DNA from: Thiomicrorhabdus sp. zzn3
Lineage (GTDB): Bacteria > Pseudomonadota > Gammaproteobacteria > Thiomicrospirales > Thiomicrospiraceae
Direction: 5' to 3'
Length of the DNA stretch: 64,000 bases
NCBI RefSeq assembly: GCF_029767755.1
Contig: NZ_JARUQS010000001.1
Coordinates: 930,001-994,000, forward strand
The position numbers and the translations under genes are program-made. Of this stretch, positions 1 to 64,000 are shown one piece after another (positions within the stretch are counted from its first letter, which is position 1; the number at the start of each line of letters is the position of its first letter). The notes under the pieces are model-generated. The model saw nothing but the letters and a program-made list of their open reading frames with translations, had not been told where the DNA came from and ran no database searches.

Positions 1-1344
1 ACTAAAAGTTTTGATCCTGATACAGGCACTTACTCCGCAATGGTTGAAGGGGAATCTTTTGCCAGCTTTATTCATGACGGTACCAATGTGGATACGTCAA
101 CGGCGAAATTGACCGGTAAAGATTGGCCGGTTGGTGAACCTTCCGGGGTTAAGGTTCTTACAGATACGGATACGGTCTATATGGCTAATGGCAAGCCTGC
201 GAGCTGTATTTTAAGCACGTCGTTTCATCCTTTTTCGGATGATGAAAAATATGTTGACGGCACTAAGACCTTGCCAGATGGAGCAACGTTGGATGACGGA
301 TTGTTAAATTCAAATGTTGTAAACCCAACCATGTGTGACAGTGCGTTCCAAACCCATAAACGCTTTAAAGTCAGTGCATTGCCAGGTTCTATTGCTGATA
401 ACGGCTCAGGTAGTCCTGTCGCTATCGATATGGTTTTCAATGTTGAAGATGCTGCGAACCCCGAGGGGGGCGACGCTACCCGTTATATGGTTTTGCAAAA
501 GCTGAACAACTACACTGATAAACACTTGAAAGGCTTTACCCTGCAGGTGGGCAGCGGTGTCGGTACGAGCTTTGTTGCGAATACAACATCTACAGTAGAA
601 TTGTCTGATGGTGTTGGTGAAAAACCTGAAGGTGGCGATATCTGGGATGCAAATGATATGGCTACGTTCTCTGCTGGTCTGTTTGGACCAGGTGACGACA
701 AGCATGATCCGGGCTTCTTTGATAACACAACCAGAGCCGGTTTTTATGCGGCAGAAACAGCAGTCGCGCCCAAAAATGAAATTACATCCGGTGCCGTCCT
801 GTCGGACACCTATGAGAACCTGTTTGGCAGTAAGTGGTTGCCAAGTATTTACGAACCAAAAGGGATTTTCTACGACTTCGATAACAATCCGGCGACCGAT
901 GACCGCTTGGTTGCATGGTGGGGGGACAATCCGAATACCGCAGCAGAAGATTATATGTGGCTGAAAGGCGCGGCTGATGATTACGCTCCTGCCACTGCCG
1001 AAGAGTTGGAAGCGTGGGCCACCAGCGAGGAGCCCTATTATATTGGCGGCATTGAGGATGTACTGAACCTTGGGTTGAGCTATATCATCGATGTGGGTGA
1101 TGTCACTGCTGACAATGGAACTTTTACCTTGAGAATGATTCCTTTGGTGGATGAAACCAAAACGGATTATGTACCTGGCTTTACTGAGGATGAAAACCAG
1201 CCTCCGGCTGATTTGGAGGGGTACATCTCTGACAGCGACAGTAAAGGCATTTTCAGCGCATATGACAATACCAGTTTACTGGCAACGGTTTTAGGCTTCT
1301 TGGGTCTGGGTGCTTTGGTGGCTCGACGCAAACTGTCTAAGTGA
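1..1344 (+). CDS. Surface/exported protein with C-terminal sorting signal (5' truncated; choice-of-anchor F-like)
   Basis: The reading frame is already open at base 1, so the start and any signal peptide lie outside the window; about 447 residues are visible. The body is acidic and soluble-looking. The last part has the layout of an exosortase substrate: a short polar stretch (YDNTS), a hydrophobic helix (LLATVLGFLGLGAL) and a basic tail (VARRKLSK). It has no PEP motif. An exosortase gene follows 48 bases downstream, so the pair probably forms a dedicated substrate/enzyme unit. The central region (LFGPGDD, GFFD, AWWGDN, IEDVLNLGLSYI) resembles the choice-of-anchor F family as I remember it; that family assignment is inference. 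Function otherwise unknown. Confidence 0.75.
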   Translation, partial: TKSFDPDTGTYSAMVEGESFASFIHDGTNVDTSTAKLTGKDWPVGEPSGVKVLTDTDTVYMANGKPASCILSTSFHPFSDDEKYVDGTKTLPDGATLDDGLLNSNVVNPTMCDSAFQTHKRFKVSALPGSIADNGSGSPVAIDMVFNVEDAANPEGGDATRYMVLQKLNNYTDKHLKGFTLQVGSGVGTSFVANTTSTVELSDGVGEKPEGGDIWDANDMATFSAGLFGPGDDKHDPGFFDNTTRAGFYAAETAVAPKNEITSGAVLSDTYENLFGSKWLPSIYEPKGIFYDFDNNPATDDRLVAWWGDNPNTAAEDYMWLKGAADDYAPATAEELEAWATSEEPYYIGGIEDVLNLGLSYIIDVGDVTADNGTFTLRMIPLVDETKTDYVPGFTEDENQPPADLEGYISDSDSKGIFSAYDNTSLLATVLGFLGLGALVARRKLSK

Positions 1345-1392
1345 TTTCTCGCTAGCGCTGCTTAGCAACAATTAAAAGGGCACACCATTCAG

Positions 1393-1908
1393 ATGTTACG
1401 GTTTTCAATAAGCTATTTCATCTGGATGGGATTGCTCTTTTTTTTATTCTTTTTTTCCGATATCAGCCCTTTTTTTGTTATCAATGAGCTGCAAACGCAG
1501 TTGACTATATCAATTACCCAGAGCTGGGTATCCCTATTTAACCTACCTGTTTTGATTCAAGCAGATACACTGATTCTGCAGAATGGCGTGCATTTGCAAA
1601 TATTGCATGAATGCAACGGTCTGACACCGTTTTTACTCTATGCGGCTGCAATACTGGCTTATCCTGCTTATACTCGGGCAAAAGTGAAGTGGCTGTTTTT
1701 CGGTTACATTTTGCTCGTGGGGATCAATACCTTAAGAATGCTTTTTATTACTTTAGTGGTGATGGATTACCCAGAACAGTTTTATCTGGTGCACGATTGG
1801 ATCGGTCGTTATGCGGTGGCCATACTTACTGTTGCATTGTTTTTTTGGTTTACTGAACGTGTTCAGGTTAGAGGCGTTAATCACAATAAAAATGAGATCG
1901 TAACCTGA
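1393..1908 (+). CDS. Exosortase/archaeosortase family protein
   Basis: A 171-residue integral membrane protein with five or so hydrophobic segments. It carries the three residues of the exosortase/archaeosortase active site in the expected order: Cys74 in HECNGLTPF, Arg115 in INTLRMLF and His134 in YLVHDWIGRY. Enzymes of this family cleave and anchor proteins whose C-terminus has motif, transmembrane helix and basic tail. It is short, being just the catalytic core without the extra domains of EpsH-type exosortases, and it sits directly behind a gene ending in such a signal. This suggests a single-target enzyme. I cannot assign an Xrt subtype by eye. No strong ribosome site; an AAAAGGG lies a little far upstream. 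Confidence 0.85.
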   Translation: MLRFSISYFIWMGLLFFLFFFSDISPFFVINELQTQLTISITQSWVSLFNLPVLIQADTLILQNGVHLQILHECNGLTPFLLYAAAILAYPAYTRAKVKWLFFGYILLVGINTLRMLFITLVVMDYPEQFYLVHDWIGRYAVAILTVALFFWFTERVQVRGVNHNKNEIVT

Positions 1909-1976
1909 ACAGGCCTGCTGAAAAGAGTTTTTCCCAGGGCCTTGAAAGTTTGTTTAGCACTTTTGCGTGCCTTGAA

Positions 1977-2005
1977 TTGACAGCCTATACCCCCTCCAGT
2001 AAACT
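1977..2005 (+). promoter_or_regulatory. Probable sigma-70 promoter of the min operon
   Basis: TTGACA at 1977-1982 and TAAACT at 2000-2005 are separated by 17 bases. It lies about 50 bases before minC, in the only sizeable gap upstream of the operon. Confidence 0.45.
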
Positions 2006-2055
2006 GCGTGCATTCCTCTCTTATTTGATGCGTTTCAGGTAATTTACAAAACACT

Positions 2056-2748
2056 ATGAATAAAATTATTGACCTGAAAGGGTCTATCCTTTCCTTAACC
2101 GTTCTTAAACTATACAGCAACGATATCGAGCAAACCAAACAAGCGCTCTCCGATAAAATTAATCAGGCTCCAGACTTTTTTGTCGGTATTCCCGTGGTGT
2201 TGGAACCCCAAGTTGACAATTTGGATCCGACTTTTTTGGCGTTAATGGTAGAGTTTTTACATCAAAAACAGATGCTGCCAATCGGTATCCGTACACAAGA
2301 TGAAACCTTAAAAGAGCACGCCAATTACGCCGGTTTAGCGGTGTTCGGGGAAGAGAGCCAGGTCAAGAAACGCCCTCAACAGCAAGAGTCAAAAGAGTGT
2401 GCAGAGGCACCAAGCCTTAAAACGGCGCTGGTGGTGCAAAATGCAGTACGTTCCGGCCAACAGGTCTATGCAAAGGATCGAGATTTAATTGTTCTAGGTT
2501 CGGTGAATCCGGGGGCAGAAGTTATTGCCGACGGGAACGTTCATGTTTATGGAACCATTCGCGGTAAGGTCTTTGCCGGATCTCAAGGTGAAACCAGCGC
2601 CCGTATCTTTGCCCAGAAGTTAGATCCGGAACTGGTCTGTATTGCCGGGCTTTATCAGTTAGCGGAAGATATTGAGCCAGCCCACAAAAACGGTTTTATT
2701 GAAGTTTCATTGCGTAACGATCAGTTAAATTTCAAATTGCTCGACTGA
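2056..2748 (+). CDS. minC: Septum site-determining protein MinC
   Basis: A 230-residue protein, normal length for MinC. The N-terminal part (about 1-105) is the FtsZ-inhibiting domain. The C-terminal part (from about 125) is the beta-helix that dimerises and binds MinD and septal proteins; it shows the typical GSVNPGAEVIADGNVHVYG and RGKVFAGSQG turns. MinC, recruited to the membrane by MinD-ATP, blocks FtsZ ring assembly away from midcell. First gene of minC-minD-minE, on the same strand, with about 100 bases before the minD start. Confidence 0.95.
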   Translation: MNKIIDLKGSILSLTVLKLYSNDIEQTKQALSDKINQAPDFFVGIPVVLEPQVDNLDPTFLALMVEFLHQKQMLPIGIRTQDETLKEHANYAGLAVFGEESQVKKRPQQQESKECAEAPSLKTALVVQNAVRSGQQVYAKDRDLIVLGSVNPGAEVIADGNVHVYGTIRGKVFAGSQGETSARIFAQKLDPELVCIAGLYQLAEDIEPAHKNGFIEVSLRNDQLNFKLLD

Positions 2749-2844
2749 TCTTACGATTATTTGTTTTATCTTTGGTATATTTGGATTTTGTTTTGAAGGT
2801 AAAGCGTGGCTTTACGGTTCAGTCAAAGAGATAAAGGAGTCAGA

Positions 2845-3657
2845 GTGTCTCGTGTAGTAGTTGTCACCTCCGGGAAAGGGGGCGTAGGAAAAACCACCAC
2901 CAGTGCTAGTTTTTCAACCGGGTTGGCCCTTAAAGGCTATAAAGTGGCCGTCATCGATTTTGATGTCGGCTTGCGTAACTTGGATTTGATTATGGGGTGC
3001 GAACGCCGTGTTGTTTACGATTTTGTCAATGTGGTACAGGGTGAAGCGACCTTGCAGCAGGCTTTAATCAAAGACAAGCGGGTTGATAATTTATATATTC
3101 TGGCCGCGTCCCAAACTCGTGATAAAGATGCCTTGACCCAGGAAGGCGTTGAGCGTGTGATTGAAGAATTGAAAGAAGCCGGGTTTGATTACATTGTGTG
3201 TGATTCACCCGCGGGCATCGAAAAAGGGGCGCAGCTGGCTCTTTACTTTGCCGATGAAGCCTTGATTGTTACCAACCCGGAAGTCTCATCGGTGCGTGAC
3301 TCAGACCGTATTCTTGGGATTTTGCAGGCTAAATCCAAGCGTGCTGAAAGCGGCGAAGGTCCCATTGTCGAACATCTGGTGCTGACGCGTTACAACCCGG
3401 CGCGTGTGGAAACAGGAGAGATGCTGTCGGTTGAAGACGTGATTGATCTGTTGAGCGTCAATCTGCTCGGGGCGATTCCGGAATCAGAAGATGTGTTGAA
3501 TGCCTCCAATGCGGGTTCTCCGGTAATCATGGAGGAAAAATCCCAGGCGGCGCAGGCCTATAAAGATATTGTAGATCGTTTCTTGGGTGAGGAAATCGAG
3601 CACCGTTTCCTGACAGCTGAGAAGAAAGGGCTGTTCCAAAAGCTCTTCGGCAAGTAA
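2845..3657 (+). CDS. minD: Septum site-determining ATPase MinD
   Basis: A ParA/MinD-type ATPase with the deviant Walker A motif SGKGGVGKTT at the N-terminus and a C-terminal amphipathic membrane-targeting helix (KKGLFQKLFGK). The frame is open from a GTG at 2806, but the start is placed at the GTG at 2845: AAGGAG at 2834-2839 is correctly spaced, the protein then begins SRVVVVTSGKGG as in the family, and the length becomes 270 residues, the same as E. coli MinD. It binds the membrane as an ATP dimer, recruits MinC, and is released by MinE. MinE begins 13 bases after the stop. Confidence 0.96.
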   Translation: MSRVVVVTSGKGGVGKTTTSASFSTGLALKGYKVAVIDFDVGLRNLDLIMGCERRVVYDFVNVVQGEATLQQALIKDKRVDNLYILAASQTRDKDALTQEGVERVIEELKEAGFDYIVCDSPAGIEKGAQLALYFADEALIVTNPEVSSVRDSDRILGILQAKSKRAESGEGPIVEHLVLTRYNPARVETGEMLSVEDVIDLLSVNLLGAIPESEDVLNASNAGSPVIMEEKSQAAQAYKDIVDRFLGEEIEHRFLTAEKKGLFQKLFGK

Positions 3658-3670
3658 GAAGGAGGGCAGC

Positions 3671-3928
3671 ATGGCTTTACTGAATTACTTACTCGGACAG
3701 CGAAAGAAGAAATCGGCAACCGTTGCTAAAGATCGTTTACAGATTTTATTGGCTCATGAACGCTCGGAGCGTAATGCACCGGATTACCTGCCGAAAATGC
3801 GTGAAGAAATCTTGGCGGTGATTGCCAAGTATGTCGATATTGATGATGAAAAGTTGCAGATTTCAGTGGATGAAGCGGATGGTTTTGAGGTATTGGAATT
3901 AAATCTGGTATTACCTGATCATCACTGA
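3671..3928 (+). CDS. minE: Cell division topological specificity factor MinE
   Basis: An 85-residue protein, typical MinE length. The N-terminal membrane- and MinD-binding segment (LLNYLLGQRKKKSATVAKDR, then LQILLAHER) stimulates the MinD ATPase; the rest (PDYLPKMREEIL onward) is the dimerisation and topological-specificity domain. Together with MinD it drives the pole-to-pole oscillation that keeps MinC away from midcell. A strong ribosome site, AAGGAGG, precedes the ATG. Last gene of the operon and followed by a clear terminator. Confidence 0.96.
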   Translation: MALLNYLLGQRKKKSATVAKDRLQILLAHERSERNAPDYLPKMREEILAVIAKYVDIDDEKLQISVDEADGFEVLELNLVLPDHH

Positions 3929-3953
3929 TTGAAAACGATTTTCTTATCTTTTT

Positions 3954-3978
3954 AAAACCCGGCTTTTGCCGGGTTTTT
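3954..3978 (+). terminator. Rho-independent terminator after minE
   Basis: The stem AACCCGGC / GCCGGGTT around a TTTT loop runs straight into T5. A-rich bases on the left side may let it work in both directions. Confidence 0.9.
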
Positions 3979-4134
3979 ACGTATATAAATGTGACAGCTT
4001 CGTTACAATTTCCCTGTAAATAAAATTTACTCTTTCCTTATTGGTTTTGCTCTAGTAGTCTTTCCTCTAATTAAATTTACTTTTTAAGTTTAATAAAGTT
4101 TATTTTTAATCATCAATGTATGAGGGGATGCTTA

Positions 4135-6147
4135 ATGCGTTTGAGCAAGAAAATTCTTTGGACATCTATGTTTTCTGCGTCACTGGGACTGACGGCATGC
4201 GGTGGCGGTTCTGGTAGTGGTACTATTGAAAATACAGCTACTCCTAGCACTGTGTCGGGTATTGTTGCTGATGGTTATCTTATTGGTGCGGAAGTTTGCC
4301 TAGATCTAAACCTTAACAAAAAGTGTGATACAGACGAACCAAGCGCCACAACCGGAGCAGGTGGTGCCTATTCATTTGAAGCGACTCAAGAGCAATTGGC
4401 GAGTGCACCGATTATCGCAAAGGTCATTCCTAATGTGACTGTGGATACTGATATTGGAGGTGTTGTAACCAAAGAGTTTATTTTATCTGCTCCAGCCGGA
4501 AAACCGGAATTTGTCAGCCCCTTAACCACAATGGTTCAGTCCAAACTGGAACTTAACCCTTCAATGACGCCTGAACAGGCTGAATCTACAGTAAAAACTG
4601 AGCTTGGGCTATCCGCCAATAGTACAGTTGATTTGTATGAAGACTTTATCGAAGCAGGCCAAGGTAATGAAGCCGATGCGGATGAATACAAAGTATTACA
4701 CCAAACCGCGCAAATCGTAGCGCGCGTTTTAGCCACCTTCACTGAAACCCTAACAACTACCTTGCAAGCCGCGAATGTCACTATTAGCGATGATGATGTT
4801 AAAGAGATTCAGTTGATTGTAGCCAATGCACTTACAGCTCAACTTCCAACGATCTATTCCTCAGCCAAAACGCAAATTGAAGAAAATGGTGAAGTGGATA
4901 CGGACTTTGCTGATGCAGCGTCCGCTTATGCTGATGATTCCGAACTCGAAAATATGACTGCAGATGATTTTGAGGATTCTAAAAAAGAATTCAGTTTGCT
5001 AGCCGAGTCGGAAACGATCAGTGCTGTTGATGCTTTAACAAGTGGTGGTGCAGTTTTTATGTCTGTGAATACGGATCACGACTACGATGAAACCCTACAG
5101 CAAGAAATTACCAAAGAATTTGTTGAAGTGATGGCAATGTTAGAGAGCGGTTTCTATCAAGCTAAAATCGGCTTGGAAGACGCGTTGTCTCTTGAAAGTG
5201 AGAGTTATATTGCTACACGTCTAGAGGCTCAGGATCCAGCGGATGAAATCATGCATTCTGTAGTTACGCAAAACGCTGATGGTTCTTTAAGTTTCACAAC
5301 ACCAGATGGTTACAATTTGCAAGTACACACTGTGGCTAAGATGTCTTTAGCCGGCAAAGAGTTTAAACTCGATGACATCATTGACGACTTTGATGGTGAT
5401 GAGAATGCAACGGTGACCTTTGCAGAAGGAGACTATGCTTATCAGTTTGCATACAGTGAAACGCCACAACTTCACCTAGGCAATATCGAAAGCTTGAGCG
5501 GTTTCTCTGCCTTGTGCCCAACGGTTGAAACCAGTTCTGTCGATTCTGATGGAGAATATGCTTGTGAATTGACGTATCAATATGAGTTTGGCGGTTATGA
5601 CGATGGCCAAGGTGGTTATATTGCAAATACATTCAGTGATTTTTACCTCGACGCTTCGGTGCGTGCGGATGCGGTCAACCAGATGTATTGGAATGAAGAT
5701 CAGTTGAATTTCTATATCAAGAATACTGAAACCGAACAGGTTGCCGCTTGTAAATATGAAGCAGACTCTTATGGCGAACCAGTTAGAGATATGAATGGTA
5801 CGATCCAGTGTCAAGCGAATACCGAAGTGTTGCTAGGGAATATTGTTACTGGAACCTTAGGGGATCAAACGCCTTATGTAGCGGTCCCTTTTGGTTTCTA
5901 CGATGACGGCAAACTGGATATTGAATATCAGGTGTATACCACTGATGGCAGCAATGCATACCGTTTGGATGAAAGTTTTGAAAAAGACGACTCCATCGAA
6001 ACTGGTGTTTTTAAGCCATTTAACTTGAGTGCAACCAAACGCATTATCGAAGCGAGGAGTGGAATAACTTCATCCTCAACATCTGTTGATGAAGGAACAA
6101 CGACAGAAGAACCATATATCAGTGGCGCCAGCGGCGGTGAGATGTAA
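4135..6147 (+). CDS. Large exported lipoprotein of unknown function
   Basis: A 670-residue acidic protein. The N-terminus is a lipoprotein signal: basic start, hydrophobic stretch and the lipobox LTAC followed by GGGSGSG. A second ATG at 4120 is in frame, but the ATG at 4135 is preferred because GAGGGG lies 7 bases before it. Residues about 45-85 (GIVADGYLIGAEVCLDLNLN, then KCDTDEPSATTGAGG) look like a carboxypeptidase-regulatory or SdrD-B-like beta-sandwich often found at the front of bacterial surface lipoproteins. The rest is not recognised. It has its own AT-rich leader and its own terminator, so it is probably a single-gene unit. Confidence 0.8.
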   Translation: MRLSKKILWTSMFSASLGLTACGGGSGSGTIENTATPSTVSGIVADGYLIGAEVCLDLNLNKKCDTDEPSATTGAGGAYSFEATQEQLASAPIIAKVIPNVTVDTDIGGVVTKEFILSAPAGKPEFVSPLTTMVQSKLELNPSMTPEQAESTVKTELGLSANSTVDLYEDFIEAGQGNEADADEYKVLHQTAQIVARVLATFTETLTTTLQAANVTISDDDVKEIQLIVANALTAQLPTIYSSAKTQIEENGEVDTDFADAASAYADDSELENMTADDFEDSKKEFSLLAESETISAVDALTSGGAVFMSVNTDHDYDETLQQEITKEFVEVMAMLESGFYQAKIGLEDALSLESESYIATRLEAQDPADEIMHSVVTQNADGSLSFTTPDGYNLQVHTVAKMSLAGKEFKLDDIIDDFDGDENATVTFAEGDYAYQFAYSETPQLHLGNIESLSGFSALCPTVETSSVDSDGEYACELTYQYEFGGYDDGQGGYIANTFSDFYLDASVRADAVNQMYWNEDQLNFYIKNTETEQVAACKYEADSYGEPVRDMNGTIQCQANTEVLLGNIVTGTLGDQTPYVAVPFGFYDDGKLDIEYQVYTTDGSNAYRLDESFEKDDSIETGVFKPFNLSATKRIIEARSGITSSSTSVDEGTTTEEPYISGASGGEM

Positions 6148-6163
6148 GTTAATTTGTCCAAAA

Positions 6164-6193
6164 TAAAAAAGGGGCCATTATTGGCCCTTTTTT
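6164..6193. terminator. Bidirectional terminator between convergent genes
   Basis: The stem AAAAAGGGGCCA / TTGGCCCTTTTT with a short loop ends in a T-run on the plus strand and an equivalent A-run on the other side. It separates the lipoprotein gene from the convergent FemAB-like gene. Confidence 0.88.
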
Positions 6194-6222
6194 ATTTTAT
6201 ATTGTCATATTTGATGTGCCAT

Positions 6223-7380
6223 TTATTTATAAGGGACATGCTGAGAACATTCTTCACAGTATGCTTGAGTAGCTTCTTTCTCAGCGGTTAAAAAGTTTTG
6301 CAACGACTTAGTAAACGGATTCACCGTTAGCCAATGTGCTGAGCGAGTTTTAACCGGAACGAATCCTCGTGCGATTTTATGTTCTCCCCCCGCGCCGGGT
6401 TCGAACAGCGCTAATCCATGTTTAATGGCGTATTCGATTCCCTGGTAGTAACAGGCCTCGAAATGTAAGTTTTTAACCTCTTTAAAGCAACCCCAGTGGC
6501 GCCCGAATAGAGTGTTATCACTTCGATACATCAAGGCTCCAGCAACGGATTGGCCGCTGGTATCCTCTGCCATAATCAAAACTGTTTGATCGGGCAGGGC
6601 TTGAGCCACCTCTTTAAAAAATCCTTCGTTCAGTGTTGGGGTGCTCCATTTATCAGTAAAGGTTTTAACATAGAGTTCGCTGAAGATTGTCCAGTCTTCA
6701 GCGGTGGCGGTATGGCCATTAAGTGTGCGAATCTGCATACCCGACTGTTGGATACTGCGCCGTTCCTGAAGAATGTTTTTACGCTTTTTCGCGGTCAGTG
6801 TGGCCAGGAAGTCATCAAAGTTTCGGTAGTCCTGATTAAACCAATGAAAATGGCAATCGTGACGAACCAGAATATCTGTCTGTGATTCCAACCAGGCCTG
6901 TTGATTTTTTTCTGCAAACAAGCAGTGCCAACCACTCATGCCGTGCTGGCTGGCAAAGACTTCAATCTGCTCCAGCATCTCTGTCAGCAAGGTTACACAA
7001 TCGTTTTCGGATAGATCGGGATGAGTTAAAAATCGCTGGCCAGTGACTGGGCTGTAGGGCACGGAGGTGACCAATTTAGGGTAATAGGGCAAGCCAACCT
7101 GTTGCCAGGCTTGCGCCCACGTATGGTCAAAGACGAACTCCCCATAGGAGTTGTATTTAATATACAGCGGTACTGCACCGATCAGTTTATCGTCTTGATA
7201 AACGGCTAGGTGGCTGGGGAGCCAGCCAAAGGTTTCGCCGACACACTCATGCACCTCTAATGCATGTAGGAAATGATGATTAAGAAACGGGTCGTTTTCT
7301 TTGACCAACTGATTCCACGCGATTGCATCAATCTCACCGATTCGCTGATGGAATTCAAAATGCCAATGATGGGTCGCCAT
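6223..7380 (-). CDS. FemAB/GNAT-like protein (PF04339-type, 'peptidogalycan biosynthesis/recognition')
   Basis: A 385-residue cytoplasmic protein of the family formerly called DUF482, whose fold is that of FemAB/GNAT acyltransferases. Typical segments are visible: FLNHHFLHALE near the start, FLATLTAKKRKNILQERR in the middle, and the signature LFEPGAGGEHKIARGF near the C-terminus. No substrate is known. Acyl or aminoacyl transfer is inferred from the fold. It lies 4 bases downstream of the ZIP-like gene on the same strand, so the two are very probably co-transcribed. Confidence 0.85.
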   Translation of the reverse strand: MATHHWHFEFHQRIGEIDAIAWNQLVKENDPFLNHHFLHALEVHECVGETFGWLPSHLAVYQDDKLIGAVPLYIKYNSYGEFVFDHTWAQAWQQVGLPYYPKLVTSVPYSPVTGQRFLTHPDLSENDCVTLLTEMLEQIEVFASQHGMSGWHCLFAEKNQQAWLESQTDILVRHDCHFHWFNQDYRNFDDFLATLTAKKRKNILQERRSIQQSGMQIRTLNGHTATAEDWTIFSELYVKTFTDKWSTPTLNEGFFKEVAQALPDQTVLIMAEDTSGQSVAGALMYRSDNTLFGRHWGCFKEVKNLHFEACYYQGIEYAIKHGLALFEPGAGGEHKIARGFVPVKTRSAHWLTVNPFTKSLQNFLTAEKEATQAYCEECSQHVPYK

Positions 7381-7384
7381 GTGA

Positions 7385-9232
7385 TTACATCATCCCTGTA
7401 TCCAAAGTCTTAAACAAAACTGCCGTTAAGAATCCGATCAAGGTGACAAACCCTATAATTGATCCGCCTTTAAGATAGGCTTCAGGCAGCATGGTTTCCG
7501 CAATTACCGTCAGCATTGCGCCTGCCGCCATTCCGCTAATGACGGCAAAACTGATAAGATTGGCGCCGTTTAACAGCAAACTGCCTAGTGCCGCACCGAT
7601 GCCGGTCATCAGCATAAGAAAAAACCATGCGCTGAAGACCTTGTTGAACGAGATGCCTTGCTCCCGCATACTGGCGGAGCTGGAAAGAGCCTCGGGATAG
7701 TTGGATAAAAACAGTGCAGCAATCAAACTCATGCTGATCATGTGGCCGTCGGTCATATGGGCGCCAATCATAAAGGATTCGGGGATACCGTCGAGCATAA
7801 TCCCCAACCAAATGGCCAGATAGGCGGCTTTGTGCTGCCTAAAACTATGTGACAAGGCCTCGAGTGAGGGAAGTTGTCCCGGAAGCAGACGGGTAAGTGA
7901 ACGTTTTAGCCATTCCTGCGCCTGACTTTCCGGAAGCTTCTGCTCCTGAATCAGGTACTGTTTGATATCAGAGGTTTTAAAATAGTTTTTAAGGTGGGTG
8001 TAAAGGGGGTCAAGCTGGCGCAAAAGGTATAAAAAATCGCTTTTGTTCAACACCCAGAATCGAACATCGGCTTTAGCGATGGCGCTGTTACTGTGCTTGC
8101 CGCCAACCACGAACGCCTTGGCACCGAAAAAATCGCCGGGCTTTAACATCTCAAAACCAAAACGTTGTAGATTGGGATCAATTAATTCAACCTCTCCCGA
8201 TTCTAAAAGATAGAGGCGGTCAGCCTTGCTGCGATTGCTGAAAATGGTTTGCCCGGCATAAAGTGTTCTGAGTTCAAGCTTGCCGGCAATCAGCTCTTTT
8301 AGAGCTGCATCGCAGTGCTCAAAAAGCTCAAAACGTCGGGCGTGCATTAACCGCTTCCAAGCCAGCTCAATATCCATCGCCTCCAACTCAGGTTCGGGCA
8401 GACAACGCCTATGGAGCAGGCTGTCACAGATTGTTTGCAGGTGACTATTGGCTTGAACTTCATTCATACGATGACGGCTCAGCAGATAAGTACGCAGTTC
8501 ACTATTGTACTGGACATAATTTGCAAGGATCTCAGGAAGCGTGTCCGTTTTTGAGAGAATAGTGTTGAAGGTTTGACGATCCAGCCTCCAGACCATCAGA
8601 TCCGATGCCGCCTGAGCCAGCGTCGCGTTGCGTAAACTGCTAAAGAACGCCATTCGTCCAAAGGCTTCGCCATGAGACAGTGCCCGAAAGGTTTTCAGTC
8701 CGAGATCGGGGTCACGAAGTTTTACAGTGCCATGTTCAATGATATAAAACGCATTTTTGCAGTCGCTATGGTGATACAAGATGTCATTTTCAGCATAGTA
8801 CTCACTTTGCAGGGCTTCTAAGAAGAGTGCTTGTTCGTGATCGGGCAGCTCCTTAAAAAACGGCAGATTATCCAATGAGTTCTGCAGGCGTTGACGTCTT
8901 TTTTTGTGGCGGTTGCGGAAATACTGAATCGTAGTGGCGGTTTTTCTTAAAAAGCCGCCTTGTTCGTTCAGTTGGTGGTTCAGAAACAGGTAGAACAGAC
9001 TGCCGGTAATGGCGCCGATGGCCGATGCAAAGAAGTAGCCGTTATGAATCGCTGGGGCAAACAGATCAATGGTCACAGCCGAAAGTAGCGCCCCGGCACC
9101 AAAGGCCATAAGCCAAGCAATCGCCCGGTCACCCGGTCTCCAGATCAGGGTGGTTAAGGCGCCCAAAGGCAGAGAGGCGGCACTCAGGAGGCCGATGAAA
9201 AATGCGATGTAGACGAGTTGTTCAACAGACAC
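7385..9232 (-). CDS. ZIP-like membrane transporter with two inserted cyclic-nucleotide-binding domains
   Basis: A 615-residue protein with an unusual order of domains. Residues 1-85 form two to three membrane helices, including AFGAGALLSAVTIDLFAPA, which resembles the first helices of ZIP transporters. Residues about 120-235 and 305-425 are two cyclic-nucleotide-binding domains (phosphate-cassette-like GEAFGRMAFFSSLRNATLA and GDFFGAKAFVVGGKHSNS). From about 465 to the end there are again membrane helices with ZIP-type repeats: DGIPESFMIGA near 481, SNYPEALSSS near 510 and AETMLPEAY near 580. The histidines normally found before PE in ZIP helices 4 and 5 are Asp and Asn here, so metal transport is not certain. 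Confidence 0.8.
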   Translation of the reverse strand: MSVEQLVYIAFFIGLLSAASLPLGALTTLIWRPGDRAIAWLMAFGAGALLSAVTIDLFAPAIHNGYFFASAIGAITGSLFYLFLNHQLNEQGGFLRKTATTIQYFRNRHKKRRQRLQNSLDNLPFFKELPDHEQALFLEALQSEYYAENDILYHHSDCKNAFYIIEHGTVKLRDPDLGLKTFRALSHGEAFGRMAFFSSLRNATLAQAASDLMVWRLDRQTFNTILSKTDTLPEILANYVQYNSELRTYLLSRHRMNEVQANSHLQTICDSLLHRRCLPEPELEAMDIELAWKRLMHARRFELFEHCDAALKELIAGKLELRTLYAGQTIFSNRSKADRLYLLESGEVELIDPNLQRFGFEMLKPGDFFGAKAFVVGGKHSNSAIAKADVRFWVLNKSDFLYLLRQLDPLYTHLKNYFKTSDIKQYLIQEQKLPESQAQEWLKRSLTRLLPGQLPSLEALSHSFRQHKAAYLAIWLGIMLDGIPESFMIGAHMTDGHMISMSLIAALFLSNYPEALSSSASMREQGISFNKVFSAWFFLMLMTGIGAALGSLLLNGANLISFAVISGMAAGAMLTVIAETMLPEAYLKGGSIIGFVTLIGFLTAVLFKTLDTGMM

Positions 9233-9331
9233 GCACAGGCCTTTGTATTAATAAGATCGATTTATTGTATGGGTGAGTCGAGTAATGCGTGCCAACGCAA
9301 TGAAAAGGGGCATACAGAGTATGGCGAGTTT

Positions 9332-9371
9332 ACTTCCAAAAAACAACCAGGCCTGGTCATTTTTTGGAAGT
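9332..9371. terminator. 40-bp near-perfect palindrome containing CAGGCCTG (hairpin/terminator)
   Basis: ACTTCCAAAAAA (9332-9343) pairs exactly with TTTTTTGGAAGT (9360-9371), and the centre ACCAGGCCTGGT is itself a perfect palindrome. Only the CA dinucleotides between the arms fail to pair. It lies downstream of the 9405-9851 gene (minus) and upstream of the ZIP-like gene. It probably terminates transcription on either strand. Confidence 0.6.
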
Positions 9372-9404
9372 GATTGAGTAAGGGAAAACGGGGAGGAGAG
9401 CCTG

Positions 9405-9851
9405 TTAGTGAGTGCGTGTATATTCAAACAGACTGGTCTGGCCCATTAATTGATCCATTTCCTGCTGACTAATACTCTTCTTTAAAGAATAAGGCGTATT
9501 CGATAGGGCTCTAGGCACCTCAAAATCAATGCGTTTAACCGCATTTTGGTTCAAGTTGTTGACAAAATTCTGCAAGGCCGAGATGACCTGAACATTAATA
9601 TCACGATCAGACTGATCCAGAATCATCTCATGCAACTGAGTTACCCAGTTCATTTGGGTTTGACGCACTCGTTCCAGGTGTTCCTTTAGCTGACCGTTTT
9701 TAAGTGCGACCGGATAGGCACGGGTTAATTCTTTAATGTCTTCAATAATCACTTCCGCAATACGAATCGTCTGTTCGGAATGATTTTCCAGGCGGTCGTC
9801 GATAAATTCCAGACAACTCTGAACTTTTTGTTGCGTATTCATCTGTGGCAT
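9405..9851 (-). CDS. Small helical protein of unknown function with a FliM/CheZ-like C-terminal peptide
   Basis: About 148 residues, mostly predicted alpha-helical and charged, with no membrane segment or signal peptide. The second of two adjacent ATGs is chosen because AGGAGG at 9857-9862 lies 5 bases before it; a third in-frame ATG is at 9842. The C-terminal SISQQEMDQLMGQTSLFEY resembles the CheY-binding peptides of FliM (LSQxEIDALL) and CheZ (SQDxVDDLL). This suggests, without proving, a partner of a CheY-like receiver. No chemotaxis gene is nearby. Isolated transcription unit ending in the 9332-9371 hairpin. Confidence 0.7.
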   Translation of the reverse strand: MPQMNTQQKVQSCLEFIDDRLENHSEQTIRIAEVIIEDIKELTRAYPVALKNGQLKEHLERVRQTQMNWVTQLHEMILDQSDRDINVQVISALQNFVNNLNQNAVKRIDFEVPRALSNTPYSLKKSISQQEMDQLMGQTSLFEYTRTH

Positions 9852-9998
9852 CATCGCCTCCTTTCAATTAAACTGCAAACTGTCACAATATTGACAGTTT
9901 ACGCGGTAAAACATGTATTCAGCTTCTCTATATCAAGCGGTGTGCCAAACGGATCCGGATTATTAAAGTATTATTTAACTGATTGAAATTATTGAGAT

Positions 9999-11090
9999 AT
10001 GGCAGAAGAGTTAAAATTGGTGTTTAACCGGGAAAGTGTTGAAAAACTGGCAAGTTGTTTAGCCCAGGCCTGCCCGGATTTTGCGCCTGAACACTTTGTA
10101 AGCGCAGTGTTTGATCGTGAATGGCCACGGCGACCTTTAATGAGGAGGGTTCGGCATATCAGCGAGCAAATGCAGGTTCATCTGTCCATGCCATACCTTG
10201 AAGCCTTATCCGTCATAAAATCGGTTTCAGTGCACTTTAGTGGCCTGTTTCATTTAGTGTTTCCGGATTACGTCGCGCGTTTCGGACAGGCCTGCTATAA
10301 AGAGTCGATACAAGTGCTGGGTATGTTGACGCGCGGCTATACTTCCGAATACGCCATTCGCGTGTTCTTAAAGCAGTCTCCAAAAGAGACGTTAAAACAG
10401 ATGCAGGTTTGGGCACACAGTGAAGATTTGCATTTACGGCGTTTGGCCAGCGAGGGAATTCGTCCCCGGCTTCCGTGGGCCGAACAGCTTGATTGGATTG
10501 CCGAACACCCACAGCAACTGCTGCCGATTATTGAACCGCTAAAAGCGGATGACAGTCTTTATGTTCGTAAAAGTGTTGCCAACCTGCTCAACGATCTCTC
10601 TAAAAGCAACCCACGGTGGGTGGTGGATTTGTGCCGTGGTTGGCAGGGGGAGTCCATTCATCCTCACACACAATGGATTATTAAGCACGCTTTACGGACA
10701 CTTACCAAGCAGGGCAATATTGACGCTCTGGATTTACTTGGACTTAAACCGCTGGCACCAGAATGCCTGACCGAGTGGCAATGTGACTCTGAAGTCAGGT
10801 TGAATGAGACGTTGTGCTTTCGCTTCTGTTTACAAAATCTAACCCCATTGGAAAATATTAGGCTAGAGTATGCGATCTCTTTTGTGACGAAACAGTCACG
10901 TTGGTCACGTAAAGTCTATAAAATAGCCGACACTCATTGCGCTACAGACCAGCAAGGGTTTGAATGTCATCACATGTTTAAGCCGCTTAAAACTCGCCGT
11001 TATTACCCGGGGGCGCATCAGATTGAGTTGATCGTCAATGGCCGAGTGATGATGCAAAGTGAATTCTTGCTGCTGGCGGATAATCGGTAA
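9999..11090 (+). CDS. DNA alkylation repair protein, AlkC-like (HEAT repeats plus Ig-like domain)
   Basis: A 363-residue protein. Residues about 1-245 are alpha-helical HEAT-like repeats of the AlkC/AlkD superfamily, with the family-typical ASEGIRPRLPWAEQ and DDSLYVRKSVANLLNDL. From about 255 to the end there is a beta-rich segment (NETLCFRFCLQNLTP, KTRRYYPGAHQIELIVNG) matching the C-terminal Ig-like domain that distinguishes AlkC from AlkD. Such proteins remove N3-methyladenine and related cationic lesions from DNA without flipping the base. Stand-alone gene; the start gives the expected length. Confidence 0.85.
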   Translation: MAEELKLVFNRESVEKLASCLAQACPDFAPEHFVSAVFDREWPRRPLMRRVRHISEQMQVHLSMPYLEALSVIKSVSVHFSGLFHLVFPDYVARFGQACYKESIQVLGMLTRGYTSEYAIRVFLKQSPKETLKQMQVWAHSEDLHLRRLASEGIRPRLPWAEQLDWIAEHPQQLLPIIEPLKADDSLYVRKSVANLLNDLSKSNPRWVVDLCRGWQGESIHPHTQWIIKHALRTLTKQGNIDALDLLGLKPLAPECLTEWQCDSEVRLNETLCFRFCLQNLTPLENIRLEYAISFVTKQSRWSRKVYKIADTHCATDQQGFECHHMFKPLKTRRYYPGAHQIELIVNGRVMMQSEFLLLADNR

Positions 11091-11165
11091 ATTATTTTTA
11101 TTTCACTCAGCTTTAAGGGAGACGGATCCAAAAGGCATGACAGTTATCAACCTTGGGGCACTCAG

Positions 11166-11840
11166 TTGATCCCTGTAATTTACCGATGTGATCATTTTCT
11201 GGTGATCGACAAACCACCCGGACTAGGTATGCACTCTGAAATTGAAGCGGGCCTGGTGGTGCAACTTCAAAAGCAGTTGCAAGTGGATCAGCTTTATCCT
11301 GTACATCGTCTGGACAAAATGACTTCAGGCTTGCTGGTTTTTGCGCTGAACAAACCTACGGCGCAGGCTTTTCAAGCACTGTTTGCTCAGCATAAGATGC
11401 AAAAGTTTTATCTGGCAATTTCGGATCATAAGCCAAAGAAGAAACAGGGCTGGGTGAAAGGGGATATGCAACCGGCCCGTCGCGGCAGTTGGAAATTAAG
11501 TAAAACGCTGCAAAATCCAGCAGTTACGCGCTTTATTTCGACACCGCTTAATCCGGGAGAACGCCTGTTTCTGCTGATGCCATTGACCGGAAAAACCCAT
11601 CAATTACGGGTCGCTTTAAAAAGCCTGGCGGCACCGATTTGTGGAGATGCACGCTACGCTCAAGCGGATGAGGCAAAGCAAGAGGATCGTGGTTATCTCC
11701 ACGCTTATGCGCTGCAATTTTCTCTGTTTGGACAGGACTATGAATTTGTCTGTCCACCGAGTGTGGGGGAACGCTTTTTAACGGCTGTCTGTCAAACAGC
11801 GATAGCAACCTGGTCACAACCCTGGAACCAGTTTCGTTAA
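11166..11840 (+). CDS. RluA-family RNA pseudouridine synthase
   Basis: A 224-residue pseudouridine synthase with the catalytic motif HRLDKMTSGLLVFAL; the Asp attacks the uridine base. Further family segments are PLTGKTHQLRVALKSL and PICGDARY. It has no S4 RNA-binding domain, so it is a short RluA-type enzyme of the TIGR01621 kind; the target RNA site cannot be told from sequence. The start is a TTG at 11166 giving MIPVIYRCDHFLVIDKPPG, where the domain normally begins. The ribosome site is weak (GGGG about ten bases upstream). Confidence 0.88.
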   Translation: MIPVIYRCDHFLVIDKPPGLGMHSEIEAGLVVQLQKQLQVDQLYPVHRLDKMTSGLLVFALNKPTAQAFQALFAQHKMQKFYLAISDHKPKKKQGWVKGDMQPARRGSWKLSKTLQNPAVTRFISTPLNPGERLFLLMPLTGKTHQLRVALKSLAAPICGDARYAQADEAKQEDRGYLHAYALQFSLFGQDYEFVCPPSVGERFLTAVCQTAIATWSQPWNQFR

Positions 11841-11872
11841 AATAGAATGAATAATAAGCTCAAATAATCAAT

Positions 11873-12316
11873 ATGAAACAAAGCCAAGCCCCGTTTTGGG
11901 AAAGTAAAACTTTGGATGAAATGACCCAACAAGAGTGGGAGTCATTATGTGACGGTTGCGGACTGTGCTGCTTGAACAAACTGCAGGACGAGGACACCGA
12001 AGAGATCGTTTATACTCGAGTGATCTGTCCTTATTCTGATGTACAAACCGGGCAGTGCAAGGACTATGCAAACCGTTCGGTCAACGTGCCCAGTTGTGTT
12101 CAGTTGACGCGTGAGAGAGTAGCCGAATTTGATTGGCTGCCGGATAGCTGTGCCTACCGCTTGCTTTATCGCGGTCAGCCACTACCGGACTGGCATCCCT
12201 TGGTTTCCGGTGATGCCGATTCACTCAAAAAAGCCAAAGTTGGGATTACGGCGATACCAGTGGTGGTGGACACAGGGGATTTGGATTACGAAGAGTACTT
12301 GATTGAGAAGCCCTAA
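11873..12316 (+). CDS. ycgN: UPF0260 / YcgN-family cysteine-cluster protein
   Basis: A 147-residue protein of the YkgJ/YcgN zinc- or iron-chelating type. Clustered cysteines are visible at CDGCGLCC near the N-terminus, then a single Cys in VICPYSD, Cys in GQCKDY, and later PSCVQL and DSCAYRLL. The C-terminal WHPLVSGD is typical of YcgN. Cellular role unknown. It starts 32 bases after the pseudouridine synthase on the same strand, so co-transcription is likely. Confidence 0.88.
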   Translation: MKQSQAPFWESKTLDEMTQQEWESLCDGCGLCCLNKLQDEDTEEIVYTRVICPYSDVQTGQCKDYANRSVNVPSCVQLTRERVAEFDWLPDSCAYRLLYRGQPLPDWHPLVSGDADSLKKAKVGITAIPVVVDTGDLDYEEYLIEKP

Positions 12317-12473
12317 TCGAGCGTTAAAATCTCCTAACCATTTTGGGTTGATTTACCCGAGTATCTGATTCAAAATCCTATAAAGAGTACGTAGTTTTTT
12401 ATAGGCCTTTCTAAGGGCACGTACTGCAATCACTGACGATTTTCCTGACAACGCCTACTCTAGGGGAATTCCC

Positions 12474-13235
12474 ATGCAGACTCACTCTCCCTGGCTCAAT
12501 CTTCCGAGCCTATCTCTATCGGTAAAAGCATTATTTACAGGCTATATTTTGGTAGTTGGCCTTGGCCTGCTCATGGCTGGGGCGCAAATCATGCTCACGC
12601 ACGGTATGGCAGACGGCAAGTTTGGATTGTCGGTCGATGACATTGTTTACAGTTATTACGGCAACCGTAAGGGCTCCAAACTGGAAAGCAAGCTGTACGG
12701 CTCCATGAAAGATAAAGCCACTCCTCAGGAGAATCTCATCTTAATCAAATGGGCGCGGGAAGGAGCGCCGGAGTCCGAGTGGGAACCAACGATTAAACCG
12801 ATTGTTGATGCCAAGTGCGCAATGTGCCATGCGCATATCCCGTCTTTGCCGAATATTACCCAACTGCCAACCATGAAGCAGGTGGCCGAAGTCGATCAAG
12901 GGGCAGAGGTAAGCTCATTGACACGTGTTTCGCATATTCACCTGTTTGGCATTGCCTTTATTTTCTTTTTCATCGGCCTGATCTTTTCGATGGCCGTCGG
13001 TTTTCATCCGTGGTTAAAGGCGCTGCTGATCTTTACCCCATTTGCGTTTTTGATCGTGGATATCGCCTCTTGGTGGCTGACCAAGCTTAATCCGAATTTT
13101 GCCTATTTAGTCATCGTTGGCGGGGTGGGTTACAGCTTAGCGTCAACGGTCATGTTATTTACTTCGCTGTATCAGATGTGGGTGATGCCGTGGCAAGGCA
13201 AAAAATCGAGTGAAAATACGTGGCAGGACGAGTAG
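12474..13235 (+). CDS. Membrane-anchored protein with one c-type heme site (CxxCH)
   Basis: A 253-residue protein. A membrane helix at about 19-42 (TGYILVVGLGLLMAGAQI) is followed by a soluble region carrying a single CAMCH motif near residue 116 in VDAKCAMCHAHIPSLP, a classic covalent heme c site that implies a periplasmic location. Three further hydrophobic helices follow (about 151-176, 180-203 and 207-238), with His residues at the start of the second (SHIHLFG) that could ligate heme b. I do not recognise a named family. It is likely an electron-transfer subunit. GGGGAATTCCC precedes the ATG. No partner gene lies beside it. Confidence 0.75.
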   Translation: MQTHSPWLNLPSLSLSVKALFTGYILVVGLGLLMAGAQIMLTHGMADGKFGLSVDDIVYSYYGNRKGSKLESKLYGSMKDKATPQENLILIKWAREGAPESEWEPTIKPIVDAKCAMCHAHIPSLPNITQLPTMKQVAEVDQGAEVSSLTRVSHIHLFGIAFIFFFIGLIFSMAVGFHPWLKALLIFTPFAFLIVDIASWWLTKLNPNFAYLVIVGGVGYSLASTVMLFTSLYQMWVMPWQGKKSSENTWQDE

Positions 13236-13368
13236 AAACTATACTGGTTGGTTAGGAAAGAATGGGGGCTTACCGGAAATGCTTTTCCATGCTTCCGCTA
13301 AGACCCTGCAAGGTGATCTAAATGGATGTGTTCAGGCCCCATAAAAAGCGCTAAACCACCCAGTTAGA

Positions 13369-13848
13369 TTAATGCTGATGACCACCTTCGCCGTGCGCAT
13401 GTCCGTGATCCAACTCTTCTTCAGTTGCATCACGGACACCAACGACTTCCACGTCAAATGTTAACGGCATGCCGGCTAGCGGGTGATTGCCGTCAACCGT
13501 AATCTGGTCGCCGTCGATCGCGGTGATTTCTACCGAATGCGTACCTTGTTCTGATTGTGCCTGAAAACGCATACCGACTTCCAACTCTTCCACCCCTTGA
13601 AACATATCTTTTGATACGGTTTGGGTCAGTTCCGGATGGCGTTCACCATAAGCGTCTGCTGCAGCAATGGTGGTGGTAAATTTATCACCGACCTTTTTGC
13701 CTTCCAACTCTTTTTCCAAACCTGGAATCAGGTTGTGGTGACCGTGAAGGTAGGCTAAGGGATTACCGTTTGATGCATCCAGAGTTTCACCAGCTTCATT
13801 CGTCAAGGTGTACTCAATTAAGCCAACCTTATCTTTTGCAATAGTCAT
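13369..13848 (-). CDS. slyD: FKBP-type peptidyl-prolyl isomerase SlyD
   Basis: A 159-residue cytoplasmic foldase. The FKBP part is visible at the start (VGLIEYTLTNEAGETLDAS) with the insert-in-flap chaperone domain in the middle (AAADAYGERHPELTQTV). The C-terminus is a short histidine-rich tail (HGHAHGEGGHQH) typical of SlyD, which binds nickel and other metals and feeds hydrogenase maturation in some bacteria. No hydrogenase gene is in the window. Isolated gene on the minus strand, divergent from hemJ. Confidence 0.93.
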   Translation of the reverse strand: MTIAKDKVGLIEYTLTNEAGETLDASNGNPLAYLHGHHNLIPGLEKELEGKKVGDKFTTTIAAADAYGERHPELTQTVSKDMFQGVEELEVGMRFQAQSEQGTHSVEITAIDGDQITVDGNHPLAGMPLTFDVEVVGVRDATEEELDHGHAHGEGGHQH

Positions 13849-13949
13849 GATTTATTCCTAAGTTTTACGTTTTAATTGTTTGCAATTCCCGTATCATACA
13901 GATTGAAAATAGAAACTGCGAACGATTGCGTTAAATTGAAGGATTTTTT

Positions 13950-14381
13950 ATGGAATTTTTCCCTTGGCTAAAAACACTGCATATCTTATTTATGATGTCG
14001 TGGATGGCAGGTATTTTTTATCTGCCACGCATTTTTGTGCACTTTGTCGAAGGTAAAGAAGCGGGTGAGGACGTTCGCCGCTTGGCGGTTATGGCGAAAA
14101 AACTGTATGGCTTTATGACCATTATGATGATGCTGGCCATTGGTACCGGGCTTTGGTTGTGGCTCGCCTATTTCCCATTGGCGCAAGGCATGGGCTGGTT
14201 GCATGCCAAAATCGTTTTTGTCATTTTATTGCTGGTCTATCACATGTGGACCAAAGCGCGCATGAAAGAGATGCAAGAGGGCCATTTGGATCACAGCGGT
14301 GTCTACTACCGTTGGGCGAATGAGATTCCATTGCTGCTGGCGATCGCAATTTTGATTTTCGTTGTGGTTAAGCCATTTTAA
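13950..14381 (+). CDS. hemJ: Protoporphyrinogen oxidase HemJ
   Basis: A 143-residue protein with four membrane helices and the UPF0093/HemJ pattern: LKTLHILFMMSWMAGIFYLPR with the conserved His and Arg in helix 1, WLHAKIVFVILLLVYH in helix 3, and RWANEIPLLLAI before the last helix. HemJ oxidises protoporphyrinogen IX to protoporphyrin IX in heme synthesis and itself binds heme b. It ends 12 bases before the sialidase-like gene. Confidence 0.93.
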   Translation: MEFFPWLKTLHILFMMSWMAGIFYLPRIFVHFVEGKEAGEDVRRLAVMAKKLYGFMTIMMMLAIGTGLWLWLAYFPLAQGMGWLHAKIVFVILLLVYHMWTKARMKEMQEGHLDHSGVYYRWANEIPLLLAIAILIFVVVKPF

Positions 14382-14392
14382 ATGCCTTGATT

Positions 14393-15472
14393 ATGATTCG
14401 TTACGACGAGATTCCACTCAACTTTCAACTGGCACCGAAGACGGAATCTGCGGTATTTCTGCACCCCAAGGTGACGCCGCTCGAAATTGAACCCTTGGGG
14501 CCGTTTGCGCGTAATGCAAGCGGCGAATTGGTCGGAATTCATGATGAACAGGCCTGGATTTCCGCCGATGACGGTAAAACCTGGCAGGCCTACCCCATTT
14601 TCCGATCATCCAACTTCTCCTGCAGTAATTCGCGCTCGCTGGTATGTTTGCAATCCGGTGTTTTGCTGCTGTCTTTTGCCAATACCGCCCAGTACCATTT
14701 TAACTGGCGACGAAAAGTCAATCGTCCGACTAAAAACGCCTATCTGCATCATTGGGTGGTGCGCAGTTTAGATGGAGGCCGCAGTTGGCAGGAACCGATT
14801 CCGGTTTTAAAGGGGTATGCCGCGGCGATGACCACAGCCATACAGCTCAGTAGCGGTGAAGTCGTTTTGACCACTCAGAATATGGATTACGATAACGGCC
14901 GACACTATGCCTTGTCGCTGGTGTCTCAGGATGAAGGGCTGACGTGGCAGGCCAGCAACCATTTGGATATTGGCGGGAGAGGGCATCATGGCGGCTGTTA
15001 TGAGGGTACATTGACCGAATTGAAGGACGGACGCCTCTGGTATTGCATTCGCACCAATCACGGCTGGTTTTGGGATGCTTATTCGAGTGACAAGGGGCTG
15101 AGTTGGACAACCGTGCAGCCCGGGCTGCCGGCTTCAAGCTCACCGGGGATGCTGACCCGTCTGCAATCGGGCAGGTTGATGTTGACCTATAATCCGCTGA
15201 CTCCGCTGCTCAGCGATCGAGCCCTGGATGCGAGACACTTTCGTGACGGGCTTTTCTCCGAAGTCAAGGCCTCCTGGTTCCGTGAAGAACTGGCCGTACG
15301 TTTCTCCAATGATGACGGACGAAACTGGTCTGACCCGGTAGTGGTGGCTCAATGTGAAGGGGCTTGGTTATCTTATCCCTATGTGTGTGAAGTCCGTCCC
15401 GGCGAGCTCTGGATGACCACCATGCAGAGTGAGCTGAAAATTACGTTTAAAGAAGATCAGTTACTTGGGTAG
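14393..15472 (+). CDS. Sialidase-like (BNR/Asp-box) beta-propeller protein, no signal peptide
   Basis: About 359 residues with five Asp-box repeats of the SxDxGxxW type: ISADDGKTW, RSLDGGRSW, VSQDEGLTW, SSDKGLSW and FSNDDGRNW. This is the six-bladed propeller of the sialidase superfamily. The predicted start ATG 14393 (a TTG at 14387 is also possible) gives no signal peptide, so the protein appears cytoplasmic. Many exported members are sialidases, but the family also includes other glycan-acting and non-catalytic proteins. Its tail overlaps the convergent gene by 12 bases. It shares an operon with hemJ without an obvious functional link. Confidence 0.75.
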   Translation: MIRYDEIPLNFQLAPKTESAVFLHPKVTPLEIEPLGPFARNASGELVGIHDEQAWISADDGKTWQAYPIFRSSNFSCSNSRSLVCLQSGVLLLSFANTAQYHFNWRRKVNRPTKNAYLHHWVVRSLDGGRSWQEPIPVLKGYAAAMTTAIQLSSGEVVLTTQNMDYDNGRHYALSLVSQDEGLTWQASNHLDIGGRGHHGGCYEGTLTELKDGRLWYCIRTNHGWFWDAYSSDKGLSWTTVQPGLPASSSPGMLTRLQSGRLMLTYNPLTPLLSDRALDARHFRDGLFSEVKASWFREELAVRFSNDDGRNWSDPVVVAQCEGAWLSYPYVCEVRPGELWMTTMQSELKITFKEDQLLG

Positions 15473-15976
15473 CTTGACTTCAATTTCAATATGCTGCACT
15501 TCGGTTTCGTCGTCGCCTTTTTTAATTTGGGTTTTGATCGTCACATCGTCTTTTTGCACTCCTAGCATCAGCTGGTGCTCTTCTTCAGGTGTTTTGCCTT
15601 CATAGCCATACAGTAATTTTTGTGAAGCGTCTTTATCTTTTAGCGAAGTGACTGGGTCATTGGGATTGGGGTCATTATTCTCTGGATTTTGAGGTTTGAC
15701 AGGGCCAATCTCCTGGGAATAAGATGGTTCCGAGAGCTGCAAATTCTCCAGATTGAGAATAAGCGGTTTCTGAAGCGGGGCGTTTTCCTTTGAAGCTTTA
15801 TCGGTAAGAGTGGCGGCGGATTTATCTGCTTCAGATTCGATCCCATTTTTTAAATCAATTGTTTCTTGTCCAGTTTTCTCTGACGCAGACTGTTTTGAAA
15901 CGCTGAACCAAGATAACAGCAAGGCTGCGAATAGCAGGCTTAATAGCAGGCCTGTCCAGATTTGAAACGGTTTCAT
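15461..15976 (-). CDS. Membrane-anchored hypothetical protein
   Basis: A 171-residue protein with one N-terminal membrane helix (WTGLLLSLLFAALLLSWF) and a low-complexity, acidic, proline- and asparagine-rich periplasmic linker (PVKPQNPENNDPNPNDP). A small folded-looking C-terminus contains YGYEGKTPEEEHQLMLG and ends IEIEVKLPK. I do not recognise the family. The 3' end overlaps the convergent sialidase-like gene by 12 bases. Confidence 0.65.
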   Translation of the reverse strand: MKPFQIWTGLLLSLLFAALLLSWFSVSKQSASEKTGQETIDLKNGIESEADKSAATLTDKASKENAPLQKPLILNLENLQLSEPSYSQEIGPVKPQNPENNDPNPNDPVTSLKDKDASQKLLYGYEGKTPEEEHQLMLGVQKDDVTIKTQIKKGDDETEVQHIEIEVKLPK

Positions 15977-16167
15977 CTTGTTGGGTTACTCACGGTTGTA
16001 ATGGGCAGTTTACAGAGTGCGTAAAGTGGTTAAAAATCGATTACGCTTATCAATAAAATACTTTAAACTTGCGCTTTTTAAAATGTCAGAAAATGCGCAC
16101 CAACGCATCCGTTGAGAGAATGGGATTCGCGCAGCATTCTAAGACAGTGTGTACCGACTGCTAACCA

Positions 16168-16197
16168 TTGTAAAGTCATTGGTAGAGTTTGTATGAA
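16168..16197 (+). promoter_or_regulatory. Possible promoter of the rimB-like/rimK operon
   Basis: TTGTAA at 16168-16173 and TATGAA at 16192-16197 are separated by 18 bases, upstream of the first gene at 16254. The rest of the 277-base gap shows nothing I recognise. Confidence 0.35.
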
Positions 16198-16253
16198 TGA
16201 ATTTGAACAGAAGTCGAGTCTCGAGTAACCTTATTGGAAGGGGCGTCTAATTT

Positions 16254-16685
16254 ATGAGTGAATATGTCGGCTGGCGTGAATGGGTGGCATTGCCGGAATT
16301 AGGTATCCGGCGCTTAAAGTGCAAAGTGGATACCGGGGCAAAAAATTCGGCGCTGCATGCCTTTGAGCTGGATGCCTTTGATCGTGATGGTCAAGAGTGG
16401 GTGCGATTTTCTATTCATATTGATGAGCATGATCTGTCGAAAATCCAAACCTGTGAAGCGTTGGTTCAGGATCGCCGTAATGTAACCGATTCAGGCGGCA
16501 ATGTGACCCATCGCTATTTCATCGAGACTCTATTGGAAATCGGAGAACATCATTATCGAATTCCCATTTCACTGACAAGCCGGGATACCATGGCTTTTAA
16601 AATGTTATTGGGTCGCACGGCACTGCGTAAAGGCCATTTTATTGTCAATCCGCGCAAATCATTTTTACAAGGAAATTCACTATGA
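16254..16685 (+). CDS. RimB-like retropepsin-type ATP-dependent zinc protease family protein
   Basis: A 143-residue protein of the PF05618 family. The retropepsin-like catalytic triplet is in [20 protein letters not shown], and the C-terminal [19 protein letters not shown] is also characteristic. In Pseudomonas the related RimB works with RimK to control glutamate tails on ribosomal protein S6. Here the gene overlaps rimK by 4 bases (ATGA), strong evidence for coupled expression and a shared pathway. Strong family call; the role is inferred from context and the Pseudomonas precedent. Confidence 0.88.
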
Positions 16686-17593
16686 AAATTGCGATTCTAT
16701 CCAGAGGCCCTAATTTGTATTCTACTCGCCGTTTGGTTGAATCGGCGCAGGCGCGCGGACACGAAGTGCAGATCATTGATGTATTACGTTGCTATATGAA
16801 CATCAATTCGGTCAACCCTGAAATTCACTACAAGGGCAAAATTCTCGAAGGTTTTGATGCCGTTATCCCGAGAATTGGTGCCTCAGTCACTTTTTACGGT
16901 ACCGCGGTTTTGCGTCAATTTGAAATGATGGATGTATTTCCGTTAAATGAGTCGGTGGCGATCACGCGCTCGCGCGATAAGTTACGCAGTTTGCAACTGT
17001 TGTCACGTAAAGGCGTAGGGTTGCCGGTCACCGGTTTTGCACACTCGCCGGATGATGTTGACGACCTGCTGAAAACCGTGGGGGGTGCACCGGTTGTCAT
17101 CAAGTTGCTGGAAGGGACTCAAGGCGTGGGGGTGGTTCTGGCCGAGACGCATTCGGCGGCCACCAGCGTTATTCAGGCGTTCAATGGACTGAAAGCCAAT
17201 ATTCTGGTGCAGGAATTTATTAAGGAAGCCGGTGGGGCGGATATCCGTTGTTTTGTTGTCGGTGGCAAAGTGATTGCCGCTATGAAGCGTCAGGGCAAAG
17301 AAGGGGAGTTCCGTTCCAATCTGCATCAAGGCGGCAGCGCGAGACTGATTAAAATCAGTGCAGCGGAAAGAGCGACAGCGGTTAACGCCGCAAAAATCAT
17401 GGGCTTGAATGTGTGCGGGGTGGACTTACTCCGCTCCAATCACGGTCCAGTGGTGATGGAAGTGAACTCTTCTCCCGGTTTGGAGGGAATTGAAGGGGCC
17501 ACTGGAAAAGACATTGCCGGGATGATCATTGATTTCATCGAAAAGAACGCCCATAAAAAACGCAATCGCACCCGCACCCGAGGAACCGGGTGA
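16682..17593 (+). CDS. rimK: Ribosomal protein S6--L-glutamate ligase RimK
   Basis: A 303-residue ATP-grasp ligase. Visible are the N-terminal [19 protein letters not shown], the ATP-grasp segment ([20 protein letters not shown]), the [17 protein letters not shown] loop and the metal-binding [14 protein letters not shown]. RimK adds glutamate residues to the C-terminus of ribosomal protein S6. It sits between a RimB-like protease and a zinc deacylase with overlapping stop/start codons on both sides. The basic tail ([12 protein letters not shown]) is a little longer than in E. coli. Confidence 0.93.
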
Positions 17594-18657
17594 TGCCAAA
17601 GCGTAATCAACCCATTACAATCGGCGGCATTGAAGTGGCTCCTGGTGAGCGCAAAACCATCGATCTGGCTATTGGCAAGCTTTACACCCACAGTGAGTTG
17701 ATTATGCCGGTTCAGGTGTGGTGTGGGCGCCAAAGTGGCCCGACGTTATTCATTAGCGCTGCGATCCATGGCGATGAACTCAATGGGGTCGAAATCATTC
17801 GCAGGTTACTTAAGGTCAAGTCATTACAGCGTCTTAAGGGGACTTTGATTACGGTTCCCATCGTCAATTTGCATGGCTTTATTAACCATAGCCGCTATCT
17901 TCCTGATCGGCGGGATCTCAATCGCAGCTTTCCCGGTTCGAGTTCAGGCTCCATCGCCGGGCGACTAGCCAATATTTTTCTTAAGGAGATCGTTAAGAAA
18001 TCGACGCACGGCATTGATCTTCATACCGGTGCGATTAATCGCAGCAATCTTCCGCAAATTCGGGCGGATCTCGATCATCCTGAAACCCGAAAAATGGCAG
18101 AAGCTTTTGGTGCGCCACTCATGCTTAACTCTACTCTGCGAGATGGCTCCTTAAGAGCGGCTGCGGTCAAAAAAGGCATCCCGATTTTGTTGTATGAAGC
18201 TGGTGAAGCACTGCGTTTTGACGAAGTAGGGATTCGTGCCGGTGTTCGCGGCATTATTAATGTCATGCGAGAGTTGGGTATGTTATCCAAATCGCGTAGA
18301 AAACAGGAACGTAAAATTCAACCGGTGCTGGCACGTTCCAGTTTCTGGGTCAGAGCGCCACACAGCGGTATTTTCCGTTCATTGGTGAATGATGGGTCGC
18401 GGGTTCATGCCAATAAAACGCTGATTGGCGTCATATCGGATCCGTTTGGTGAGAGTGAAGTGGAAATATACTCTCCTAACAGCGGCATTGTGATCGGTCA
18501 GATGAAAATGCCCTTAGTCAATGAAGGGGAAGCGCTCTATCATATTGCGCGTTTTGCGCGCAGTGATATTGCCGAGGGCAAAGTAGAAGAATTTCATGAG
18601 GAAATTCTCGATGAATCGATGCTTCCTTATCCGACTGAAGACATCCCTGCACTTTAA
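17593..18657 (+). CDS. Succinylglutamate desuccinylase/aspartoacylase family zinc hydrolase
   Basis: A 354-residue M14-like deacylase. The zinc site is recognisable as AAIHGDELNGVEIIRRL (His...Glu) plus GIDLHTGAINR (His). The C-terminal domain (SGIFRSLVNDGSRVHANKTL, then GVISDPFGE) is the usual lipoyl-like beta-barrel. Substrate is unknown; this subfamily is commonly found beside RimK-like ligases, so removal of glutamate or a similar acyl group from the same target is a reasonable inference. The ATG at 17593 overlaps the rimK stop (TGATG); a GTG one codon earlier is possible. Confidence 0.87.
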   Translation: MPKRNQPITIGGIEVAPGERKTIDLAIGKLYTHSELIMPVQVWCGRQSGPTLFISAAIHGDELNGVEIIRRLLKVKSLQRLKGTLITVPIVNLHGFINHSRYLPDRRDLNRSFPGSSSGSIAGRLANIFLKEIVKKSTHGIDLHTGAINRSNLPQIRADLDHPETRKMAEAFGAPLMLNSTLRDGSLRAAAVKKGIPILLYEAGEALRFDEVGIRAGVRGIINVMRELGMLSKSRRKQERKIQPVLARSSFWVRAPHSGIFRSLVNDGSRVHANKTLIGVISDPFGESEVEIYSPNSGIVIGQMKMPLVNEGEALYHIARFARSDIAEGKVEEFHEEILDESMLPYPTEDIPAL

Positions 18658-18667
18658 AGATCGGCCT

Positions 18668-19408
18668 TTAGCTGTCTAACAGTACCAGTTGATTGGTACG
18701 GATCATGGAAGCAATAGCATTGACGTAATCGTGCTTCATCGCTGAATAGGGCAGCAACCCATGCACCAGCATGAGTCCGTTAGGCAAACGCTGTTCTCTG
18801 CGTGCACTTAAACGCGCGTCGCGCAGCGGCTTAAAGGCCGGATGACTGTTTAGCATCAGCATATAGCTTTTGATCGATTCCAGTGCCGATTTAAACTTCT
18901 TTACTTCGTGGTTATCTCCCGGTTTTCGGCGTAAAGGTACCAGGCCACAACCTTTGGTAAAACACCACTGACCAAAATAATTGTTGGCCTGACGGGCAAA
19001 GCGCGAAGTGCCCCACGATGACTCGTTCGCTGCTTGAGCCAATGCTAGAGAGGGCGGAATAATGTCTACTTTTTTCAGCAATGTTTTCTGCGTTTGCGGG
19101 GTGATTTCCGTGTATTTCAGACGGTATTTCTTCACCAGTTGAGCCACATTGAGACGTTGGCGAGCATTAAGGTGTTTAAAGTCTAAACTTTGAATATAGC
19201 GGCGCTCTTCCAGAATCGCCTGGTTGGCTTGTTCGACAAACGGCGATAAATACTCGAAAAAAGCCTGTTTTTTCTGTTTAACATCCTTCATGCTGGCAAA
19301 GTCAGGAGTGGATTTAGGGTGTGAAGACTCAGCCCACGCATAGGTGATGGCCGCAAGTCCAAACAGTATAGAACCGATTAAACCGAGTTTTTTCCCGATT
19401 ATTTTCAT
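18668..19408 (-). CDS. Bax-like exported glucosaminidase-domain protein
   Basis: A 246-residue protein with an N-terminal signal sequence (LGLIGSILFGLAAITYAWA) and a C-terminal glucosaminidase domain. The catalytic region is PPSLALAQAANESSWGTSRF with the conserved Glu, then NNYFGQWCFTKGCGLVP. This matches the Bax protein of enterobacteria, distantly related to FlgJ; the name does not refer to apoptosis. It probably cuts N-acetylglucosamine linkages in peptidoglycan in the periplasm. Convergent with the rimK operon, 10 bases between stops. Confidence 0.85.
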   Translation of the reverse strand: MKIIGKKLGLIGSILFGLAAITYAWAESSHPKSTPDFASMKDVKQKKQAFFEYLSPFVEQANQAILEERRYIQSLDFKHLNARQRLNVAQLVKKYRLKYTEITPQTQKTLLKKVDIIPPSLALAQAANESSWGTSRFARQANNYFGQWCFTKGCGLVPLRRKPGDNHEVKKFKSALESIKSYMLMLNSHPAFKPLRDARLSARREQRLPNGLMLVHGLLPYSAMKHDYVNAIASMIRTNQLVLLDS

Positions 19409-19548
19409 TTCCTTACATCCCTAAACTAAAGTCGAGCATTATAACTGTTTTAGGCAGGAAATAACGATAAGAGTCGAGTTCTAATGCACGTGTCGTGTTT
19501 GAAACCTGGCAGGCCTGTTGATTATTGGTGTGTGAGAAAGGCGATCCG

Positions 19549-20376
19549 TTATCTAAGTTCATAACGGATGGGCACCTGGATTGGCCAATGACTGCGTGTG
19601 ACTTCTTTAGGAAACGGTTTAAAACGCGCGTGCATTTTATCGACAATGATTTCTAAAGCGGCTTCGTCAAGAATGACTCTGCCAGATGATTCCAAAACCG
19701 CAGCATCACTGATCCGCCCATTGGGAAACAGCGTGAACGAGAGGGTGACAGTGCCTTCCCAGCGGCGACGTTTGGCGCGTTTAGGGTAGGAGTCTTGAGC
19801 AAGCTTCGCCAATTGGGTTGCCAGCGCACTCAAATAAGCTTGTTCAGCGGCTTCGATTTGCTGATCCGAATAAGTGGGGTTTGCAGGCTTAACCGGTTCG
19901 CTCACCGCTGGTTTTGGTGGCGCCGCTACCGTTTTTGTTTCTGCCTGTTTGACAGGCTCAAGAACAGGCTCTTTTTTAACCTTTTTAGGCTCTACTTTGG
20001 GTTCAGTCTTAGGGGTAACTTTTGGCTCGACTTTTTTAGGCTCTTTTTTCGGTACCGGTTTAACTTCTTTTTTTGGCAAAGGCTTCGGCTTCGGTTTTGG
20101 TTCGGGAATCGGTTTAGGTTCGACGATCTCTTGCGGAATAGGTCCTTCTATCGGTTGCTTGATTTCGACCGGTGGTTGAGGAGCCGCTTGAACTTCCGGT
20201 TGCGGCTTCGGCACTTCAAACATAGATAGGGTAACCGGAACACTTTTGACAGGCGCAACGGTCTTGTCCGGAGTGGAATTCATCAAGAGGAAAATCCCCA
20301 ATCCCAAGCCGGCATAGATCAAAATGGTTATGAAAAAACTGGTTGCATAGCGCATCATGTCAGAAATGGAGCTCAA
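19549..20376 (-). CDS. tonB: Energy transducer TonB
   Basis: A 275-residue protein with the TonB layout: one N-terminal membrane helix (FFITILIYAGLGLGIFLL), a long periplasmic Pro-Lys-Glu linker with repeated PKPKPKP and PKKEPKK units (about residues 55-150), and a C-terminal domain with RRRWEGTVTLSFTLFPNGRI. It transfers the proton-motive force harvested by ExbB-ExbD to outer-membrane receptors. The start is uncertain: TTG at 20376 or ATG at 20358; neither has a clear ribosome site. It lies 3 bases after exbD and closes the exbB-exbD-tonB group. Confidence 0.93.
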   Translation of the reverse strand: MSSISDMMRYATSFFITILIYAGLGLGIFLLMNSTPDKTVAPVKSVPVTLSMFEVPKPQPEVQAAPQPPVEIKQPIEGPIPQEIVEPKPIPEPKPKPKPLPKKEVKPVPKKEPKKVEPKVTPKTEPKVEPKKVKKEPVLEPVKQAETKTVAAPPKPAVSEPVKPANPTYSDQQIEAAEQAYLSALATQLAKLAQDSYPKRAKRRRWEGTVTLSFTLFPNGRISDAAVLESSGRVILDEAALEIIVDKMHARFKPFPKEVTRSHWPIQVPIRYELR

Positions 20377-20379
20377 GAG

Positions 20380-20769
20380 TTATTCAGCCTTGGTCAGAAT
20401 GCTGAGATTATTCAGTTCATGGGCTTTGAGTGCGTCGATCAATTTTACAAAATATTCAAATTGCGCTTTTTTATCGACTTGAATCACAATCGGCTGGTCT
20501 TTGTCTAAGGGACTTAATTTCTGAGAAAGGGCGGCATATTCAAAAGGGGTTTCGTCCAAGAAAAGCTGGTTTTGGCCATCAATGTTAAATGTCATTGGCG
20601 GCTTGTCTTTTGGCGGCACATAGGTTTGCGTGTTTTGCGTTTCCGGCAGATCAATCTGTAAGTTGTCCTTAACGATGAAACTCGCAGTGGTGAGGACAAT
20701 CGCCAATAAAACCAGCATGACGTCAATCAGGGGAATGACATTGATGGTGTCAAAACGCTTCATTTGCAT
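20380..20769 (-). CDS. exbD: Biopolymer transport protein ExbD
   Basis: A 129-residue protein with the single N-terminal membrane helix of ExbD/TolR (NVIPLIDVMLVLLAIVLTT); the Asp in LIDVM is the proton-carrying residue. The periplasmic domain follows (DLPETQNTQTYVPPKDKP, then VIQVDKKAQFEYFVKLID). Works with ExbB as the motor for TonB. Encoded 14 bases after exbB and 3 bases before tonB. Confidence 0.94.
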   Translation of the reverse strand: MQMKRFDTINVIPLIDVMLVLLAIVLTTASFIVKDNLQIDLPETQNTQTYVPPKDKPPMTFNIDGQNQLFLDETPFEYAALSQKLSPLDKDQPIVIQVDKKAQFEYFVKLIDALKAHELNNLSILTKAE

Positions 20770-20783
20770 GGGTTGGGCTGCCT

Positions 20784-21209
20784 TTATTGATCCTGCTGTG
20801 CTCGGTATTGGGCACTGATAACATCGACTTTACGCATCAATCCGTTATACGCCATAATGCTTGGAATCGCTAAAGCAATCCCGGCCGCCGTGGCTTTCAG
20901 CGCCAAGGCTAAACCAGTCATAATCGCACCGGTGTCAATGGTTTCCAACTGGCCTAGCTCGTAAAAAGTGATCAAAATCCCGAGCACCGTTCCCAACAGG
21001 CCTATATAAGGCGCATTAGAACCAATGATGGAGATCGGGGTCAGGTTTTTGGTCAAATCCACCTGAAGCAGTTCAAGATGCGCATAGTGTTCAATTTGGA
21101 CTTTACGATAGAAAAGGATGCGTTCAAGGGTAAACCACAGTGCAATAAAGGCCATCAGCCCCAGCAAACTGAAAACGGTCAGATCTAAATAGGTTTTCAA
21201 AAGCTCCAC
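20784..21209 (-). CDS. exbB: MotA/TolQ/ExbB proton-channel protein ExbB
   Basis: A 141-residue protein with three membrane helices. The TolQ/ExbB signature is clear: GSNAPYIGLLGTVLGILITF and GLALALKATAAGIALAIPS. It is a short form lacking the extra N-terminal periplasmic domain of some ExbB proteins. Forms the pentameric channel around ExbD. First of exbB-exbD-tonB; 130 bases separate it from the cytochrome-like gene upstream on the same strand, so the redox genes may be co-transcribed with it. Confidence 0.93.
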   Translation of the reverse strand: MELLKTYLDLTVFSLLGLMAFIALWFTLERILFYRKVQIEHYAHLELLQVDLTKNLTPISIIGSNAPYIGLLGTVLGILITFYELGQLETIDTGAIMTGLALALKATAAGIALAIPSIMAYNGLMRKVDVISAQYRAQQDQ

Positions 21210-21339
21210 AATCGTAAATCCTGTATAAAAAAACTGGCCACTATTTTAAAGGGTTTGCAGATAGTTTTGCAGGCAAACCCTGACTAAAGCCTTAAGACGA
21301 TTAAACTGTAAGCTGGGGACAACTGAACTAATGTAAAGT

Positions 21340-21801
21340 TCAAGATTTAGCCAAGGCATGCTGCCCGCCCAACCGGTGCAGCCAAACGCCAAACGGAAGC
21401 ATCAAGCCAAGACCGGTGTGAACCATGCCGCTGTAAAACGACCAATCCGGGTCACCAAAATAATAGATCCCTAAGCTGCTGACGATCAGCATAAACCAAA
21501 ACAGAGTGAAGATCGCCCCATTCATTCGATTTTCATTTCTGCGCCAGTGTGTACGCATATGAATGGTCCAGAGTGTGCCGATGAACCAAACCGTTATCCA
21601 ACCTGCGATCGCGTGAGTCACGGTTACAGCATGGCGCAAGCCGCCTTGTGCAAGTTGGGATAAAGGACCATCAAACAGCCAGTTGTATTCCATTTCAAGA
21701 CGGAAAAGCAGTACGGATGGCGTTAATAATATGCCGCTGGCAAACAGTAAAAACGCCAAAAAAATGAGGAGATAAATGAAATGTTTTGGATAGCCGGCCA
21801 T
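21340..21801 (-). CDS. Four-helix b-type cytochrome-like membrane protein
   Basis: A 153-residue protein with four membrane helices. Histidines sit where b-type hemes are usually held: RHAVTVTHAIAGW and WTIHMRTHW bracket helix 2, and MVHTGLGLMLPFGVWLH in helix 4 has two His 14 residues apart. The fold looks like the small DUF4405/cytochrome b561-like proteins that pass electrons from the quinone pool to periplasmic flavin domains. It lies between apbE and exbB on the same strand, matching reported gene neighbourhoods of flavinylated proteins. Exact family not certain. Confidence 0.7.
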   Translation of the reverse strand: MAGYPKHFIYLLIFLAFLLFASGILLTPSVLLFRLEMEYNWLFDGPLSQLAQGGLRHAVTVTHAIAGWITVWFIGTLWTIHMRTHWRRNENRMNGAIFTLFWFMLIVSSLGIYYFGDPDWSFYSGMVHTGLGLMLPFGVWLHRLGGQHALAKS

Positions 21802-21883
21802 AGTGTTTCGTGAGTAGTATCTTCTAAATTTGATAAAAAACTGGGACTGGGTTTCTTAATGGTTTTGTTAACTGGGTGTTATT

Positions 21884-22684
21884 TCACACCTTAAGATAAT
21901 TCGCGCCAAACTTTTTCGCAATCGCCTCTCTGTCGTTTTCCGGTGTGAGTGCCAGAACCTTAGTTAAAGCGTCGGCGATCCAAGCGCTCGGAGCGGTAAC
22001 ACTGATCGTTCCCGCCTCAGGCGTTTGGCCTTTATGATTGACAATCACTCCTGGAAAACTCGGGTCAGCATAACGGTTTGCCCGTGACGTCGCAAGGGCT
22101 TGATCTTTCAGCTTGGTTAAACTTTGATAGCCGTGTTCGTTGCGTTGATGAATAGGCATTTCAAGATTGCCAAAGACTCTCAGGTCGCCGCCCGCATTGA
22201 CCCAGCCGGATTCAACCTTTTCTTCGATCAAATAATTAATGGCTTGGTCAACGGCGAATCCTTTCGCAATACCGTCCAGAGTAATTAATATCGGTCTGTT
22301 TATGCGCGCAGAAAGGCCATTCACTTCAAAATCATCACCGCTGCCGATGGGCTTGTAATCATGACTGAAATGAGTGGGGAGAATGTTTTGATCCACCAAG
22401 TGGCCTCCAACCGTGCAATTGAAGAGGCCATTACTTTCAAAATAAAGGGATTGTGCTAAATGAAGCAGATGAATAGTTTCACTGGGCAGATCCACCCATT
22501 CACCGGGCGTTTTATTGAGCCTTGAAAGATCGCTGTTCGGGTTGTGAAAACTCATTTGAGATTGAATGTTTTCAATCTCGGAAAAGGCTTGTTCGATTCG
22601 CCGCTGATCCATTTCTGAATCGCCAGAAGCGTTAAAGCCGATTTCTACAAAAGTGCCCAAAAGGGGACGCATGCGCTTGATCAT
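21884..22684 (-). CDS. apbE: FAD:protein FMN transferase ApbE
   Basis: About 266 residues. The family begins MRPLLGTFVEIGF here, shortly after the chosen ATG at 22684; a longer frame reaches back to 22789 but would overlap the upstream gene. Other ApbE segments are FNCTVGG, LDGIAKGFAVDQAINYL, SGWVNAGGDLRVFG and TISVTAPSAWIADALTK. ApbE covalently attaches FMN to a Ser/Thr in target domains outside the cytoplasm. A probable target, the FMN-binding protein, is encoded 16 bases upstream on the same strand. No N-terminal lipobox is seen. Confidence 0.92.
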   Translation of the reverse strand: MIKRMRPLLGTFVEIGFNASGDSEMDQRRIEQAFSEIENIQSQMSFHNPNSDLSRLNKTPGEWVDLPSETIHLLHLAQSLYFESNGLFNCTVGGHLVDQNILPTHFSHDYKPIGSGDDFEVNGLSARINRPILITLDGIAKGFAVDQAINYLIEEKVESGWVNAGGDLRVFGNLEMPIHQRNEHGYQSLTKLKDQALATSRANRYADPSFPGVIVNHKGQTPEAGTISVTAPSAWIADALTKVLALTPENDREAIAKKFGANYLKV

Positions 22685-22700
22685 AGTGTTATTAAAACGG

Positions 22701-23243
22701 TTAATTGTCTGCTTGTAGCACAGTATTATGCAAAGCCAGTAGGCGTTTAACGCCATTGGTGACATTGCGGCATGAAAGGGTGGCACCACTGATGTTTTGA
22801 ATGTCTTGGTTAAGTTTGAGTGGACTCTTCAAATCGACGCCTACAAATTGTTTGCGCCAGTTTTCCTGGCCAACTTCACCGCCATAGGTTTCCCGATAAT
22901 CCATGATTTCAATGCCGATGACATCGCCATTCATATCGATCGCGGCGGCATAAGTGATAAATTCATGCTTGCCGATCACCTTGTCGACAATAAACCAGCC
23001 AACCTGTTGATCAGCCTGCATCGCTTTCCAAACTTTTTGTTTTTTCCAGCGTTGACGAACATCGCTTAATGCTTCGATCTGATCGCGTTGATCATCATTC
23101 AATTGCACGAAATTTTCTGCAAATGCGCTGGCTTGTGGAAATAAGGCCTGCTGTGCCTGTTCCACTGTCATATATTGAATCCCATAGGCCGGTGACGTAA
23201 TGGCGGCTACGGGAATGGCAAATAAAGGAAGATAGGATTTCAT
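22701..23243 (-). CDS. Exported FMN-binding domain protein (ApbE substrate)
   Basis: A 180-residue protein with a signal peptide (YLPLFAIPVAAITSPAYG) and an FMN_bind domain. The flavinylation motif is SGATLSCRNVTNGVKR near the C-terminus, matching the S/TGATxx consensus in which the second Ser/Thr receives FMN by phosphoester bond. The domain also shows FITYAAAIDMNGDVIGIEI. It resembles the stand-alone FMN-binding proteins that carry electrons in the periplasm. GGAGAG precedes the ATG. It sits between the outer-membrane protein gene and apbE. Confidence 0.9.
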   Translation of the reverse strand: MKSYLPLFAIPVAAITSPAYGIQYMTVEQAQQALFPQASAFAENFVQLNDDQRDQIEALSDVRQRWKKQKVWKAMQADQQVGWFIVDKVIGKHEFITYAAAIDMNGDVIGIEIMDYRETYGGEVGQENWRKQFVGVDLKSPLKLNQDIQNISGATLSCRNVTNGVKRLLALHNTVLQADN

Positions 23244-23310
23244 AGTCTCTCCAAGTTGGAATGACAGGCCTGATAAACAAACCTGCCACTTGAAAATTCA
23301 AGAATGAGTT

Positions 23311-24207
23311 TTAAAAGTTGTAGCCTACTTTTAAGCGAGCTTCATATTTTTCATGGTCAGCCAAGTGTAGACCGTTTGTGTTGTCATCGCTCTCATCCGT
23401 ACCGGAAATCTGTTGTGCATAGGTAAGGGTCCACCACCAGTGTTTTGAACCGTAGTGTACGCTTGGTCCAGCAAATACATCCCAATGGTCAAACTCCCAA
23501 GAACCGTCAGCAGGATCTAACATTTCCTGATCTACCCAGCCTTCAGCACCGATAGACCAGTTTGGTGCTACGCGATAAGAAACCCCAGTTCTTAATCGTG
23601 GAGCAATAGCGTATTCTGTTCCTGATTCACCGTCGGCTTTCCAGCTTTCAGCTTCAAGTTCCAAGTTGGTCATCCATTGCAGTTGGCCGTCCATATAAGG
23701 TTTTTGCAAGATGACCTTACCTTCGATAGCCCAGCCGGTTCCATTTTCGCCTGTGATACTGTCAACAGTGTCGTAAGTCACTTCCCCGTATACGGCTACA
23801 CCAATATCTGCACTGTAAGGGGAGGCGATCATGTGCAGAGCTTCTAGAGAAACCCCGCTGAATTGAATATCAGATTTTTTTCCCGAAATTTCTTCATCCC
23901 CGACCGGTCCGGCGCAACCAGCACCACAGTCATAATCATGGCGGTAGCCATTAAGATAGGCAGCAACGGTAGTACGGTCGGTCAACCCATACTCAAATTC
24001 CGCACGAATTTGTTGAGCTTGGTAGTCTCCACGACGTTTATCACCTTTATGCGTAATCCAGAGATAAGCTTCTTTAGCGCCTTTTGGTAAAGATTCCGCT
24101 CCAAGGGTGTAGCCTAACAAGCTTTCACCAGCCGCGGCATTGGTAGTCATTGATAGCGCGGCTACGCCTAAGATCGCAGAGGTTAGCAGGGCATTGTTTT
24201 TATTCAT
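23311..24207 (-). CDS. Outer-membrane beta-barrel protein (DUF6662-like)
   Basis: About 298 residues. Start set at the ATG at 24207 because AAGGAC lies just upstream and the protein then begins with a signal peptide (LLTSAILGVAALSMTTNAAA). The mature part consists of alternating short beta-strand segments (RAEFEYGLTDRTTVAAYLNG, YRVAPNWSIGAEGWVDQE) and ends in KVGYNF, the terminal aromatic residue typical of outer-membrane barrels. I believe this is the DUF6662 family; no substrate is known. First gene of a possible operon with the FMN-binding protein, ApbE, a cytochrome-like protein and ExbB-ExbD-TonB. Confidence 0.75.
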   Translation of the reverse strand: MNKNNALLTSAILGVAALSMTTNAAAGESLLGYTLGAESLPKGAKEAYLWITHKGDKRRGDYQAQQIRAEFEYGLTDRTTVAAYLNGYRHDYDCGAGCAGPVGDEEISGKKSDIQFSGVSLEALHMIASPYSADIGVAVYGEVTYDTVDSITGENGTGWAIEGKVILQKPYMDGQLQWMTNLELEAESWKADGESGTEYAIAPRLRTGVSYRVAPNWSIGAEGWVDQEMLDPADGSWEFDHWDVFAGPSVHYGSKHWWWTLTYAQQISGTDESDDNTNGLHLADHEKYEARLKVGYNF

Positions 24208-24257
24208 TTCGTGCAGTCCTTTTAAATTTAAAATCAAAACGTATCTCTAAATACAAA

Positions 24258-24272
24258 TAGAAATAATTAACA
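24258..24272 (-). promoter_or_regulatory. Possible Fur-like operator
   Basis: On the minus strand the 15 bases TGTTAATTATTTCTA match 10 of the 14 defined positions of the Fur 7-1-7 motif TGATAATnATTATCA. It lies just downstream of the -10 element of the promoter at 24281-24308, in front of a TonB-linked operon where iron control would make sense. AT-richness makes chance matches common. Confidence 0.3.
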
Positions 24273-24280
24273 TTTGCGGT

Positions 24281-24308
24281 ATAATACCTTCTTAAAGGAT
24301 ATTGTCAA
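24281..24308 (-). promoter_or_regulatory. Sigma-70 promoter of the outer-membrane/flavin operon
   Basis: On the minus strand TTGACA (24308-24303) and TATTAT (24286-24281) are separated by 16 bases. It lies 74 bases before the ATG at 24207. Confidence 0.6.
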
Positions 24309-24356
24309 TGCAAATGGTAATAAATATTATTTAGAATAATGTATGAGGTGGCGGTT

Positions 24357-24611
24357 ATGACAATGAAAGTAGAAATGGATGCACGCGTACTCGAAGTCTT
24401 GTTTAAATCTGGTTTGGTTCATCCGAGCGATGTGCGCTGTCTAGATCATGAAACTAAAGATGCCGTAAAGCAGATGTGTCTTGAGTTGTGCCAGCCCAGC
24501 CGTTGTCATCAATGTGACCGCAGAATGCAGTGCGCTCACGTTGTATTTGATGGAGTGCAACCGCAGCGAGGCCTATCTTCAAACCAGGTTGAGTATTCAG
24601 CTTTGAAATAA
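24357..24611 (+). CDS. Small cysteine-rich hypothetical protein
   Basis: An 84-residue protein starting at the ATG at 24357, which has GAGGTG 6 bases upstream; an in-frame ATG at 24339 lacks such a site. The middle contains a tight Cys cluster, CLELCQPSRCHQCDRRMQCAH (spacing C-x3-C-x4-C-x2-C-x4-C), suggesting a zinc or iron-sulfur site. I do not recognise the family. It is divergent from the TonB-linked operon across a shared 150-base regulatory region. Confidence 0.65.
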   Translation: MTMKVEMDARVLEVLFKSGLVHPSDVRCLDHETKDAVKQMCLELCQPSRCHQCDRRMQCAHVVFDGVQPQRGLSSNQVEYSALK

Positions 24612-24681
24612 TCCTTTGAGCCCTTTGGTGCGGTTTGATAATCAGTTAAAATAGTGTGATTTTAATTCTGAGAGTCAAATC

Positions 24682-26055
24682 ATGTCTAAAGAGCAGCCAA
24701 CGGTCGGTGTTGTCAGTTTAGGGTGTCCTAAAGCAACGGTTGATAGCGAACGCATTCTTACGCAACTGAGAACGGAAGGGTATCACCTGACCAATTCCTA
24801 CGAAGACGCGGATGCGGTGATCGTTAATACTTGCGGCTTTATCGACAGTGCGGTACAGGAATCGCTGGATACCATTGGCGAAGCACTGGAAGAGAATGGC
24901 CGTGTGATCGTCACCGGCTGCTTGGGGGCAAAAGAAGATCAGATTCTTGAAGTTCACCCTAAGGTGATGGCGGTCTCCGGACCGGCTGCTTACGAAGAAG
25001 TGGTTAAGGCCGTGCATCAGGCCGTGGCACCGCCACGCCATAATCCTTATGTGGATTTGGTACCGCCCCAAGGCATTAAACTCACCCCGAAACACTACGC
25101 TTATCTAAAAATCTCCGAAGGCTGTAACCACCGCTGTACCTTCTGTATTATTCCATCCATGCGCGGCGATCTGGTCAGCCGCCCGGTGTCCGACGTTTTG
25201 GCCGAAGCTAAGCGCCTTAAGGACGCCGGTGTTAAGGAATTGCTGGTGGTTTCTCAAGATACGGCCGCTTATGGTGTGGACGTTAAATACAAAATGGAAT
25301 TTGCCGACGGCCGCCCAACCAAAACCTCTATGATCGGACTTTGCGAAGCCCTGGGAGAGTTAGGTGGCGTGGATGAATTCTGGGTGCGCCTGCATTATGT
25401 CTATCCGTATCCGAATGTCGAAGAAGTGATTCCATTAATGGCACAAGGCAAAATTCTGCCGTATCTGGATATGCCACTACAGCATGCCAATCCACGTATC
25501 CTCAAGGCAATGAAACGTCCTGGCAACATTGAAAAGACCTTAGAGCGCATTAAGAAGTGGCGCGAGCAGGTGCCGAACCTGACGATCCGCTCGACTTTTA
25601 TTGTCGGCTTTCCGGGAGAAACCGAAGAGGAGTTCCAGGATTTGTTGGACTTCCTTGAAGAAGCGCAGCTGGATCGTGTCGGCTGCTTCCAGTACTCGCC
25701 GGTGGAAGGTGCGGTCGCCAATGAATTGGCGCCGCCGGTTCCCGACGAAATCAAGCAGGATCGCTGGGAACGCTTTATGGAAACCCAACAACGCATCAGT
25801 CGCGACAAGATGCAGGCCAAGGTTGGACAGGTCATGCAGGTGTTGGTAGACGAGATTGACGAGCAGGGTGCGGTGGCACGTTCCATGGCCGATGCCCCCG
25901 AGATTGACGGTTTGGTGTTCATTGAAGACGGGCATCATCTGGAAGCCGGTCAATTCGTCAAAGTCGAAATTGTGGCCGCAGATGAATACGACCTGTGGGC
26001 TCGTCCGGTTGAAGAGTTTGTGGAGCAGGAAACCGCTTATATTGAACTGGGGTGA
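24682..26055 (+). CDS. rimO: Ribosomal protein S12 methylthiotransferase RimO
   Basis: A 457-residue radical-SAM methylthiotransferase. Three domains are visible: the UPF0004 domain with its own cluster cysteines ([27 protein letters not shown]), the radical-SAM core with [18 protein letters not shown] (CxxxCxxC), and a C-terminal TRAM domain (from about residue 380). The SLGCPK start separates RimO from MiaB. It adds a methylthio group to Asp88 of ribosomal protein S12. Monocistronic, with its own terminator. Confidence 0.96.
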
Positions 26056-26080
26056 TTGATCCTTAACACAATCATTTTCC

Positions 26081-26103
26081 AAAGGCCGCAATGCGGCCTT
26101 TTG
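26081..26103 (+). terminator. Rho-independent terminator after rimO
   Basis: AAAGGCCGC / GCGGCCTTTT with a very short loop, followed by a T-rich stretch. Confidence 0.85.
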
Positions 26104-26266
26104 CTTTTTATTAACGCGCCACCCGTTTAGATTTTTTAACCCACATCAACTTTTCCACCTTTAATTTACTTTGTCATCGATTTGTCATTGATACCGATAA
26201 CGACAAGAGTAAGATCAAATACTTAGTTTAATCGTCAGGTTTAAACGCCAACCGCAGCATTGAATA

Positions 26267-26281
26267 ATAGAAAAAAACTAT
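26267..26281 (+). promoter_or_regulatory. Possible OxyR-type half site upstream of peroxiredoxin
   Basis: ATAG (26267-26270), seven A, CTAT (26278-26281) is an exact ATAG-N7-CTAT dyad, the repeating unit of OxyR sites. The next half is poorly conserved (TTGA-N7-CAAT). It lies about 120 bases before a peroxide-detoxifying gene. Confidence 0.3.
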
Positions 26282-26402
26282 TGGTTAGTTGAAAATAATC
26301 AATTGGATTAAAGAGTCCGTGATCGATATAGTTACACCCAAGCATTAAATATGCTTGTGTATGAACAAATAATATTTATTAATACTCATTAGGAGAATTA
26401 AG

Positions 26403-27056
26403 ATGGAAAACCAAGAAGCACAAGTCATCTCTTTACCACGTTTGAATGAACCAGCACCTGCGTTCGATGCCGTGACTACTCACGGTCGTAAGACGCTTGA
26501 AGACTACAAAGGTAAGTGGTTGATCCTTTTCTCTCACCCTGCGGACTTTACTCCGGTTTGTACTACTGAGTTTATGGCGTTCCAGGCGCGTAAGCCTCAG
26601 TTTGACGAGTTGAACTGTGAGCTTTTGGGGCTTTCTATCGACTCTCACCACTCACACAACGCTTGGGTATTGAACATTAAAGAAAAGTTCGGCGTAGACA
26701 TCGAATTCCCGATCATCGCTGACCTGGATATGAAAGTGGCGACCACTTACGGTATGGTTCACCCGGGTGCGGCCGATACGTCTGCCGTACGTGCAACGTT
26801 CATCATTGATGACAAAGGTGTTCTTCGTGCGATGATGTACTACCCAATGAGCAACGGTCGTTCCATGGATGAGTTCGTCCGTTTGGTGAAAGCGATGCAA
26901 ACTTCTGACGCACACGCATGTGCCACTCCAGAAGCCTGGCAGCCAGGTGACAAGGTCATCGTTCCACCGCCAGCAGACATCGAAGAAGCCAAACGTCGCA
27001 TGACTTCTGGTGAATATGAGTGTGTTGATTTCTACTTCTGTAAAAAATCAATCTAA
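26403..27056 (+). CDS. 1-Cys (Prx6-type) peroxiredoxin
   Basis: A 217-residue peroxiredoxin. The peroxidatic Cys lies in SHPADFTPVCTTEFMAFQ; the catalytic Thr and Arg positions are present (Arg in TSAVRATFIIDD). The length and the long C-terminal extension (GDKVIVPPPADIEEAKRRM) place it in the Prx6 group. Additional cysteines near the C-terminus (YECVDFYFC) could serve as resolving residues. Reduces hydrogen peroxide and organic peroxides in the cytoplasm. Codon use is markedly biased, as in highly expressed genes. Single-gene unit between two terminators. Confidence 0.94.
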   Translation: MENQEAQVISLPRLNEPAPAFDAVTTHGRKTLEDYKGKWLILFSHPADFTPVCTTEFMAFQARKPQFDELNCELLGLSIDSHHSHNAWVLNIKEKFGVDIEFPIIADLDMKVATTYGMVHPGAADTSAVRATFIIDDKGVLRAMMYYPMSNGRSMDEFVRLVKAMQTSDAHACATPEAWQPGDKVIVPPPADIEEAKRRMTSGEYECVDFYFCKKSI

Positions 27057-27075
27057 TACTCAGCTAAGTTAATGC

Positions 27076-27106
27076 AAAAAAGCCATTTGAAAAAATGGCT
27101 TTTTTT
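27076..27106 (+). terminator. Rho-independent terminator after peroxiredoxin
   Basis: The stem AAAAAAGCCATTT / AAATGGCTTTTTT with a short loop and a T-run. Confidence 0.92.
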
Positions 27107-27149
27107 ATGCATGCAATTTATTAAATCCCTTAATAGGAGGTGATTAATC

Positions 27150-27608
27150 ATGTTAAAAAAATGGCTGTTATCTGCGTTACTGATGAGCTTCAGTCTGCTG
27201 GCTCATGCGCAAACCCTGCAAGCACACACGTTTGAAGACCAATGGAAAAAACCGCAAGTGCTCAATGCACAAACCCAGTGGGTCATTTTTTCCAGCCACA
27301 AAGCCGGCGGAGAGTGGGTTAAAAACGCTTTAAGCACTTTGGAAACTACCGATCTCGCACAGAAAAACTGGTTGTATGTGGCGGATATTTCCGCCATGCC
27401 AAGCCTGATCAGTAAATTTGTGGCGATTCCAAAGATGCAAGATTACAAATTTGCCATTGCGCTTGAAAAAGAAGGCGAGGCCACGAAAGACTGGCCCAAA
27501 CAGGATGATAAGGTCAGTGTCTATAAACTGAATGCTTTAGAGGTAGTGGATACCACTTTTCTGGATTCCGAAGAAGCGGTAATCGATTTCTTAAAATCGA
27601 TTCAATAA
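27150..27608 (+). CDS. Exported hypothetical protein (thioredoxin-fold-like)
   Basis: A 152-residue protein with a clear signal peptide (KKWLLSALLMSFSLLAHAQT). The mature part has the strand/helix pattern of thioredoxin-like proteins (TQWVIFSSHKAGGEWV, NWLYVADISAMP, EEAVIDFLKSIQ), but it has no cysteine in the position of a CxxC motif, so it cannot be a normal thiol oxidoreductase. The ribosome site AGGAGGTGA is a near-perfect match to the anti-Shine-Dalgarno. Function unknown. Confidence 0.7.
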   Translation: MLKKWLLSALLMSFSLLAHAQTLQAHTFEDQWKKPQVLNAQTQWVIFSSHKAGGEWVKNALSTLETTDLAQKNWLYVADISAMPSLISKFVAIPKMQDYKFAIALEKEGEATKDWPKQDDKVSVYKLNALEVVDTTFLDSEEAVIDFLKSIQ

Positions 27609-27630
27609 TCCGCTTCACGTCCTTTCCTAC

Positions 27631-27657
27631 CAGGCCTGTTCATTTTCAACAGGCCTG
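27631..27657. repeat. Pair of CAGGCCTG octamers forming a hairpin
   Basis: Two copies begin 19 bases apart (27631 and 27650). Their flanks extend the pairing to a 10-bp stem, CAGGCCTGTT / AACAGGCCTG, around a CATTTTC loop. It follows the stop codon of the exported protein by about 20 bases and may act as a terminator. The same spacing recurs at 33838. Confidence 0.7.
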
Positions 27658-27726
27658 CTTACTTTAAAAGCAATTCCCTCCAGCTCTGTTAAAATAACGC
27701 CATATTTTTCTCTGCCGTGATTATTT

Positions 27727-28227
27727 ATGTCTGTCTGTAGCGGTTTTGCACCGATCGAACCCGAATCTGCGCACCTTTTAATTCTGGGCACCATGCCGAG
27801 CGTGGAATCCTTGAACCAAGCGTTTTATTACGCCCATCCGCGCAATGCCTTCTGGCCGATTATGGCAGAGTTGCTGAATCGTCCGCTGCAAACTGTTGAA
27901 CAGAAAACCCAAGCGCTGCAACAAGCGGGGATTCTGTTGTGGGACGTGCTCGCTGCCTGCCAGCGCGAAGGCAGTCTGGACAGTGCCATTCAATCGCCAC
28001 AAGCCAATGACTTTACTTGGATTTTTAAAAAACATCCCCATTTAAAAACCGTCGTATTCAATGGCAAATCGGCGGAAGCCTTGTTTAAACGTCATGTGCT
28101 CAAACAGCAAGATCTGCCAAAGGATCTCACTTTTTTGAGTCTGCCATCCACCAGTCCGGCCAACGCCCGTTTAAGTCTGCAAGATAAATGCTTGTTATGG
28201 CAAGAAAAACTGGCTGATCTGGTGTAA
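27727..28227 (+). CDS. DNA-deoxyinosine (hypoxanthine-DNA) glycosylase, uracil-DNA glycosylase superfamily
   Basis: A 166-residue member of the uracil-DNA glycosylase superfamily. The beginning (FAPIEPESAHLLILGTMPS, VESLNQAFYYAHPRNAFWPI) and the C-terminal LPSTSPANARLSLQDK are typical of the small DNA-deoxyinosine glycosylase group, which removes hypoxanthine produced by adenine deamination. In some members the substrate range includes mismatched uracil; that cannot be decided here. Starts about 70 bases after the paired repeat. Confidence 0.88.
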   Translation: MSVCSGFAPIEPESAHLLILGTMPSVESLNQAFYYAHPRNAFWPIMAELLNRPLQTVEQKTQALQQAGILLWDVLAACQREGSLDSAIQSPQANDFTWIFKKHPHLKTVVFNGKSAEALFKRHVLKQQDLPKDLTFLSLPSTSPANARLSLQDKCLLWQEKLADLV

Positions 28228-28298
28228 AATAAGCGATTAACTTTTTTTCATCAAACTTATCGAGTCCTTTGCGGACTCTACACTTTAGGAGATTTGCC

Positions 28299-29813
28299 TT
28301 GGAAGCAGATAAGCTAAAGACACCTGTTGTCTCGGAACTTTTGTCCCCGGCGGGGACGCTTAAAAACATGGAATACGCCTTTGCGTACGGTGCCGATGCG
28401 GTTTACGCCGGCCAACCTCGTTATAGTCTGCGTGTGCGCAATAATGAGTTTGATGAAGAAAATCTGGCGAAAGGGATTGCCCGCGCCCACGAACTGGGCA
28501 AGAAATTCTACGTGGTGTCCAATATTGCCGCGCACAACGCCAAGGTCAACACCTACATGAAGGACATTGCGCCGATCATCGCCATGAAGCCGGACGCCTT
28601 GATCATGTCCGATCCCGGCCTGATTGCCATGGTGCATGAGCAATATCCGGAGCAGGAGATTCACCTTTCCGTTCAGTCCAATGCGGTCAACTGGGCCACG
28701 GTCAAATTCTGGTACCAGAACGGCGTGCGCCGAGTGGTGTTGTCGCGTGAGCTGTCTATTGCCGAAATCCGTGAAATCCGTGAAAAAGTCCCGGAAATGG
28801 AACTGGAAGTCTTTGTTCACGGCGCACTGTGTATCGCCTATTCGGGCCGTTGCCTGTTGTCCGGTTACATCAACAAGCGTGACGCCAACCAGGGTACCTG
28901 CACCAACGCCTGCCGCTGGAACTACAACACCTACGCCGCCAAAGAGGACGAATCCGGTGACGTAGTCGGCATTCAGGCGGAAAACATTACCGACCTGACC
29001 GGCACCACAAACCGCGCAGCACCGGAGAAGAATATTTATAACCCAACACTGGGCGAAGGCGAAACCACCGATCAGATGATGCTGCTGGAGGAAGAAGGGC
29101 GTCCGGGTGAACTGATGCCGGCGTTTGAAGACGAGCACGGCACCTATATTATGAACTCTAAAGACCTGCGTGCGGTTGAGCTGATTCCGGAACTGGTCGA
29201 TATGGGCGTGCACTCGTTGAAGATCGAAGGGCGCACCAAATCGCACTACTATGTAGCGCGTACCGCTCAGGTTTACCGCAAGGCAATCGACGATGCTTTG
29301 GCCGGCAAGCCGTTTGACCGTTCGTTACTGGATGATTTGGAAAGCTTGGCCAGCCGCGGTTATACCGAAGGGTTCCTGCGTCGTCACGTGCATTCCGAAT
29401 ACCAGAACTACGAATACGGCGTGTCCAAATCCGAACGTCAGCGTTTCGTCGGTGAAGTGGTGGATATTGTCGAACGTGACGGCCGTTCCATGCTGGAAAT
29501 CGACGTTAAAAACAAATTCTGTGTCGGTGATTCCATCGAGATTATGACTCCTGCGGGTAATGTCTCCATGGTGTTGGATCACATGCAAACCCATCACGAC
29601 GAAGTGGTCGATTGCGCCAAAGGTTCCGGTTGGTTGGTTCGTATTCCGAATCCGTTCAAAGACATTGACGAGTCGGTATTGCAATACGGTTTGATCATGC
29701 GTAACGAATCCTGGGGTGGTGACGTCAAACGCGATGCCGCAGCGCGTAAGGTCAAAGAACAGCAAAACGAAATCGATGCGGCTAATCGCGCCAAAGCGAA
29801 AGCCACGGCGTAA
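28299..29813 (+). CDS. trhP: tRNA 5-hydroxyuridine modification protein TrhP (YegQ, U32 family)
   Basis: A U32 peptidase-family protein of about 504 residues. The start is placed at the TTG at 28299 because AGGAG lies 7 bases before it and the protein then begins EADKLKTPVVSELLSPAGT; an upstream TTG at 28269 would read through the ribosome site. The family signature EVFVHGALCIAYSGRCLLSG is present. TrhP-type proteins take part in hydroxylating uridine 34 of tRNAs and are not known to act as proteases. The partner ferredoxin-like gene follows 17 bases downstream. Confidence 0.9.
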   Translation: MEADKLKTPVVSELLSPAGTLKNMEYAFAYGADAVYAGQPRYSLRVRNNEFDEENLAKGIARAHELGKKFYVVSNIAAHNAKVNTYMKDIAPIIAMKPDALIMSDPGLIAMVHEQYPEQEIHLSVQSNAVNWATVKFWYQNGVRRVVLSRELSIAEIREIREKVPEMELEVFVHGALCIAYSGRCLLSGYINKRDANQGTCTNACRWNYNTYAAKEDESGDVVGIQAENITDLTGTTNRAAPEKNIYNPTLGEGETTDQMMLLEEEGRPGELMPAFEDEHGTYIMNSKDLRAVELIPELVDMGVHSLKIEGRTKSHYYVARTAQVYRKAIDDALAGKPFDRSLLDDLESLASRGYTEGFLRRHVHSEYQNYEYGVSKSERQRFVGEVVDIVERDGRSMLEIDVKNKFCVGDSIEIMTPAGNVSMVLDHMQTHHDEVVDCAKGSGWLVRIPNPFKDIDESVLQYGLIMRNESWGGDVKRDAAARKVKEQQNEIDAANRAKAKATA

Positions 29814-29830
29814 GCGGGTAAGGAACGCTT

Positions 29831-30088
29831 ATGGCATTAAAAATCGTCAAAGGCTGCATTAACTGCGACATGTGCGAGCCGGAGTGCCCCAACAAGGCAA
29901 TCTACATGGGTGACAAAATCTATGAGATCAATCCGGACCTGTGTACCGAATGCGTCGGTTACTACGACCAGCCTACCTGCATTAGCGTCTGCCCGTTGGA
30001 TTGCATTATCACCGATCCGGATCGGGTAGAAGACCAGGAAACCCTTTACGAAAAGTTCAAAGAACTGGTGAAAGCCGACAAGATTTGA
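29831..30088 (+). CDS. yfhL: YfhL-type 4Fe-4S dicluster ferredoxin
   Basis: An 85-residue ferredoxin with two cluster motifs, KGCINCDMCEPECPNKAI and, in the second half, LCTECVGYYDQPTCISVCP followed by LDC. The insertion between the second-cluster cysteines is typical of YfhL/Alvin-type ferredoxins. It lies 17 bases behind trhP, so an electron-donor role for the tRNA hydroxylation step is a reasonable inference. Followed by a good terminator. Confidence 0.92.
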   Translation: MALKIVKGCINCDMCEPECPNKAIYMGDKIYEINPDLCTECVGYYDQPTCISVCPLDCIITDPDRVEDQETLYEKFKELVKADKI

Positions 30089-30102
30089 ACTTTCAATAAA
30101 TT

Positions 30103-30136
30103 AAAGCGCCCAAACTTATGTTCGGGCGCTTTTTTT
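30103..30136 (+). terminator. Rho-independent terminator after yfhL
   Basis: AAAGCGCCC / GGGCGCTTTTTTT with a 12-base loop. It marks the end of the conserved operon just before the cassette array. Confidence 0.9.
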
Positions 30137-30225
30137 ATGCCTGTAAACTGAACAGGTCTGCTAAAACAAAATGGCTAAAGGGGGGGGCTACTGAATTAGT
30201 GGTGATATTCAGGATTTCCTTAGAG

Positions 30226-30301
30226 TCATAACGCCTCAATAACCGGCGCAGCTTTGCTGCGTCCGGCGCCGAAGGCGCGAAGTTGATTGATTTGTTACAT
30301 G
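30226..30301 (-). other. attC site 3 (integron cassette recombination site)
   Basis: Read on the minus strand, CATGTAAC (30301-30294) is followed by a GC-rich imperfect palindrome (GCGCCTTCGGCGC and GCAGCAAAGCTGC units) and ends with GTTATGA (30232-30226); total 76 bases. The left core CATGTAAC is the exact complement of GTTACATG at attC 2, as expected for the two ends of one cassette. It follows the stop codon of the 356-residue gene by about 6 bases. Confidence 0.75.
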
Positions 30302-30306
30302 CGGCC

Positions 30307-31377
30307 TCATGATCTAGTTGATTTTATTAGCTTTACAATTTGTTCTACACCATCGTAAGTTGATGGCAAGTTACCATCTTCGGTTACAATTCCAGAAAAT
30401 ATAATGTTTTCAAACTTCGCCAAGGATTCTGAGTCTTGTTTCTTAATTTCACTAGAGTACTCAGAATAATGCTGAATAAACCTACAAAGAGTCTTTCGTA
30501 AATCAATTTGCAATAGCTGCGATTTTACTGATTTATAGTTAAAGAGTAGGACCCTAAAATAGTAAATTGCAATGGCAACCAAGGATAGCGCTGGGAATAT
30601 TGAAACGATTAAACCATCTTTAATGGCTGATATGTTGTCAATATTTTTATAAATTACCACGAGCTCTGCTAACAAAGGTGAAACTATAAGCACAGACAAT
30701 ACTTTAAGCCAAAAGAGTATATTGTCACGTTCTTTCGATTTTTCCGTAGCTAGATCATCGAACCCTTGAAAAAGACCAACAAAATTGAATCCATTTTCAT
30801 ACTCTGATAAAGATTCCTTTAGTTTATTTACTCTGTCTTCTCTAGCTGATAGATCTTTTTCCCACTCTTCTTTTAACTTCTCTGCCTTTGTTGAAATAGC
30901 GTTAAAATCCTTGATACTTTCTATCGAGTCACTGTTGGATATTGCCTTAAATATATTAATTGGCATATCACGTATAGCGTATTCAATCTGTTCTTTAGCA
31001 TGATGTTCAAAGGAATCAACATTATTAACTACAAAGCGTCTTGCTGCTTCAAACTCCATTGAAAGGTTATTTTTCGTCGACAGGTATAGCTCAAATAAAA
31101 ATCTAAAGCACATTGAACAAATATCATCGAGGCGTTCTTTATCAAGCTCTTTTTCTTCATCTGAAAGCCTACTTATAAATTGATCGCCAATCCATTCGAT
31201 ATTTATTTGACAGAGGCTATCCCATTCTCCAGGCCTATTTTCCATTGCACCAACAACTAACCGAATCAAACTGTTCCTTTGCTTTTCAAAATCGTCAGAA
31301 GGAACTAGTCCATCAATTTTGTGTTTGAATTTGATAAGAACAGTTTTGCTCTGATTTGTATCAAAAAGTACTTTCAT
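30307..31377 (-). CDS. Cassette-borne coiled-coil membrane protein, unknown function
   Basis: A 356-residue protein encoded in AT-rich DNA unlike its chromosomal neighbours. Residues about 150-210 are highly charged and helical (LKEEWEKDLSAREDRVNKL), probably a coiled coil. Two membrane helices follow (VLSVLIVSPLLAELVVIY and GLIVSIFPALSLVAIAIYYF), then a cytoplasmic tail. I do not recognise the family. It fills an integron cassette between attC 2 and attC 3, next to a TIR-like gene, so a role in defence or stress is possible but not shown. GGAAA precedes the ATG. Confidence 0.7.
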   Translation of the reverse strand: MKVLFDTNQSKTVLIKFKHKIDGLVPSDDFEKQRNSLIRLVVGAMENRPGEWDSLCQINIEWIGDQFISRLSDEEKELDKERLDDICSMCFRFLFELYLSTKNNLSMEFEAARRFVVNNVDSFEHHAKEQIEYAIRDMPINIFKAISNSDSIESIKDFNAISTKAEKLKEEWEKDLSAREDRVNKLKESLSEYENGFNFVGLFQGFDDLATEKSKERDNILFWLKVLSVLIVSPLLAELVVIYKNIDNISAIKDGLIVSIFPALSLVAIAIYYFRVLLFNYKSVKSQLLQIDLRKTLCRFIQHYSEYSSEIKKQDSESLAKFENIIFSGIVTEDGNLPSTYDGVEQIVKLIKSTRS

Positions 31378-31403
31378 TTGATTTCCATGTTGTACGTTTT
31401 AGG

Positions 31404-31496
31404 CATGTAACGGGTTGGCGATAACCTGCTGCCGCTGGTATTTAAAAATTTCAATTTTTGAATATTGGGTAGGTCTGGTTTAGCGCATTGTTAGGC
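31404..31496 (-). other. attC site 2
   Basis: On the minus strand the site starts GCCTAAC (31496-31490) and ends GTTACATG (31411-31404), about 93 bases with a variable AT-rich central part. The GCCTAAC end matches GTTAGGC of attC 1 and the GTTACATG end matches CATGTAAC of attC 3. This crosswise complementarity is what successive cassette insertions at the G/TT cleavage point produce. Confidence 0.75.
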
Positions 31497-31499
31497 GAA

Positions 31500-32315
31500 T
31501 TATATTAACGATCGAATGTTATAACCGCATGCCTTTAGTTCCCTAGAGACTTCATTTTTCCATGCCCCTAATTCATCTAAGGGGACATAAACAACACCAC
31601 TAATATCATTGGGGGTTTCAATATCTCCTTTGACTAATGAACAGACATTTTCTCTACCCAGTTTAGCCATTAAATAACCATGCTCAAAAATAACGTTTTG
31701 CCTAGCTCTGTTTTTTGGAGGTATATTGGATTCGTGAACACCCCGACCATGATCGCATGCTGTATATAAAACCAACGCAAAATCTGCATCATTTGAATAA
31801 TGTTCAATTTTTTCAATAATCGTCATTCCTGAGCTAGCTTGTTCATGCAATATAATTGCTTCAAGACCAAGGTTTTCGATAAACCGACTTACTTCCTGTT
31901 TGGCAGAGTTGTCTCGACCGTGAACGATAAAAACCTTTCTTTTGTTTCGTGTGACTGGGCTATTTGGTGTTTGTATTTGGGGTGGGGGGCCTGATGATAT
32001 GTGCTGTTGTGGTGTTACGAATGTCTCTTCAAATTCCAACGCGTCTAATGCTGCTGTAAATTCTTCTGAGATGAATGTCCTACGTTCTGCATATGTGGGG
32101 AACTTCGGTTGAATAAAGCCCCAGAAAGAATCAAGGCTTCTATGTTGTCGTAACCATTGTGGGAGCATTTGAGCTACTTGCGGGTTGCTAAGCAGTTCTT
32201 GTCTCAGTTCAATGAATTCATTGTCATCAGCGACTAAGCCAGTAGCTCGTGCGGTAAGAAGGTTTGCAAGATAATTAACTTTATCAAAGTCTGTTTGAAG
32301 AAATTCAGTGCTCAA
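31500..32315 (-). CDS. TIR-like predicted nucleotide-binding protein (PF10137 type), integron cassette gene
   Basis: About 271 residues. The C-terminal half is the TIR-like domain of the CAP12/Pycsar-effector type: KVFIVHGRDNSAKQEVSRFI, then GLEAIILHEQ, FALVLYTACDHG, RARQNVIFEHGYLMAKLG and ISGVVYVPLDELG. The N-terminal half is helical with the recurring pattern FWGFIQPKFPTYAERRTF, which I associate with AbiJ-type domains. Start set at the TTG at 32315 behind AAAGGA. The longer frame to 32405 begins NKALKRTALTRSSLSLVV, which is a translation of the attC site and not protein. Related domains degrade NAD in phage defence. Confidence 0.85.
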   Translation of the reverse strand: MSTEFLQTDFDKVNYLANLLTARATGLVADDNEFIELRQELLSNPQVAQMLPQWLRQHRSLDSFWGFIQPKFPTYAERRTFISEEFTAALDALEFEETFVTPQQHISSGPPPQIQTPNSPVTRNKRKVFIVHGRDNSAKQEVSRFIENLGLEAIILHEQASSGMTIIEKIEHYSNDADFALVLYTACDHGRGVHESNIPPKNRARQNVIFEHGYLMAKLGRENVCSLVKGDIETPNDISGVVYVPLDELGAWKNEVSRELKACGYNIRSLI

Positions 32316-32338
32316 GTTTGAATCCTTTTGAATAATTT

Positions 32339-32400
32339 GCCTAACGACCAAGCTAAGCGAGCTGCGCGTGAGCGCAGTCCGCTTGAGTGCTTTGTTAGGC
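32339..32400 (-). other. attC site 1
   Basis: A 62-base site with perfect outer cores GCCTAAC and GTTAGGC at 32400-32394 and 32345-32339 on the minus strand. The arms between them are strongly palindromic (AAGCGGACTGCGC / GCGCAGCTCGCTT). The stop codon of the 129-residue gene (TAA) lies inside the first core. This is a textbook short attC. Confidence 0.92.
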
Positions 32401-32784
32401 ATCATCTTCTAAAATGCAAATATCAAATTTACTTGAATCTAGTAGTTCACAATCTATGCTTTCTAGAGTCAAGTTGCTAGGTATTTCAAAACCTAATTCT
32501 TGAAAATAATCTGCATGTCTTTTAGGTATTTCAAAACCTGAGAACCCATCATGACCTGAACCATCAATATTTACTGAATACAATTCCTTACCTTTTCCAT
32601 GAGGTTTTGCATAAACATGGGCATGTTTTTGTGTTTGTGAATTTGTATTTTGTGAATCAAGGCGATATGAATTTCTTGTACCGGGTATTTGTTTATACGT
32701 TTGGTGTTCTAATGCTAAAGATAAAGTTTCTAAATTATCAGTTCGTTTTTTTTCTTTATTAAAAAATGTCTTAAATGAATCCAT
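32395..32784 (-). CDS. Cassette-borne small protein of unknown function
   Basis: A 129-residue soluble protein with a charged N-terminus (KTFFNKEKKRTDNLETLSL) and a central part HAHVYAKPHGKGKELYSVN followed by DGSGHDGFSGFEIP. Similar histidine- and glycine-rich small proteins turn up in other integron cassettes, from memory; no function is known to me. Its stop codon is formed by the first attC core. Upstream lies a second recombination core at 32810-32816. Confidence 0.7.
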   Translation of the reverse strand: MDSFKTFFNKEKKRTDNLETLSLALEHQTYKQIPGTRNSYRLDSQNTNSQTQKHAHVYAKPHGKGKELYSVNIDGSGHDGFSGFEIPKRHADYFQELGFEIPSNLTLESIDCELLDSSKFDICILEDDA

Positions 32785-32809
32785 TATTCAGTTCTTCCAA
32801 CTTATTAAT

Positions 32810-32816
32810 ACCTAAC
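32810..32816 (-). other. Recombination core (GTTAGGT) at the proximal end of the cassette array
   Basis: GTTAGGT on the minus strand is the expected GTTRRRY-like right half at the entry side of cassette 1. Nearby GGCATAAC lies too close for a full attC, so this may be an attI remnant or a truncated attC. Confidence 0.45.
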
Positions 32817-33118
32817 ATTTAGTATAAGGCAGTTATGCCTTGGTATCCGCTATCTGTATTTAAAACGGGTATTTTCGCTTGGTTATCGGTTTTATCTGTC
32901 AATTTGCACATTTAAACGCTATTACCAAGCACTTCCTGTTAAAAATACGTATCAATTGTTTTCTATGCTACTTTAAAAAAACGGTGAGGGCTAGGTGAAA
33001 TGAACAAACCGTTCCTTTTGTTTGAAATCAATTTTTTATGAAATAAACGGAGAGGGCGTTGCAGTTGTTTTCTGAGTCAGTATGATGAAATCTTCGTACT
33101 AAATCAGAGGAGTTCGCC
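32817..33118. other. 302-base intergenic region, cassette array to GST gene
   Basis: This is where an integron integrase would be expected. No integrase reading frame or tyrosine-recombinase signature is visible on either strand. The stretch is AT-rich and ends in the ribosome site GAGGAG before the GST gene. Confidence 0.6.
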
Positions 33119-33799
33119 ATGCAGCCTAAACTGGAACTGATCAGCTTTAAACTCTGTCCGTTTGTGCAAAGAGCGGTGATTGTGCTGAAAAAGAAAGCGG
33201 TCGATTTCGACATCACTTATATCGACCTCAACAATCCGCCGGAGTGGTTTAAGGAGATTTCCCCGCTTGGACAGGTGCCGGTGTTGAAGGTCACGACCGA
33301 TCAGGGCACGGAAGTGTTGTTCGAGTCGTCGGTGATTCAGGAATATGTCGATGAAATCACGCCGCCGAGCCTGCAACCGGACGATCCTCTGATCAAGGCC
33401 AAAAACCGTGCCTGGATCAGCTTTGGTGCTGACATTCTGTTTGCCATGCACGGCTTTATCACCCATCCCGATCAACTGGTCTGCGAGGAGAAAGAGGGCG
33501 TGATTCGCCAGAAGCTGAAACAGCTAGAGTCGGCTCACTCGGGCGGCGACTACTTTAATGGCGAGACCTTTAACCTGATTGATGCGGCCTATGCGCCGAT
33601 GCTGATGCGTATGAGCTTTATTAAACAGTTGTGCGGTTCCGATCTGCTGTCGGACACGCCCAAACTGGCGCATTGGTCGGAGTGCTTAATGGCGTTGCCT
33701 TGCGTCAAAGAATCGGTGGTCGATAACCTGCAACAGATGTATGCCGGTATGGTGAAAAACATGAACGGCCACATGGCTAAACAGTTTAGCGATTCGTGA
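33119..33799 (+). CDS. Glutathione S-transferase family protein
   Basis: A 226-residue GST-fold protein. The N-terminal thioredoxin domain starts KLELISFKLCPFVQRAVIVL with the CPF motif seen in omega-class, SspA-like and stringent-starvation-type GSTs. LGQVPVLKV and LFESSVIQEYVDE form the glutathione site. The C-terminal domain is all-helical (NGETFNLIDAAYAPMLMRM). It could detoxify electrophiles or act as a thiol transferase; the substrate is not visible. Its stop overlaps the GTG of the next gene (GTGA), implying translational coupling. Confidence 0.88.
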   Translation: MQPKLELISFKLCPFVQRAVIVLKKKAVDFDITYIDLNNPPEWFKEISPLGQVPVLKVTTDQGTEVLFESSVIQEYVDEITPPSLQPDDPLIKAKNRAWISFGADILFAMHGFITHPDQLVCEEKEGVIRQKLKQLESAHSGGDYFNGETFNLIDAAYAPMLMRMSFIKQLCGSDLLSDTPKLAHWSECLMALPCVKESVVDNLQQMYAGMVKNMNGHMAKQFSDS

Positions 33800-34707
33800 T
33801 TCCGCCGTTCAACCGCCTCTTTCACTACCCATTTACACAGGCCTGTCTGTTTTCAGCAGGCCTGTTGCTTTTGCCGTTTCCGGCACCTTCCGCACAGGTG
33901 GATTCAGTTTCCGATTCCGGTTCCGGTTCTCTCATTTCAATTGCATCGCTTTCGACGGACGATTATCAATGGATCGGCCAACGCATTTACCAGAACGAAT
34001 GTGCCGGACAACCGCGTTATCTGACCCACTGGGGCAAGGGCGAGGAATTTCCATCACTGGGAATCGGCCACTTTATCTGGTTGCCCAAAGGCGTTGAAGT
34101 GCCGTTTGAGCAAACCTTTCCCAAACTGTTCGATTTTGTTTCCGCATCAAAGCCGGCACCGGCTTGGCTTGAAGTCTTACGTAAACAGAGTGGTTCTTCC
34201 GCCGACTTCTACGCGCCTTGGTCGAATCGCCAGCAATTTGAACAGGCCTGGTCAAGTTCCGAGCTCAGTTCTTTACGTGACTGGCTGTTGCAAACCCAAG
34301 AGCTGCAGGCGCGTTTTATTGTGCAGAGTTTTGAGGCGCGTTGGGATAAGGCACTGCAATCTCTCGATAGCCATGAGCAACAGATTTTGACTCAAGAATT
34401 ATCGAAGCTAACCGCTTTTAAACAAGGACAGTTTGCAGTAATTGATTACTTTAATTTCAAAGGGATAGGCGGTAATTCTAAAGAGCAATACCAGGGCGAA
34501 GGCTGGGGGTTGATTGAGGTATTACACAACCTCAATCGGAACTATGATTCCGCCAGTTTAAACGAGACACAACGTCTTCAAGCCTTTGTAGACAGCGCCA
34601 AACAGCGTCTTGAATTACGGGTTAAATTGGCACCGAAAGAGCGCAAGGAATCACGCTGGATTACCGGCTGGTTTAAACGTCTGGACGGGTATTTGATGAA
34701 TGAATAA
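33796..34707 (+). CDS. Exported protein of unknown function
   Basis: A 303-residue protein with a GTG start overlapping the previous stop codon and an N-terminal signal peptide (ACLFSAGLLLLPFPAPSAQ). The mature start (STDDYQWIGQRIYQNECAGQ, THWGKGEEFPSLGIGHFIWL) has a Glu and a Gly-His pattern reminiscent of lysozyme-like folds; a later DYFNFKGIGGNSKEQYQGEG is conserved-looking. I recall similar uncharacterised proteins in other gammaproteobacteria but no proven function. The signal-peptide region contains the CAGGCCTG pair at 33838-33864. Confidence 0.7.
   Translation: MIPPFNRLFHYPFTQACLFSAGLLLLPFPAPSAQVDSVSDSGSGSLISIASLSTDDYQWIGQRIYQNECAGQPRYLTHWGKGEEFPSLGIGHFIWLPKGVEVPFEQTFPKLFDFVSASKPAPAWLEVLRKQSGSSADFYAPWSNRQQFEQAWSSSELSSLRDWLLQTQELQARFIVQSFEARWDKALQSLDSHEQQILTQELSKLTAFKQGQFAVIDYFNFKGIGGNSKEQYQGEGWGLIEVLHNLNRNYDSASLNETQRLQAFVDSAKQRLELRVKLAPKERKESRWITGWFKRLDGYLMNE
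33838..33864. repeat. Second CAGGCCTG pair with the same 19-base spacing
   Basis: Copies start at 33838 and 33857, exactly the spacing of the pair at 27631/27650, with a similar spacer (TCTGTTTTCAG against TTCATTTTCAA). Here the pair lies inside the signal-peptide coding region of the exported protein. Confidence 0.7.
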
Positions 34708-35656
34708 AACCGCACAACACACATTGGAATCGAATATGCAGAGTACCGCGTTGACGGTATTCCACACCATGCGCCCGAATTTTTTACTGTTAACCCTGTC
34801 GGTCGTGGTACTGGGCAGTGCCTTGGCGCTGTATGACGGCGCGGCTTGGTCCACCTCTTTGTTTGGATTGATTTTAGTCACCGCTCTGGCCGGGCACGCG
34901 TTGGTGAATATGCTCAATGAATATCAGGATTACCATTCCGGTTTGGACGCCATCACCCAGCGCACGCCGTTTAGCGGCGGCAGCGGCGCTTTGGTGAATA
35001 ACCCGCAAGCGGCTAAAGCGGTGTGGCGCACGCTGATTGTTCTGTTAGGGCTAACGATTGTGCTCGGCAGTTATCTGCTTTATTTAAAAGGGCTTTGGCT
35101 GCTATTGCTCGGTGCAGCCGGCCTGCTGTTGGCGCTGTTTTATACTTCGCACATTACCCGCTGGCCGTGGCTCTGTTTGCTGGCACCCGGCACCGCGTTT
35201 GGCCCGATTATGGTGTTGGGAACCTATGCGGTTTGGAGCGGTGAACTCACCTGGCAGGCCTGTATGGTTTCACTGGTGCCATTTTTTCTGGTGAATAATC
35301 TGTTGTTACTGAATCAGTTTCCGGATGTGCAGGCGGACCGGCAGATCGGGCGAAACAACGTCATTATCCGTTACGGCAAATCCTTTTCAGCAGGCCTGTT
35401 CAGCTTGATGGCGTTGGGCGCGTTATTTGTTGCGGCGGTAGCTGTTGTTGTGGCGAACTTGCCGATTCAGACGCTGCTTGGGTTTGTTTTACTGCCGCTG
35501 TTTATTAAAATGCTGCTGATTGTTTGGCATCAGTCGGCGGATAGTGAACAAAATGTCGAGAAACTGCTGCCGGCCTTGGCAATGAATGTCATAATTAACC
35601 TTTCCATGCCGCTGCTGATTTCAGCAGGCCTGCTGTGGGCGCTGTGGACGGCATGA
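34700..35656 (+). CDS. UbiA-family prenyltransferase (MenA-like)
   Basis: A 318-residue membrane protein with eight or nine helices. Both Asp-rich prenyl-diphosphate motifs are present: NMLNEYQDYHSGLD and NQFPDVQADRQIGRNN. The overall pattern, including TPFSGGSGALV, is closest to MenA-type enzymes and other aromatic prenyltransferases. Without menaquinone genes nearby the acceptor is unknown. Its ATG overlaps the end of the preceding gene by 8 bases. The gene contains three CAGGCCTG octamers. Confidence 0.87.
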   Translation: MNKTAQHTLESNMQSTALTVFHTMRPNFLLLTLSVVVLGSALALYDGAAWSTSLFGLILVTALAGHALVNMLNEYQDYHSGLDAITQRTPFSGGSGALVNNPQAAKAVWRTLIVLLGLTIVLGSYLLYLKGLWLLLLGAAGLLLALFYTSHITRWPWLCLLAPGTAFGPIMVLGTYAVWSGELTWQACMVSLVPFFLVNNLLLLNQFPDVQADRQIGRNNVIIRYGKSFSAGLFSLMALGALFVAAVAVVVANLPIQTLLGFVLLPLFIKMLLIVWHQSADSEQNVEKLLPALAMNVIINLSMPLLISAGLLWALWTA

Positions 35657-35699
35657 ACCGATTTTTAAAAAAACATAACTAACTAAAGCGGATACTTGC

Positions 35700-36590
35700 A
35701 TGTCTTACCCGACTTTAATGGATTTTGTCGGCAATACGCCGTTGGTACGTTTGCAGAGAATGGTCAACCCGAACACCAACAGCGTGGTATTGGCCAAGCT
35801 GGAAGGGAATAACCCGGCGGGTTCGGTCAAAGACCGTCCGGCGATCAATATGATCAAGCAGGCCGAAAAACGCGGCGACATTAAACCCGGTGACACTTTG
35901 ATCGAAGCCACCAGCGGCAATACCGGGATTGCCCTGGCGATGGCCGCAGCACTGATGGGCTATAAAATGAAGCTGATCATGCCGGACAATATGAGCATGG
36001 AGCGTAAAGCCTCCATGGCGGCCTATGGCGCGGAACTGGTTACGGTCACGCCGGAACAGGGTATGGAAGGCGCCCGCGATTTGGCGGATGCCATGCAACA
36101 AGCCGGTGAAGGCATTGTCTTGGATCAGTTTTCAAATCCGGACAACCCGTTGTCTCATTATTACTCTACCGGCCCGGAAATCTGGCGCGATACCCAAGGG
36201 AAGGTGACGCACTTTGTCAGCGCCATGGGCACCACCGGAACCATTATGGGCACCTCGATGTATCTTAAGGAACAGAGTGCCGAGGTGCAGATTGTGGGCG
36301 TGCAGCCGGAAGAGGGCGCGTCCATTCCCGGCATTCGCCGCTGGCCGACCGAGTATATGCCGAAAATTTATGAGTCAACCCGCGTCGACCGCATTATCGA
36401 TATGTCGCAACAGCGCGCCGAAGAAACCATGCGCCAGCTTGCCAAGCAGGAAGGCATTTTCGGCGGCGTCTCCTCGGGCGGTGCCTTAGCGGCCGCGTTA
36501 CAAGTCGCAGAAGAGAGCGAAAACGCGGTGATTGTCACCATTGTCTGTGACCGCGGTGACCGTTACCTTTCCACCGGTGTTTACAATTAA
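35700..36590 (+). CDS. cysM: Cysteine synthase B (O-acetylserine sulfhydrylase, CysM type)
   Basis: A 296-residue PLP enzyme. The Schiff-base lysine lies in NNPAGSVKDRPAINMI, the phosphate loop is ATSGNTGIALAMAAAL, and the C-terminal SSGGALAAALQ closes the PLP site. The length and the segment GIRRWPTEYMP separate CysM from CysK. It makes cysteine from O-acetylserine and sulfide, or S-sulfocysteine from thiosulfate, which would suit a sulfur-oxidising host. GCGGATAC precedes the ATG; ribosome site weak. Confidence 0.94.
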   Translation: MSYPTLMDFVGNTPLVRLQRMVNPNTNSVVLAKLEGNNPAGSVKDRPAINMIKQAEKRGDIKPGDTLIEATSGNTGIALAMAAALMGYKMKLIMPDNMSMERKASMAAYGAELVTVTPEQGMEGARDLADAMQQAGEGIVLDQFSNPDNPLSHYYSTGPEIWRDTQGKVTHFVSAMGTTGTIMGTSMYLKEQSAEVQIVGVQPEEGASIPGIRRWPTEYMPKIYESTRVDRIIDMSQQRAEETMRQLAKQEGIFGGVSSGGALAAALQVAEESENAVIVTIVCDRGDRYLSTGVYN

Positions 36591-36638
36591 TATTGAACCC
36601 CTTCATGGTTGATGAACCAGGCCTAACAGGAAATCGCG

Positions 36639-37136
36639 ATGGCAAGAGAGATTGAACGAAAATTTTTAATGAAAGGCGATGCTTGGAAAGCCTTGGCGTT
36701 TCAGCAGACCCATTTTGCCCAAGGTTATCTGAATGACATTTCCGATAAAACCGCCAAAAGTTCGGTGCGCGTGCGTATTGAAGGTGAGCAGGCCAATCTG
36801 AATATTAAAAGTCTGGAAATCGGTCTGAGTCGTGACGAATATGAAGTTCACCTGCCGCTTGAAGACGCCAAAAAAATTCTCGCCACGCTGACCGTCGGCC
36901 CGGTGATTGAGAAAATCCGTTACCTGGTGCGTTATGCCGATCATATTTGGGAAATCGACGAGTTTCTGGGTGACAATGCCGGCCTGATCATTGGCGAAGT
37001 GGAAATGGAAACCGAAGAAGACCATGTGGTTTTACCGGAATGGGCCGGTCGTGAAGTGACAAACGAAGCCCGTTTTTATAATATCAGTTTGAGTAAATAT
37101 CCGTTTAAGGAGTGGAGTGCCGATGAAAAACAATAA
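36639..37136 (+). CDS. CYTH-domain phosphatase/triphosphatase
   Basis: A 165-residue CYTH protein. The N-terminal EIERKFLMKGDAW carries the ExExK-type metal/phosphate motif; alternating charged strands (SSVRVRIEGEQANLNIKS, EKIRYLVRYADHIWEIDEF) line the tunnel. Small bacterial members hydrolyse inorganic tri- or polyphosphate; a few are adenylate cyclases, so the substrate is open. The window has two cNMP-binding proteins, which makes a cyclase activity worth remembering, though there is no direct support. The end overlaps the start region of the TolC-like gene. Confidence 0.85.
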   Translation: MAREIERKFLMKGDAWKALAFQQTHFAQGYLNDISDKTAKSSVRVRIEGEQANLNIKSLEIGLSRDEYEVHLPLEDAKKILATLTVGPVIEKIRYLVRYADHIWEIDEFLGDNAGLIIGEVEMETEEDHVVLPEWAGREVTNEARFYNISLSKYPFKEWSADEKQ

Positions 37137-38496
37137 ACGCCCAATATTCTCTCCAAGTTCCACTTTGGCTTCAGCTTTATTGGTGGTTTGCGTCGCTTCC
37201 GCTTCGGTTGCCAATGCCAGCAGCCCAGGCCTGTTGGATATTTATCAGATGGCGGTACTGCATGATGCCCAGCTCGCGCAGCAGAAAGCGGTATATGAAG
37301 CCAGCAAACAGGGAGTCGCTCAAGCTCGCTCGGCTCTGTTACCGCAAATTCAAGCCGATGCCTCATACAGCATTAACGATAGCGATCTTCCTGCCGACAG
37401 AGGAGACGTCAAGACTCGTCAACTTTCATTAACACTGAATCAATCACTGTACGACCATGCTTCATGGGCGCGCTACACCCAATCGGAGCAATCGCTGCAA
37501 CAGGCGGAATACACCTTTAACAGCGCGGAACAAGATCTGATTACCCGCACCGCCGACCAGTACTTTAAAGTGCTGCTGGCGCAGGAAGATGTGGCGCTTT
37601 CAGAGGCTCAGGAAGAAGCCGATCGCGTACAGTGGGAACGTGCCAAGGCGTCTGCCGAAGTCGGCTTGGCGAGCATGACCGACGTGCTGCAGGCCAAATC
37701 GAGTTACGACCTGTCGAAATCCAACCGTATCAGTGCGGAAAATGCGCTGGATGTCGCTTATGAAGAACTGATGAAATTGACCGGCAAGCCGGTAAAGCAA
37801 TTAAAGACATTGATGCTGCAGGTGAAACTGCCTGAAGAGTCGCTGGATTTAAGCGAATGGGAACAGCGAGCGCAGAAAAACAACCTCTCCGTTCTCCAAC
37901 TTGAAATGCAAAGCCAAGTGGCGGCGGAAGAGATTGAAGTGCAAAAATCCGGCCATTGGTTTACCGCTGGCTTGCAGGCCAAAATCGTAGATACCGACTA
38001 TTCCGATTACGCGGCCGGAAGCATTACCTATAACGACAATCGATCAAATAGCATCGGTGTCAGTGTGAGCCTGCCTCTGTATTCCGGTGGCGGCACCTCC
38101 GCTAAGGTGACCGAAGCGCGCTATAACTATCAATCCGTGAATGAAGCACTGCGTGACAGCCGAGAACAGGCGCGTCTGAATGCGCGTGTGCAGGTGCGTA
38201 GCATTGAACGCGGCCAAAGCTTGATTGCCGCGCTACGCGAAGCGGTCAAATCCAATCGCGCCTTTTTGGAAGCGGCCGAAGAGGGCTACAAAGTCGGTTT
38301 GAAAAGCTTGTTGGAAGTGTTGACGGCCCGTTCCAATTTTTACAATGCACGTCGTAATCTGGTCGAAGCCTTACATGCGCAAATTCTCAACCGCTTGGCG
38401 TTGGAAGCGACCGCCGGGGACCTGAAAGCGGACGACCTCGTTACTTATGATGCGCTGTTAAGCGAACCTGAAATGAACGATGCAACAAACTCTTAA
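37123..38496 (+). CDS. TolC-family outer-membrane efflux protein
   Basis: About 457 residues. Start set at the ATG at 37123 (GGAG upstream); a GTG at 37117 is in frame. Signal peptide: LASALLVVCVASASVANAS. Two long tandem repeats of heptad-like helices follow (AQARSALLPQIQADASYSIN; EEGYKVGLKSLLEVLTARS), the classic outer-membrane-factor architecture that forms a trimeric channel. Probably the exit duct of a type I secretion or RND efflux system whose inner-membrane parts are elsewhere. It overlaps the CYTH gene. Confidence 0.9.
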   Translation: MKNNKRPIFSPSSTLASALLVVCVASASVANASSPGLLDIYQMAVLHDAQLAQQKAVYEASKQGVAQARSALLPQIQADASYSINDSDLPADRGDVKTRQLSLTLNQSLYDHASWARYTQSEQSLQQAEYTFNSAEQDLITRTADQYFKVLLAQEDVALSEAQEEADRVQWERAKASAEVGLASMTDVLQAKSSYDLSKSNRISAENALDVAYEELMKLTGKPVKQLKTLMLQVKLPEESLDLSEWEQRAQKNNLSVLQLEMQSQVAAEEIEVQKSGHWFTAGLQAKIVDTDYSDYAAGSITYNDNRSNSIGVSVSLPLYSGGGTSAKVTEARYNYQSVNEALRDSREQARLNARVQVRSIERGQSLIAALREAVKSNRAFLEAAEEGYKVGLKSLLEVLTARSNFYNARRNLVEALHAQILNRLALEATAGDLKADDLVTYDALLSEPEMNDATNS

Positions 38497-38552
38497 GTTC
38501 TTATCCATTCATTTAGAGCCTTTCATTCTTATGGCTCTAACTACCTGAATCC

Positions 38553-40085
38553 ATGACGATACCCGCTACCAAGTTTACTCCCCGCATCAGTCGGCGCAGA
38601 CTGTTACAAAGCTCGGCGCTGCTTTCTCTGCCGGTGCTGTCGGCGTGTTCCCCTCAACAAGCCACCGAGACGATTCGGATGGGGGTCAACGGACGCCCGC
38701 GCATGTTAGACCCGCGCAAGGCGACCGATGCCCTATCGAGCCGGGTCAACCGCTTGATTTATCGCCAATTGATCGATTTCGATGCGAGTTTCAAGCCCGT
38801 CGCAGACCTTGCCAGCTGGGAGCAGATTAATCCAACGCACTATCGTTTTAGCTTGCGCGAGCAGGCTGTGTTTCATCACGGCAAGCCGCTAACGGCAGAT
38901 GATGTGGCGGCGACCTATCAAAGTGTTTTGGATCCTGCGACCGGCTCTGCACACCGCGGATCACTGAAAGCGATTCAATCGGTAGAAGCGATCAATACTC
39001 AGCAAGTGGATTTTAAGCTCTCCGAACCCGACCCGTTATTTGTCGGCCGCTTGGTGATCGGCATTTTGCCCAAAGATTTAATCGAAGACAGCCATCCATT
39101 TCATACCCAGCCGATCGGCAGTGGGCCATGCCGTTTTGTCGCTTTAAGTGAACAAAAGCTCACGCTGCAGCGCCCGGATAAAGCGTTAATCGAATTTATA
39201 CCGGTCAAGGATGCCACAGTGCGGGTTTTGAAACTGCGTAAGGGCGAATTGGATCTGGTGCAGAACGACCTTTCGCCGGAACTGGTGCACTATTGCAGCC
39301 AACAGCCTGATCTGCAGGTGGATTGGCATGGAGGCAGTAGCTTTGGTTATATCGGTTTTAACTTTGAAGATTCATTGCTCTCGCAGCTGCCTATGCGTCA
39401 GGCGATTGCTTATGGAATTGACCGCCAGGCGGTGATTGATGCGATGTTTGACGGCCATGCGCGTTTGGCAGGCGGCCTGCTGATTCCGGAACATTGGTGT
39501 GGGGTGAAAAAGATTGATGGCTATCCTTACGATCCTGAAAAAGCCCGTGAACTGCTCAAATCGGTTGACATCCCATCAGGCCTGCTCAATTCCGAAGGCT
39601 TGATTGAGTTGAGCTACAAGACTTCTAACGATCCGACACGGATTCGCTTGGCGACGATCTACCAGTCTCAGCTGAAAAAAATCGGGATTCAGCTCAAGAT
39701 TCAAAGCTATGACTGGGGAACCTTTTACAGCGACATTAAAAAGGGTCGCTTTCAGCTCTACAGCTTGGCGTGGGTTGGCGTTAAAAGCCCGGACATTTTC
39801 CAATATGTGTTTGCCAGCAGTGCGATTCCCCCCAAAGGGGCCAATCGCGGCCGTTATCGGGATGCCACGGCAGATGCATTAATCGAGCAGGCGGCTACAG
39901 AAAGCTCATTGGAGGAACAAGCGAGAATTTACCGAGAGTTGCAAATTCATCTACAGAACAGTCTGGCGGCGCTGCCGTTATGGTATGAAGACCAGTATGC
40001 GGTGAGTCGTAAAGCGATTTCCCATTACCGACTGTTTGCCGATGGGCGCTATGACGCGCTGGTGAATGTGCAAAAGAGTGCATAG
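38553..40085 (+). CDS. Peptide/nickel-type ABC transporter substrate-binding lipoprotein (SBP_bac_5)
   Basis: A 510-residue family-5 solute-binding protein. The N-terminus combines a twin-arginine-type start (ISRRRLLQSSALLSLPVL) with a lipobox (LSACS), so it is likely a Tat-exported lipoprotein. Family segments are RMLDPRKATDALSSRV, HHGKPLTADDVAATYQSVLD and FQYVFASSAIPPKGAN. Two Dpp-type permeases lie about 4.4 kb downstream at 44437-46163 and could be its partners. No ATPase subunit is in the window. Confidence 0.9.
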   Translation: MTIPATKFTPRISRRRLLQSSALLSLPVLSACSPQQATETIRMGVNGRPRMLDPRKATDALSSRVNRLIYRQLIDFDASFKPVADLASWEQINPTHYRFSLREQAVFHHGKPLTADDVAATYQSVLDPATGSAHRGSLKAIQSVEAINTQQVDFKLSEPDPLFVGRLVIGILPKDLIEDSHPFHTQPIGSGPCRFVALSEQKLTLQRPDKALIEFIPVKDATVRVLKLRKGELDLVQNDLSPELVHYCSQQPDLQVDWHGGSSFGYIGFNFEDSLLSQLPMRQAIAYGIDRQAVIDAMFDGHARLAGGLLIPEHWCGVKKIDGYPYDPEKARELLKSVDIPSGLLNSEGLIELSYKTSNDPTRIRLATIYQSQLKKIGIQLKIQSYDWGTFYSDIKKGRFQLYSLAWVGVKSPDIFQYVFASSAIPPKGANRGRYRDATADALIEQAATESSLEEQARIYRELQIHLQNSLAALPLWYEDQYAVSRKAISHYRLFADGRYDALVNVQKSA

Positions 40086-40098
40086 AGTTTCAAAATAA

Positions 40099-40123
40099 AA
40101 AAGCCGGTCTAAAACCGGCTTTT
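40099..40123. terminator. Bidirectional terminator between convergent genes
   Basis: AAAAGCCGGT / ACCGGCTTTT with a 5-base loop. It serves the substrate-binding protein gene and the convergent DUF2202 gene. Confidence 0.9.
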
Positions 40124-40154
40124 CCATTATGAGACCCTGTGAACCGGATACGAC

Positions 40155-40841
40155 TCAGTTGATATTTCCAGTTTCCATCTCCGAGTTCACAATCGCATCA
40201 AACTCTTCCTGTGTGATATGCTTAGGTGTATATTCGAATCCGCCTTCGACCACCAGGCTGTAAAAGCTACGCAAGTGGTTTCTTGAACCTTTCAATAAGT
40301 TATTGTATGCGTTAACAATATCTTGCTTGTTAATTACATTAATCTGCTCATTCAGATCAGCGATATCCAACTCTTCAATTTCGGTTCCCACCATCAGGGC
40401 CGCTTCGTAACTTTGCGATCCAAGGTTAACCAGTGCCGTAAATAGTTCGCTAAAGGCCGGATCGGTAAAGGCGCCAACTGAATCGTCTTTTACCGGATCT
40501 TCAATGCCGTATTTTGCCAGCAGCGCGGCGATGGTATTGGTATGCTGCTGTTCCGATTCAGCAATGTTGGCAAAAATTGGCACTCCCCACCGCTCATACA
40601 GAGTCAGATAGACATCTCGCGCCAGCTTTTCTTCTTCACGCATGAATTTAAGGCTGGTGGATTCAAAGACAGTTAACTGACTACTGGTTTCAGTTACCGT
40701 CTGAGTTTGTGAGCTATTGCTTCCTGAATTTCCACCATTACCCAATTTACCGCCTTTTCCACCGGCTTCAACCGGCGCAGCGACAGCGAACGAAAATGCA
40801 GCAAGTGTAACAGCAGTGGTTTTGAGAATTGTATTGATCAT
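40155..40841 (-). CDS. Exported DUF2202 ferritin-like protein
   Basis: A 228-residue protein with a signal peptide (TAVTLAAFSFAVAAPVEAGG), a Gly/Ser/Asn-rich linker, and a four-helix bundle of the DUF2202 type. Possible diiron ligands are in FMREEEKLARDVYLTLYERW and AESEQQHTNTIAALLAKYG, then IEELDIADLNE. Members may bind iron or other metals, but no activity is established. AAGGAAGG precedes the ATG. The long leader upstream contains a probable c-di-GMP-I riboswitch, so expression is likely linked to cyclic di-GMP. Confidence 0.85.
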   Translation of the reverse strand: MINTILKTTAVTLAAFSFAVAAPVEAGGKGGKLGNGGNSGSNSSQTQTVTETSSQLTVFESTSLKFMREEEKLARDVYLTLYERWGVPIFANIAESEQQHTNTIAALLAKYGIEDPVKDDSVGAFTDPAFSELFTALVNLGSQSYEAALMVGTEIEELDIADLNEQINVINKQDIVNAYNNLLKGSRNHLRSFYSLVVEGGFEYTPKHITQEEFDAIVNSEMETGNIN

Positions 40842-41206
40842 TTTAAACCTTCCTTTTCAAAGCTTGAAACAAACTAAAATGAAGGCACAAAAATGAGCGA
40901 AGAGGGCATATTAGAACCGATAAGGTTCTATTATTTGGCAACCGGCTATCTTGTCGATTTGAATCTTCAAGACCCTTGGCTTTCCGTCCTTGCTTCACAA
41001 CAAGTTTGGCACAACAAATAAACAGTTAAAGAACAAAATTGGAGTAAGCAACCAGAGTGTTTATGCTGTTTGCTTCGTCCTTGGTTTCTATTTTATGGTC
41101 CTGATAGATCACTTTCATCACCCGTTAGTGTGATTTTTTACCATTTTGCCCATAAGTTTTTTATGCTTACAAATATGGTATTTTTATTGATTTGAAAATA
41201 TCAGGT
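40842..41206. other. 365-base intergenic region, DUF2202 leader and radical-SAM 3' flank
   Basis: It holds the riboswitch at 40931-41021 and a small hairpin AGAACC / GGTTCT near 40913-40930 that could be the expression platform. The right third is AT-rich and probably contains the promoter for the minus-strand transcript. No gene seen. Confidence 0.6.
40931..41021 (-). promoter_or_regulatory. Probable cyclic di-GMP-I (GEMM-I) riboswitch
   Basis: Minus-strand RNA. P1 pairs UUAUUUG (41021-41015) with CAAAUAA (40937-40931). A CUUGUU / AGCAAG stem closed by a GUGA (GNRA) tetraloop spans 41004-40989. Then comes GGACGGAAAGCC (40989-40978; consensus GGACGCAAAGCC), GGGUCUUG (40975-40968) and AAGAUAGCCGGUUGCC at the 3' side (consensus GAUAGCCGGGUUGCC). 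The GCCAAAC at 41009-41003 replaces the usual GGCAAAC. Compared with the Vibrio and Clostridium examples I know, key positions G20 and A47 appear present. Confidence 0.75.
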
Positions 41207-42301
41207 TCAAAAGCTGTTTAATCGCACCGGTAGACGACGATTTCCCCAGGTTCCTGGGCGATCGGCAAAAATTCCGTCAATTTTACAGCCACAGTGTTCG
41301 CAATGCCCCTGATGCAGATGCCATTCACTGATTTCATAATGGCGGCGGCCAATCAGTTTACGCTGACAGCATGGGCAATAGGTAGCTTGACCTTCCGGGT
41401 CGACGACATTTCCGGTGAAAACGTATTTAAGGCCGGCACTCATGGCGATTTCTCGGGCCTTTTCCAGGGTGGAGGCCGGGGTAGGCGGGTTATTCATCAT
41501 CCGGTAATCCGGGTGATAGGCGGTAAAATGCAACGGAACTGATTCTCCACAATGCGCCAAAATCCATTCGCTCATTTTGCCAATTTCCGTTTCCGAATCG
41601 TTCTCTCCGGGTATAAGCAGTGTGGTCAGCTCCACCCAGCAGTCGGTTTCATTCACCGCATATTCGATCGTCTCCAGCACGGGTTGCAGTTTGGCTCCGG
41701 TCAACTTTTCATAGAAGCGTTCATTAAACGCCTTTAAATCAATATTGGCGGCATCCATCGATTTAAAAAAAGCTTCACGCGGCTGCTCACTGATGTAACC
41801 GGCGGTCACGGCGACATTTTTAACCCCTTGCTCGCGGCAGGCCTGGGCGGTATCCAGGGCGTATTCGTAAAAAATAACCGGATCGTTGTAGGTGTAGGCC
41901 ACAGAGGCGCAGCCATTCTGCTTGGCGGCTTGCGCCAACGCTTCCGGAGCCGCCTGATCCAGCAATCGATCCATATCTCGCGCTTTGGACATATCCCAGT
42001 TTTGACAGAATTTACAGGCCAGGTTACAGCCGGCGGTGCCGAATGAGAGTACCGAAGAACCGGGAAGGAAATGATTGAGCGGTTTCTTTTCGATCGGATC
42101 AATACAAAATCCGCTGGAGCGTCCATAGGAGGTCAGCCACATTTGATTGTCTTTACGTCCACGCACAAAACAGAATCCGCGTTGTCCTTCATGAAGTTTG
42201 CACTCCCGGGGACACAGGTCACATTGAATTAGACCATTATCCAGCGCATGCCAGTGCTCCACGGGAATGACTGAATCTTCTTGAAGATTAACGTTTTTCA
42301 C
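41207..42301 (-). CDS. AmmeMemoRadiSam system radical SAM enzyme
   Basis: A 364-residue radical-SAM protein with GTG start (AAGGT upstream). The cluster motif is GTAGCNLACKFCQNWD (CxxxCxxC). An extra N-terminal cysteine segment (CDLCPRECKLHEGQRGFC) and a C-terminal zinc-ribbon-like part (CPCCQRKLIGRR, CEHCGCKIDG) fit the family that co-occurs with MEMO and AMMECR1 proteins. It is divergent from those two genes here, with about 75 bases between. The reaction is not known. Confidence 0.93.
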   Translation of the reverse strand: MKNVNLQEDSVIPVEHWHALDNGLIQCDLCPRECKLHEGQRGFCFVRGRKDNQMWLTSYGRSSGFCIDPIEKKPLNHFLPGSSVLSFGTAGCNLACKFCQNWDMSKARDMDRLLDQAAPEALAQAAKQNGCASVAYTYNDPVIFYEYALDTAQACREQGVKNVAVTAGYISEQPREAFFKSMDAANIDLKAFNERFYEKLTGAKLQPVLETIEYAVNETDCWVELTTLLIPGENDSETEIGKMSEWILAHCGESVPLHFTAYHPDYRMMNNPPTPASTLEKAREIAMSAGLKYVFTGNVVDPEGQATYCPCCQRKLIGRRHYEISEWHLHQGHCEHCGCKIDGIFADRPGTWGNRRLPVRLNSF

Positions 42302-42376
42302 TTTGGTTACCTTGAAATCTTAATAGGTTATCTCCATATATGGTTGTAACTTAATCCTTTTTCAAGGTTGATCATC

Positions 42377-43201
42377 ATGTTTGAAACCGGCAATAACATC
42401 AAGCAGGCGGCCGTAGCCGGTTCGTTTTATCCTGAACAAGCTGAACAACTGCAAGGGATGTTTGCTGAATGGATGAACCATAACCAGACAAACAGAACCG
42501 ATATTCCCAGAGCGTTGATTGTGCCGCACGCCGGTTATATTTATTCCGGAGAGACCGCCGCGAAAGGTTTTGCTTTGTGGCGCGATGCGATGGGGCCTAT
42601 CAAAACCATTGTCGTCATCGGTCCGGCGCATCGTGTGCCGTTTAATGGCATGACCACCATTGATCATGATGCGGTGGCTACTCCGCTAGGCAGCTTAAAC
42701 ATCGATACCGATTTACGTGAGCACCTGCTTGAGCAGTTTGATTTTCTAAAAGTATTCAATGCCGCTCAGGCACAGGAACACAGCTTGGAAGTGGAATTTC
42801 CCTTTATTAAGCATCTTCTGCCGAAGGTCAAAGTACTGCCGCTGCTGAACGGTCGCATTGATCCCCACGCGGTTAGACAAGTGTTTGAAGCGCTTTGGCA
42901 CCAGGAAGGGGTTTATTTTGTCATCAGCAGTGATTTAAGCCATTTTCACGATTATGCTACGGCTAATTTCATTGACAATGAAACGGCCCAGATGATCCAG
43001 TTGGGTCAATGGCAGTCGTTAAGCGGGGAACGGGCCTGTGGTTATAAAGGCATTCAGGGTCTGTTGGCATGGGCGGAGTCTTATCCATTGCATATTGAAC
43101 CGATCGAACGCATCAATTCCGGTGACACCGCCGGAGATAAACATCGCGTGGTTGGCTACGGCACCTGGGCGTTTTATGAGGAGAAAGTGCAATGCGTTTA
43201 A
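42377..43201 (+). CDS. AmmeMemoRadiSam system protein B (MEMO1 family)
   Basis: About 274 residues, MEMO/extradiol-dioxygenase-like fold. Family segments: AAVAGSFYPEQAEQLQGMF, RALIVPHAGYIYSGETAAK, EHSLEVEFPFIKHLLPKV and VISSDLSHFHDY. Putative metal ligands are the histidines in PHAGY, EHSLE and SHFHDY. Start: ATG at 42377 (AAGG upstream); a TTG at 42368 is in frame. It overlaps the AMMECR1 gene by 10 bases, so the two are surely co-translated. Function unknown. Confidence 0.93.
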   Translation: MFETGNNIKQAAVAGSFYPEQAEQLQGMFAEWMNHNQTNRTDIPRALIVPHAGYIYSGETAAKGFALWRDAMGPIKTIVVIGPAHRVPFNGMTTIDHDAVATPLGSLNIDTDLREHLLEQFDFLKVFNAAQAQEHSLEVEFPFIKHLLPKVKVLPLLNGRIDPHAVRQVFEALWHQEGVYFVISSDLSHFHDYATANFIDNETAQMIQLGQWQSLSGERACGYKGIQGLLAWAESYPLHIEPIERINSGDTAGDKHRVVGYGTWAFYEEKVQCV

Positions 43202-43767
43202 ATGACCAGCAACAAGGGCACCTGCTACAGATTGCGAAACACAGTATCCGATCCGGATTAGCAAATGACTCGGTCAAACAGATCGAATCGACGGATACAA
43301 AACTTAATCGGCAAGGGGCGAGCTTTGTCACGATTAATCAAAAGGGACAACTGCGCGGTTGTATTGGCACGCTTGAGGCCCAGCGTCCACTGATCGAAGA
43401 CGTCGCTGCTAACGCCTATTCTGCGGCCTTTCGTGATCCGCGTTTTTCTCCGCTTAATATCGAGGAAGTCGTTAATGTAGAGCTGCATATATCGGTGCTG
43501 TCACAGCCAGAATTAATGCATGGCTGTGAACGTCAAGCCGACTTGCTTGATCAGCTGGTCGCTTATGAAGACGGGCTGATCATTTCACAGGGTATGCGCC
43601 GCGCGACCTTCTTGCCTTCGGTTTGGGAGCAGCTTCCGGATAAACAAGCGTTTGTCAGTCATCTGATGCGTAAAGCGGGTATTGTTCACTGGGACAAGGT
43701 TGTCTGTGAACGTTATCGTTCGTTTTCATTTGGCGCGCACTGGCAGGCGATTGCAGAAACGCAATGA
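43192..43767 (+). CDS. AmmeMemoRadiSam system protein A (AMMECR1 domain)
   Basis: A 191-residue AMMECR1 protein. The signature LRGCIGTLEAQRPLIEDV is present, along with AFRDPRFSPLNIEEV, VELHISVLSQPELM and RATFLPSVWEQLPDKQAFV. GAGGAG precedes the ATG, inside the end of the MEMO gene. The Cys in LRGCIG is invariant and might be modified by the radical-SAM partner. Function unknown. Confidence 0.94.
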   Translation: MRLNDQQQGHLLQIAKHSIRSGLANDSVKQIESTDTKLNRQGASFVTINQKGQLRGCIGTLEAQRPLIEDVAANAYSAAFRDPRFSPLNIEEVVNVELHISVLSQPELMHGCERQADLLDQLVAYEDGLIISQGMRRATFLPSVWEQLPDKQAFVSHLMRKAGIVHWDKVVCERYRSFSFGAHWQAIAETQ

Positions 43768-43939
43768 CACTGATTTTCAACAGGCCTGGTCATTCTGAAG
43801 GAATTGATGCCAAGCATATACTTGCCCATGAGAAATCGCATGGATAAAACCTGAAATCCTCCGGAAACGGGGTTAGAATAGTGGCTAATTTGATCTGTAT
43901 TTAATCACTTTATTTAGCACTATTAGCCCCGAATTCATT

Positions 43940-44440
43940 TTGTCACAGCCAAGCAGCCACACTCTGTCCATTCGTATTTCTGTCGCCGAACAGCGTTTAC
44001 AGTTGTTAAACGGTTCTGCGCAACTGATGAGCTGTCCGATCAGCACGGCGGCCAATGGCATTGGTAGCGAAAAAAACTCCGGTAAAACCCCGTTGGGAAA
44101 ACATATCGTCCGCGCCAAAATCGGAACTGGTCTGCCCATTAACGCGGTATTGGTCGGCCGGCGTCCTACCGGTGAAATATACGATGAAAACCTCGCAGCT
44201 CAATACCCAAGTCGAGATTGGATCCTAAGTCGCATTCTCTGGCTTTCCGGACTGGAAAGGGGACGCAACCGTCTGGGGAATGTCGATACTATGCAGCGCT
44301 ATATCTATTTACATGGTACGCCCGACAGCGAACCGATGGGGATTCCTAGATCCCATGGCTGTATCCGTATGCGTAACGCTGATATTATCGAACTGTTTGA
44401 CCGCGTACCCGTAGGCACACCGGTGGAGATCGTAGCATGA
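43940..44440 (+). CDS. L,D-transpeptidase (YkuD) family protein
   Basis: A 166-residue YkuD-domain protein. The active-site region is YIYLHGTPDSEPMGIPRSH followed by GCIRM, with the catalytic Cys in SHGCIRM and His in LHGT. It contains little besides the catalytic domain: no clear signal peptide with the TTG start at 43940. It begins IRISVAEQRLQLLNGSAQLM, the usual first strands, so export would need an upstream start not visible. L,D-transpeptidases cross-link or trim peptidoglycan peptides. Its stop overlaps the start of the first permease gene (ATGA). Confidence 0.88.
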   Translation: MSQPSSHTLSIRISVAEQRLQLLNGSAQLMSCPISTAANGIGSEKNSGKTPLGKHIVRAKIGTGLPINAVLVGRRPTGEIYDENLAAQYPSRDWILSRILWLSGLERGRNRLGNVDTMQRYIYLHGTPDSEPMGIPRSHGCIRMRNADIIELFDRVPVGTPVEIVA

Positions 44441-45360
44441 TTGGTTATCTGTTGCGGCTGTTAGGATCGGTCCTGTTTGTTTCCTGGATCGTCGGCACTT
44501 TGGTATTCTTTCTGATTCATTTGGTACCGGGGGACCCGGTGGCCGTTATGCTTGGTGATTGGGCCAGTCCGGCGGATGAAACCGCACTTCGCCAACAGCT
44601 GGGGCTCGATCAGCCTATTTATGTGCAATATTGGCACTATCTGCAAGGTGTTTTTATCGGGGATTTTGGTCAGTCGCTGTTTTTTCAGCAGCCGGTCAGC
44701 CAGCTCATCGCCGAACGTTTTCCCATGACCTTACAGCTGGCATTGATGGCACTCGCGGTCGCCGTATTGCTTGCGTTTCCACTCGGACTCTGGGCCGCGT
44801 TAAAAAGAGGGCAGTGGCCGGACCAGCTCTCAATGACGGTCTCTCTCATCGGTGTTTCCATTCCCAATTTCTGGCTGGGGCCGATGCTGATTTTGCTGTT
44901 TTCACTGACCCTGGGCTGGTTTCCGGTAAGCGGCGCTGAACAGCCGTTTTCTTGGTTCTTGCCCGCCATTACTCTAGGGACGGCACTGGCCGCGATTTTA
45001 GCGCGTATGCTGCGCGCTTCGTTACTGGAAGTACTGCATGAAGATTACATTCGCACCGCTCAGGCCAAAGGGTTGTCCGGTTTTAGAGTGTACGGACAGC
45101 ATGCACTAGCTAACGCCCTGCTGCCGGTGGTGACTATATTGGGGCTGCAACTGGGTACCCTTCTGGGAGGGGCGGTGATTACCGAGGTTGTGTTTGACTG
45201 GCCCGGTCTGGGACAGCTGCTGGTGGAATCGATCCAGCGCCGCGATTATCCGGTGGTGCAAGGTTGTATTTTGGTCATCAGTGTCGCCTACATTTCCATT
45301 AATGGTCTCACCGAACTGGTGTACGCTTGGCTGGATCCGCGTATCAGGGTGGCCAGCTAA
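44437..45360 (+). CDS. Peptide-type ABC transporter permease (DppB-like)
   Basis: A 307-residue permease with six membrane helices. The N-terminal LVFFLIHLVPGDPVAVML and the EAA-type loop RTAQAKGLSGFRVYGQHALA are typical of DppB/OppB. Overlaps the L,D-transpeptidase at its start and the second permease at its end by one base. Substrate may be a murein peptide given the partner gene, which is inference. Confidence 0.92.
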   Translation: MIGYLLRLLGSVLFVSWIVGTLVFFLIHLVPGDPVAVMLGDWASPADETALRQQLGLDQPIYVQYWHYLQGVFIGDFGQSLFFQQPVSQLIAERFPMTLQLALMALAVAVLLAFPLGLWAALKRGQWPDQLSMTVSLIGVSIPNFWLGPMLILLFSLTLGWFPVSGAEQPFSWFLPAITLGTALAAILARMLRASLLEVLHEDYIRTAQAKGLSGFRVYGQHALANALLPVVTILGLQLGTLLGGAVITEVVFDWPGLGQLLVESIQRRDYPVVQGCILVISVAYISINGLTELVYAWLDPRIRVAS

Positions 45361-46163
45361 TGTTACGTTATTTCAGTTACCTCATCGTCTCGCTGTGGTT
45401 GATCATGGCTATCGCCGGGTTTTGGATCGGTCCGCAGGCCAATGAAGTTCAATTGGATCGACTGCTGTCACCGCCAGGCGGAAGCTTGATGTTCGGGGCA
45501 GACGAGCTTGGACGCCCGCTTCTGGAAAGGGTGGTGTTAGGAGCGCAAACCTCACTGTTTGTGGCCGTCGGTGTCGTGTTTTTTTCGTTTGTAATCGGTA
45601 CCGCTATCGGTATCTACAGCGGTTATATGGGTGGTTGGACGGATCGTATTATCACCAAGGTAATCGATGTCTTCCTGGCTTTTCCCGGTTTGCTTCTGGC
45701 GATTGCCTTAGCGGCCATATTAGGGCCGGGCATTGAAAACGTTATTTTCGCTTTGGTGGTTGTCGGCTGGGTCGGTTATGCGCGGCTGGCACGAGCACAA
45801 ACCTTGAGTTTGCGCAGCCGTGAGCATATCTTGGCCGCACGTGCGCTCGCGGTGCCGACCTGGCGTATTTTGCTGCGTCACCTGCTGCCGCTGTCCTTGG
45901 CTCCGCTTGGCGTTGAAGCGACCTTTGGCGTTGCCGGCGCGGTGATTTCCGAGGCCGGCCTGTCCTTTTTAGGGCTGGGCGTCCAGCCACCGGATGCGTC
46001 TTGGGGGAACATGATCAAAGAGGGGACACGCTATCTGCTGGTCGCGCCTCATTTGGTACTCGTGCCCGGTATGGCACTCATGCTGGTGGTGCTGGCGGTA
46101 AATCTTATTGGTGATCAATGGCGCGATTACTTGGATGTGCGTTCACGCCAATCGAATCGCTGA
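45360..46163 (+). CDS. Peptide-type ABC transporter permease (DppC-like)
   Basis: A 267-residue permease with the DppC pattern: the short cytoplasmic start, LMFGADELGRPLLERVVLGA, and the EAA loop EHILAARALAVPTWRILLRH. The start is the ATG at 45360 overlapping the previous stop (TAATG); the frame could extend upstream to 45327 but that would overlap the other permease. No ATP-binding subunit follows; the ATPase must be encoded elsewhere. Confidence 0.92.
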   Translation: MLRYFSYLIVSLWLIMAIAGFWIGPQANEVQLDRLLSPPGGSLMFGADELGRPLLERVVLGAQTSLFVAVGVVFFSFVIGTAIGIYSGYMGGWTDRIITKVIDVFLAFPGLLLAIALAAILGPGIENVIFALVVVGWVGYARLARAQTLSLRSREHILAARALAVPTWRILLRHLLPLSLAPLGVEATFGVAGAVISEAGLSFLGLGVQPPDASWGNMIKEGTRYLLVAPHLVLVPGMALMLVVLAVNLIGDQWRDYLDVRSRQSNR

Positions 46164-46195
46164 ATTTATGCGAGAAGCCTTAATAACGCCTGAAA

Positions 46196-46220
46196 AGCGT
46201 TTTAGAAGCGTTTTAGAAGC
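46196..46220. repeat. 11-bp tandem duplication at the 3' end of the MOSC gene
   Basis: AGCGTTTTAGA occurs twice head-to-tail, followed by AGC. The MOSC stop codon lies at the junction. Confidence 0.8.
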
Positions 46221-46666
46221 TGAACCTTGTCGCCTAGCTGAATTTCGCCTTCGCGTAACACCTTACAACGCGCGCCACCGCGCCAATTTGGAGTCAGGGC
46301 GCCTTTCAGACCGGGTTGCAGAGCCTCCATGCGTTTACAAGGATCGGTTTCGCAGGTAATCTCCAACAGCACCGAACCGATTTGGACTTGTTGGCCGATC
46401 ATGCTCTCGTCAAAATTCATGTCGTCCACCAACAGATTGGCACGGCGCTCTGTCCAATCAATCTCGGCATTCACTTCTGAGCAGGCCTGCTGCCAGCTTT
46501 TCTGTGACAGTATCGTCACCTGTTTGCTGCGATTTTTAGCCCCTTGGAAGTCGCCTTGCAAACCGCTTTCACGACTGACCCAGATACGTTCGTGAGTGGT
46601 AATAGGGCCTTTGGATTCTTGATGCGTTGCAATTCCAATTAACTTAGCCACGCGCTTTTCTCTCAT
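46202..46666 (-). CDS. MOSC-domain protein
   Basis: A 154-residue MOSC protein. Recognisable parts are RESGLQGDFQGAKNRSKQVT, RANLLVDDMNF and ITCETDPCKRMEALQPGLKG, where the Cys would be the molybdenum-cofactor or sulfur-carrying residue of the family. It is a stand-alone domain, possibly a sulfur or cofactor carrier. Substrate unknown. A short tandem repeat overlaps its last codons. Confidence 0.85.
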   Translation of the reverse strand: MREKRVAKLIGIATHQESKGPITTHERIWVSRESGLQGDFQGAKNRSKQVTILSQKSWQQACSEVNAEIDWTERRANLLVDDMNFDESMIGQQVQIGSVLLEITCETDPCKRMEALQPGLKGALTPNWRGGARCKVLREGEIQLGDKVQLLKRF

Positions 46667-46793
46667 CTCTGTGTATTCCAGTAAAGTGTAATCGCCAAGT
46701 ATGACAACTATTTGAAACTGTCACATACCATTTCAGCCTGTTTTTTGGTTATCATAGCGTCAACTTGAAATAAATGCAGAAAAGGAACCGAGC

Positions 46794-47864
46794 ATGAATC
46801 AATCGGCTGGCGAAGCCATGTCACTGGGAAGCCTGATGATCGATGTTGAGGGTACAGAGCTTCAGCCCCATGAAATAGAACGACTGATGGATCCTCTCGT
46901 TGCCGGTGTCATTCTGTTCTCACGTAACTTCGAATCGGTTGAACAACTTCAGCGCCTAACCAAATCGATTCATGCCTTGCGTCATCCACGCCTGCTGATT
47001 GCCGTGGATCATGAAGGGGGCCGGGTTCAACGTTTTAAAAACGGCTTTACCCGTATACCGCCGATGCGTCTGTTTGGCCAGCTCTATCAGGAAGATGCCA
47101 AAGCCGCCTTGGATGCCGCAGAAAAAGCCGGATGGCTATTGGCATCGGAACTGCTCTCGGTTGGCGTCGACTTCAGTTTTGCGCCGGTAGTGGATCTGGA
47201 TTATGGTGGCAGCAAGGTCATCGGCGATCGTGCTTTTGCGATGAATCCGGTCACAGTCAGCAAATTGGCCTTCCAATTAATGAAAGGGATGCGCAGAGCG
47301 GGTATGGCATCGGTGGCCAAACACTTTCCAGGCCACGGTTTTATTGAGGCCGACAGCCATTATGAAGTGGCGGTAGACGAGCGTCCTTACGCAGAAATCG
47401 AGCAGAAAGACATGCAGCCGTTTATCAGTTTGATCGAAAACGGCGTAGATGCGGTGATGCCTGCCCATGTGATTTATTCAAAAGTCGATTCGTTGCCGGC
47501 CGGCTTGTCAAGTCATTGGCTGCAAACCGTTTTGCGTCAGCAATGCCATTTTGAAGGCGCGATTATCAGCGATGATATGAGCATGCAAGCAGCGGCGGCT
47601 TACGGCAGTGCTCCAGAGCGCGTTTTGAAAGCCTTACAAGCCGGCTGTGATTTGGTGCTGGTGTGCAATGATCCTGTGGCGGCAGACGAAGTGCTTTCTA
47701 TAATACAGTGGCATGCCGGGCCTTTATCACATGCCCGTTTGATTCGACTGCACGCGCATGAAAAAGTGGAGTATGCAAAGTTGCCTTATCATCCGTTATG
47801 GCAGGCGGCGACAGAGACGCTTAAACGACTTAATCAAAGACACGATCAACAGGAGTTAATTTAA
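46794..47864 (+). CDS. nagZ: Beta-N-acetylhexosaminidase NagZ
   Basis: A 356-residue family-3 glycosidase. NagZ hallmarks: AVDHEGGRVQRF, SVAKHFPGHGFIEADSHYEV (catalytic His loop) and IISDDMSMQAAAAYG (catalytic Asp). It removes N-acetylglucosamine from anhydro-muropeptides in the cytoplasm during cell-wall recycling. AAAGGAA precedes the ATG. The stop overlaps the MscS start (TAATG). Confidence 0.95.
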   Translation: MNQSAGEAMSLGSLMIDVEGTELQPHEIERLMDPLVAGVILFSRNFESVEQLQRLTKSIHALRHPRLLIAVDHEGGRVQRFKNGFTRIPPMRLFGQLYQEDAKAALDAAEKAGWLLASELLSVGVDFSFAPVVDLDYGGSKVIGDRAFAMNPVTVSKLAFQLMKGMRRAGMASVAKHFPGHGFIEADSHYEVAVDERPYAEIEQKDMQPFISLIENGVDAVMPAHVIYSKVDSLPAGLSSHWLQTVLRQQCHFEGAIISDDMSMQAAAAYGSAPERVLKALQAGCDLVLVCNDPVAADEVLSIIQWHAGPLSHARLIRLHAHEKVEYAKLPYHPLWQAATETLKRLNQRHDQQELI

Positions 47865-48994
47865 TGGCGTGGATCGCTCAAGGTTGGGCCGATTTGGTGG
47901 CCCTGTTTGGAGGCAATGTTTGGATATTGATGGTCAGTGGCATTTTACTGGTCACGACTACGATCGATATCATTCAGCGCTGGCTGCTGAGAGCCATTCA
48001 TGAGCGCTTAATAAAAAGAAACAAAGTCTGGTTGGACAGTTTTGTGGATGCCGCCAGATCACCGGCGTCATTCTTTATCTGGGTCAACGGCTCGGTATTG
48101 GCGCTGATTACCGTGATTACCCACTTTGAAGTCTATAGCGGCATGGTGCCGTTTATTCAGTCGTTTAAATCGACCATCCTCACGCTTTCATTCGGTTGGT
48201 ATGTAATCCGTTTGGTGCAACGTTTGGAATTGCATTTAAAAGAGTACGCCAAAGAGAACGACAACCTGGATGAAGTCACGGTGGAAGCTCTGGCTAAGAT
48301 CATCAAATTGCTGGCGTTTGTGTTTACCGGCCTGTTCTTCCTGAATGCGTTTGGCGTGAACTTAACAGGCCTGCTCGCTTTCGGTGGTGTCGGCGGGATT
48401 GCTGTCGGTTTTGCTGCGAAAGACCTGCTGGGCAACGTATTTGGCGGTTTAATGCTATATATGGACAAGCCGTTTACGGTGGGGGATTGGATTCGTTCAC
48501 CGGATAAGGACATCGAAGGCACGGTGGAAAACATCGGTTGGCGCATGACCACGGTGCGCACGTTTGACAAGCGTCCGCTCTACATTCCGAACGGTATTTT
48601 TTCCAATATCGCCATTGAAAACCCGTCGCGCATGACCAACCGCCGAATTAAGGAGACGATGGGCATTCGCTATGCGGACGTACATCAAATGCGTTCGATC
48701 ACCGCTGCGGTCAAAGAGATGCTGCGGGCCCACCCGGAGATTGATCAAAACCAGACCATGATTGTGAACTTTAATCAGTTCGGCGCGTCTTCACTGGATT
48801 TTTTTATTTATACTTTCACCAAAACTACGGATTGGGTACGCTTCCATGAAATCAAAGAGGATGTGCTGCTGAAGATCAGTGACATTGTCGAAGCACATCA
48901 GGCAGAGATGGCCTTCCCAAGCCGTACTCTGTATTTCGATACTCAGGAAGCCCCCATTCAGATTGAACGCCGTTTAAAAAACGACAGCGAGTGA
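47864..48994 (+). CDS. MscS-family mechanosensitive ion channel
   Basis: A 376-residue membrane protein. Four or so N-terminal helices lead to the pore segment and beta domain AKDLLGNVFGGLMLYMDKPF followed by TVGDWIRSP, the MscS signature. The C-terminal cytoplasmic part follows. It is longer than E. coli MscS and probably a YnaI/YbiO-sized relative. Releases solutes under hypo-osmotic shock. Translationally coupled to nagZ. Confidence 0.92.
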   Translation: MAWIAQGWADLVALFGGNVWILMVSGILLVTTTIDIIQRWLLRAIHERLIKRNKVWLDSFVDAARSPASFFIWVNGSVLALITVITHFEVYSGMVPFIQSFKSTILTLSFGWYVIRLVQRLELHLKEYAKENDNLDEVTVEALAKIIKLLAFVFTGLFFLNAFGVNLTGLLAFGGVGGIAVGFAAKDLLGNVFGGLMLYMDKPFTVGDWIRSPDKDIEGTVENIGWRMTTVRTFDKRPLYIPNGIFSNIAIENPSRMTNRRIKETMGIRYADVHQMRSITAAVKEMLRAHPEIDQNQTMIVNFNQFGASSLDFFIYTFTKTTDWVRFHEIKEDVLLKISDIVEAHQAEMAFPSRTLYFDTQEAPIQIERRLKNDSE

Positions 48995-49055
48995 TTGGGC
49001 TGATAGCAAACTGAACAGGCCTGTTGCGTTTGTCAGCTCGATCATTCAAATGTAT

Positions 49056-49712
49056 TTACGGCGAAGGGTAGATGGATTCAACGCGTGTTTTTAAGCGGGT
49101 CAAGCTGTAGTAGGGCATCTCCACAACCATCACATTCGCCAGCCAGCTGGGAATTTGTCCACCCGGTTCGGTGGCTATCTGCAGTATAACCTGAGTTTGC
49201 CCCTCTGAGATCGGGCGTAACTGCCAAAAGCCGTCGAGTCTTGGAATCCGAATGCGGTTTGGCTGTTTGGGATACGCATCGGGGCGCGCTTCAAGCTCAA
49301 TGGTTACAATGCCATCCTCACTTTTGTGTACCGTAGCCAACGTCACCGAATCCCGGTCGCTCACCGGCCAGGGAGCGGAGGTAACGGCATAATTTAACGC
49401 CTGGTGTTTGTTTAGGCGTTTGAGTTGACGCGCCTCCAGAGTTCGGTAATACCATTTAGGCACGTTTTGGGTATCGCGAATCACGGAAAGAATTTGATCG
49501 ATGGAGGCATTAATCACGACTTCACCTTTAAAGGCGTCAAAATCACTTCCGGGAACCTTTTGCGTCCAGACGCGCACCGGTTCCTTCTCTTCGCCGATCC
49601 AGACTTCATCCCAAGCGGCCGCCGAGATGGGGTAGAGGACAGCGTTTAGGGTAAGTAGCAGCTCAAACAGCGCCTGAAGCGGCCTGCTTGGTAGATTAAG
49701 AATGCGCACCAT
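49056..49712 (-). CDS. Exported START-domain protein
   Basis: A 218-residue protein with a signal-like N-terminus (ALFELLLTLNAVLYPISAAA) and a START/Bet v1-type lipid-binding domain: GEVVINASIDQILSVIRDTQ, NVPKWYYRTLEARQLKRL, SAPWPVSDRDSVTLATVH. The ligand is unknown. AGGAGGAG precedes the ATG. It follows murB on the same strand by 22 bases. Confidence 0.85.
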   Translation of the reverse strand: MVRILNLPSRPLQALFELLLTLNAVLYPISAAAWDEVWIGEEKEPVRVWTQKVPGSDFDAFKGEVVINASIDQILSVIRDTQNVPKWYYRTLEARQLKRLNKHQALNYAVTSAPWPVSDRDSVTLATVHKSEDGIVTIELEARPDAYPKQPNRIRIPRLDGFWQLRPISEGQTQVILQIATEPGGQIPSWLANVMVVEMPYYSLTRLKTRVESIYPSP

Positions 49713-49734
49713 GCTCCTCCTGCTAGCAGAGGAT

Positions 49735-50757
49735 TTAAAGAATAATCACCTCAGGATCCAGGTGAATGCCGAATTTATGATCAACCGCTTCTTGAACCAT
49801 ATTGGAGAGTTCCACGATGTCTTGGCCGCTGGCACCTCCACGGTTCTCCAGCACCAAAGCATGTTTTTCGGAAACACCGGCACGCCCATGTCTTTGACCC
49901 TTCCAGTTAGCCTGTTCAATCAACCAGGCGGCCGGAATTTTATATTGGCCATCCAGAGTACGATGGTGGGGGATATCCGGATATACCGCCTTCATTTCTT
50001 CAAAGTACTCTTGATCCACTACCGGGTTCTTAAAGAAACTTCCGGCATTGCCAAATACCGCCGGATCTGGAATACGCGACTTGCGCAAAGCGATCACGGC
50101 GTCGTAAATCATTTTTGGAGTAAGTTCAGATTTGTGAATGTCGGATAAGGCGTCTTTAAGCGGTTCGTAAACCAGGTTAGGATTTCCGGCGTGCAATTTT
50201 CTTAAGCGAAAGGTGACGCGGTGTACCAAAAGTTTGTCGGCATACTCCTGTTTAAAAATGCTGGTACGATAGCCAAAATTGCATTCTGCATTACGAAACT
50301 CGATGCGCTGTCCGGTATAAAGGTTAAGCGCTTGAACTCGAGTGATTGCATCTCGTGCTTCCGCTCCGTAAGCCCCGACATTTTGTACTGGGGCGGCGCC
50401 AACCGTGCCTGGAATTAAGGCCAGGTTTTCAAGTCCCCACAGGTCGTTTTCTACCGTATAGGTCACCAGGTCATGCCACTTCATACCGGCACCAACGGAA
50501 AGCCAAATGTTATCCGCATCTTCTTTAACCACCTTAAGCGCCTTATAGCTGCAATGTACCATCACACCTTCAAAGTCGTGGGTAAACAACATATTGCTGC
50601 CGCCACCGACAATACGCCAAGGTAGAGAGGCCAAAGTCAGATCAGAGCGTAGAATGTTGATATCACTCTGCCGGAAAATCTCCACATAGTATTGCGTTTT
50701 GACATCAATCTGAAATGTATTGTGGTCTTTAAGCGAATAGTTGGCCTGAATGTGCAT
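49735..50757 (-). CDS. murB: UDP-N-acetylenolpyruvoylglucosamine reductase MurB
   Basis: A 340-residue flavoenzyme, the long E. coli-like type. FAD-binding signatures: WRIVGGGSNMLFTHDFEG, GLENLALIPGTVGAAPVQNV and GAYG. The catalytic Ser is in FGNAGSFFKNPVV and the catalytic Glu is near the C-terminus (DPEVIIL). Reduces the enolpyruvyl group of UDP-GlcNAc-enolpyruvate to form UDP-MurNAc in peptidoglycan synthesis. Confidence 0.95.
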   Translation of the reverse strand: MHIQANYSLKDHNTFQIDVKTQYYVEIFRQSDINILRSDLTLASLPWRIVGGGSNMLFTHDFEGVMVHCSYKALKVVKEDADNIWLSVGAGMKWHDLVTYTVENDLWGLENLALIPGTVGAAPVQNVGAYGAEARDAITRVQALNLYTGQRIEFRNAECNFGYRTSIFKQEYADKLLVHRVTFRLRKLHAGNPNLVYEPLKDALSDIHKSELTPKMIYDAVIALRKSRIPDPAVFGNAGSFFKNPVVDQEYFEEMKAVYPDIPHHRTLDGQYKIPAAWLIEQANWKGQRHGRAGVSEKHALVLENRGGASGQDIVELSNMVQEAVDHKFGIHLDPEVIIL

Positions 50758-50914
50758 TTTTGTCTTTGCTATAATGAGTCTAAATAACAGTGGAATCGGC
50801 TAAATTAGGATACTCATACGGATTACTTATAAACATTACAACCAATCCGTCAGCCGTTCCAAACAAACTGTAAAAAGTAATCAGCATTATATAGGAAGAT
50901 ACAAAGGAAGATAC

Positions 50915-52357
50915 ATGAGTCAGTTAAAACTTTCTACTGAAGGTTGGTCAAATCAGTCACTGTTTATTCTGGCTGCTGTCGGTTCCGCTGTAGGATTGGG
51001 AAATATTTGGAAGTTTCCCTATATCACTGGAGAAAATGGCGGCGGCGCTTTTGTTTTAGTTTATCTGGCTTGTGTTCTGTTAATCGGCATACCTGTCCTG
51101 CTTTCCGAAATTGCACTGGGCAGAGCCGGCAAGGCCAATCCGGTTCAAGCCATGGCCAACCTCTCCCGCGAGCACTCTGCAAGCTCTTTGTGGTTTCTCT
51201 TGGGCTTAAACGGGGTTCTGGCCGGAGCACTGATTCTTTCGTTCTATACGGTGATTGCCGGCTGGGGAGTCTCTTACTTTTTTGAAAGTATGAAAGGGGC
51301 TTTTATCAACATCGACTCCGCAGGGGCCAGCCAACACTTTAATATGCTGGTATCCAATCCTTATGAGCTGTTGTTTTGGCACAGTGTGGTCTCACTGTTT
51401 ACGGTAATCGTAGTGGCCAAAGGGGTTAAAAGCGGTATTGAACGTGCCATCAGTTACATGATGCCGGGATTACTGCTGATTCTCCTGATCCTACTCGGCT
51501 ATGCCACCACAACCGGAGCGTTTGGACAGAGTTTTAGTTTTTTGTTTTCCCCGAATTTTTCTAAACTCAGCTGGGAAGCGGTCTTAATCGCCATGGGGCA
51601 CGCCTTTTTTACCTTGAGTATCGGTTTGGGAACGATGATGGTTTACGGTTCTTATCTCTCTCAAAAACACTCCATTGTTAAGGCAGGGTTATGGATTGCC
51701 GCGGCCGATACGCTGATCGCGCTGTTAGCCGGCCTGGTCATTTTTTCGGTGGTGTTTGCCAATGGCTTAGAGCCGGGGGCTGGCCCTGGGTTGTTATTTC
51801 AAACACTTCCGATTGCGTTTGGACAGATGAGTGGCGGCTGGTTTTTTGGCACCTTGTTCTTTGCCTTAGTGGTCATGGCCGCATTGAGTTCGACCATCTC
51901 CTTAATTGAACCTGCAGTCAGTTGGTTTGACCAAAACTGGGGGATTAAACGTTTGCATGCAGCCTGGATTTTGGGTGCATTGATTTGGTTAATCGGTATC
52001 GGTACGGTGCTTTCTTTTAATGCCTGGTCAGATGTGCACTTTTTAGGTGAGCGAACCTTCTTTGACAGTGTTGACTTTATTACGGCCAATATCATGTTGC
52101 CGATGGGTGGATTGCTCATGTCGATGTTCGTTGCTTGGGTGATGACGAAAGAGCAACGCCAACAAGAAATTGAACTGAGTTCAAATTGGATGAAGTGGTA
52201 TCTGCTTGACTTGAAATGGTTTGCACCGGTAGCGATTTTGATCGTATTTGCGACCAATCTGGTTGAAGCTGACAGTGTTTGGATGATGGTGGCCGTGGCG
52301 CTGATCGCCTATGCTGTCTATGTGATTAATGCGATTCGCAATGGTCGCAGCCTATGA
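50915..52357 (+). CDS. Sodium-dependent transporter, NSS/SNF family
   Basis: A 480-residue transporter with about 12 helices. The classic N-terminal LeuT-fold signature is complete: AAVGSAVGLGNIWKFPYITG followed by ENGGGAFVLVYL. Bacterial members take up amino acids with sodium. Substrate not predictable. GGAAGATAC occurs twice just before the ATG, so two overlapping ribosome sites may be available. Followed by a strong terminator. Confidence 0.92.
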   Translation: MSQLKLSTEGWSNQSLFILAAVGSAVGLGNIWKFPYITGENGGGAFVLVYLACVLLIGIPVLLSEIALGRAGKANPVQAMANLSREHSASSLWFLLGLNGVLAGALILSFYTVIAGWGVSYFFESMKGAFINIDSAGASQHFNMLVSNPYELLFWHSVVSLFTVIVVAKGVKSGIERAISYMMPGLLLILLILLGYATTTGAFGQSFSFLFSPNFSKLSWEAVLIAMGHAFFTLSIGLGTMMVYGSYLSQKHSIVKAGLWIAAADTLIALLAGLVIFSVVFANGLEPGAGPGLLFQTLPIAFGQMSGGWFFGTLFFALVVMAALSSTISLIEPAVSWFDQNWGIKRLHAAWILGALIWLIGIGTVLSFNAWSDVHFLGERTFFDSVDFITANIMLPMGGLLMSMFVAWVMTKEQRQQEIELSSNWMKWYLLDLKWFAPVAILIVFATNLVEADSVWMMVAVALIAYAVYVINAIRNGRSL

Positions 52358-52380
52358 ACCTGAATCAATAATCTCTGCTA

Positions 52381-52413
52381 CATAAAAAAGAAGGCCATGC
52401 CTTCTTTTTTATG
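52381..52413. terminator. Bidirectional terminator between convergent genes
   Basis: A perfect 15-bp stem, CATAAAAAAGAAGGC / GCCTTCTTTTTTATG, with a CAT loop and T-runs on both strands. Confidence 0.92.
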
Positions 52414-52436
52414 TAGCCCATCCACCAACGCGTTTG

Positions 52437-52916
52437 TTAATATTGAGCGGTATATTGGTTCTGAATCATGCGATGCATCTCGAGGTATTTTGCATTCATT
52501 TTACGCTGCAGGGTATGCGAATACCGTAAAATTGAACGCATCACGTGAAAGGTTACTAAAGGGTGGCTCTCAACCAGAGATTCGAATTTATCGCGACGCA
52601 ACATCAGTACCTCGCTCTGATTTTTTGCAATCAGTCGCAAAGAGTGGGGGACGCCGTCCAAAAAGCTGAGTTCTCCCGTCATGCTTCCGGTTTTCAGGGA
52701 GTCGATTGAAATCGATTTGTCCGGTGTTAACATCTTCAGGACTTCCAATTTGCCGGTAATCAGAATGTACAAGGTGTCATCTTGTGATCCTTCATAAAAC
52801 AGTACCTCGCCTGGTTCAAGTTGGCGGTGTTCAACCGCAGATGCAAGAATTTCACACTCCTCTTCGGTGACATCTTGGCCCAGAACGGAATTGGCAATCT
52901 TTTTGGCAACGGACAT
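52437..52916 (-). CDS. Single-domain cyclic-nucleotide-binding protein
   Basis: A 159-residue protein that is essentially one cNMP-binding domain: EPGEVLFYEGSQDDTLYILI, GSMTGELSFLDGVPHSLRLI with the phosphate-binding cassette, and a C-terminal helix. The GELSFLDGVPHSL loop keeps Glu but has His-Ser where cAMP receptors have Arg-Ser/Thr, so cAMP binding is uncertain. It has no DNA-binding or output domain. Isolated gene. Confidence 0.87.
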   Translation of the reverse strand: MSVAKKIANSVLGQDVTEEECEILASAVEHRQLEPGEVLFYEGSQDDTLYILITGKLEVLKMLTPDKSISIDSLKTGSMTGELSFLDGVPHSLRLIAKNQSEVLMLRRDKFESLVESHPLVTFHVMRSILRYSHTLQRKMNAKYLEMHRMIQNQYTAQY

Positions 52917-53065
52917 AGTTAAACCCTTTAGCTGAATGGATAATCTTTACGATAAGGTGAAGGCTTATTCTCAATTCTACGCATTAAGAAAGGGGATTTC
53001 TATATGCTTGCGCTATTTGTGCAAGATATCAACTCCACGATCCTTGGCTCGATTGCAATATCGGT

Positions 53066-53329
53066 TTAGGGGATTGAAGGAGGCTTAGGTCCGTCGATAC
53101 GCTCTACAGGGAAAAAAGCATCAAAGAAACTGCTTAGGCCGAGAACAAACAATAGGATCAAAACAAACACCACTAAAATAGATAAGGCTTGTTTATTTTC
53201 GACAAACTTGGCTTTCCAGCGTTCCCCTTTAATCTGCGGCCAAATAAAGTACAAAAACACGCCAACAGCCACTAACTGCAGTGCAATCAGCAAATATTGA
53301 AGAGTAGGGGGTAGGTCGCTCTCAACCAT
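53066..53329 (-). CDS. Small two-helix membrane protein
   Basis: An 87-residue protein with two membrane helices (YLLIALQLVAVGVFLYFIWP and ALSILVVFVLILLFVLGLSS) and a short proline-rich tail (RIDGPKPPSIP). Not recognised. It follows dapE by 13 bases on the same strand, so it is probably translated from the same mRNA. A CAGGCCTG octamer lies in the gap. Confidence 0.65.
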   Translation of the reverse strand: MVESDLPPTLQYLLIALQLVAVGVFLYFIWPQIKGERWKAKFVENKQALSILVVFVLILLFVLGLSSFFDAFFPVERIDGPKPPSIP

Positions 53330-53342
53330 AGATCAGGCCTGC

Positions 53343-54479
53343 TTATTTTTGTATCAACAAATTAACCAAAATTTGATAGTAAATCTCGGTTAGGTGGTTT
53401 AAATCCGTCACACTGACACATTCATTGACTTTATGGATCGTAGCATTGAGCGGACCGAGCTCAATAACTTGTGCTCCGGTGGTTGCGATAAAACGTCCGT
53501 CAGAGGTTCCTCCCCCAGTAGAAAGTTTAGGTTCATAGCCCATGACAGATTGTGTTGCCTGCTTCACCGCCTGAATCAACTCACCTTCTGCAGGAGTAAT
53601 AAACGGCAGTCCGGAGAGATTCCATTGCAAATCATAATTTAAATTGTGATGGTCTAAAATGGCATGTACCCCTTCTTTCAGGGTTTCCGGGGTGTGCTCG
53701 GTTGAAAATCTGAAATTAAACTGCACTTCGACATGACCGGGTATCACATTAGTCGCCCCAGTACCGCCATTAATATTAGAAATTTGCAAAGAGGTCGGAG
53801 GGAAATACTCATTGCCGTGATCCCACTGTACATGCACTAACTGTTCGAGCGCTGGTGCGAGTGTATGAATTGGATTTTCCGCCAGCTCGGGATAGGCGAT
53901 ATGCCCCTGAATACCTTGGACGGTGAGCGTACCGCTCAACGAGCCTCGGCGTCCGTTTTTGATGGAGTCGCCTAATTTTTGGTCGCTGGACGGTTCCCCA
54001 ACCAAACAGTAGTCAAATTTTTCTTGGCGTGCTTCCAGCGCTTCGATCACTTTGACGGTCCCGTCAACCGCAGGACCTTCTTCATCACTGGTAATCAAAT
54101 AACCAATCGAACCAGCGTGATCTGGAAACTTTTCAATAAAACGTTTAGACGCGACCATAAAACAAGCAATGCTGCTTTTCATGTCCGCTGCGCCACGGGC
54201 ATAGAGCATGTCACCATCTATCTGGGCGGAAAAGGGAGGGTATTTCCACTCGTTTTCAGGGCCAGTTGGCACCACATCGGTATGCCCGGCGAAAACAATA
54301 AAAGGACCTTCAGATCCTTTACGCGCCCAGAGGTTGCTAACGTCACCAAAAGGCATATGTTCTATGCTGAACCCAAGCGGTTCAAGGTAGTTGCCAATAA
54401 GTTGTTGGCAACCTTTATCGTTTGGTGTCACCGAATCAATCCGAAGCAGTTGTTGGGCAAGCTGAATGGTTTCGCTCAT
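53343..54479 (-). CDS. dapE: Succinyl-diaminopimelate desuccinylase DapE
   Basis: About 378 residues of an M20 metallohydrolase. Zinc ligands are recognisable in [18 protein letters not shown] (His and Asp), [17 protein letters not shown] and [14 protein letters not shown] (Glu). Start: ATG at 54479; a GTG at 54485 is slightly closer to the AGGAA. Removes succinate from N-succinyl-LL-diaminopimelate in lysine and peptidoglycan precursor synthesis. It lies about 90 bases after the ArsC-family gene, the same order as yffB-dapE of E. coli. Confidence 0.95.
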
Positions 54480-54570
54480 GGGCACGAAATTCCTATTGGT
54501 TAAAGAATGACAATGAAAAAATGACCTTACGGTGTTGTTTACTACTCAAGGTAAATGATTTGACAAGCAA

Positions 54571-54912
54571 TTACTCTATCAATGATTGGTACGTTTTCTC
54601 GTCAAACCCGACCAGCACGTGGTTATTCACCTCTAAAACCGGACGTTTTATCAGAGTTGGCCTATCCTGCAAAATCGTTAAATCACCGGCGGCCATCAAG
54701 GCCTGTTTTTGCCCCTCATCCAACTGCTTCCAGCTGGTACTACGCTTGTTAACGAGTTTTTCGAGTGGTTGTACTTGCAGCCAGGATTCAAGTAATGGCA
54801 TGTCCAGACCTTGCTTTTTGAAGTCATGGAACTCATAACCGATTTGGTGCGCATCTAAAAATTTTCGGGCTTTTTTAACCGTATCACAATTCGGGATGCC
54901 GTACATTTTCAT
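54571..54912 (-). CDS. ArsC-family reductase (YffB/Spx type)
   Basis: A 113-residue thioredoxin-fold protein of the arsenate-reductase family: KMYGIPNCDTVKKARKFLDA with the reactive Cys, and TILQDRPTLIKRPVLEVN with the conserved Arg-Pro region. YffB-like members are glutathione-dependent thiol reductases of unknown substrate, not proven arsenate reductases. Upstream of dapE, as in E. coli. Confidence 0.9.
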   Translation of the reverse strand: MKMYGIPNCDTVKKARKFLDAHQIGYEFHDFKKQGLDMPLLESWLQVQPLEKLVNKRSTSWKQLDEGQKQALMAAGDLTILQDRPTLIKRPVLEVNNHVLVGFDEKTYQSLIE

Positions 54913-55015
54913 AGATTTTTAATATCCAGTTAGACCTAAGAAGCTTAATTATATCGATAAACTGGATGCATTTGTTCAGAAGAGCTTTAGCCAGCCTAAA
55001 AACCACTCAGGAGTT

Positions 55016-55044
55016 TTGTATCTGCCATGCCAAGAAGGTATACT
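55016..55044 (+). promoter_or_regulatory. Sigma-70 promoter of dapD
   Basis: TTGTAT (55016-55021) and TATACT (55039-55044) are 17 bases apart, about 45 bases before the dapD ATG. Its position supports the start at 55089, since a longer protein would have to begin upstream of the promoter. Confidence 0.6.
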
Positions 55045-55088
55045 TCTCGGTTTACTTATTCTTAACACTTTTCAACGAGAATGAAATT

Positions 55089-55988
55089 ATGACGATTAAG
55101 CGAATTGGACACCGTTATAGTGATGCTAAAACCGGTGTAACCCTAGATGTATGGTTTCCCCGTTCTAATAAAGAAATTGCCCGTAGCTGCTTGGCTTTAA
55201 AAGCAGGCCTGATTAAAAGTGATTTCGTTACGGTAGAAATCGCTTCGGTTGATGATGCGCCGAAATCTGCTGAAGATGCTTATCTTCGACTGCATTTGCT
55301 ATCTGAATGCGCTTACAAGCCTCATGATGTCAATTTGGACGGTGTATTCGGACTGTTAACCAATGTTGCCTGGACGAGTGCGGGTCCGGTGTTGCCATCA
55401 GAGGTTGAGAATCTGCGTGAAGCGATTGCCGGAGAAGATGTTCAGTTTAACGTCACTTCGATTGATAAGTTCCCGCGTATGACGGATTATGTAATTCCTG
55501 AAGGCGTGCGTATCGGGGATGCGGATCGTGTAAGACTGGGGGCCCACTTAGCTCCGGGGACAACCGTTATGCATGAAGGCTTTGTCAATTTTAATGCTGG
55601 TACGCTTGGTAATTCAATGGTTGAAGGCCGTATCAGTGCCGGTGTGGTCGTCGGAAACAACAGTGACATCGGCGGTGGCGCTTCGATTATGGGCACACTT
55701 TCCGGCGGCGGTAAACAGGTCATTTCAATGGGTGAGAGAAACCTGTTGGGTGCCAATGCGGGCCTTGGTATTTCACTAGGGGATGACTGTATTGTTGAGT
55801 CAGGCCTCTATTTGACCGCCGGTACAAAAGTCAAAATGCCGGACGGTTCGGTTATTTCTGCACGTGAACTGTCAGGGCAGTCTAAACTATTGTTCAGACG
55901 CCACAGTCAAACAGGTCAAGTGGAGGCTATTGTTACAGATGGCTCTGTATGGGGTGGTCTAAACACTATGCTGCATAGCAACGACTGA
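55089..55988 (+). CDS. dapD: Tetrahydrodipicolinate N-succinyltransferase DapD
   Basis: A 299-residue left-handed beta-helix enzyme. The C-terminal half is made of hexapeptide repeats and contains [40 protein letters not shown] and [17 protein letters not shown]. This is the DapD type of Pseudomonas and actinobacteria and differs from the enterobacterial one. The N-terminal domain is about 40 residues shorter than in Pseudomonas. A longer open frame to 54966 is rejected because it contains the promoter. It succinylates tetrahydrodipicolinate in the lysine/DAP route. Confidence 0.93.
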
Positions 55989-56008
55989 TCACCACCGTTC
56001 ACGGCTAA

Positions 56009-56035
56009 ATTACCCAGCGTGCCTGGCTGGGTAAT
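56009..56035 (+). terminator. Possible terminator after dapD
   Basis: ATTACCCAGC / GCTGGGTAAT hairpin; the following T-rich stretch starts several bases later, so it is weaker than the others. Confidence 0.55.
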
Positions 56036-56162
56036 CTCATTTCTGATCTTTTCTTCTTTTATGTTTTTATTTAAGGGTTTTCCCCTACGTCCCCTTTATT
56101 TACCGTTGATTGCCGTTAAAATATTGGATTTAATTTCGATCACTTTTAGGGCATAAATTCAA

Positions 56163-56546
56163 ATGGGAAAAGTTTTAGGAATGGATCACGTCAGCATTAT
56201 CGTGAGCGATGCTGAACGTTCTTTAAAGTTTTATCGGACACTTCTTGGTCTTACCGTTTTACCGCGACCGCACTTGGGATTTCCTGGTTATTGGCTAGAC
56301 CTGCATAACGGTCAAAGCCTACACATCATGCAACTGGACAATCCAAATAAAAACACTCAACGCCCTGAGCACGGCGGCCGCGACTATCATTTTGCGTTAC
56401 GTATCGATTCAGTTTTGGATTTTGCCAGTAAGCTCGACCGAATGAATATCCGTTATACATTAAGTCGTTCTGGAAGAAAGGCGTTGTTTGTCAGAGACCC
56501 AGACCAAAATGCCTTTGAGTTATTTGAATATTCAACGCACCATTGA
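56163..56546 (+). CDS. VOC-family (glyoxalase/bleomycin-resistance fold) protein
   Basis: A 127-residue VOC protein starting LGMDHVSIIVSDAERSLKFY with the first metal ligand His, then DLHNGQSLHIMQLDNP, RDYHFALRIDSVLD and QNAFELFEYS with the terminal Glu. Such proteins bind a divalent metal and act on small molecules in many different reactions. Substrate unknown. Convergent with glnD. Confidence 0.88.
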   Translation: MGKVLGMDHVSIIVSDAERSLKFYRTLLGLTVLPRPHLGFPGYWLDLHNGQSLHIMQLDNPNKNTQRPEHGGRDYHFALRIDSVLDFASKLDRMNIRYTLSRSGRKALFVRDPDQNAFELFEYSTHH

Positions 56547-56586
56547 AAAAGCCTAAATGGCTTTAGTTGCCTACGCAGGGAGAAAC

Positions 56587-59232
56587 TCACGCATCCTTCT
56601 CAATTAAAGTGAGTAAGGCCTGGGTTAACTCTTCCTTTTTATGTGAATCGGTAATGGCGTGATTTTCTGTATCACTGATTAGGAAAACATCTTCTGCTTT
56701 TTCACCCACCGTATTGATTTTGGCATCGTGCAGACGGATATTGCAGGTTTTCAGCGCATAACCAATTCGTGACAGCAAACCGGGAATATCCCTGGTATGG
56801 ATAGTCAGTTCCGTCAAGTGTTTATTCAACTTGTGATAAGTAATTTCAGTCGGCGTTTCAAAACAACGAATACGGCGATTTGCAATCATCATCTGCACCT
56901 CCGCAGGCTCCATCTCCGGCTGTTTAAGCTGCGCTCGAATTTTTTCAATAATCGCATTAACGATTTGATCGTCGGAAACGCGGTGTAGATCATTATCTAA
57001 AATATAAAGCACGACCAGGGTCATCCTTAATGAGGTGGAATAAATGCGCGCTTCCATAACATTGAGATGCAACTTATCTAATGCATGCGTAATATGCGCA
57101 AACAGGAAATCACGGTCCGGCATATAGAGCACCAATTCGGTCGCCCCTTTTTGCGGCAGGTTATGCAAATAGATATGCGTCTCTGAGAGGTCGGCTTGAT
57201 AACACAGCTGGGTAATCCGCGCGACATCTGCCGGGGTTTGACGGCTGAAGAACTCCGTTTTTAACAAACTGTCCCACAAGGGTTGATAGCGGGCCGAATT
57301 CAAGCCGTGTTTACTTAACAAGTCTTTAGCACGCTCCTGGGTTTGCAATGCTTTTTTGGCGCGATTTTTCGGCATACTGGATTTTTCATCCAATACCTTG
57401 CTGGTTTCGTTGTAGAGCTCCAGGAAGAGCGCATTCTTCCAGTCATTCCAGACATCGTCTGAGGTCGCACAAACATCTGCAACCGTCAACAGATAGAGAT
57501 AATCAAGATGCTGCTGATTTTTTACCAACTCGGCAAATTGATGAATTACCGCAGGATCACTTAAATCTTTCTTTTGCGCCACTCCGGAAAAATCTAAATG
57601 GTGACGTACCAACCAGCTGATCATTTGGACATCGGTTTCCGGTAGATTGTGATTTATACCGAATTCAACCGCATCTTCCGCCCCTAAGACTTCATGATCG
57701 CCACCCCGACCTTTGGCGATATCATGAAACAGTCCAGCTAAAAACAGGACTTCGGGTTTGCAGACCTGCTTGGCAATTTGATGTGCCGTTGGGTATTCAT
57801 AAGCGTACTCTTCAACAAAGAAGCGGCGTAAATTGCGAATAACCAGGATAGTATGGTCGTCCACCGTGTACGCGTGAAAGATATTGAATTGCATCAAACC
57901 GGTTATGCTTCTAAATACGGGGAGGTAGGCACTTAAAATGCCATAGCTATGCATGCGACGCAGCGCCGCATTAACCCCTTTAGGCTGTCGGAAAATTTCG
58001 ATAAACAGCGCCTTGTTGATGGGATCATTGCGAAAATCTTCGTCAATCAAGCCCAAGTTATCACGAATGGAACGAATCGTATTGGAGCGGATTCCTTCGA
58101 TTTGCGGGTAGTGCTGCAAAATCAGAAAAACCTCGAGCAGAGCCGTCGGAAAAACTTCAAAGACATTGTCTTGTGCAATATCCAGATAATTATCCACGAG
58201 TTTGAAACGGCTGTTTAAGCGTTCGATAATCGGCTGATTCGTGTTGAAAATCTCTTCACGAAAATGTTGCAATAAAATCTCATTAAGCTTAACCACGCTT
58301 TGAACATTTCGATAGTAGCTGTTCATGAACTGCTCAACCGCCATCTTTTCCGGAGTATCTTGATAGCCAAACTGTTCAGCAAGAAACTGTTGATGATCAA
58401 ATTGCAGACGGTCTTCACGGCGTTTCTTCATGCGATGCAATGCAAAACGTACGCGATTTAAATACTTGTAAGCGGCTTCCATTTCCCGAAACTCTTCCGG
58501 AGTCAAGAAATGTTTTTGCACCAGTTGGTTAATCGAAGAGGCCTTAAAATGGCGCTTAGCCACCCAGTAAATAGTCTGGATGTCACGCAAACCGCCCGGA
58601 CTTTCTTTGACATTGGGCTCTAATTGATAGGTGGTGTCGTGGAAACGGTGATGACGTGCAACCTGTTCATCGTATTTGGCTTGAAAAAAAGCCTGACTCG
58701 GCCAAAACGTTTTATTGTCCCAAAAAAGAGTAAGACGTTGATAAAGTTCATAGTTTCCGGTAATCCAGCGTGCCTCCAGAAGGTTGGTGGCAGTGGAAAC
58801 ATCTTCCAAACCAGCGTCAAAACATTCTTGTACCGTGCGTACCGCGTGACCTACATCAAACCCCAAATCCCACAAAAAAGTAATGAACTGCGAAAAGGCC
58901 TCTTCATTCTGATTATTCTCATCAACCAATATCAAAACATCAATATCGGAATAGGGGTGCAGCTCCCCTCGACCGTAGCCGCCAACCGCCAACAAGGCGG
59001 CTGAATTAGAGTCGGGAATAAAGCGTTGCCAAATCTTTTTGATGATTTGATCGATAAAGGTCGCGCGTTCTTTTACCAGTTCGGCGACGGCCGTTCCCTG
59101 ATCAAATTGCTGAAATTGATAGTCACGAAACTGGTTCAGTGTTTCTCGGCCGGCTTTGATTGCGTCCAAAGGTCGCTCGGCATGATCCAGAGCCTCGACA
59201 AAGCAAGGAGGGGAAACACTCTCAGAGTTCAT
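56587..59232 (-). CDS. glnD: Protein-PII uridylyltransferase/uridylyl-removing enzyme GlnD
   Basis: A protein of about 881 residues. Domains in order: nucleotidyltransferase (AVGGYGRGELHPYSDIDVLI), central helical part, HD phosphohydrolase (FLAGLFHDIAKGRGGDHEVL) and two ACT domains at the C-terminus (ELVLYMPDRDFLFAHITHAL; LTIHTRDIPGLLSRIGYALK). It uridylylates PII when glutamine is low and removes the group when high. Start: ATG at 59232; a TTG at 59253 would extend it by 7 residues. It follows map on the same strand, the E. coli order. Confidence 0.96.
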   Translation of the reverse strand: MNSESVSPPCFVEALDHAERPLDAIKAGRETLNQFRDYQFQQFDQGTAVAELVKERATFIDQIIKKIWQRFIPDSNSAALLAVGGYGRGELHPYSDIDVLILVDENNQNEEAFSQFITFLWDLGFDVGHAVRTVQECFDAGLEDVSTATNLLEARWITGNYELYQRLTLFWDNKTFWPSQAFFQAKYDEQVARHHRFHDTTYQLEPNVKESPGGLRDIQTIYWVAKRHFKASSINQLVQKHFLTPEEFREMEAAYKYLNRVRFALHRMKKRREDRLQFDHQQFLAEQFGYQDTPEKMAVEQFMNSYYRNVQSVVKLNEILLQHFREEIFNTNQPIIERLNSRFKLVDNYLDIAQDNVFEVFPTALLEVFLILQHYPQIEGIRSNTIRSIRDNLGLIDEDFRNDPINKALFIEIFRQPKGVNAALRRMHSYGILSAYLPVFRSITGLMQFNIFHAYTVDDHTILVIRNLRRFFVEEYAYEYPTAHQIAKQVCKPEVLFLAGLFHDIAKGRGGDHEVLGAEDAVEFGINHNLPETDVQMISWLVRHHLDFSGVAQKKDLSDPAVIHQFAELVKNQQHLDYLYLLTVADVCATSDDVWNDWKNALFLELYNETSKVLDEKSSMPKNRAKKALQTQERAKDLLSKHGLNSARYQPLWDSLLKTEFFSRQTPADVARITQLCYQADLSETHIYLHNLPQKGATELVLYMPDRDFLFAHITHALDKLHLNVMEARIYSTSLRMTLVVLYILDNDLHRVSDDQIVNAIIEKIRAQLKQPEMEPAEVQMMIANRRIRCFETPTEITYHKLNKHLTELTIHTRDIPGLLSRIGYALKTCNIRLHDAKINTVGEKAEDVFLISDTENHAITDSHKKEELTQALLTLIEKDA

Positions 59233-59271
59233 ATCAATAAGGCCTTTTGTCAAACTGTTTAAAGGGAGGCT

Positions 59272-60060
59272 TTAGGATTTGGGCAGCATAGGCATTTCAT
59301 CTTTACGCAATGTAAAGATCTCATAACCGGATTCCGTGACAACCAAGGTATGCTCCCATTGAGCTGAAAGCTTACGGTCTTTTGTTACAACCGTCCAGTT
59401 ATCGCCCAACAATTTCACCTCTTTTCTACCCAGATTGATCATAGGCTCAATCGTGAACACCATACCTGGCTGTAAAACAATCTCTTTTAACTCCGGAGCA
59501 GCATAGTGCAGTACCTGAGGCTCTTCATGAAAATCGGCACCAATGCCATGTCCGCAATATTCCCGAACCACTGAAAAATTATGTTTTTCAGCGTGCTCTT
59601 GAATAGCCAAGGCAACATCAAATAAAGTGGCTCCAGGTTTCACCTGTTCAATACCCAGCCACAAACACTCACGCGCCACTTCGCATAGACGGTGGGCAAA
59701 CGGCTTAACCTCACCAACCTCAAACATCATGCTGGTATCGCCGTGATAGCCATCCTTGATCACCGTTACATCAATATTGACGATGTCGCCTTTCTTCAGT
59801 TTTTTGCCGTAATCCGGGATGCCGTGACAAACCACATGGTTAATAGAGATGCAGCTTGAAGCCGGGAAACCGTGGTAATTCAAGGTGGCCGGAATAGTTC
59901 CCTGTTGTTCTACCATAAAATTATGCATGCGCTCATTAAGCTCACCAGTGGAAACACCGGGAACAACATAAGGTGTAATCATATCCAGTACTTCAGCCGC
60001 CAAACGGCCTGCTACTCTCATTTTCTCGATTTCGTCTGCGGTTTTGATTTTAATTGCCAT
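59272..60060 (-). CDS. map: Methionine aminopeptidase Map
   Basis: A 262-residue type I methionine aminopeptidase. Metal ligands are in VNIDVTVIKDGYHGDTSMMF (two Asp), CGHGIGADFHEEPQ (His), MVFTIEPMI and QWEHTLVV (Glu). The start is the ATG at 60060, giving MAIKIKTADEIEKM; a longer frame to 60195 would cover the rpsB promoter and is rejected. Removes the initiator methionine from new proteins. Divergent from rpsB, as in E. coli. Confidence 0.96.
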   Translation of the reverse strand: MAIKIKTADEIEKMRVAGRLAAEVLDMITPYVVPGVSTGELNERMHNFMVEQQGTIPATLNYHGFPASSCISINHVVCHGIPDYGKKLKKGDIVNIDVTVIKDGYHGDTSMMFEVGEVKPFAHRLCEVARECLWLGIEQVKPGATLFDVALAIQEHAEKHNFSVVREYCGHGIGADFHEEPQVLHYAAPELKEIVLQPGMVFTIEPMINLGRKEVKLLGDNWTVVTKDRKLSAQWEHTLVVTESGYEIFTLRKDEMPMLPKS

Positions 60061-60123
60061 GTAGAGATCACTTTTTGAAATGCACTTGAAAAGTACGTTT
60101 TTTTGCTTTTTTACCGATTTAAA

Positions 60124-60152
60124 TTGTGAAGTTTTATGAAATATGGTATAAA
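60124..60152 (+). promoter_or_regulatory. Sigma-70 promoter of the rpsB operon, GC-rich discriminator
   Basis: TTGTGA (60124-60129) and TATAAA (60147-60152) are 17 bases apart. The bases after the -10 are GC-rich (TGCGGCGCC), as in promoters under stringent control by ppGpp. Confidence 0.7.
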
Positions 60153-60260
60153 TGCGGCGCCTTTCGAATGAGAGGAATTTTAACAGAAAATCCACACGTT
60201 TACCGAGACATAAAACGGGGTGCTTGAAACAGTGAACAGTGTTTTAAGTTCGTTTTATAT

Positions 60261-60281
60261 GGGTAAGCGGAGGCTTAACCC
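60261..60281 (+). promoter_or_regulatory. rpsB leader hairpin (possible S2 autoregulatory element)
   Basis: GGGTAAGC / GCTTAACCC form a hairpin just before the ribosome site GGAG and the rpsB ATG. In E. coli, S2 represses translation from its own leader; a comparable role here is inference. Confidence 0.45.
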
Positions 60282-60298
60282 AAAATGGAGAAAAAACC

Positions 60299-61039
60299 AT
60301 GGCTAAAGTGACTATGCGTCAAATGTTGGAAGCCGGTGTTCACTTCGGACACCAAACTCGCTACTGGAACCCTAAGATGTCTGAGTACATCTTTGGAGCG
60401 CGTAACAAAATCCACATCGTTAACTTAGAAAAAACACTACCGATGTTCAATGATGCGTTGAACATGATGGGAAGCATTGCTGCAAACAAGGGAAAAGTAA
60501 TGTTTGTAGGAACTAAGCGTGCTGCACGTGATATCGTTGCTCAAGAAGCGCAACGTTGCGGTATGCCTTACGTAAATCACCGCTGGTTAGGTGGTATGCT
60601 GACCAACTTCAAAACCATCAAACAATCTATCAAGCGCCTAAAAGAGCTTGAAGCAATGGAACAAGATGGAACTTTTGAAAAAATCACTAAAAAAGAAGCG
60701 CTAATGCTTAGCCGTCAGAAAGACAAACTGGAGTTGTCTTTGGGCGGTATCAAAGATATGCGTGCCATGCCTGACGCAATCTTTGTGATCGATACTGGAA
60801 ATGAATCTATTGCAATCCAAGAAGCAAAAAACCTTGGTATTCCAGTGATTGGTGTTGTTGATACCAACAATGATCCACGCAATGTTGACTACGTTATTCC
60901 TGGTAACGATGATGCTATCCGTGCTATCAGCCTATACCTGAGCTCTGCTGCTGATGCAATCATCGAAGGTAAAAACACAATTACAACCGCTGTTGAAGGC
61001 GATGATTTCGTAGAAGCTGAAGAGAAAGCTGCGGAATAA
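60299..61039 (+). CDS. rpsB: 30S ribosomal protein S2
   Basis: A 246-residue S2 protein: [78 protein letters not shown]. The C-terminus is acidic, as in gammaproteobacteria. Codon use is strongly biased, as in highly expressed genes. First gene of rpsB-tsf-pyrH-frr-uppS. A CAGGCCTG octamer lies 7 bases after the stop. Confidence 0.98.
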
Positions 61040-61115
61040 TTTGAACAGGCCTGGTTACAAGCGGGCCTTTTCATTCATCACAGATCAAACAACGTAATTA
61101 ATTAAGGATTTAAAC

Positions 61116-62000
61116 ATGGCAATTACAGCTGGAATGGTAAAAGAACTGCGTGAAATCACTGGCGCAGGGATGATGGATTGTAAAAAAGCATTGTCTGAAT
61201 CAGATGGTGACATGGATGCAGCGATTGAATTCCTACGTAAAAAAGGGATGGCCGGTGCAGACAAGAAGGCTGGACGTGTCGCAGCAGAAGGTGTGATTGC
61301 GATCGCCGTTTCTGATGACAAGAAAAAAGCCGCCATCGCAGAAGTTAACTGTGAAACAGACTTCGTGGCCAAAGGTGACGAATTCAAGGACTTCGCAAAT
61401 GAAATCGCACAAATTGCTTTGAATACAGGAACCACTGACATTGAAGCATTGATGGGCGAAAAAATGGCAAACGGCCAAACCATCGATGAAAAACGTCGTG
61501 AATTGATTGCAAAAATCGGTGAAAACATGGCGGTTCGTCGTTTAGAGCAAATTGAAACGACTGGTCAAATCGGTCAATACCAGCACGGTGAAAAAATCGG
61601 TGTGGTTGTTGACATGACAGGTGGTGACGATGCATTGGCTCGTGATGTCGCTATGCACATTGCTGCATTAAAGCCAACTGCGGTTTCTGCCGATGACGTT
61701 GACCAAGAAGTCGTTGAAAAAGAGCGCAAGTTCCAAATTGAACAAGCTCAAGAAAGCGGCAAACCAATGGAAATCATCGAGAAGATGATCGAAGGGCGTA
61801 TGCGTAAATTCTTGCAAGAGATCACTCTTCTAGGGCAATCTTTTGTAAAAGATCCAGACCTGTCTGTTGAAAAACTTCTTAAAAACAATGATGCGACTGT
61901 AAGCAACTTCATTCGTTTGGAAGTTGGTGAAGGGATCGAGATCGAAGAAACAAACTTCGCGGATGAAGTAGCGGCGGCAGCTAAAGCTGTAACTGGCTAA
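61116..62000 (+). CDS. tsf: Elongation factor Ts
   Basis: A 294-residue EF-Ts: VKELREITGAGMMDCKKALS, the TDFVAKGDEF motif that contacts EF-Tu, and the coiled-coil and C-terminal module (EKMIEGRMRKFLQEITLLGQ). It exchanges GDP for GTP on EF-Tu. 76 bases after rpsB; followed by a long hairpin terminator. Confidence 0.98.
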   Translation: MAITAGMVKELREITGAGMMDCKKALSESDGDMDAAIEFLRKKGMAGADKKAGRVAAEGVIAIAVSDDKKKAAIAEVNCETDFVAKGDEFKDFANEIAQIALNTGTTDIEALMGEKMANGQTIDEKRRELIAKIGENMAVRRLEQIETTGQIGQYQHGEKIGVVVDMTGGDDALARDVAMHIAALKPTAVSADDVDQEVVEKERKFQIEQAQESGKPMEIIEKMIEGRMRKFLQEITLLGQSFVKDPDLSVEKLLKNNDATVSNFIRLEVGEGIEIEETNFADEVAAAAKAVTG

Positions 62001-62018
62001 TCTCACTCTGAGTCCACG

Positions 62019-62073
62019 AAGCCATAGCCTATTTGGCCTTCCTTGCTTGAAGGTCAATGGCTATGGCTTTTTT
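62019..62073 (+). terminator. Terminator between tsf and pyrH
   Basis: A long stem AAGCCATAGCC / GGCTATGGCTT with a secondary inner hairpin (GGCCTTCC / TTGAAGGTC) runs into T6. It separates rpsB-tsf from pyrH, probably with partial read-through. Confidence 0.85.
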
Positions 62074-62109
62074 GTATGTAAGCGTTAATTGAATAAAAGG
62101 GGAAAGAGT

Positions 62110-62820
62110 ATGGCACTGCAATATAAACGTATATTATTAAAATTCAGTGGCGAAGCTCTTATGGGACAAGGTGAGTTTGGCCTCGACGCTGAAACTCTTC
62201 GAAATGTGGTTTCTCAAGTTAAATCTCTACGCGATCTAGGGGTTCAGGTTGGTATTGTTGTTGGCGGTGGCAACATTTTACGTGGCGCGCAAATTCAAGG
62301 TGCCGGTATTCAACGTACCACGGGTGACCACATGGGTATGATGGCTACGGTGATCAATGCCTTGGCGCTACGAGATGTCATCGAGAGCATGGGAATGCGC
62401 TCTCAAGTACTTTCAGCCATGGCGATTGAAGGGATTTCCAGCGGTTTTAACGCCAACCAAGTCAAAAAACAGCTTGAAGAGGGTGAAGTGATTGTCTTTG
62501 CCGCCGGAACTGGCAGCCCTTTCTTTACCACGGATACCGCCGCGGCCTTGCGTGGCATAGAAATTGATGCGGATATTGTGCTCAAGGCGACCAAAGTAGA
62601 CGGTATTTATACAGCCGATCCAGTCAAAGACCCAAGCGCAACACGATACCAGTCTCTTTCTTATGAGGAAGTGATTCAAAAGAACCTGCAAGTCATGGAT
62701 CAAACTGCGTTTGTATTGTGTCGTGATCACAAAATGCCGATTCGAGTTTTTGATATGTTTAAAGATAATGCCGTTGTTCGCATTGTCCAGGGTGAAGACG
62801 AAGGCACCTTGGTAAGTTAA
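62110..62820 (+). CDS. pyrH: UMP kinase PyrH
   Basis: A 236-residue amino-acid-kinase-fold protein: [40 protein letters not shown] and [20 protein letters not shown]. Phosphorylates UMP to UDP; allosterically controlled by GTP and UTP in relatives. The ATG at 62110 (AAGGGGA upstream) is used; a TTG at 62089 is in frame. Followed by frr 11 bases later. Confidence 0.97.
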
Positions 62821-62831
62821 GGAGAAAGAGT

Positions 62832-63389
62832 ATGATTAATGAAATTCGTGCCGACGCTGAACAGCGTATGTTGAAATCTTATGAGAATCTGGAAACCAAC
62901 TTTGCCAAGATTCGCACCGGGCGTGCACACCCGAGCATTTTGGATTCCATTACTGTTGAGTATTACGGTTCTGAAGTGCCAATCAGCCAGGTGGCCAACA
63001 TCAATGTGGAAGATGCCCGTACCTTAACCGTTCAGCCTTGGGAGCAGCCTATGGTCGCAGTCGTTGAAAAGGCGATTATGACCTCTGACTTAGGGGTTAA
63101 TCCGGTGACAACAGGCAATCTAATGCGTATCCCAATGCCTCCTTTGACTGAAGAGCGTCGGCGTGATTTAACTAAAGTCGCACGTTCTGAAGCCGAGCAG
63201 GCACGCGTTGCGATCCGAAATATTCGTCGTGACGCCAACGGTGACATTAAAGCATTATTGAAGGATAAAGAGATCACGGAAGACGAATCTCGTCAGGCTG
63301 AAGATCAAATTCAAAAAATCACCGATCAGTATGTCTCTAAAGTAGACGCATTGCTTGCTGAGAAAGAAGCGAGCTTAATGGAAATTTAA
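62832..63389 (+). CDS. frr: Ribosome recycling factor
   Basis: A 185-residue [63 protein letters not shown] and [20 protein letters not shown]. With EF-G it splits post-termination ribosomes. GGAGAAAG precedes the ATG. Co-transcribed with pyrH. Confidence 0.98.
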
Positions 63390-63437
63390 GTCGATATTTA
63401 CGCCGTTTTACGGCATAATTTACTGGTTTTTCCAATA

Positions 63438-63487
63438 AAACGGCCAAAACATAACGGGAAAGCTCTCGTTATTATCGGCCGTTTTTT
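63438..63487 (+). terminator. Terminator between frr and uppS
   Basis: AAAACGGCC / GGCCGTTTTTT outer stem with an inner ATAACG / CGTTAT stem around GGAAAGCTCT; ends in a T-run. Confidence 0.85.
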
Positions 63488-63511
63488 ATATCGCAATTTC
63501 CGGGGTTTGGT

Positions 63512-64000
63512 TTGGTTCAGAAACAAAATCAACAGCTTAAGAGGCCAAAACACATTGCCATTATTATGGACGGCAATGGTCGCTGGGCGAAAAAGCGCCT
63601 ACTTCCCCGCTTCATTGGTCACCAAAAGGGCTTAAACGCCGTTAAGCGAATTGTCGCTCACTGTGCTGAACAGGGTATAGAGGCATTGACCCTGTTTGCA
63701 TTTAGTACTGAAAACTGGCGACGTCCGGAAGAAGAAGTGACCAAACTGATGGGGCTGTTTCTTAAGGCCCTGAAAAAAGAGATTCACAAACTTGACGAAA
63801 ACAATGTTCGTTTACAGATTGTAGGTGAGCGCTCAGCTTTCAGCGAAGAAATTCAGCATTACATCGAGGAGGCAGAGCGCAAAACCGCCTCTAATTCCGG
63901 CCTTACGCTAAATATAGCCGCCAATTACGGTGGGCGCTGGGATATCATTCAAGCGGTAAAACAGTGGCAAGCGGACAATCCTCGACTATCAATTTCCGAT
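63512..64000 (+). CDS. uppS: Undecaprenyl diphosphate synthase UppS (3' truncated by window end)
   Basis: 163 residues visible. The cis-prenyltransferase signature is complete: KHIAIIMDGNGRWAKKRLLP with the catalytic Asp, ALTLFAFSTENWRRPEEEV and LNIAANYGGRWDI. It condenses isopentenyl diphosphate units to make the C55 lipid carrier for cell-wall synthesis. The start is taken as the TTG at 63512, behind GGGG at 63502-63505; no ATG upstream is in frame. The gene runs off the window; cdsA would be expected next. Confidence 0.95.
   Translation, partial: MVQKQNQQLKRPKHIAIIMDGNGRWAKKRLLPRFIGHQKGLNAVKRIVAHCAEQGIEALTLFAFSTENWRRPEEEVTKLMGLFLKALKKEIHKLDENNVRLQIVGERSAFSEEIQHYIEEAERKTASNSGLTLNIAANYGGRWDIIQAVKQWQADNPRLSISD

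Follow-up and report, generated by a model that had tools for sequence, protein, structure and literature searches.

The gene at positions 7385-9232 of the window, by which we mean the whole 64,000-nucleotide stretch of Thiomicrorhabdus sp. zzn3 DNA analyzed here, encodes a ZIP-like membrane protein in which the cytoplasmic loop between transmembrane helices TM3 and TM4 is filled by two cyclic-nucleotide-binding domains (CNBDs), a module of about 360 residues. The reading that we favor, and to which we give an even chance, is that the protein is an elevator-type divalent-cation transporter of the ZIP fold, in which the CNBD module has replaced the TM3-TM4 loop and confers regulation at this site by a non-classical ligand. 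Both the fold and the domain are known; what appears to be undescribed is their widespread combination at a meaningful site. The sequence-only reading of this DNA knew of no characterized protein with the order ZIP-CNBD-CNBD-ZIP, and in the open-access literature neither a description nor a characterized protein of this order was found among the matches listed. In PMC5751234, which deals with the evolution of ZIP proteins, the word 'cyclic' occurs 0 times.

Domain organization and fold

The gene lies on the minus strand, begins with GTG, and gives a product of 615 aa, while the plus strand of the same interval is closed by many stops. GTG also stands at the aligned start of five homologues from the order (L003-L007) among those inspected. 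The open reading frame, the Pfam matches, and the AlphaFold model give the layout ZIP TM1-3, CNBD1, CNBD2, and ZIP TM4-8 over the whole of 7385-9232. The segment TM1-3 (aa 1-97; 8942-9232, minus strand, as are all features of the gene) is delimited by model helices at aa 3-30, 35-63, and 67-90 and by alignment with BbZIP. CNBD1 (aa 119-228; 8549-8878) is supported by Pfam cNMP_binding, a PF00027 genome match at 8549-8803, and a CNBD fold with Z of 15-18, and CNBD2 (aa 296-408; 8009-8347) by Pfam cNMP_binding at aa 322-406 and a PF00027 genome match at 8015-8269. The segment TM4-8 (aa 463-612; 7397-7846) matches BbZIP by profile (5tsa, E 2.3e-8). On the protein as a whole, Pfam cNMP_binding matches in two stretches with E 5.7e-30, Zip matches with E 3.6e-9 and 36.8 bits, above the gathering score of 35.1 (best stretch aa 463-585), and Pfam finds no domain beyond these two. 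None of the seven NCBIfam models listed for the protein reaches its cut-off, ZupT scoring 29 vs 252 bits. In a sequence search of the PDB, the CNBDs match regulatory subunits of PKA and aa 475-611 match BbZIP.

The AlphaFold model, which was built on 51 family members, has a mean pLDDT of 86.5 and a pTM of 0.61. Its comparison with the BbZIP structure 8ght gives Z 25.1 and an rmsd of 2.4 Å over 242 aligned residues, in the model range 2..612. As this range runs from TM1 to TM8, the first three and the last five helices together form, in the model, one ZIP transporter fold with the topology of BbZIP. The proposal of the sequence-only reading, a ZIP transporter split by tandem cyclic-nucleotide domains, is thus borne out by Pfam and by a structural match that spans both membrane parts, and the comparison with ZIP structures that it had called for shows that these parts do form a ZIP fold. 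In the second search of solved structures with this model, the best eight rows are all BbZIP and CNBD structures come after them, with CNBD matches that include HCN2 (Z 17.8) and MloK1 (Z 17.1); a plain Foldseek search with the same model returned no ZIP in its best 50 rows, all of which are CNBD proteins. The model of L086, a relative with one CNBD, has a mean pLDDT of 77.7 and matches BbZIP with Z 24.0 over 226 residues at 2.4 Å.

The charges of the loops are distributed unevenly: there is no Lys or Arg at the N-terminus or in the three loops on the outside and one in the C-terminal tail, whereas the inside loops hold 2, 9 (in the 35 residues that follow TM3), 3 (ahead of TM4), 2, and 1. These charges obey the positive-inside rule and, together with the ZIP topology, place the CNBDs in the cytoplasm. 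How the CNBDs are placed relative to the membrane in the model is uncertain at this pTM.

Distribution and phylogeny

Homologues at E up to 1e-10 are present in 11 of 32 genomes of the genus and 14 of 62 genomes of the order; given long homologues in that many genomes, chance or an assembly artefact was rejected as an explanation. At E up to 1e-30, the class sample yielded 2 of 369 genomes, namely zzn3 and one of its genus. A phage origin was also rejected, as none of the 26 pattern matches in viral_contigs was confirmed as a relative.

A profile scan with one genome per species gave 248 stretches, 233 of which encode a relative; the best 80 by match were kept. As lower-ranked relatives may be CNBD-free, CNBD-bearing forms are not enumerated by the figure of 233 or by the ratio of architectures. 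Two architectures were seen: proteins of about 600 aa carry two CNBDs, and those of about 430 aa carry one. Of the 80 loci, 50 entered the two-CNBD set and 20 the one-CNBD set, and 10 whose sequence was cut or frameshifted or lacked a complete start were left out (L028, L055, L062, L065, L068, L072, L082, L089, L093, and L094). A wrong-frame reading in the one-CNBD set, L095, was kept out of the counts and trees, which leaves 19 one-CNBD sequences. By Pfam at E up to 0.01, cNMP_binding matches 51 of 51 double-CNBD sequences and Zip 41 of 51; among the one-CNBD sequences each model matches 19 of 20, the exception presumably being L095. One locus, L016 (genome G034), carries an in-frame TAA inside its first CNBD, which reflects either a disrupted gene copy or an error of assembly.

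According to their organism labels, the 69 placed loci cover 14 phyla (Pseudomonadota, Planctomycetota, Bacillota, Bacteroidota, Acidobacteriota, Actinomycetota, Nitrospirota, Verrucomicrobiota, Cyanobacteriota, Chlorobiota, Spirochaetota, Elusimicrobiota, Rokuibacteriota, and Thermodesulfobacteriota), a range to be read with the possibility of binning errors, as the family records are mostly metagenome assemblies. Carriers among isolates include Thiomicrorhabdus chilensis DSM 12352, Hydrogenovibrio halophilus DSM 15072, Adonisia turfae CCMR0081, and Thiohalocapsa halophila DSM 6210.

Of 398 Pseudomonadota genomes searched with a profile of TM4-8, 20 had a match at E up to 1e-8, and seven of these matches, besides zzn3, were far stronger (E 1e-20 to 1e-38). 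The seven (L098-L104) are stand-alone ZIP-like proteins, with a ZIP part of about 240-255 aa and the motifs DGxPE and SNxPE. They are the nearest relatives of the membrane parts and share their metal motifs, but inspection of their sequences by eye showed no CNBD and a short TM3-TM4 loop without room for one. Longer open frames upstream of L098, L102, and L104 were taken as non-coding, and the sample of stand-alone relatives comes from Pseudomonadota only. Relatives of TM4-8 are also found on plasmids, in 25 records, the 15 listed being labeled 'ZIP family zinc transporter' or 'hypothetical protein' or left unannotated.

In a quick tree of the membrane parts, with long branches flagged, all 70 CNBD-bearing sequences (the 69 loci and zzn3) fall on one branch with SH-aLRT 98. 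This branch adjoins the stand-alone ZIP-like proteins, and a split with support 96 sets these 77 sequences apart from 12 ordinary ZIPs. The zzn3 protein has its nearest named relatives in Thiomicrorhabdus. The one- and two-CNBD forms are partly intermixed in this tree, without strong support, and do not form clean sister groups, which speaks against a simple history: label changes number 4 for two-CNBD and 3 for one-CNBD forms, although the starred branches force only 1 each. In a tree of the CNBDs themselves, the first, second, and single copies are each set apart by a branch (68, 91, and 99). The single branch of CNBD-bearing forms and the grouping of each kind of CNBD copy fit a history in which a stand-alone ZIP whose metal motifs were already altered would have received a single insertion, with later gain or loss of one CNBD.

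The metal site

The TM4 motif DGIPES (aa 481-486; 7775-7792, minus strand) aligns with H177-N178-x-P180-E181 of BbZIP, and the TM5 motif SNYPEA (aa 510-515; 7688-7705, minus strand) with Q207-D208-x-P210-E211. Residue by residue, the profile alignment pairs H177-N178, E181, Q207-D208, and E211 with D481-G482, E485, S510-N511, and E514, in line with the sequence-only reading, in which the metal-site histidines appeared to be replaced in these motifs. Profile mapping further pairs E240 with T543 (Thr in 48 of 51 double-CNBD sequences) and E276 with T580 (Thr in 51 of 51), and H275/E276 of BbZIP correspond to E/T in the zzn3 protein. The canonical binuclear center of BbZIP and ZupT (H177, N178, Q207, D208, and E240) is therefore absent, its positions being held by D, G, S, N, and T; the roles of the BbZIP residues are those given in excerpts of PMC9873690 and PMC10256678. 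Since H177, N178, Q207, D208, E240, and E276 have all been replaced, transport may differ or be lost.

However, seven residues of the two motifs (D481, P484, E485, S510, N511, P513, and E514), among them the PE residues P484, E485, P513, and E514 characteristic of the ZIP superfamily, are the same in all 51 double-CNBD sequences, several of which are near-copies and hence not independent tests, and G482 is kept in 47 of 51. At aa 56 in TM2 an acidic residue is found in 49 of 51 (Asp in 45 and Glu in 4), as it is at the same position in four stand-alone ZIP-like proteins that were compared. Mean column entropy is 1.38 and 1.24 bits in the two membrane parts vs 2.26 and 2.11 bits in the two CNBDs, and invariant columns number 16 of 97 in TM1-3 and 25 of 150 in TM4-8 across the 51 sequences. 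On account of this invariance across phyla and the presence of the same motifs in CNBD-free proteins, the altered metal site looks to have been kept as a different working site rather than to have decayed, and the suggestion of the sequence-only reading that transport has been lost is weakened. From these residues, we infer that the site has changed its ion preference. Made up of D481, E485, and E514 with S510 and N511, it would be richer in carboxylates than the zinc site of BbZIP, and harder ions, e.g., Mn2+, Fe2+, or Mg2+, would be at least as likely to be the substrate as Zn2+.

The same evidence bears on whether the protein could be a membrane receptor without transport, the second option of the sequence-only reading, whose ZIP fold would bind metal from outside and whose CNBDs would report it. 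The replacement of several BbZIP metal ligands and the presence of a large cytoplasmic module are in keeping with such a receptor, but the metal motifs recur in stand-alone ZIP-like proteins that have no module to signal with. The invariance of these residues in all 51 sequences also argues against it, as does the lack of a further Pfam domain on the protein and of a conserved partner gene, and we consider a receptor unlikely.

Phosphate-binding cassettes of the CNBDs and nucleotide cyclases

The phosphate-binding cassette of CNBD1, FGRMAFFSSLRNAT (aa 191-204; 8621-8662, minus strand), has Arg193 at the Glu position and Asn202 at the Arg position, and that of CNBD2, FGAKAFVVGGKHSN (aa 369-382; 8087-8128, minus strand), has Ala371 and His380 at the corresponding positions. 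The Glu and Arg of the cassette are the residues that hold the cyclic phosphate in PKA and CRP, and neither CNBD of the zzn3 protein has this pair, by which a cAMP or cGMP receptor would be recognized. Across the 51 double-CNBD sequences, the cassette of CNBD1 has the Glu in none and the Arg in 3, and that of CNBD2 has the Glu in 4 and the Arg in 5, while His takes the Arg position in 32 CNBD1 and 44 CNBD2 cassettes. In contrast, 18 of the 19 one-CNBD relatives have the Glu and 11 have the Arg.

The zzn3 genome, which is 99.99% complete, contains no class III cyclase (PF00211) and no class I cyclase (PF01295), the latter being found in 0 of 60 genomes of the order. Its only CYTH match is a protein of 165 aa (window 36639-37136, plus strand), which no NCBIfam model matches at E up to 0.01 and which may act as a triphosphatase or as a class IV cyclase. 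Within the order, a class III cyclase occurs in 6 of 14 carriers of the gene and 22 of 46 non-carriers, and a link between the two was rejected (Fisher p 0.77). Genomes with the one-CNBD form have a class III cyclase in 19 of 19 cases vs 36 of 44 plus 6 of 14 (order) for the two-CNBD form (Fisher p 0.008), a contrast that is confounded by phylum, relatedness, and assembly completeness and on which we do not lean.

Because both CNBDs lack the Glu and Arg and the genome lacks class I and III cyclases, cAMP and cGMP are poor candidate ligands for the zzn3 protein, whereas for the one-CNBD branch they are fair candidates. The idea of nucleotide gating put forward by the sequence-only reading is to that extent not supported for zzn3 and stands as a possibility for the one-CNBD branch. 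As an account of the zzn3 protein, a classical cAMP- or cGMP-gated metal transporter is thus very unlikely: the closeness of the CNBD folds to HCN2 and MloK1 and the cassettes and cyclases of the one-CNBD relatives speak for it, but the missing Glu and Arg, the missing cyclases (a class IV enzyme of the CYTH type still being possible), and the similar cyclase frequencies of carriers and non-carriers in the order all speak against it.

CNBD-fold proteins that are independent of cyclic nucleotides exist, and the CNBDs could be ligand-free structural or dimerizing parts that steady a ZIP dimer. Such a role would agree with their lower conservation relative to the membrane parts and with the loss of ligand residues in the two-CNBD branch. 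The cassettes, however, are more conserved than the CNBDs as wholes (entropy 1.87 vs 2.26 bits in CNBD1 and 1.58 vs 2.11 bits in CNBD2), and the frequent His at the Arg position suggests that a pocket has been kept; we regard a purely structural role as unlikely.

Two other CNBD proteins of zzn3 were noted. A small stand-alone CNBD protein (window 52563-52826, minus strand; open frame of 169 aa) keeps the cassette Glu and has His at the Arg position, a pair that is common to several one-CNBD ZIPs. Elsewhere in the genome (L123, G000:C1:898410-898658), a CNBD protein of about 620 aa has a PF00027 score below the cut-off, and its open frame presumably belongs to the CNBD-CBS-nucleotidyltransferase type.

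Proposed mechanism and comparison with known systems

Despite its similarity to BbZIP (8ght and 5tsa), with the same fold across both membrane parts and aligned PE motifs in TM4 and TM5, the zzn3 protein differs in the TM3-TM4 loop, which in BbZIP is short, His-rich, and CNBD-free. The loop that is enlarged in the zzn3 protein is the autoregulatory loop of BbZIP described in excerpts of PMC10256678. According to these excerpts, the loop senses cytosolic zinc and inhibits uptake, folding back and binding zinc through His149 and His151 to block it, and truncation of the corresponding loop in plant IRT1 leads to zinc accumulation. TM3 belongs to the static scaffold and TM4 to the moving transport domain (excerpts of PMC10256678 and PMC9873690). 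The CNBD module would therefore be joined to the scaffold at one end and to the transport domain at the other, and binding of a ligand or a partner to the module may shift its C-terminal helices. Motion of these helices would pull or release TM4, by which the elevator would be locked or freed. In the two-CNBD branch, including zzn3, the ligand would be other than classical cAMP or cGMP, and may be another purine compound, as in the PKA of trypanosomatids.

A regulated transporter is favored by the BbZIP fold, the cytoplasmic position of the CNBDs, their confinement to one branch, the invariant metal motifs and their presence in stand-alone relatives, the membrane parts being more conserved than the CNBDs, and the regulatory function of the BbZIP loop. 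As to its ligand, the Glu and Arg are lost in the two-CNBD branch while the Glu is kept in most one-CNBD members, and the zzn3 genome has no class I or III cyclase. Against it are the replaced BbZIP ligands, the lack of a conserved partner gene, a possible class IV cyclase, and the uncertain placement of the CNBDs in the model. A broader proposal, that these proteins are second-messenger-gated bacterial metal transporters in which the one-CNBD forms respond to cAMP or cGMP and the two-CNBD module has turned to another cytosolic ligand, e.g., a nucleoside, is possible but doubtful.

The tandem CNBDs with a replaced phosphate Arg resemble those of the trypanosomatid PKA regulatory subunit, which binds purine nucleosides instead of cAMP; the cassette Arg is among the residues discussed there (excerpts of PMC10959531). 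In contrast to the zzn3 protein, which lacks them, the trypanosomatid subunit has Glu residues for the ribose, and it is a soluble kinase regulator. Other secondary transporters with a CNBD are the sperm Na+/H+ exchanger SLC9C1, which the structural search with the one-CNBD model lists at ranks 44 and 49, and the bacterial MFS-CNBD fusions. Their transporter folds are other than ZIP, and their CNBD is appended instead of being inserted between TM3 and TM4. The MFS-CNBD fusions are named among recruitable regulatory domains in excerpts of PMC10710835.

The importance of the arrangement lies in its position, as the module occupies, across many phyla, the very loop shown to regulate uptake in excerpts of PMC10256678. 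If the module gates transport, it would offer a handle on the control of the ZIP elevator and an example of post-translational, ligand-driven control of metal uptake; if gating by a second messenger holds true, a metabolic signal and metal uptake would be directly coupled in many phyla. Proteins with no CNBD, with one CNBD that has ligand residues, and with two that lack them also make up a natural series for studying how sensor domains are recruited and repurposed.

Gene neighborhood

The flanks of the 80 loci and of zzn3, which vary in length and are in some cases short, showed no conserved operon partner. The largest cluster of neighbors, adjacency to the gene aside, is present in 12 of 81 stretches and the next in 6; the former presumably consists of ABC-type ATPases, a very common family. 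In zzn3, a FemAB_like protein is encoded at 6223-7380 of the window on the minus strand, starting 4 bases after the ZIP gene, and this neighbor clusters only for zzn3, L017, and L018. At L038, L045, and L059, the neighbors are presumably related to acetate kinase and phosphoketolase.
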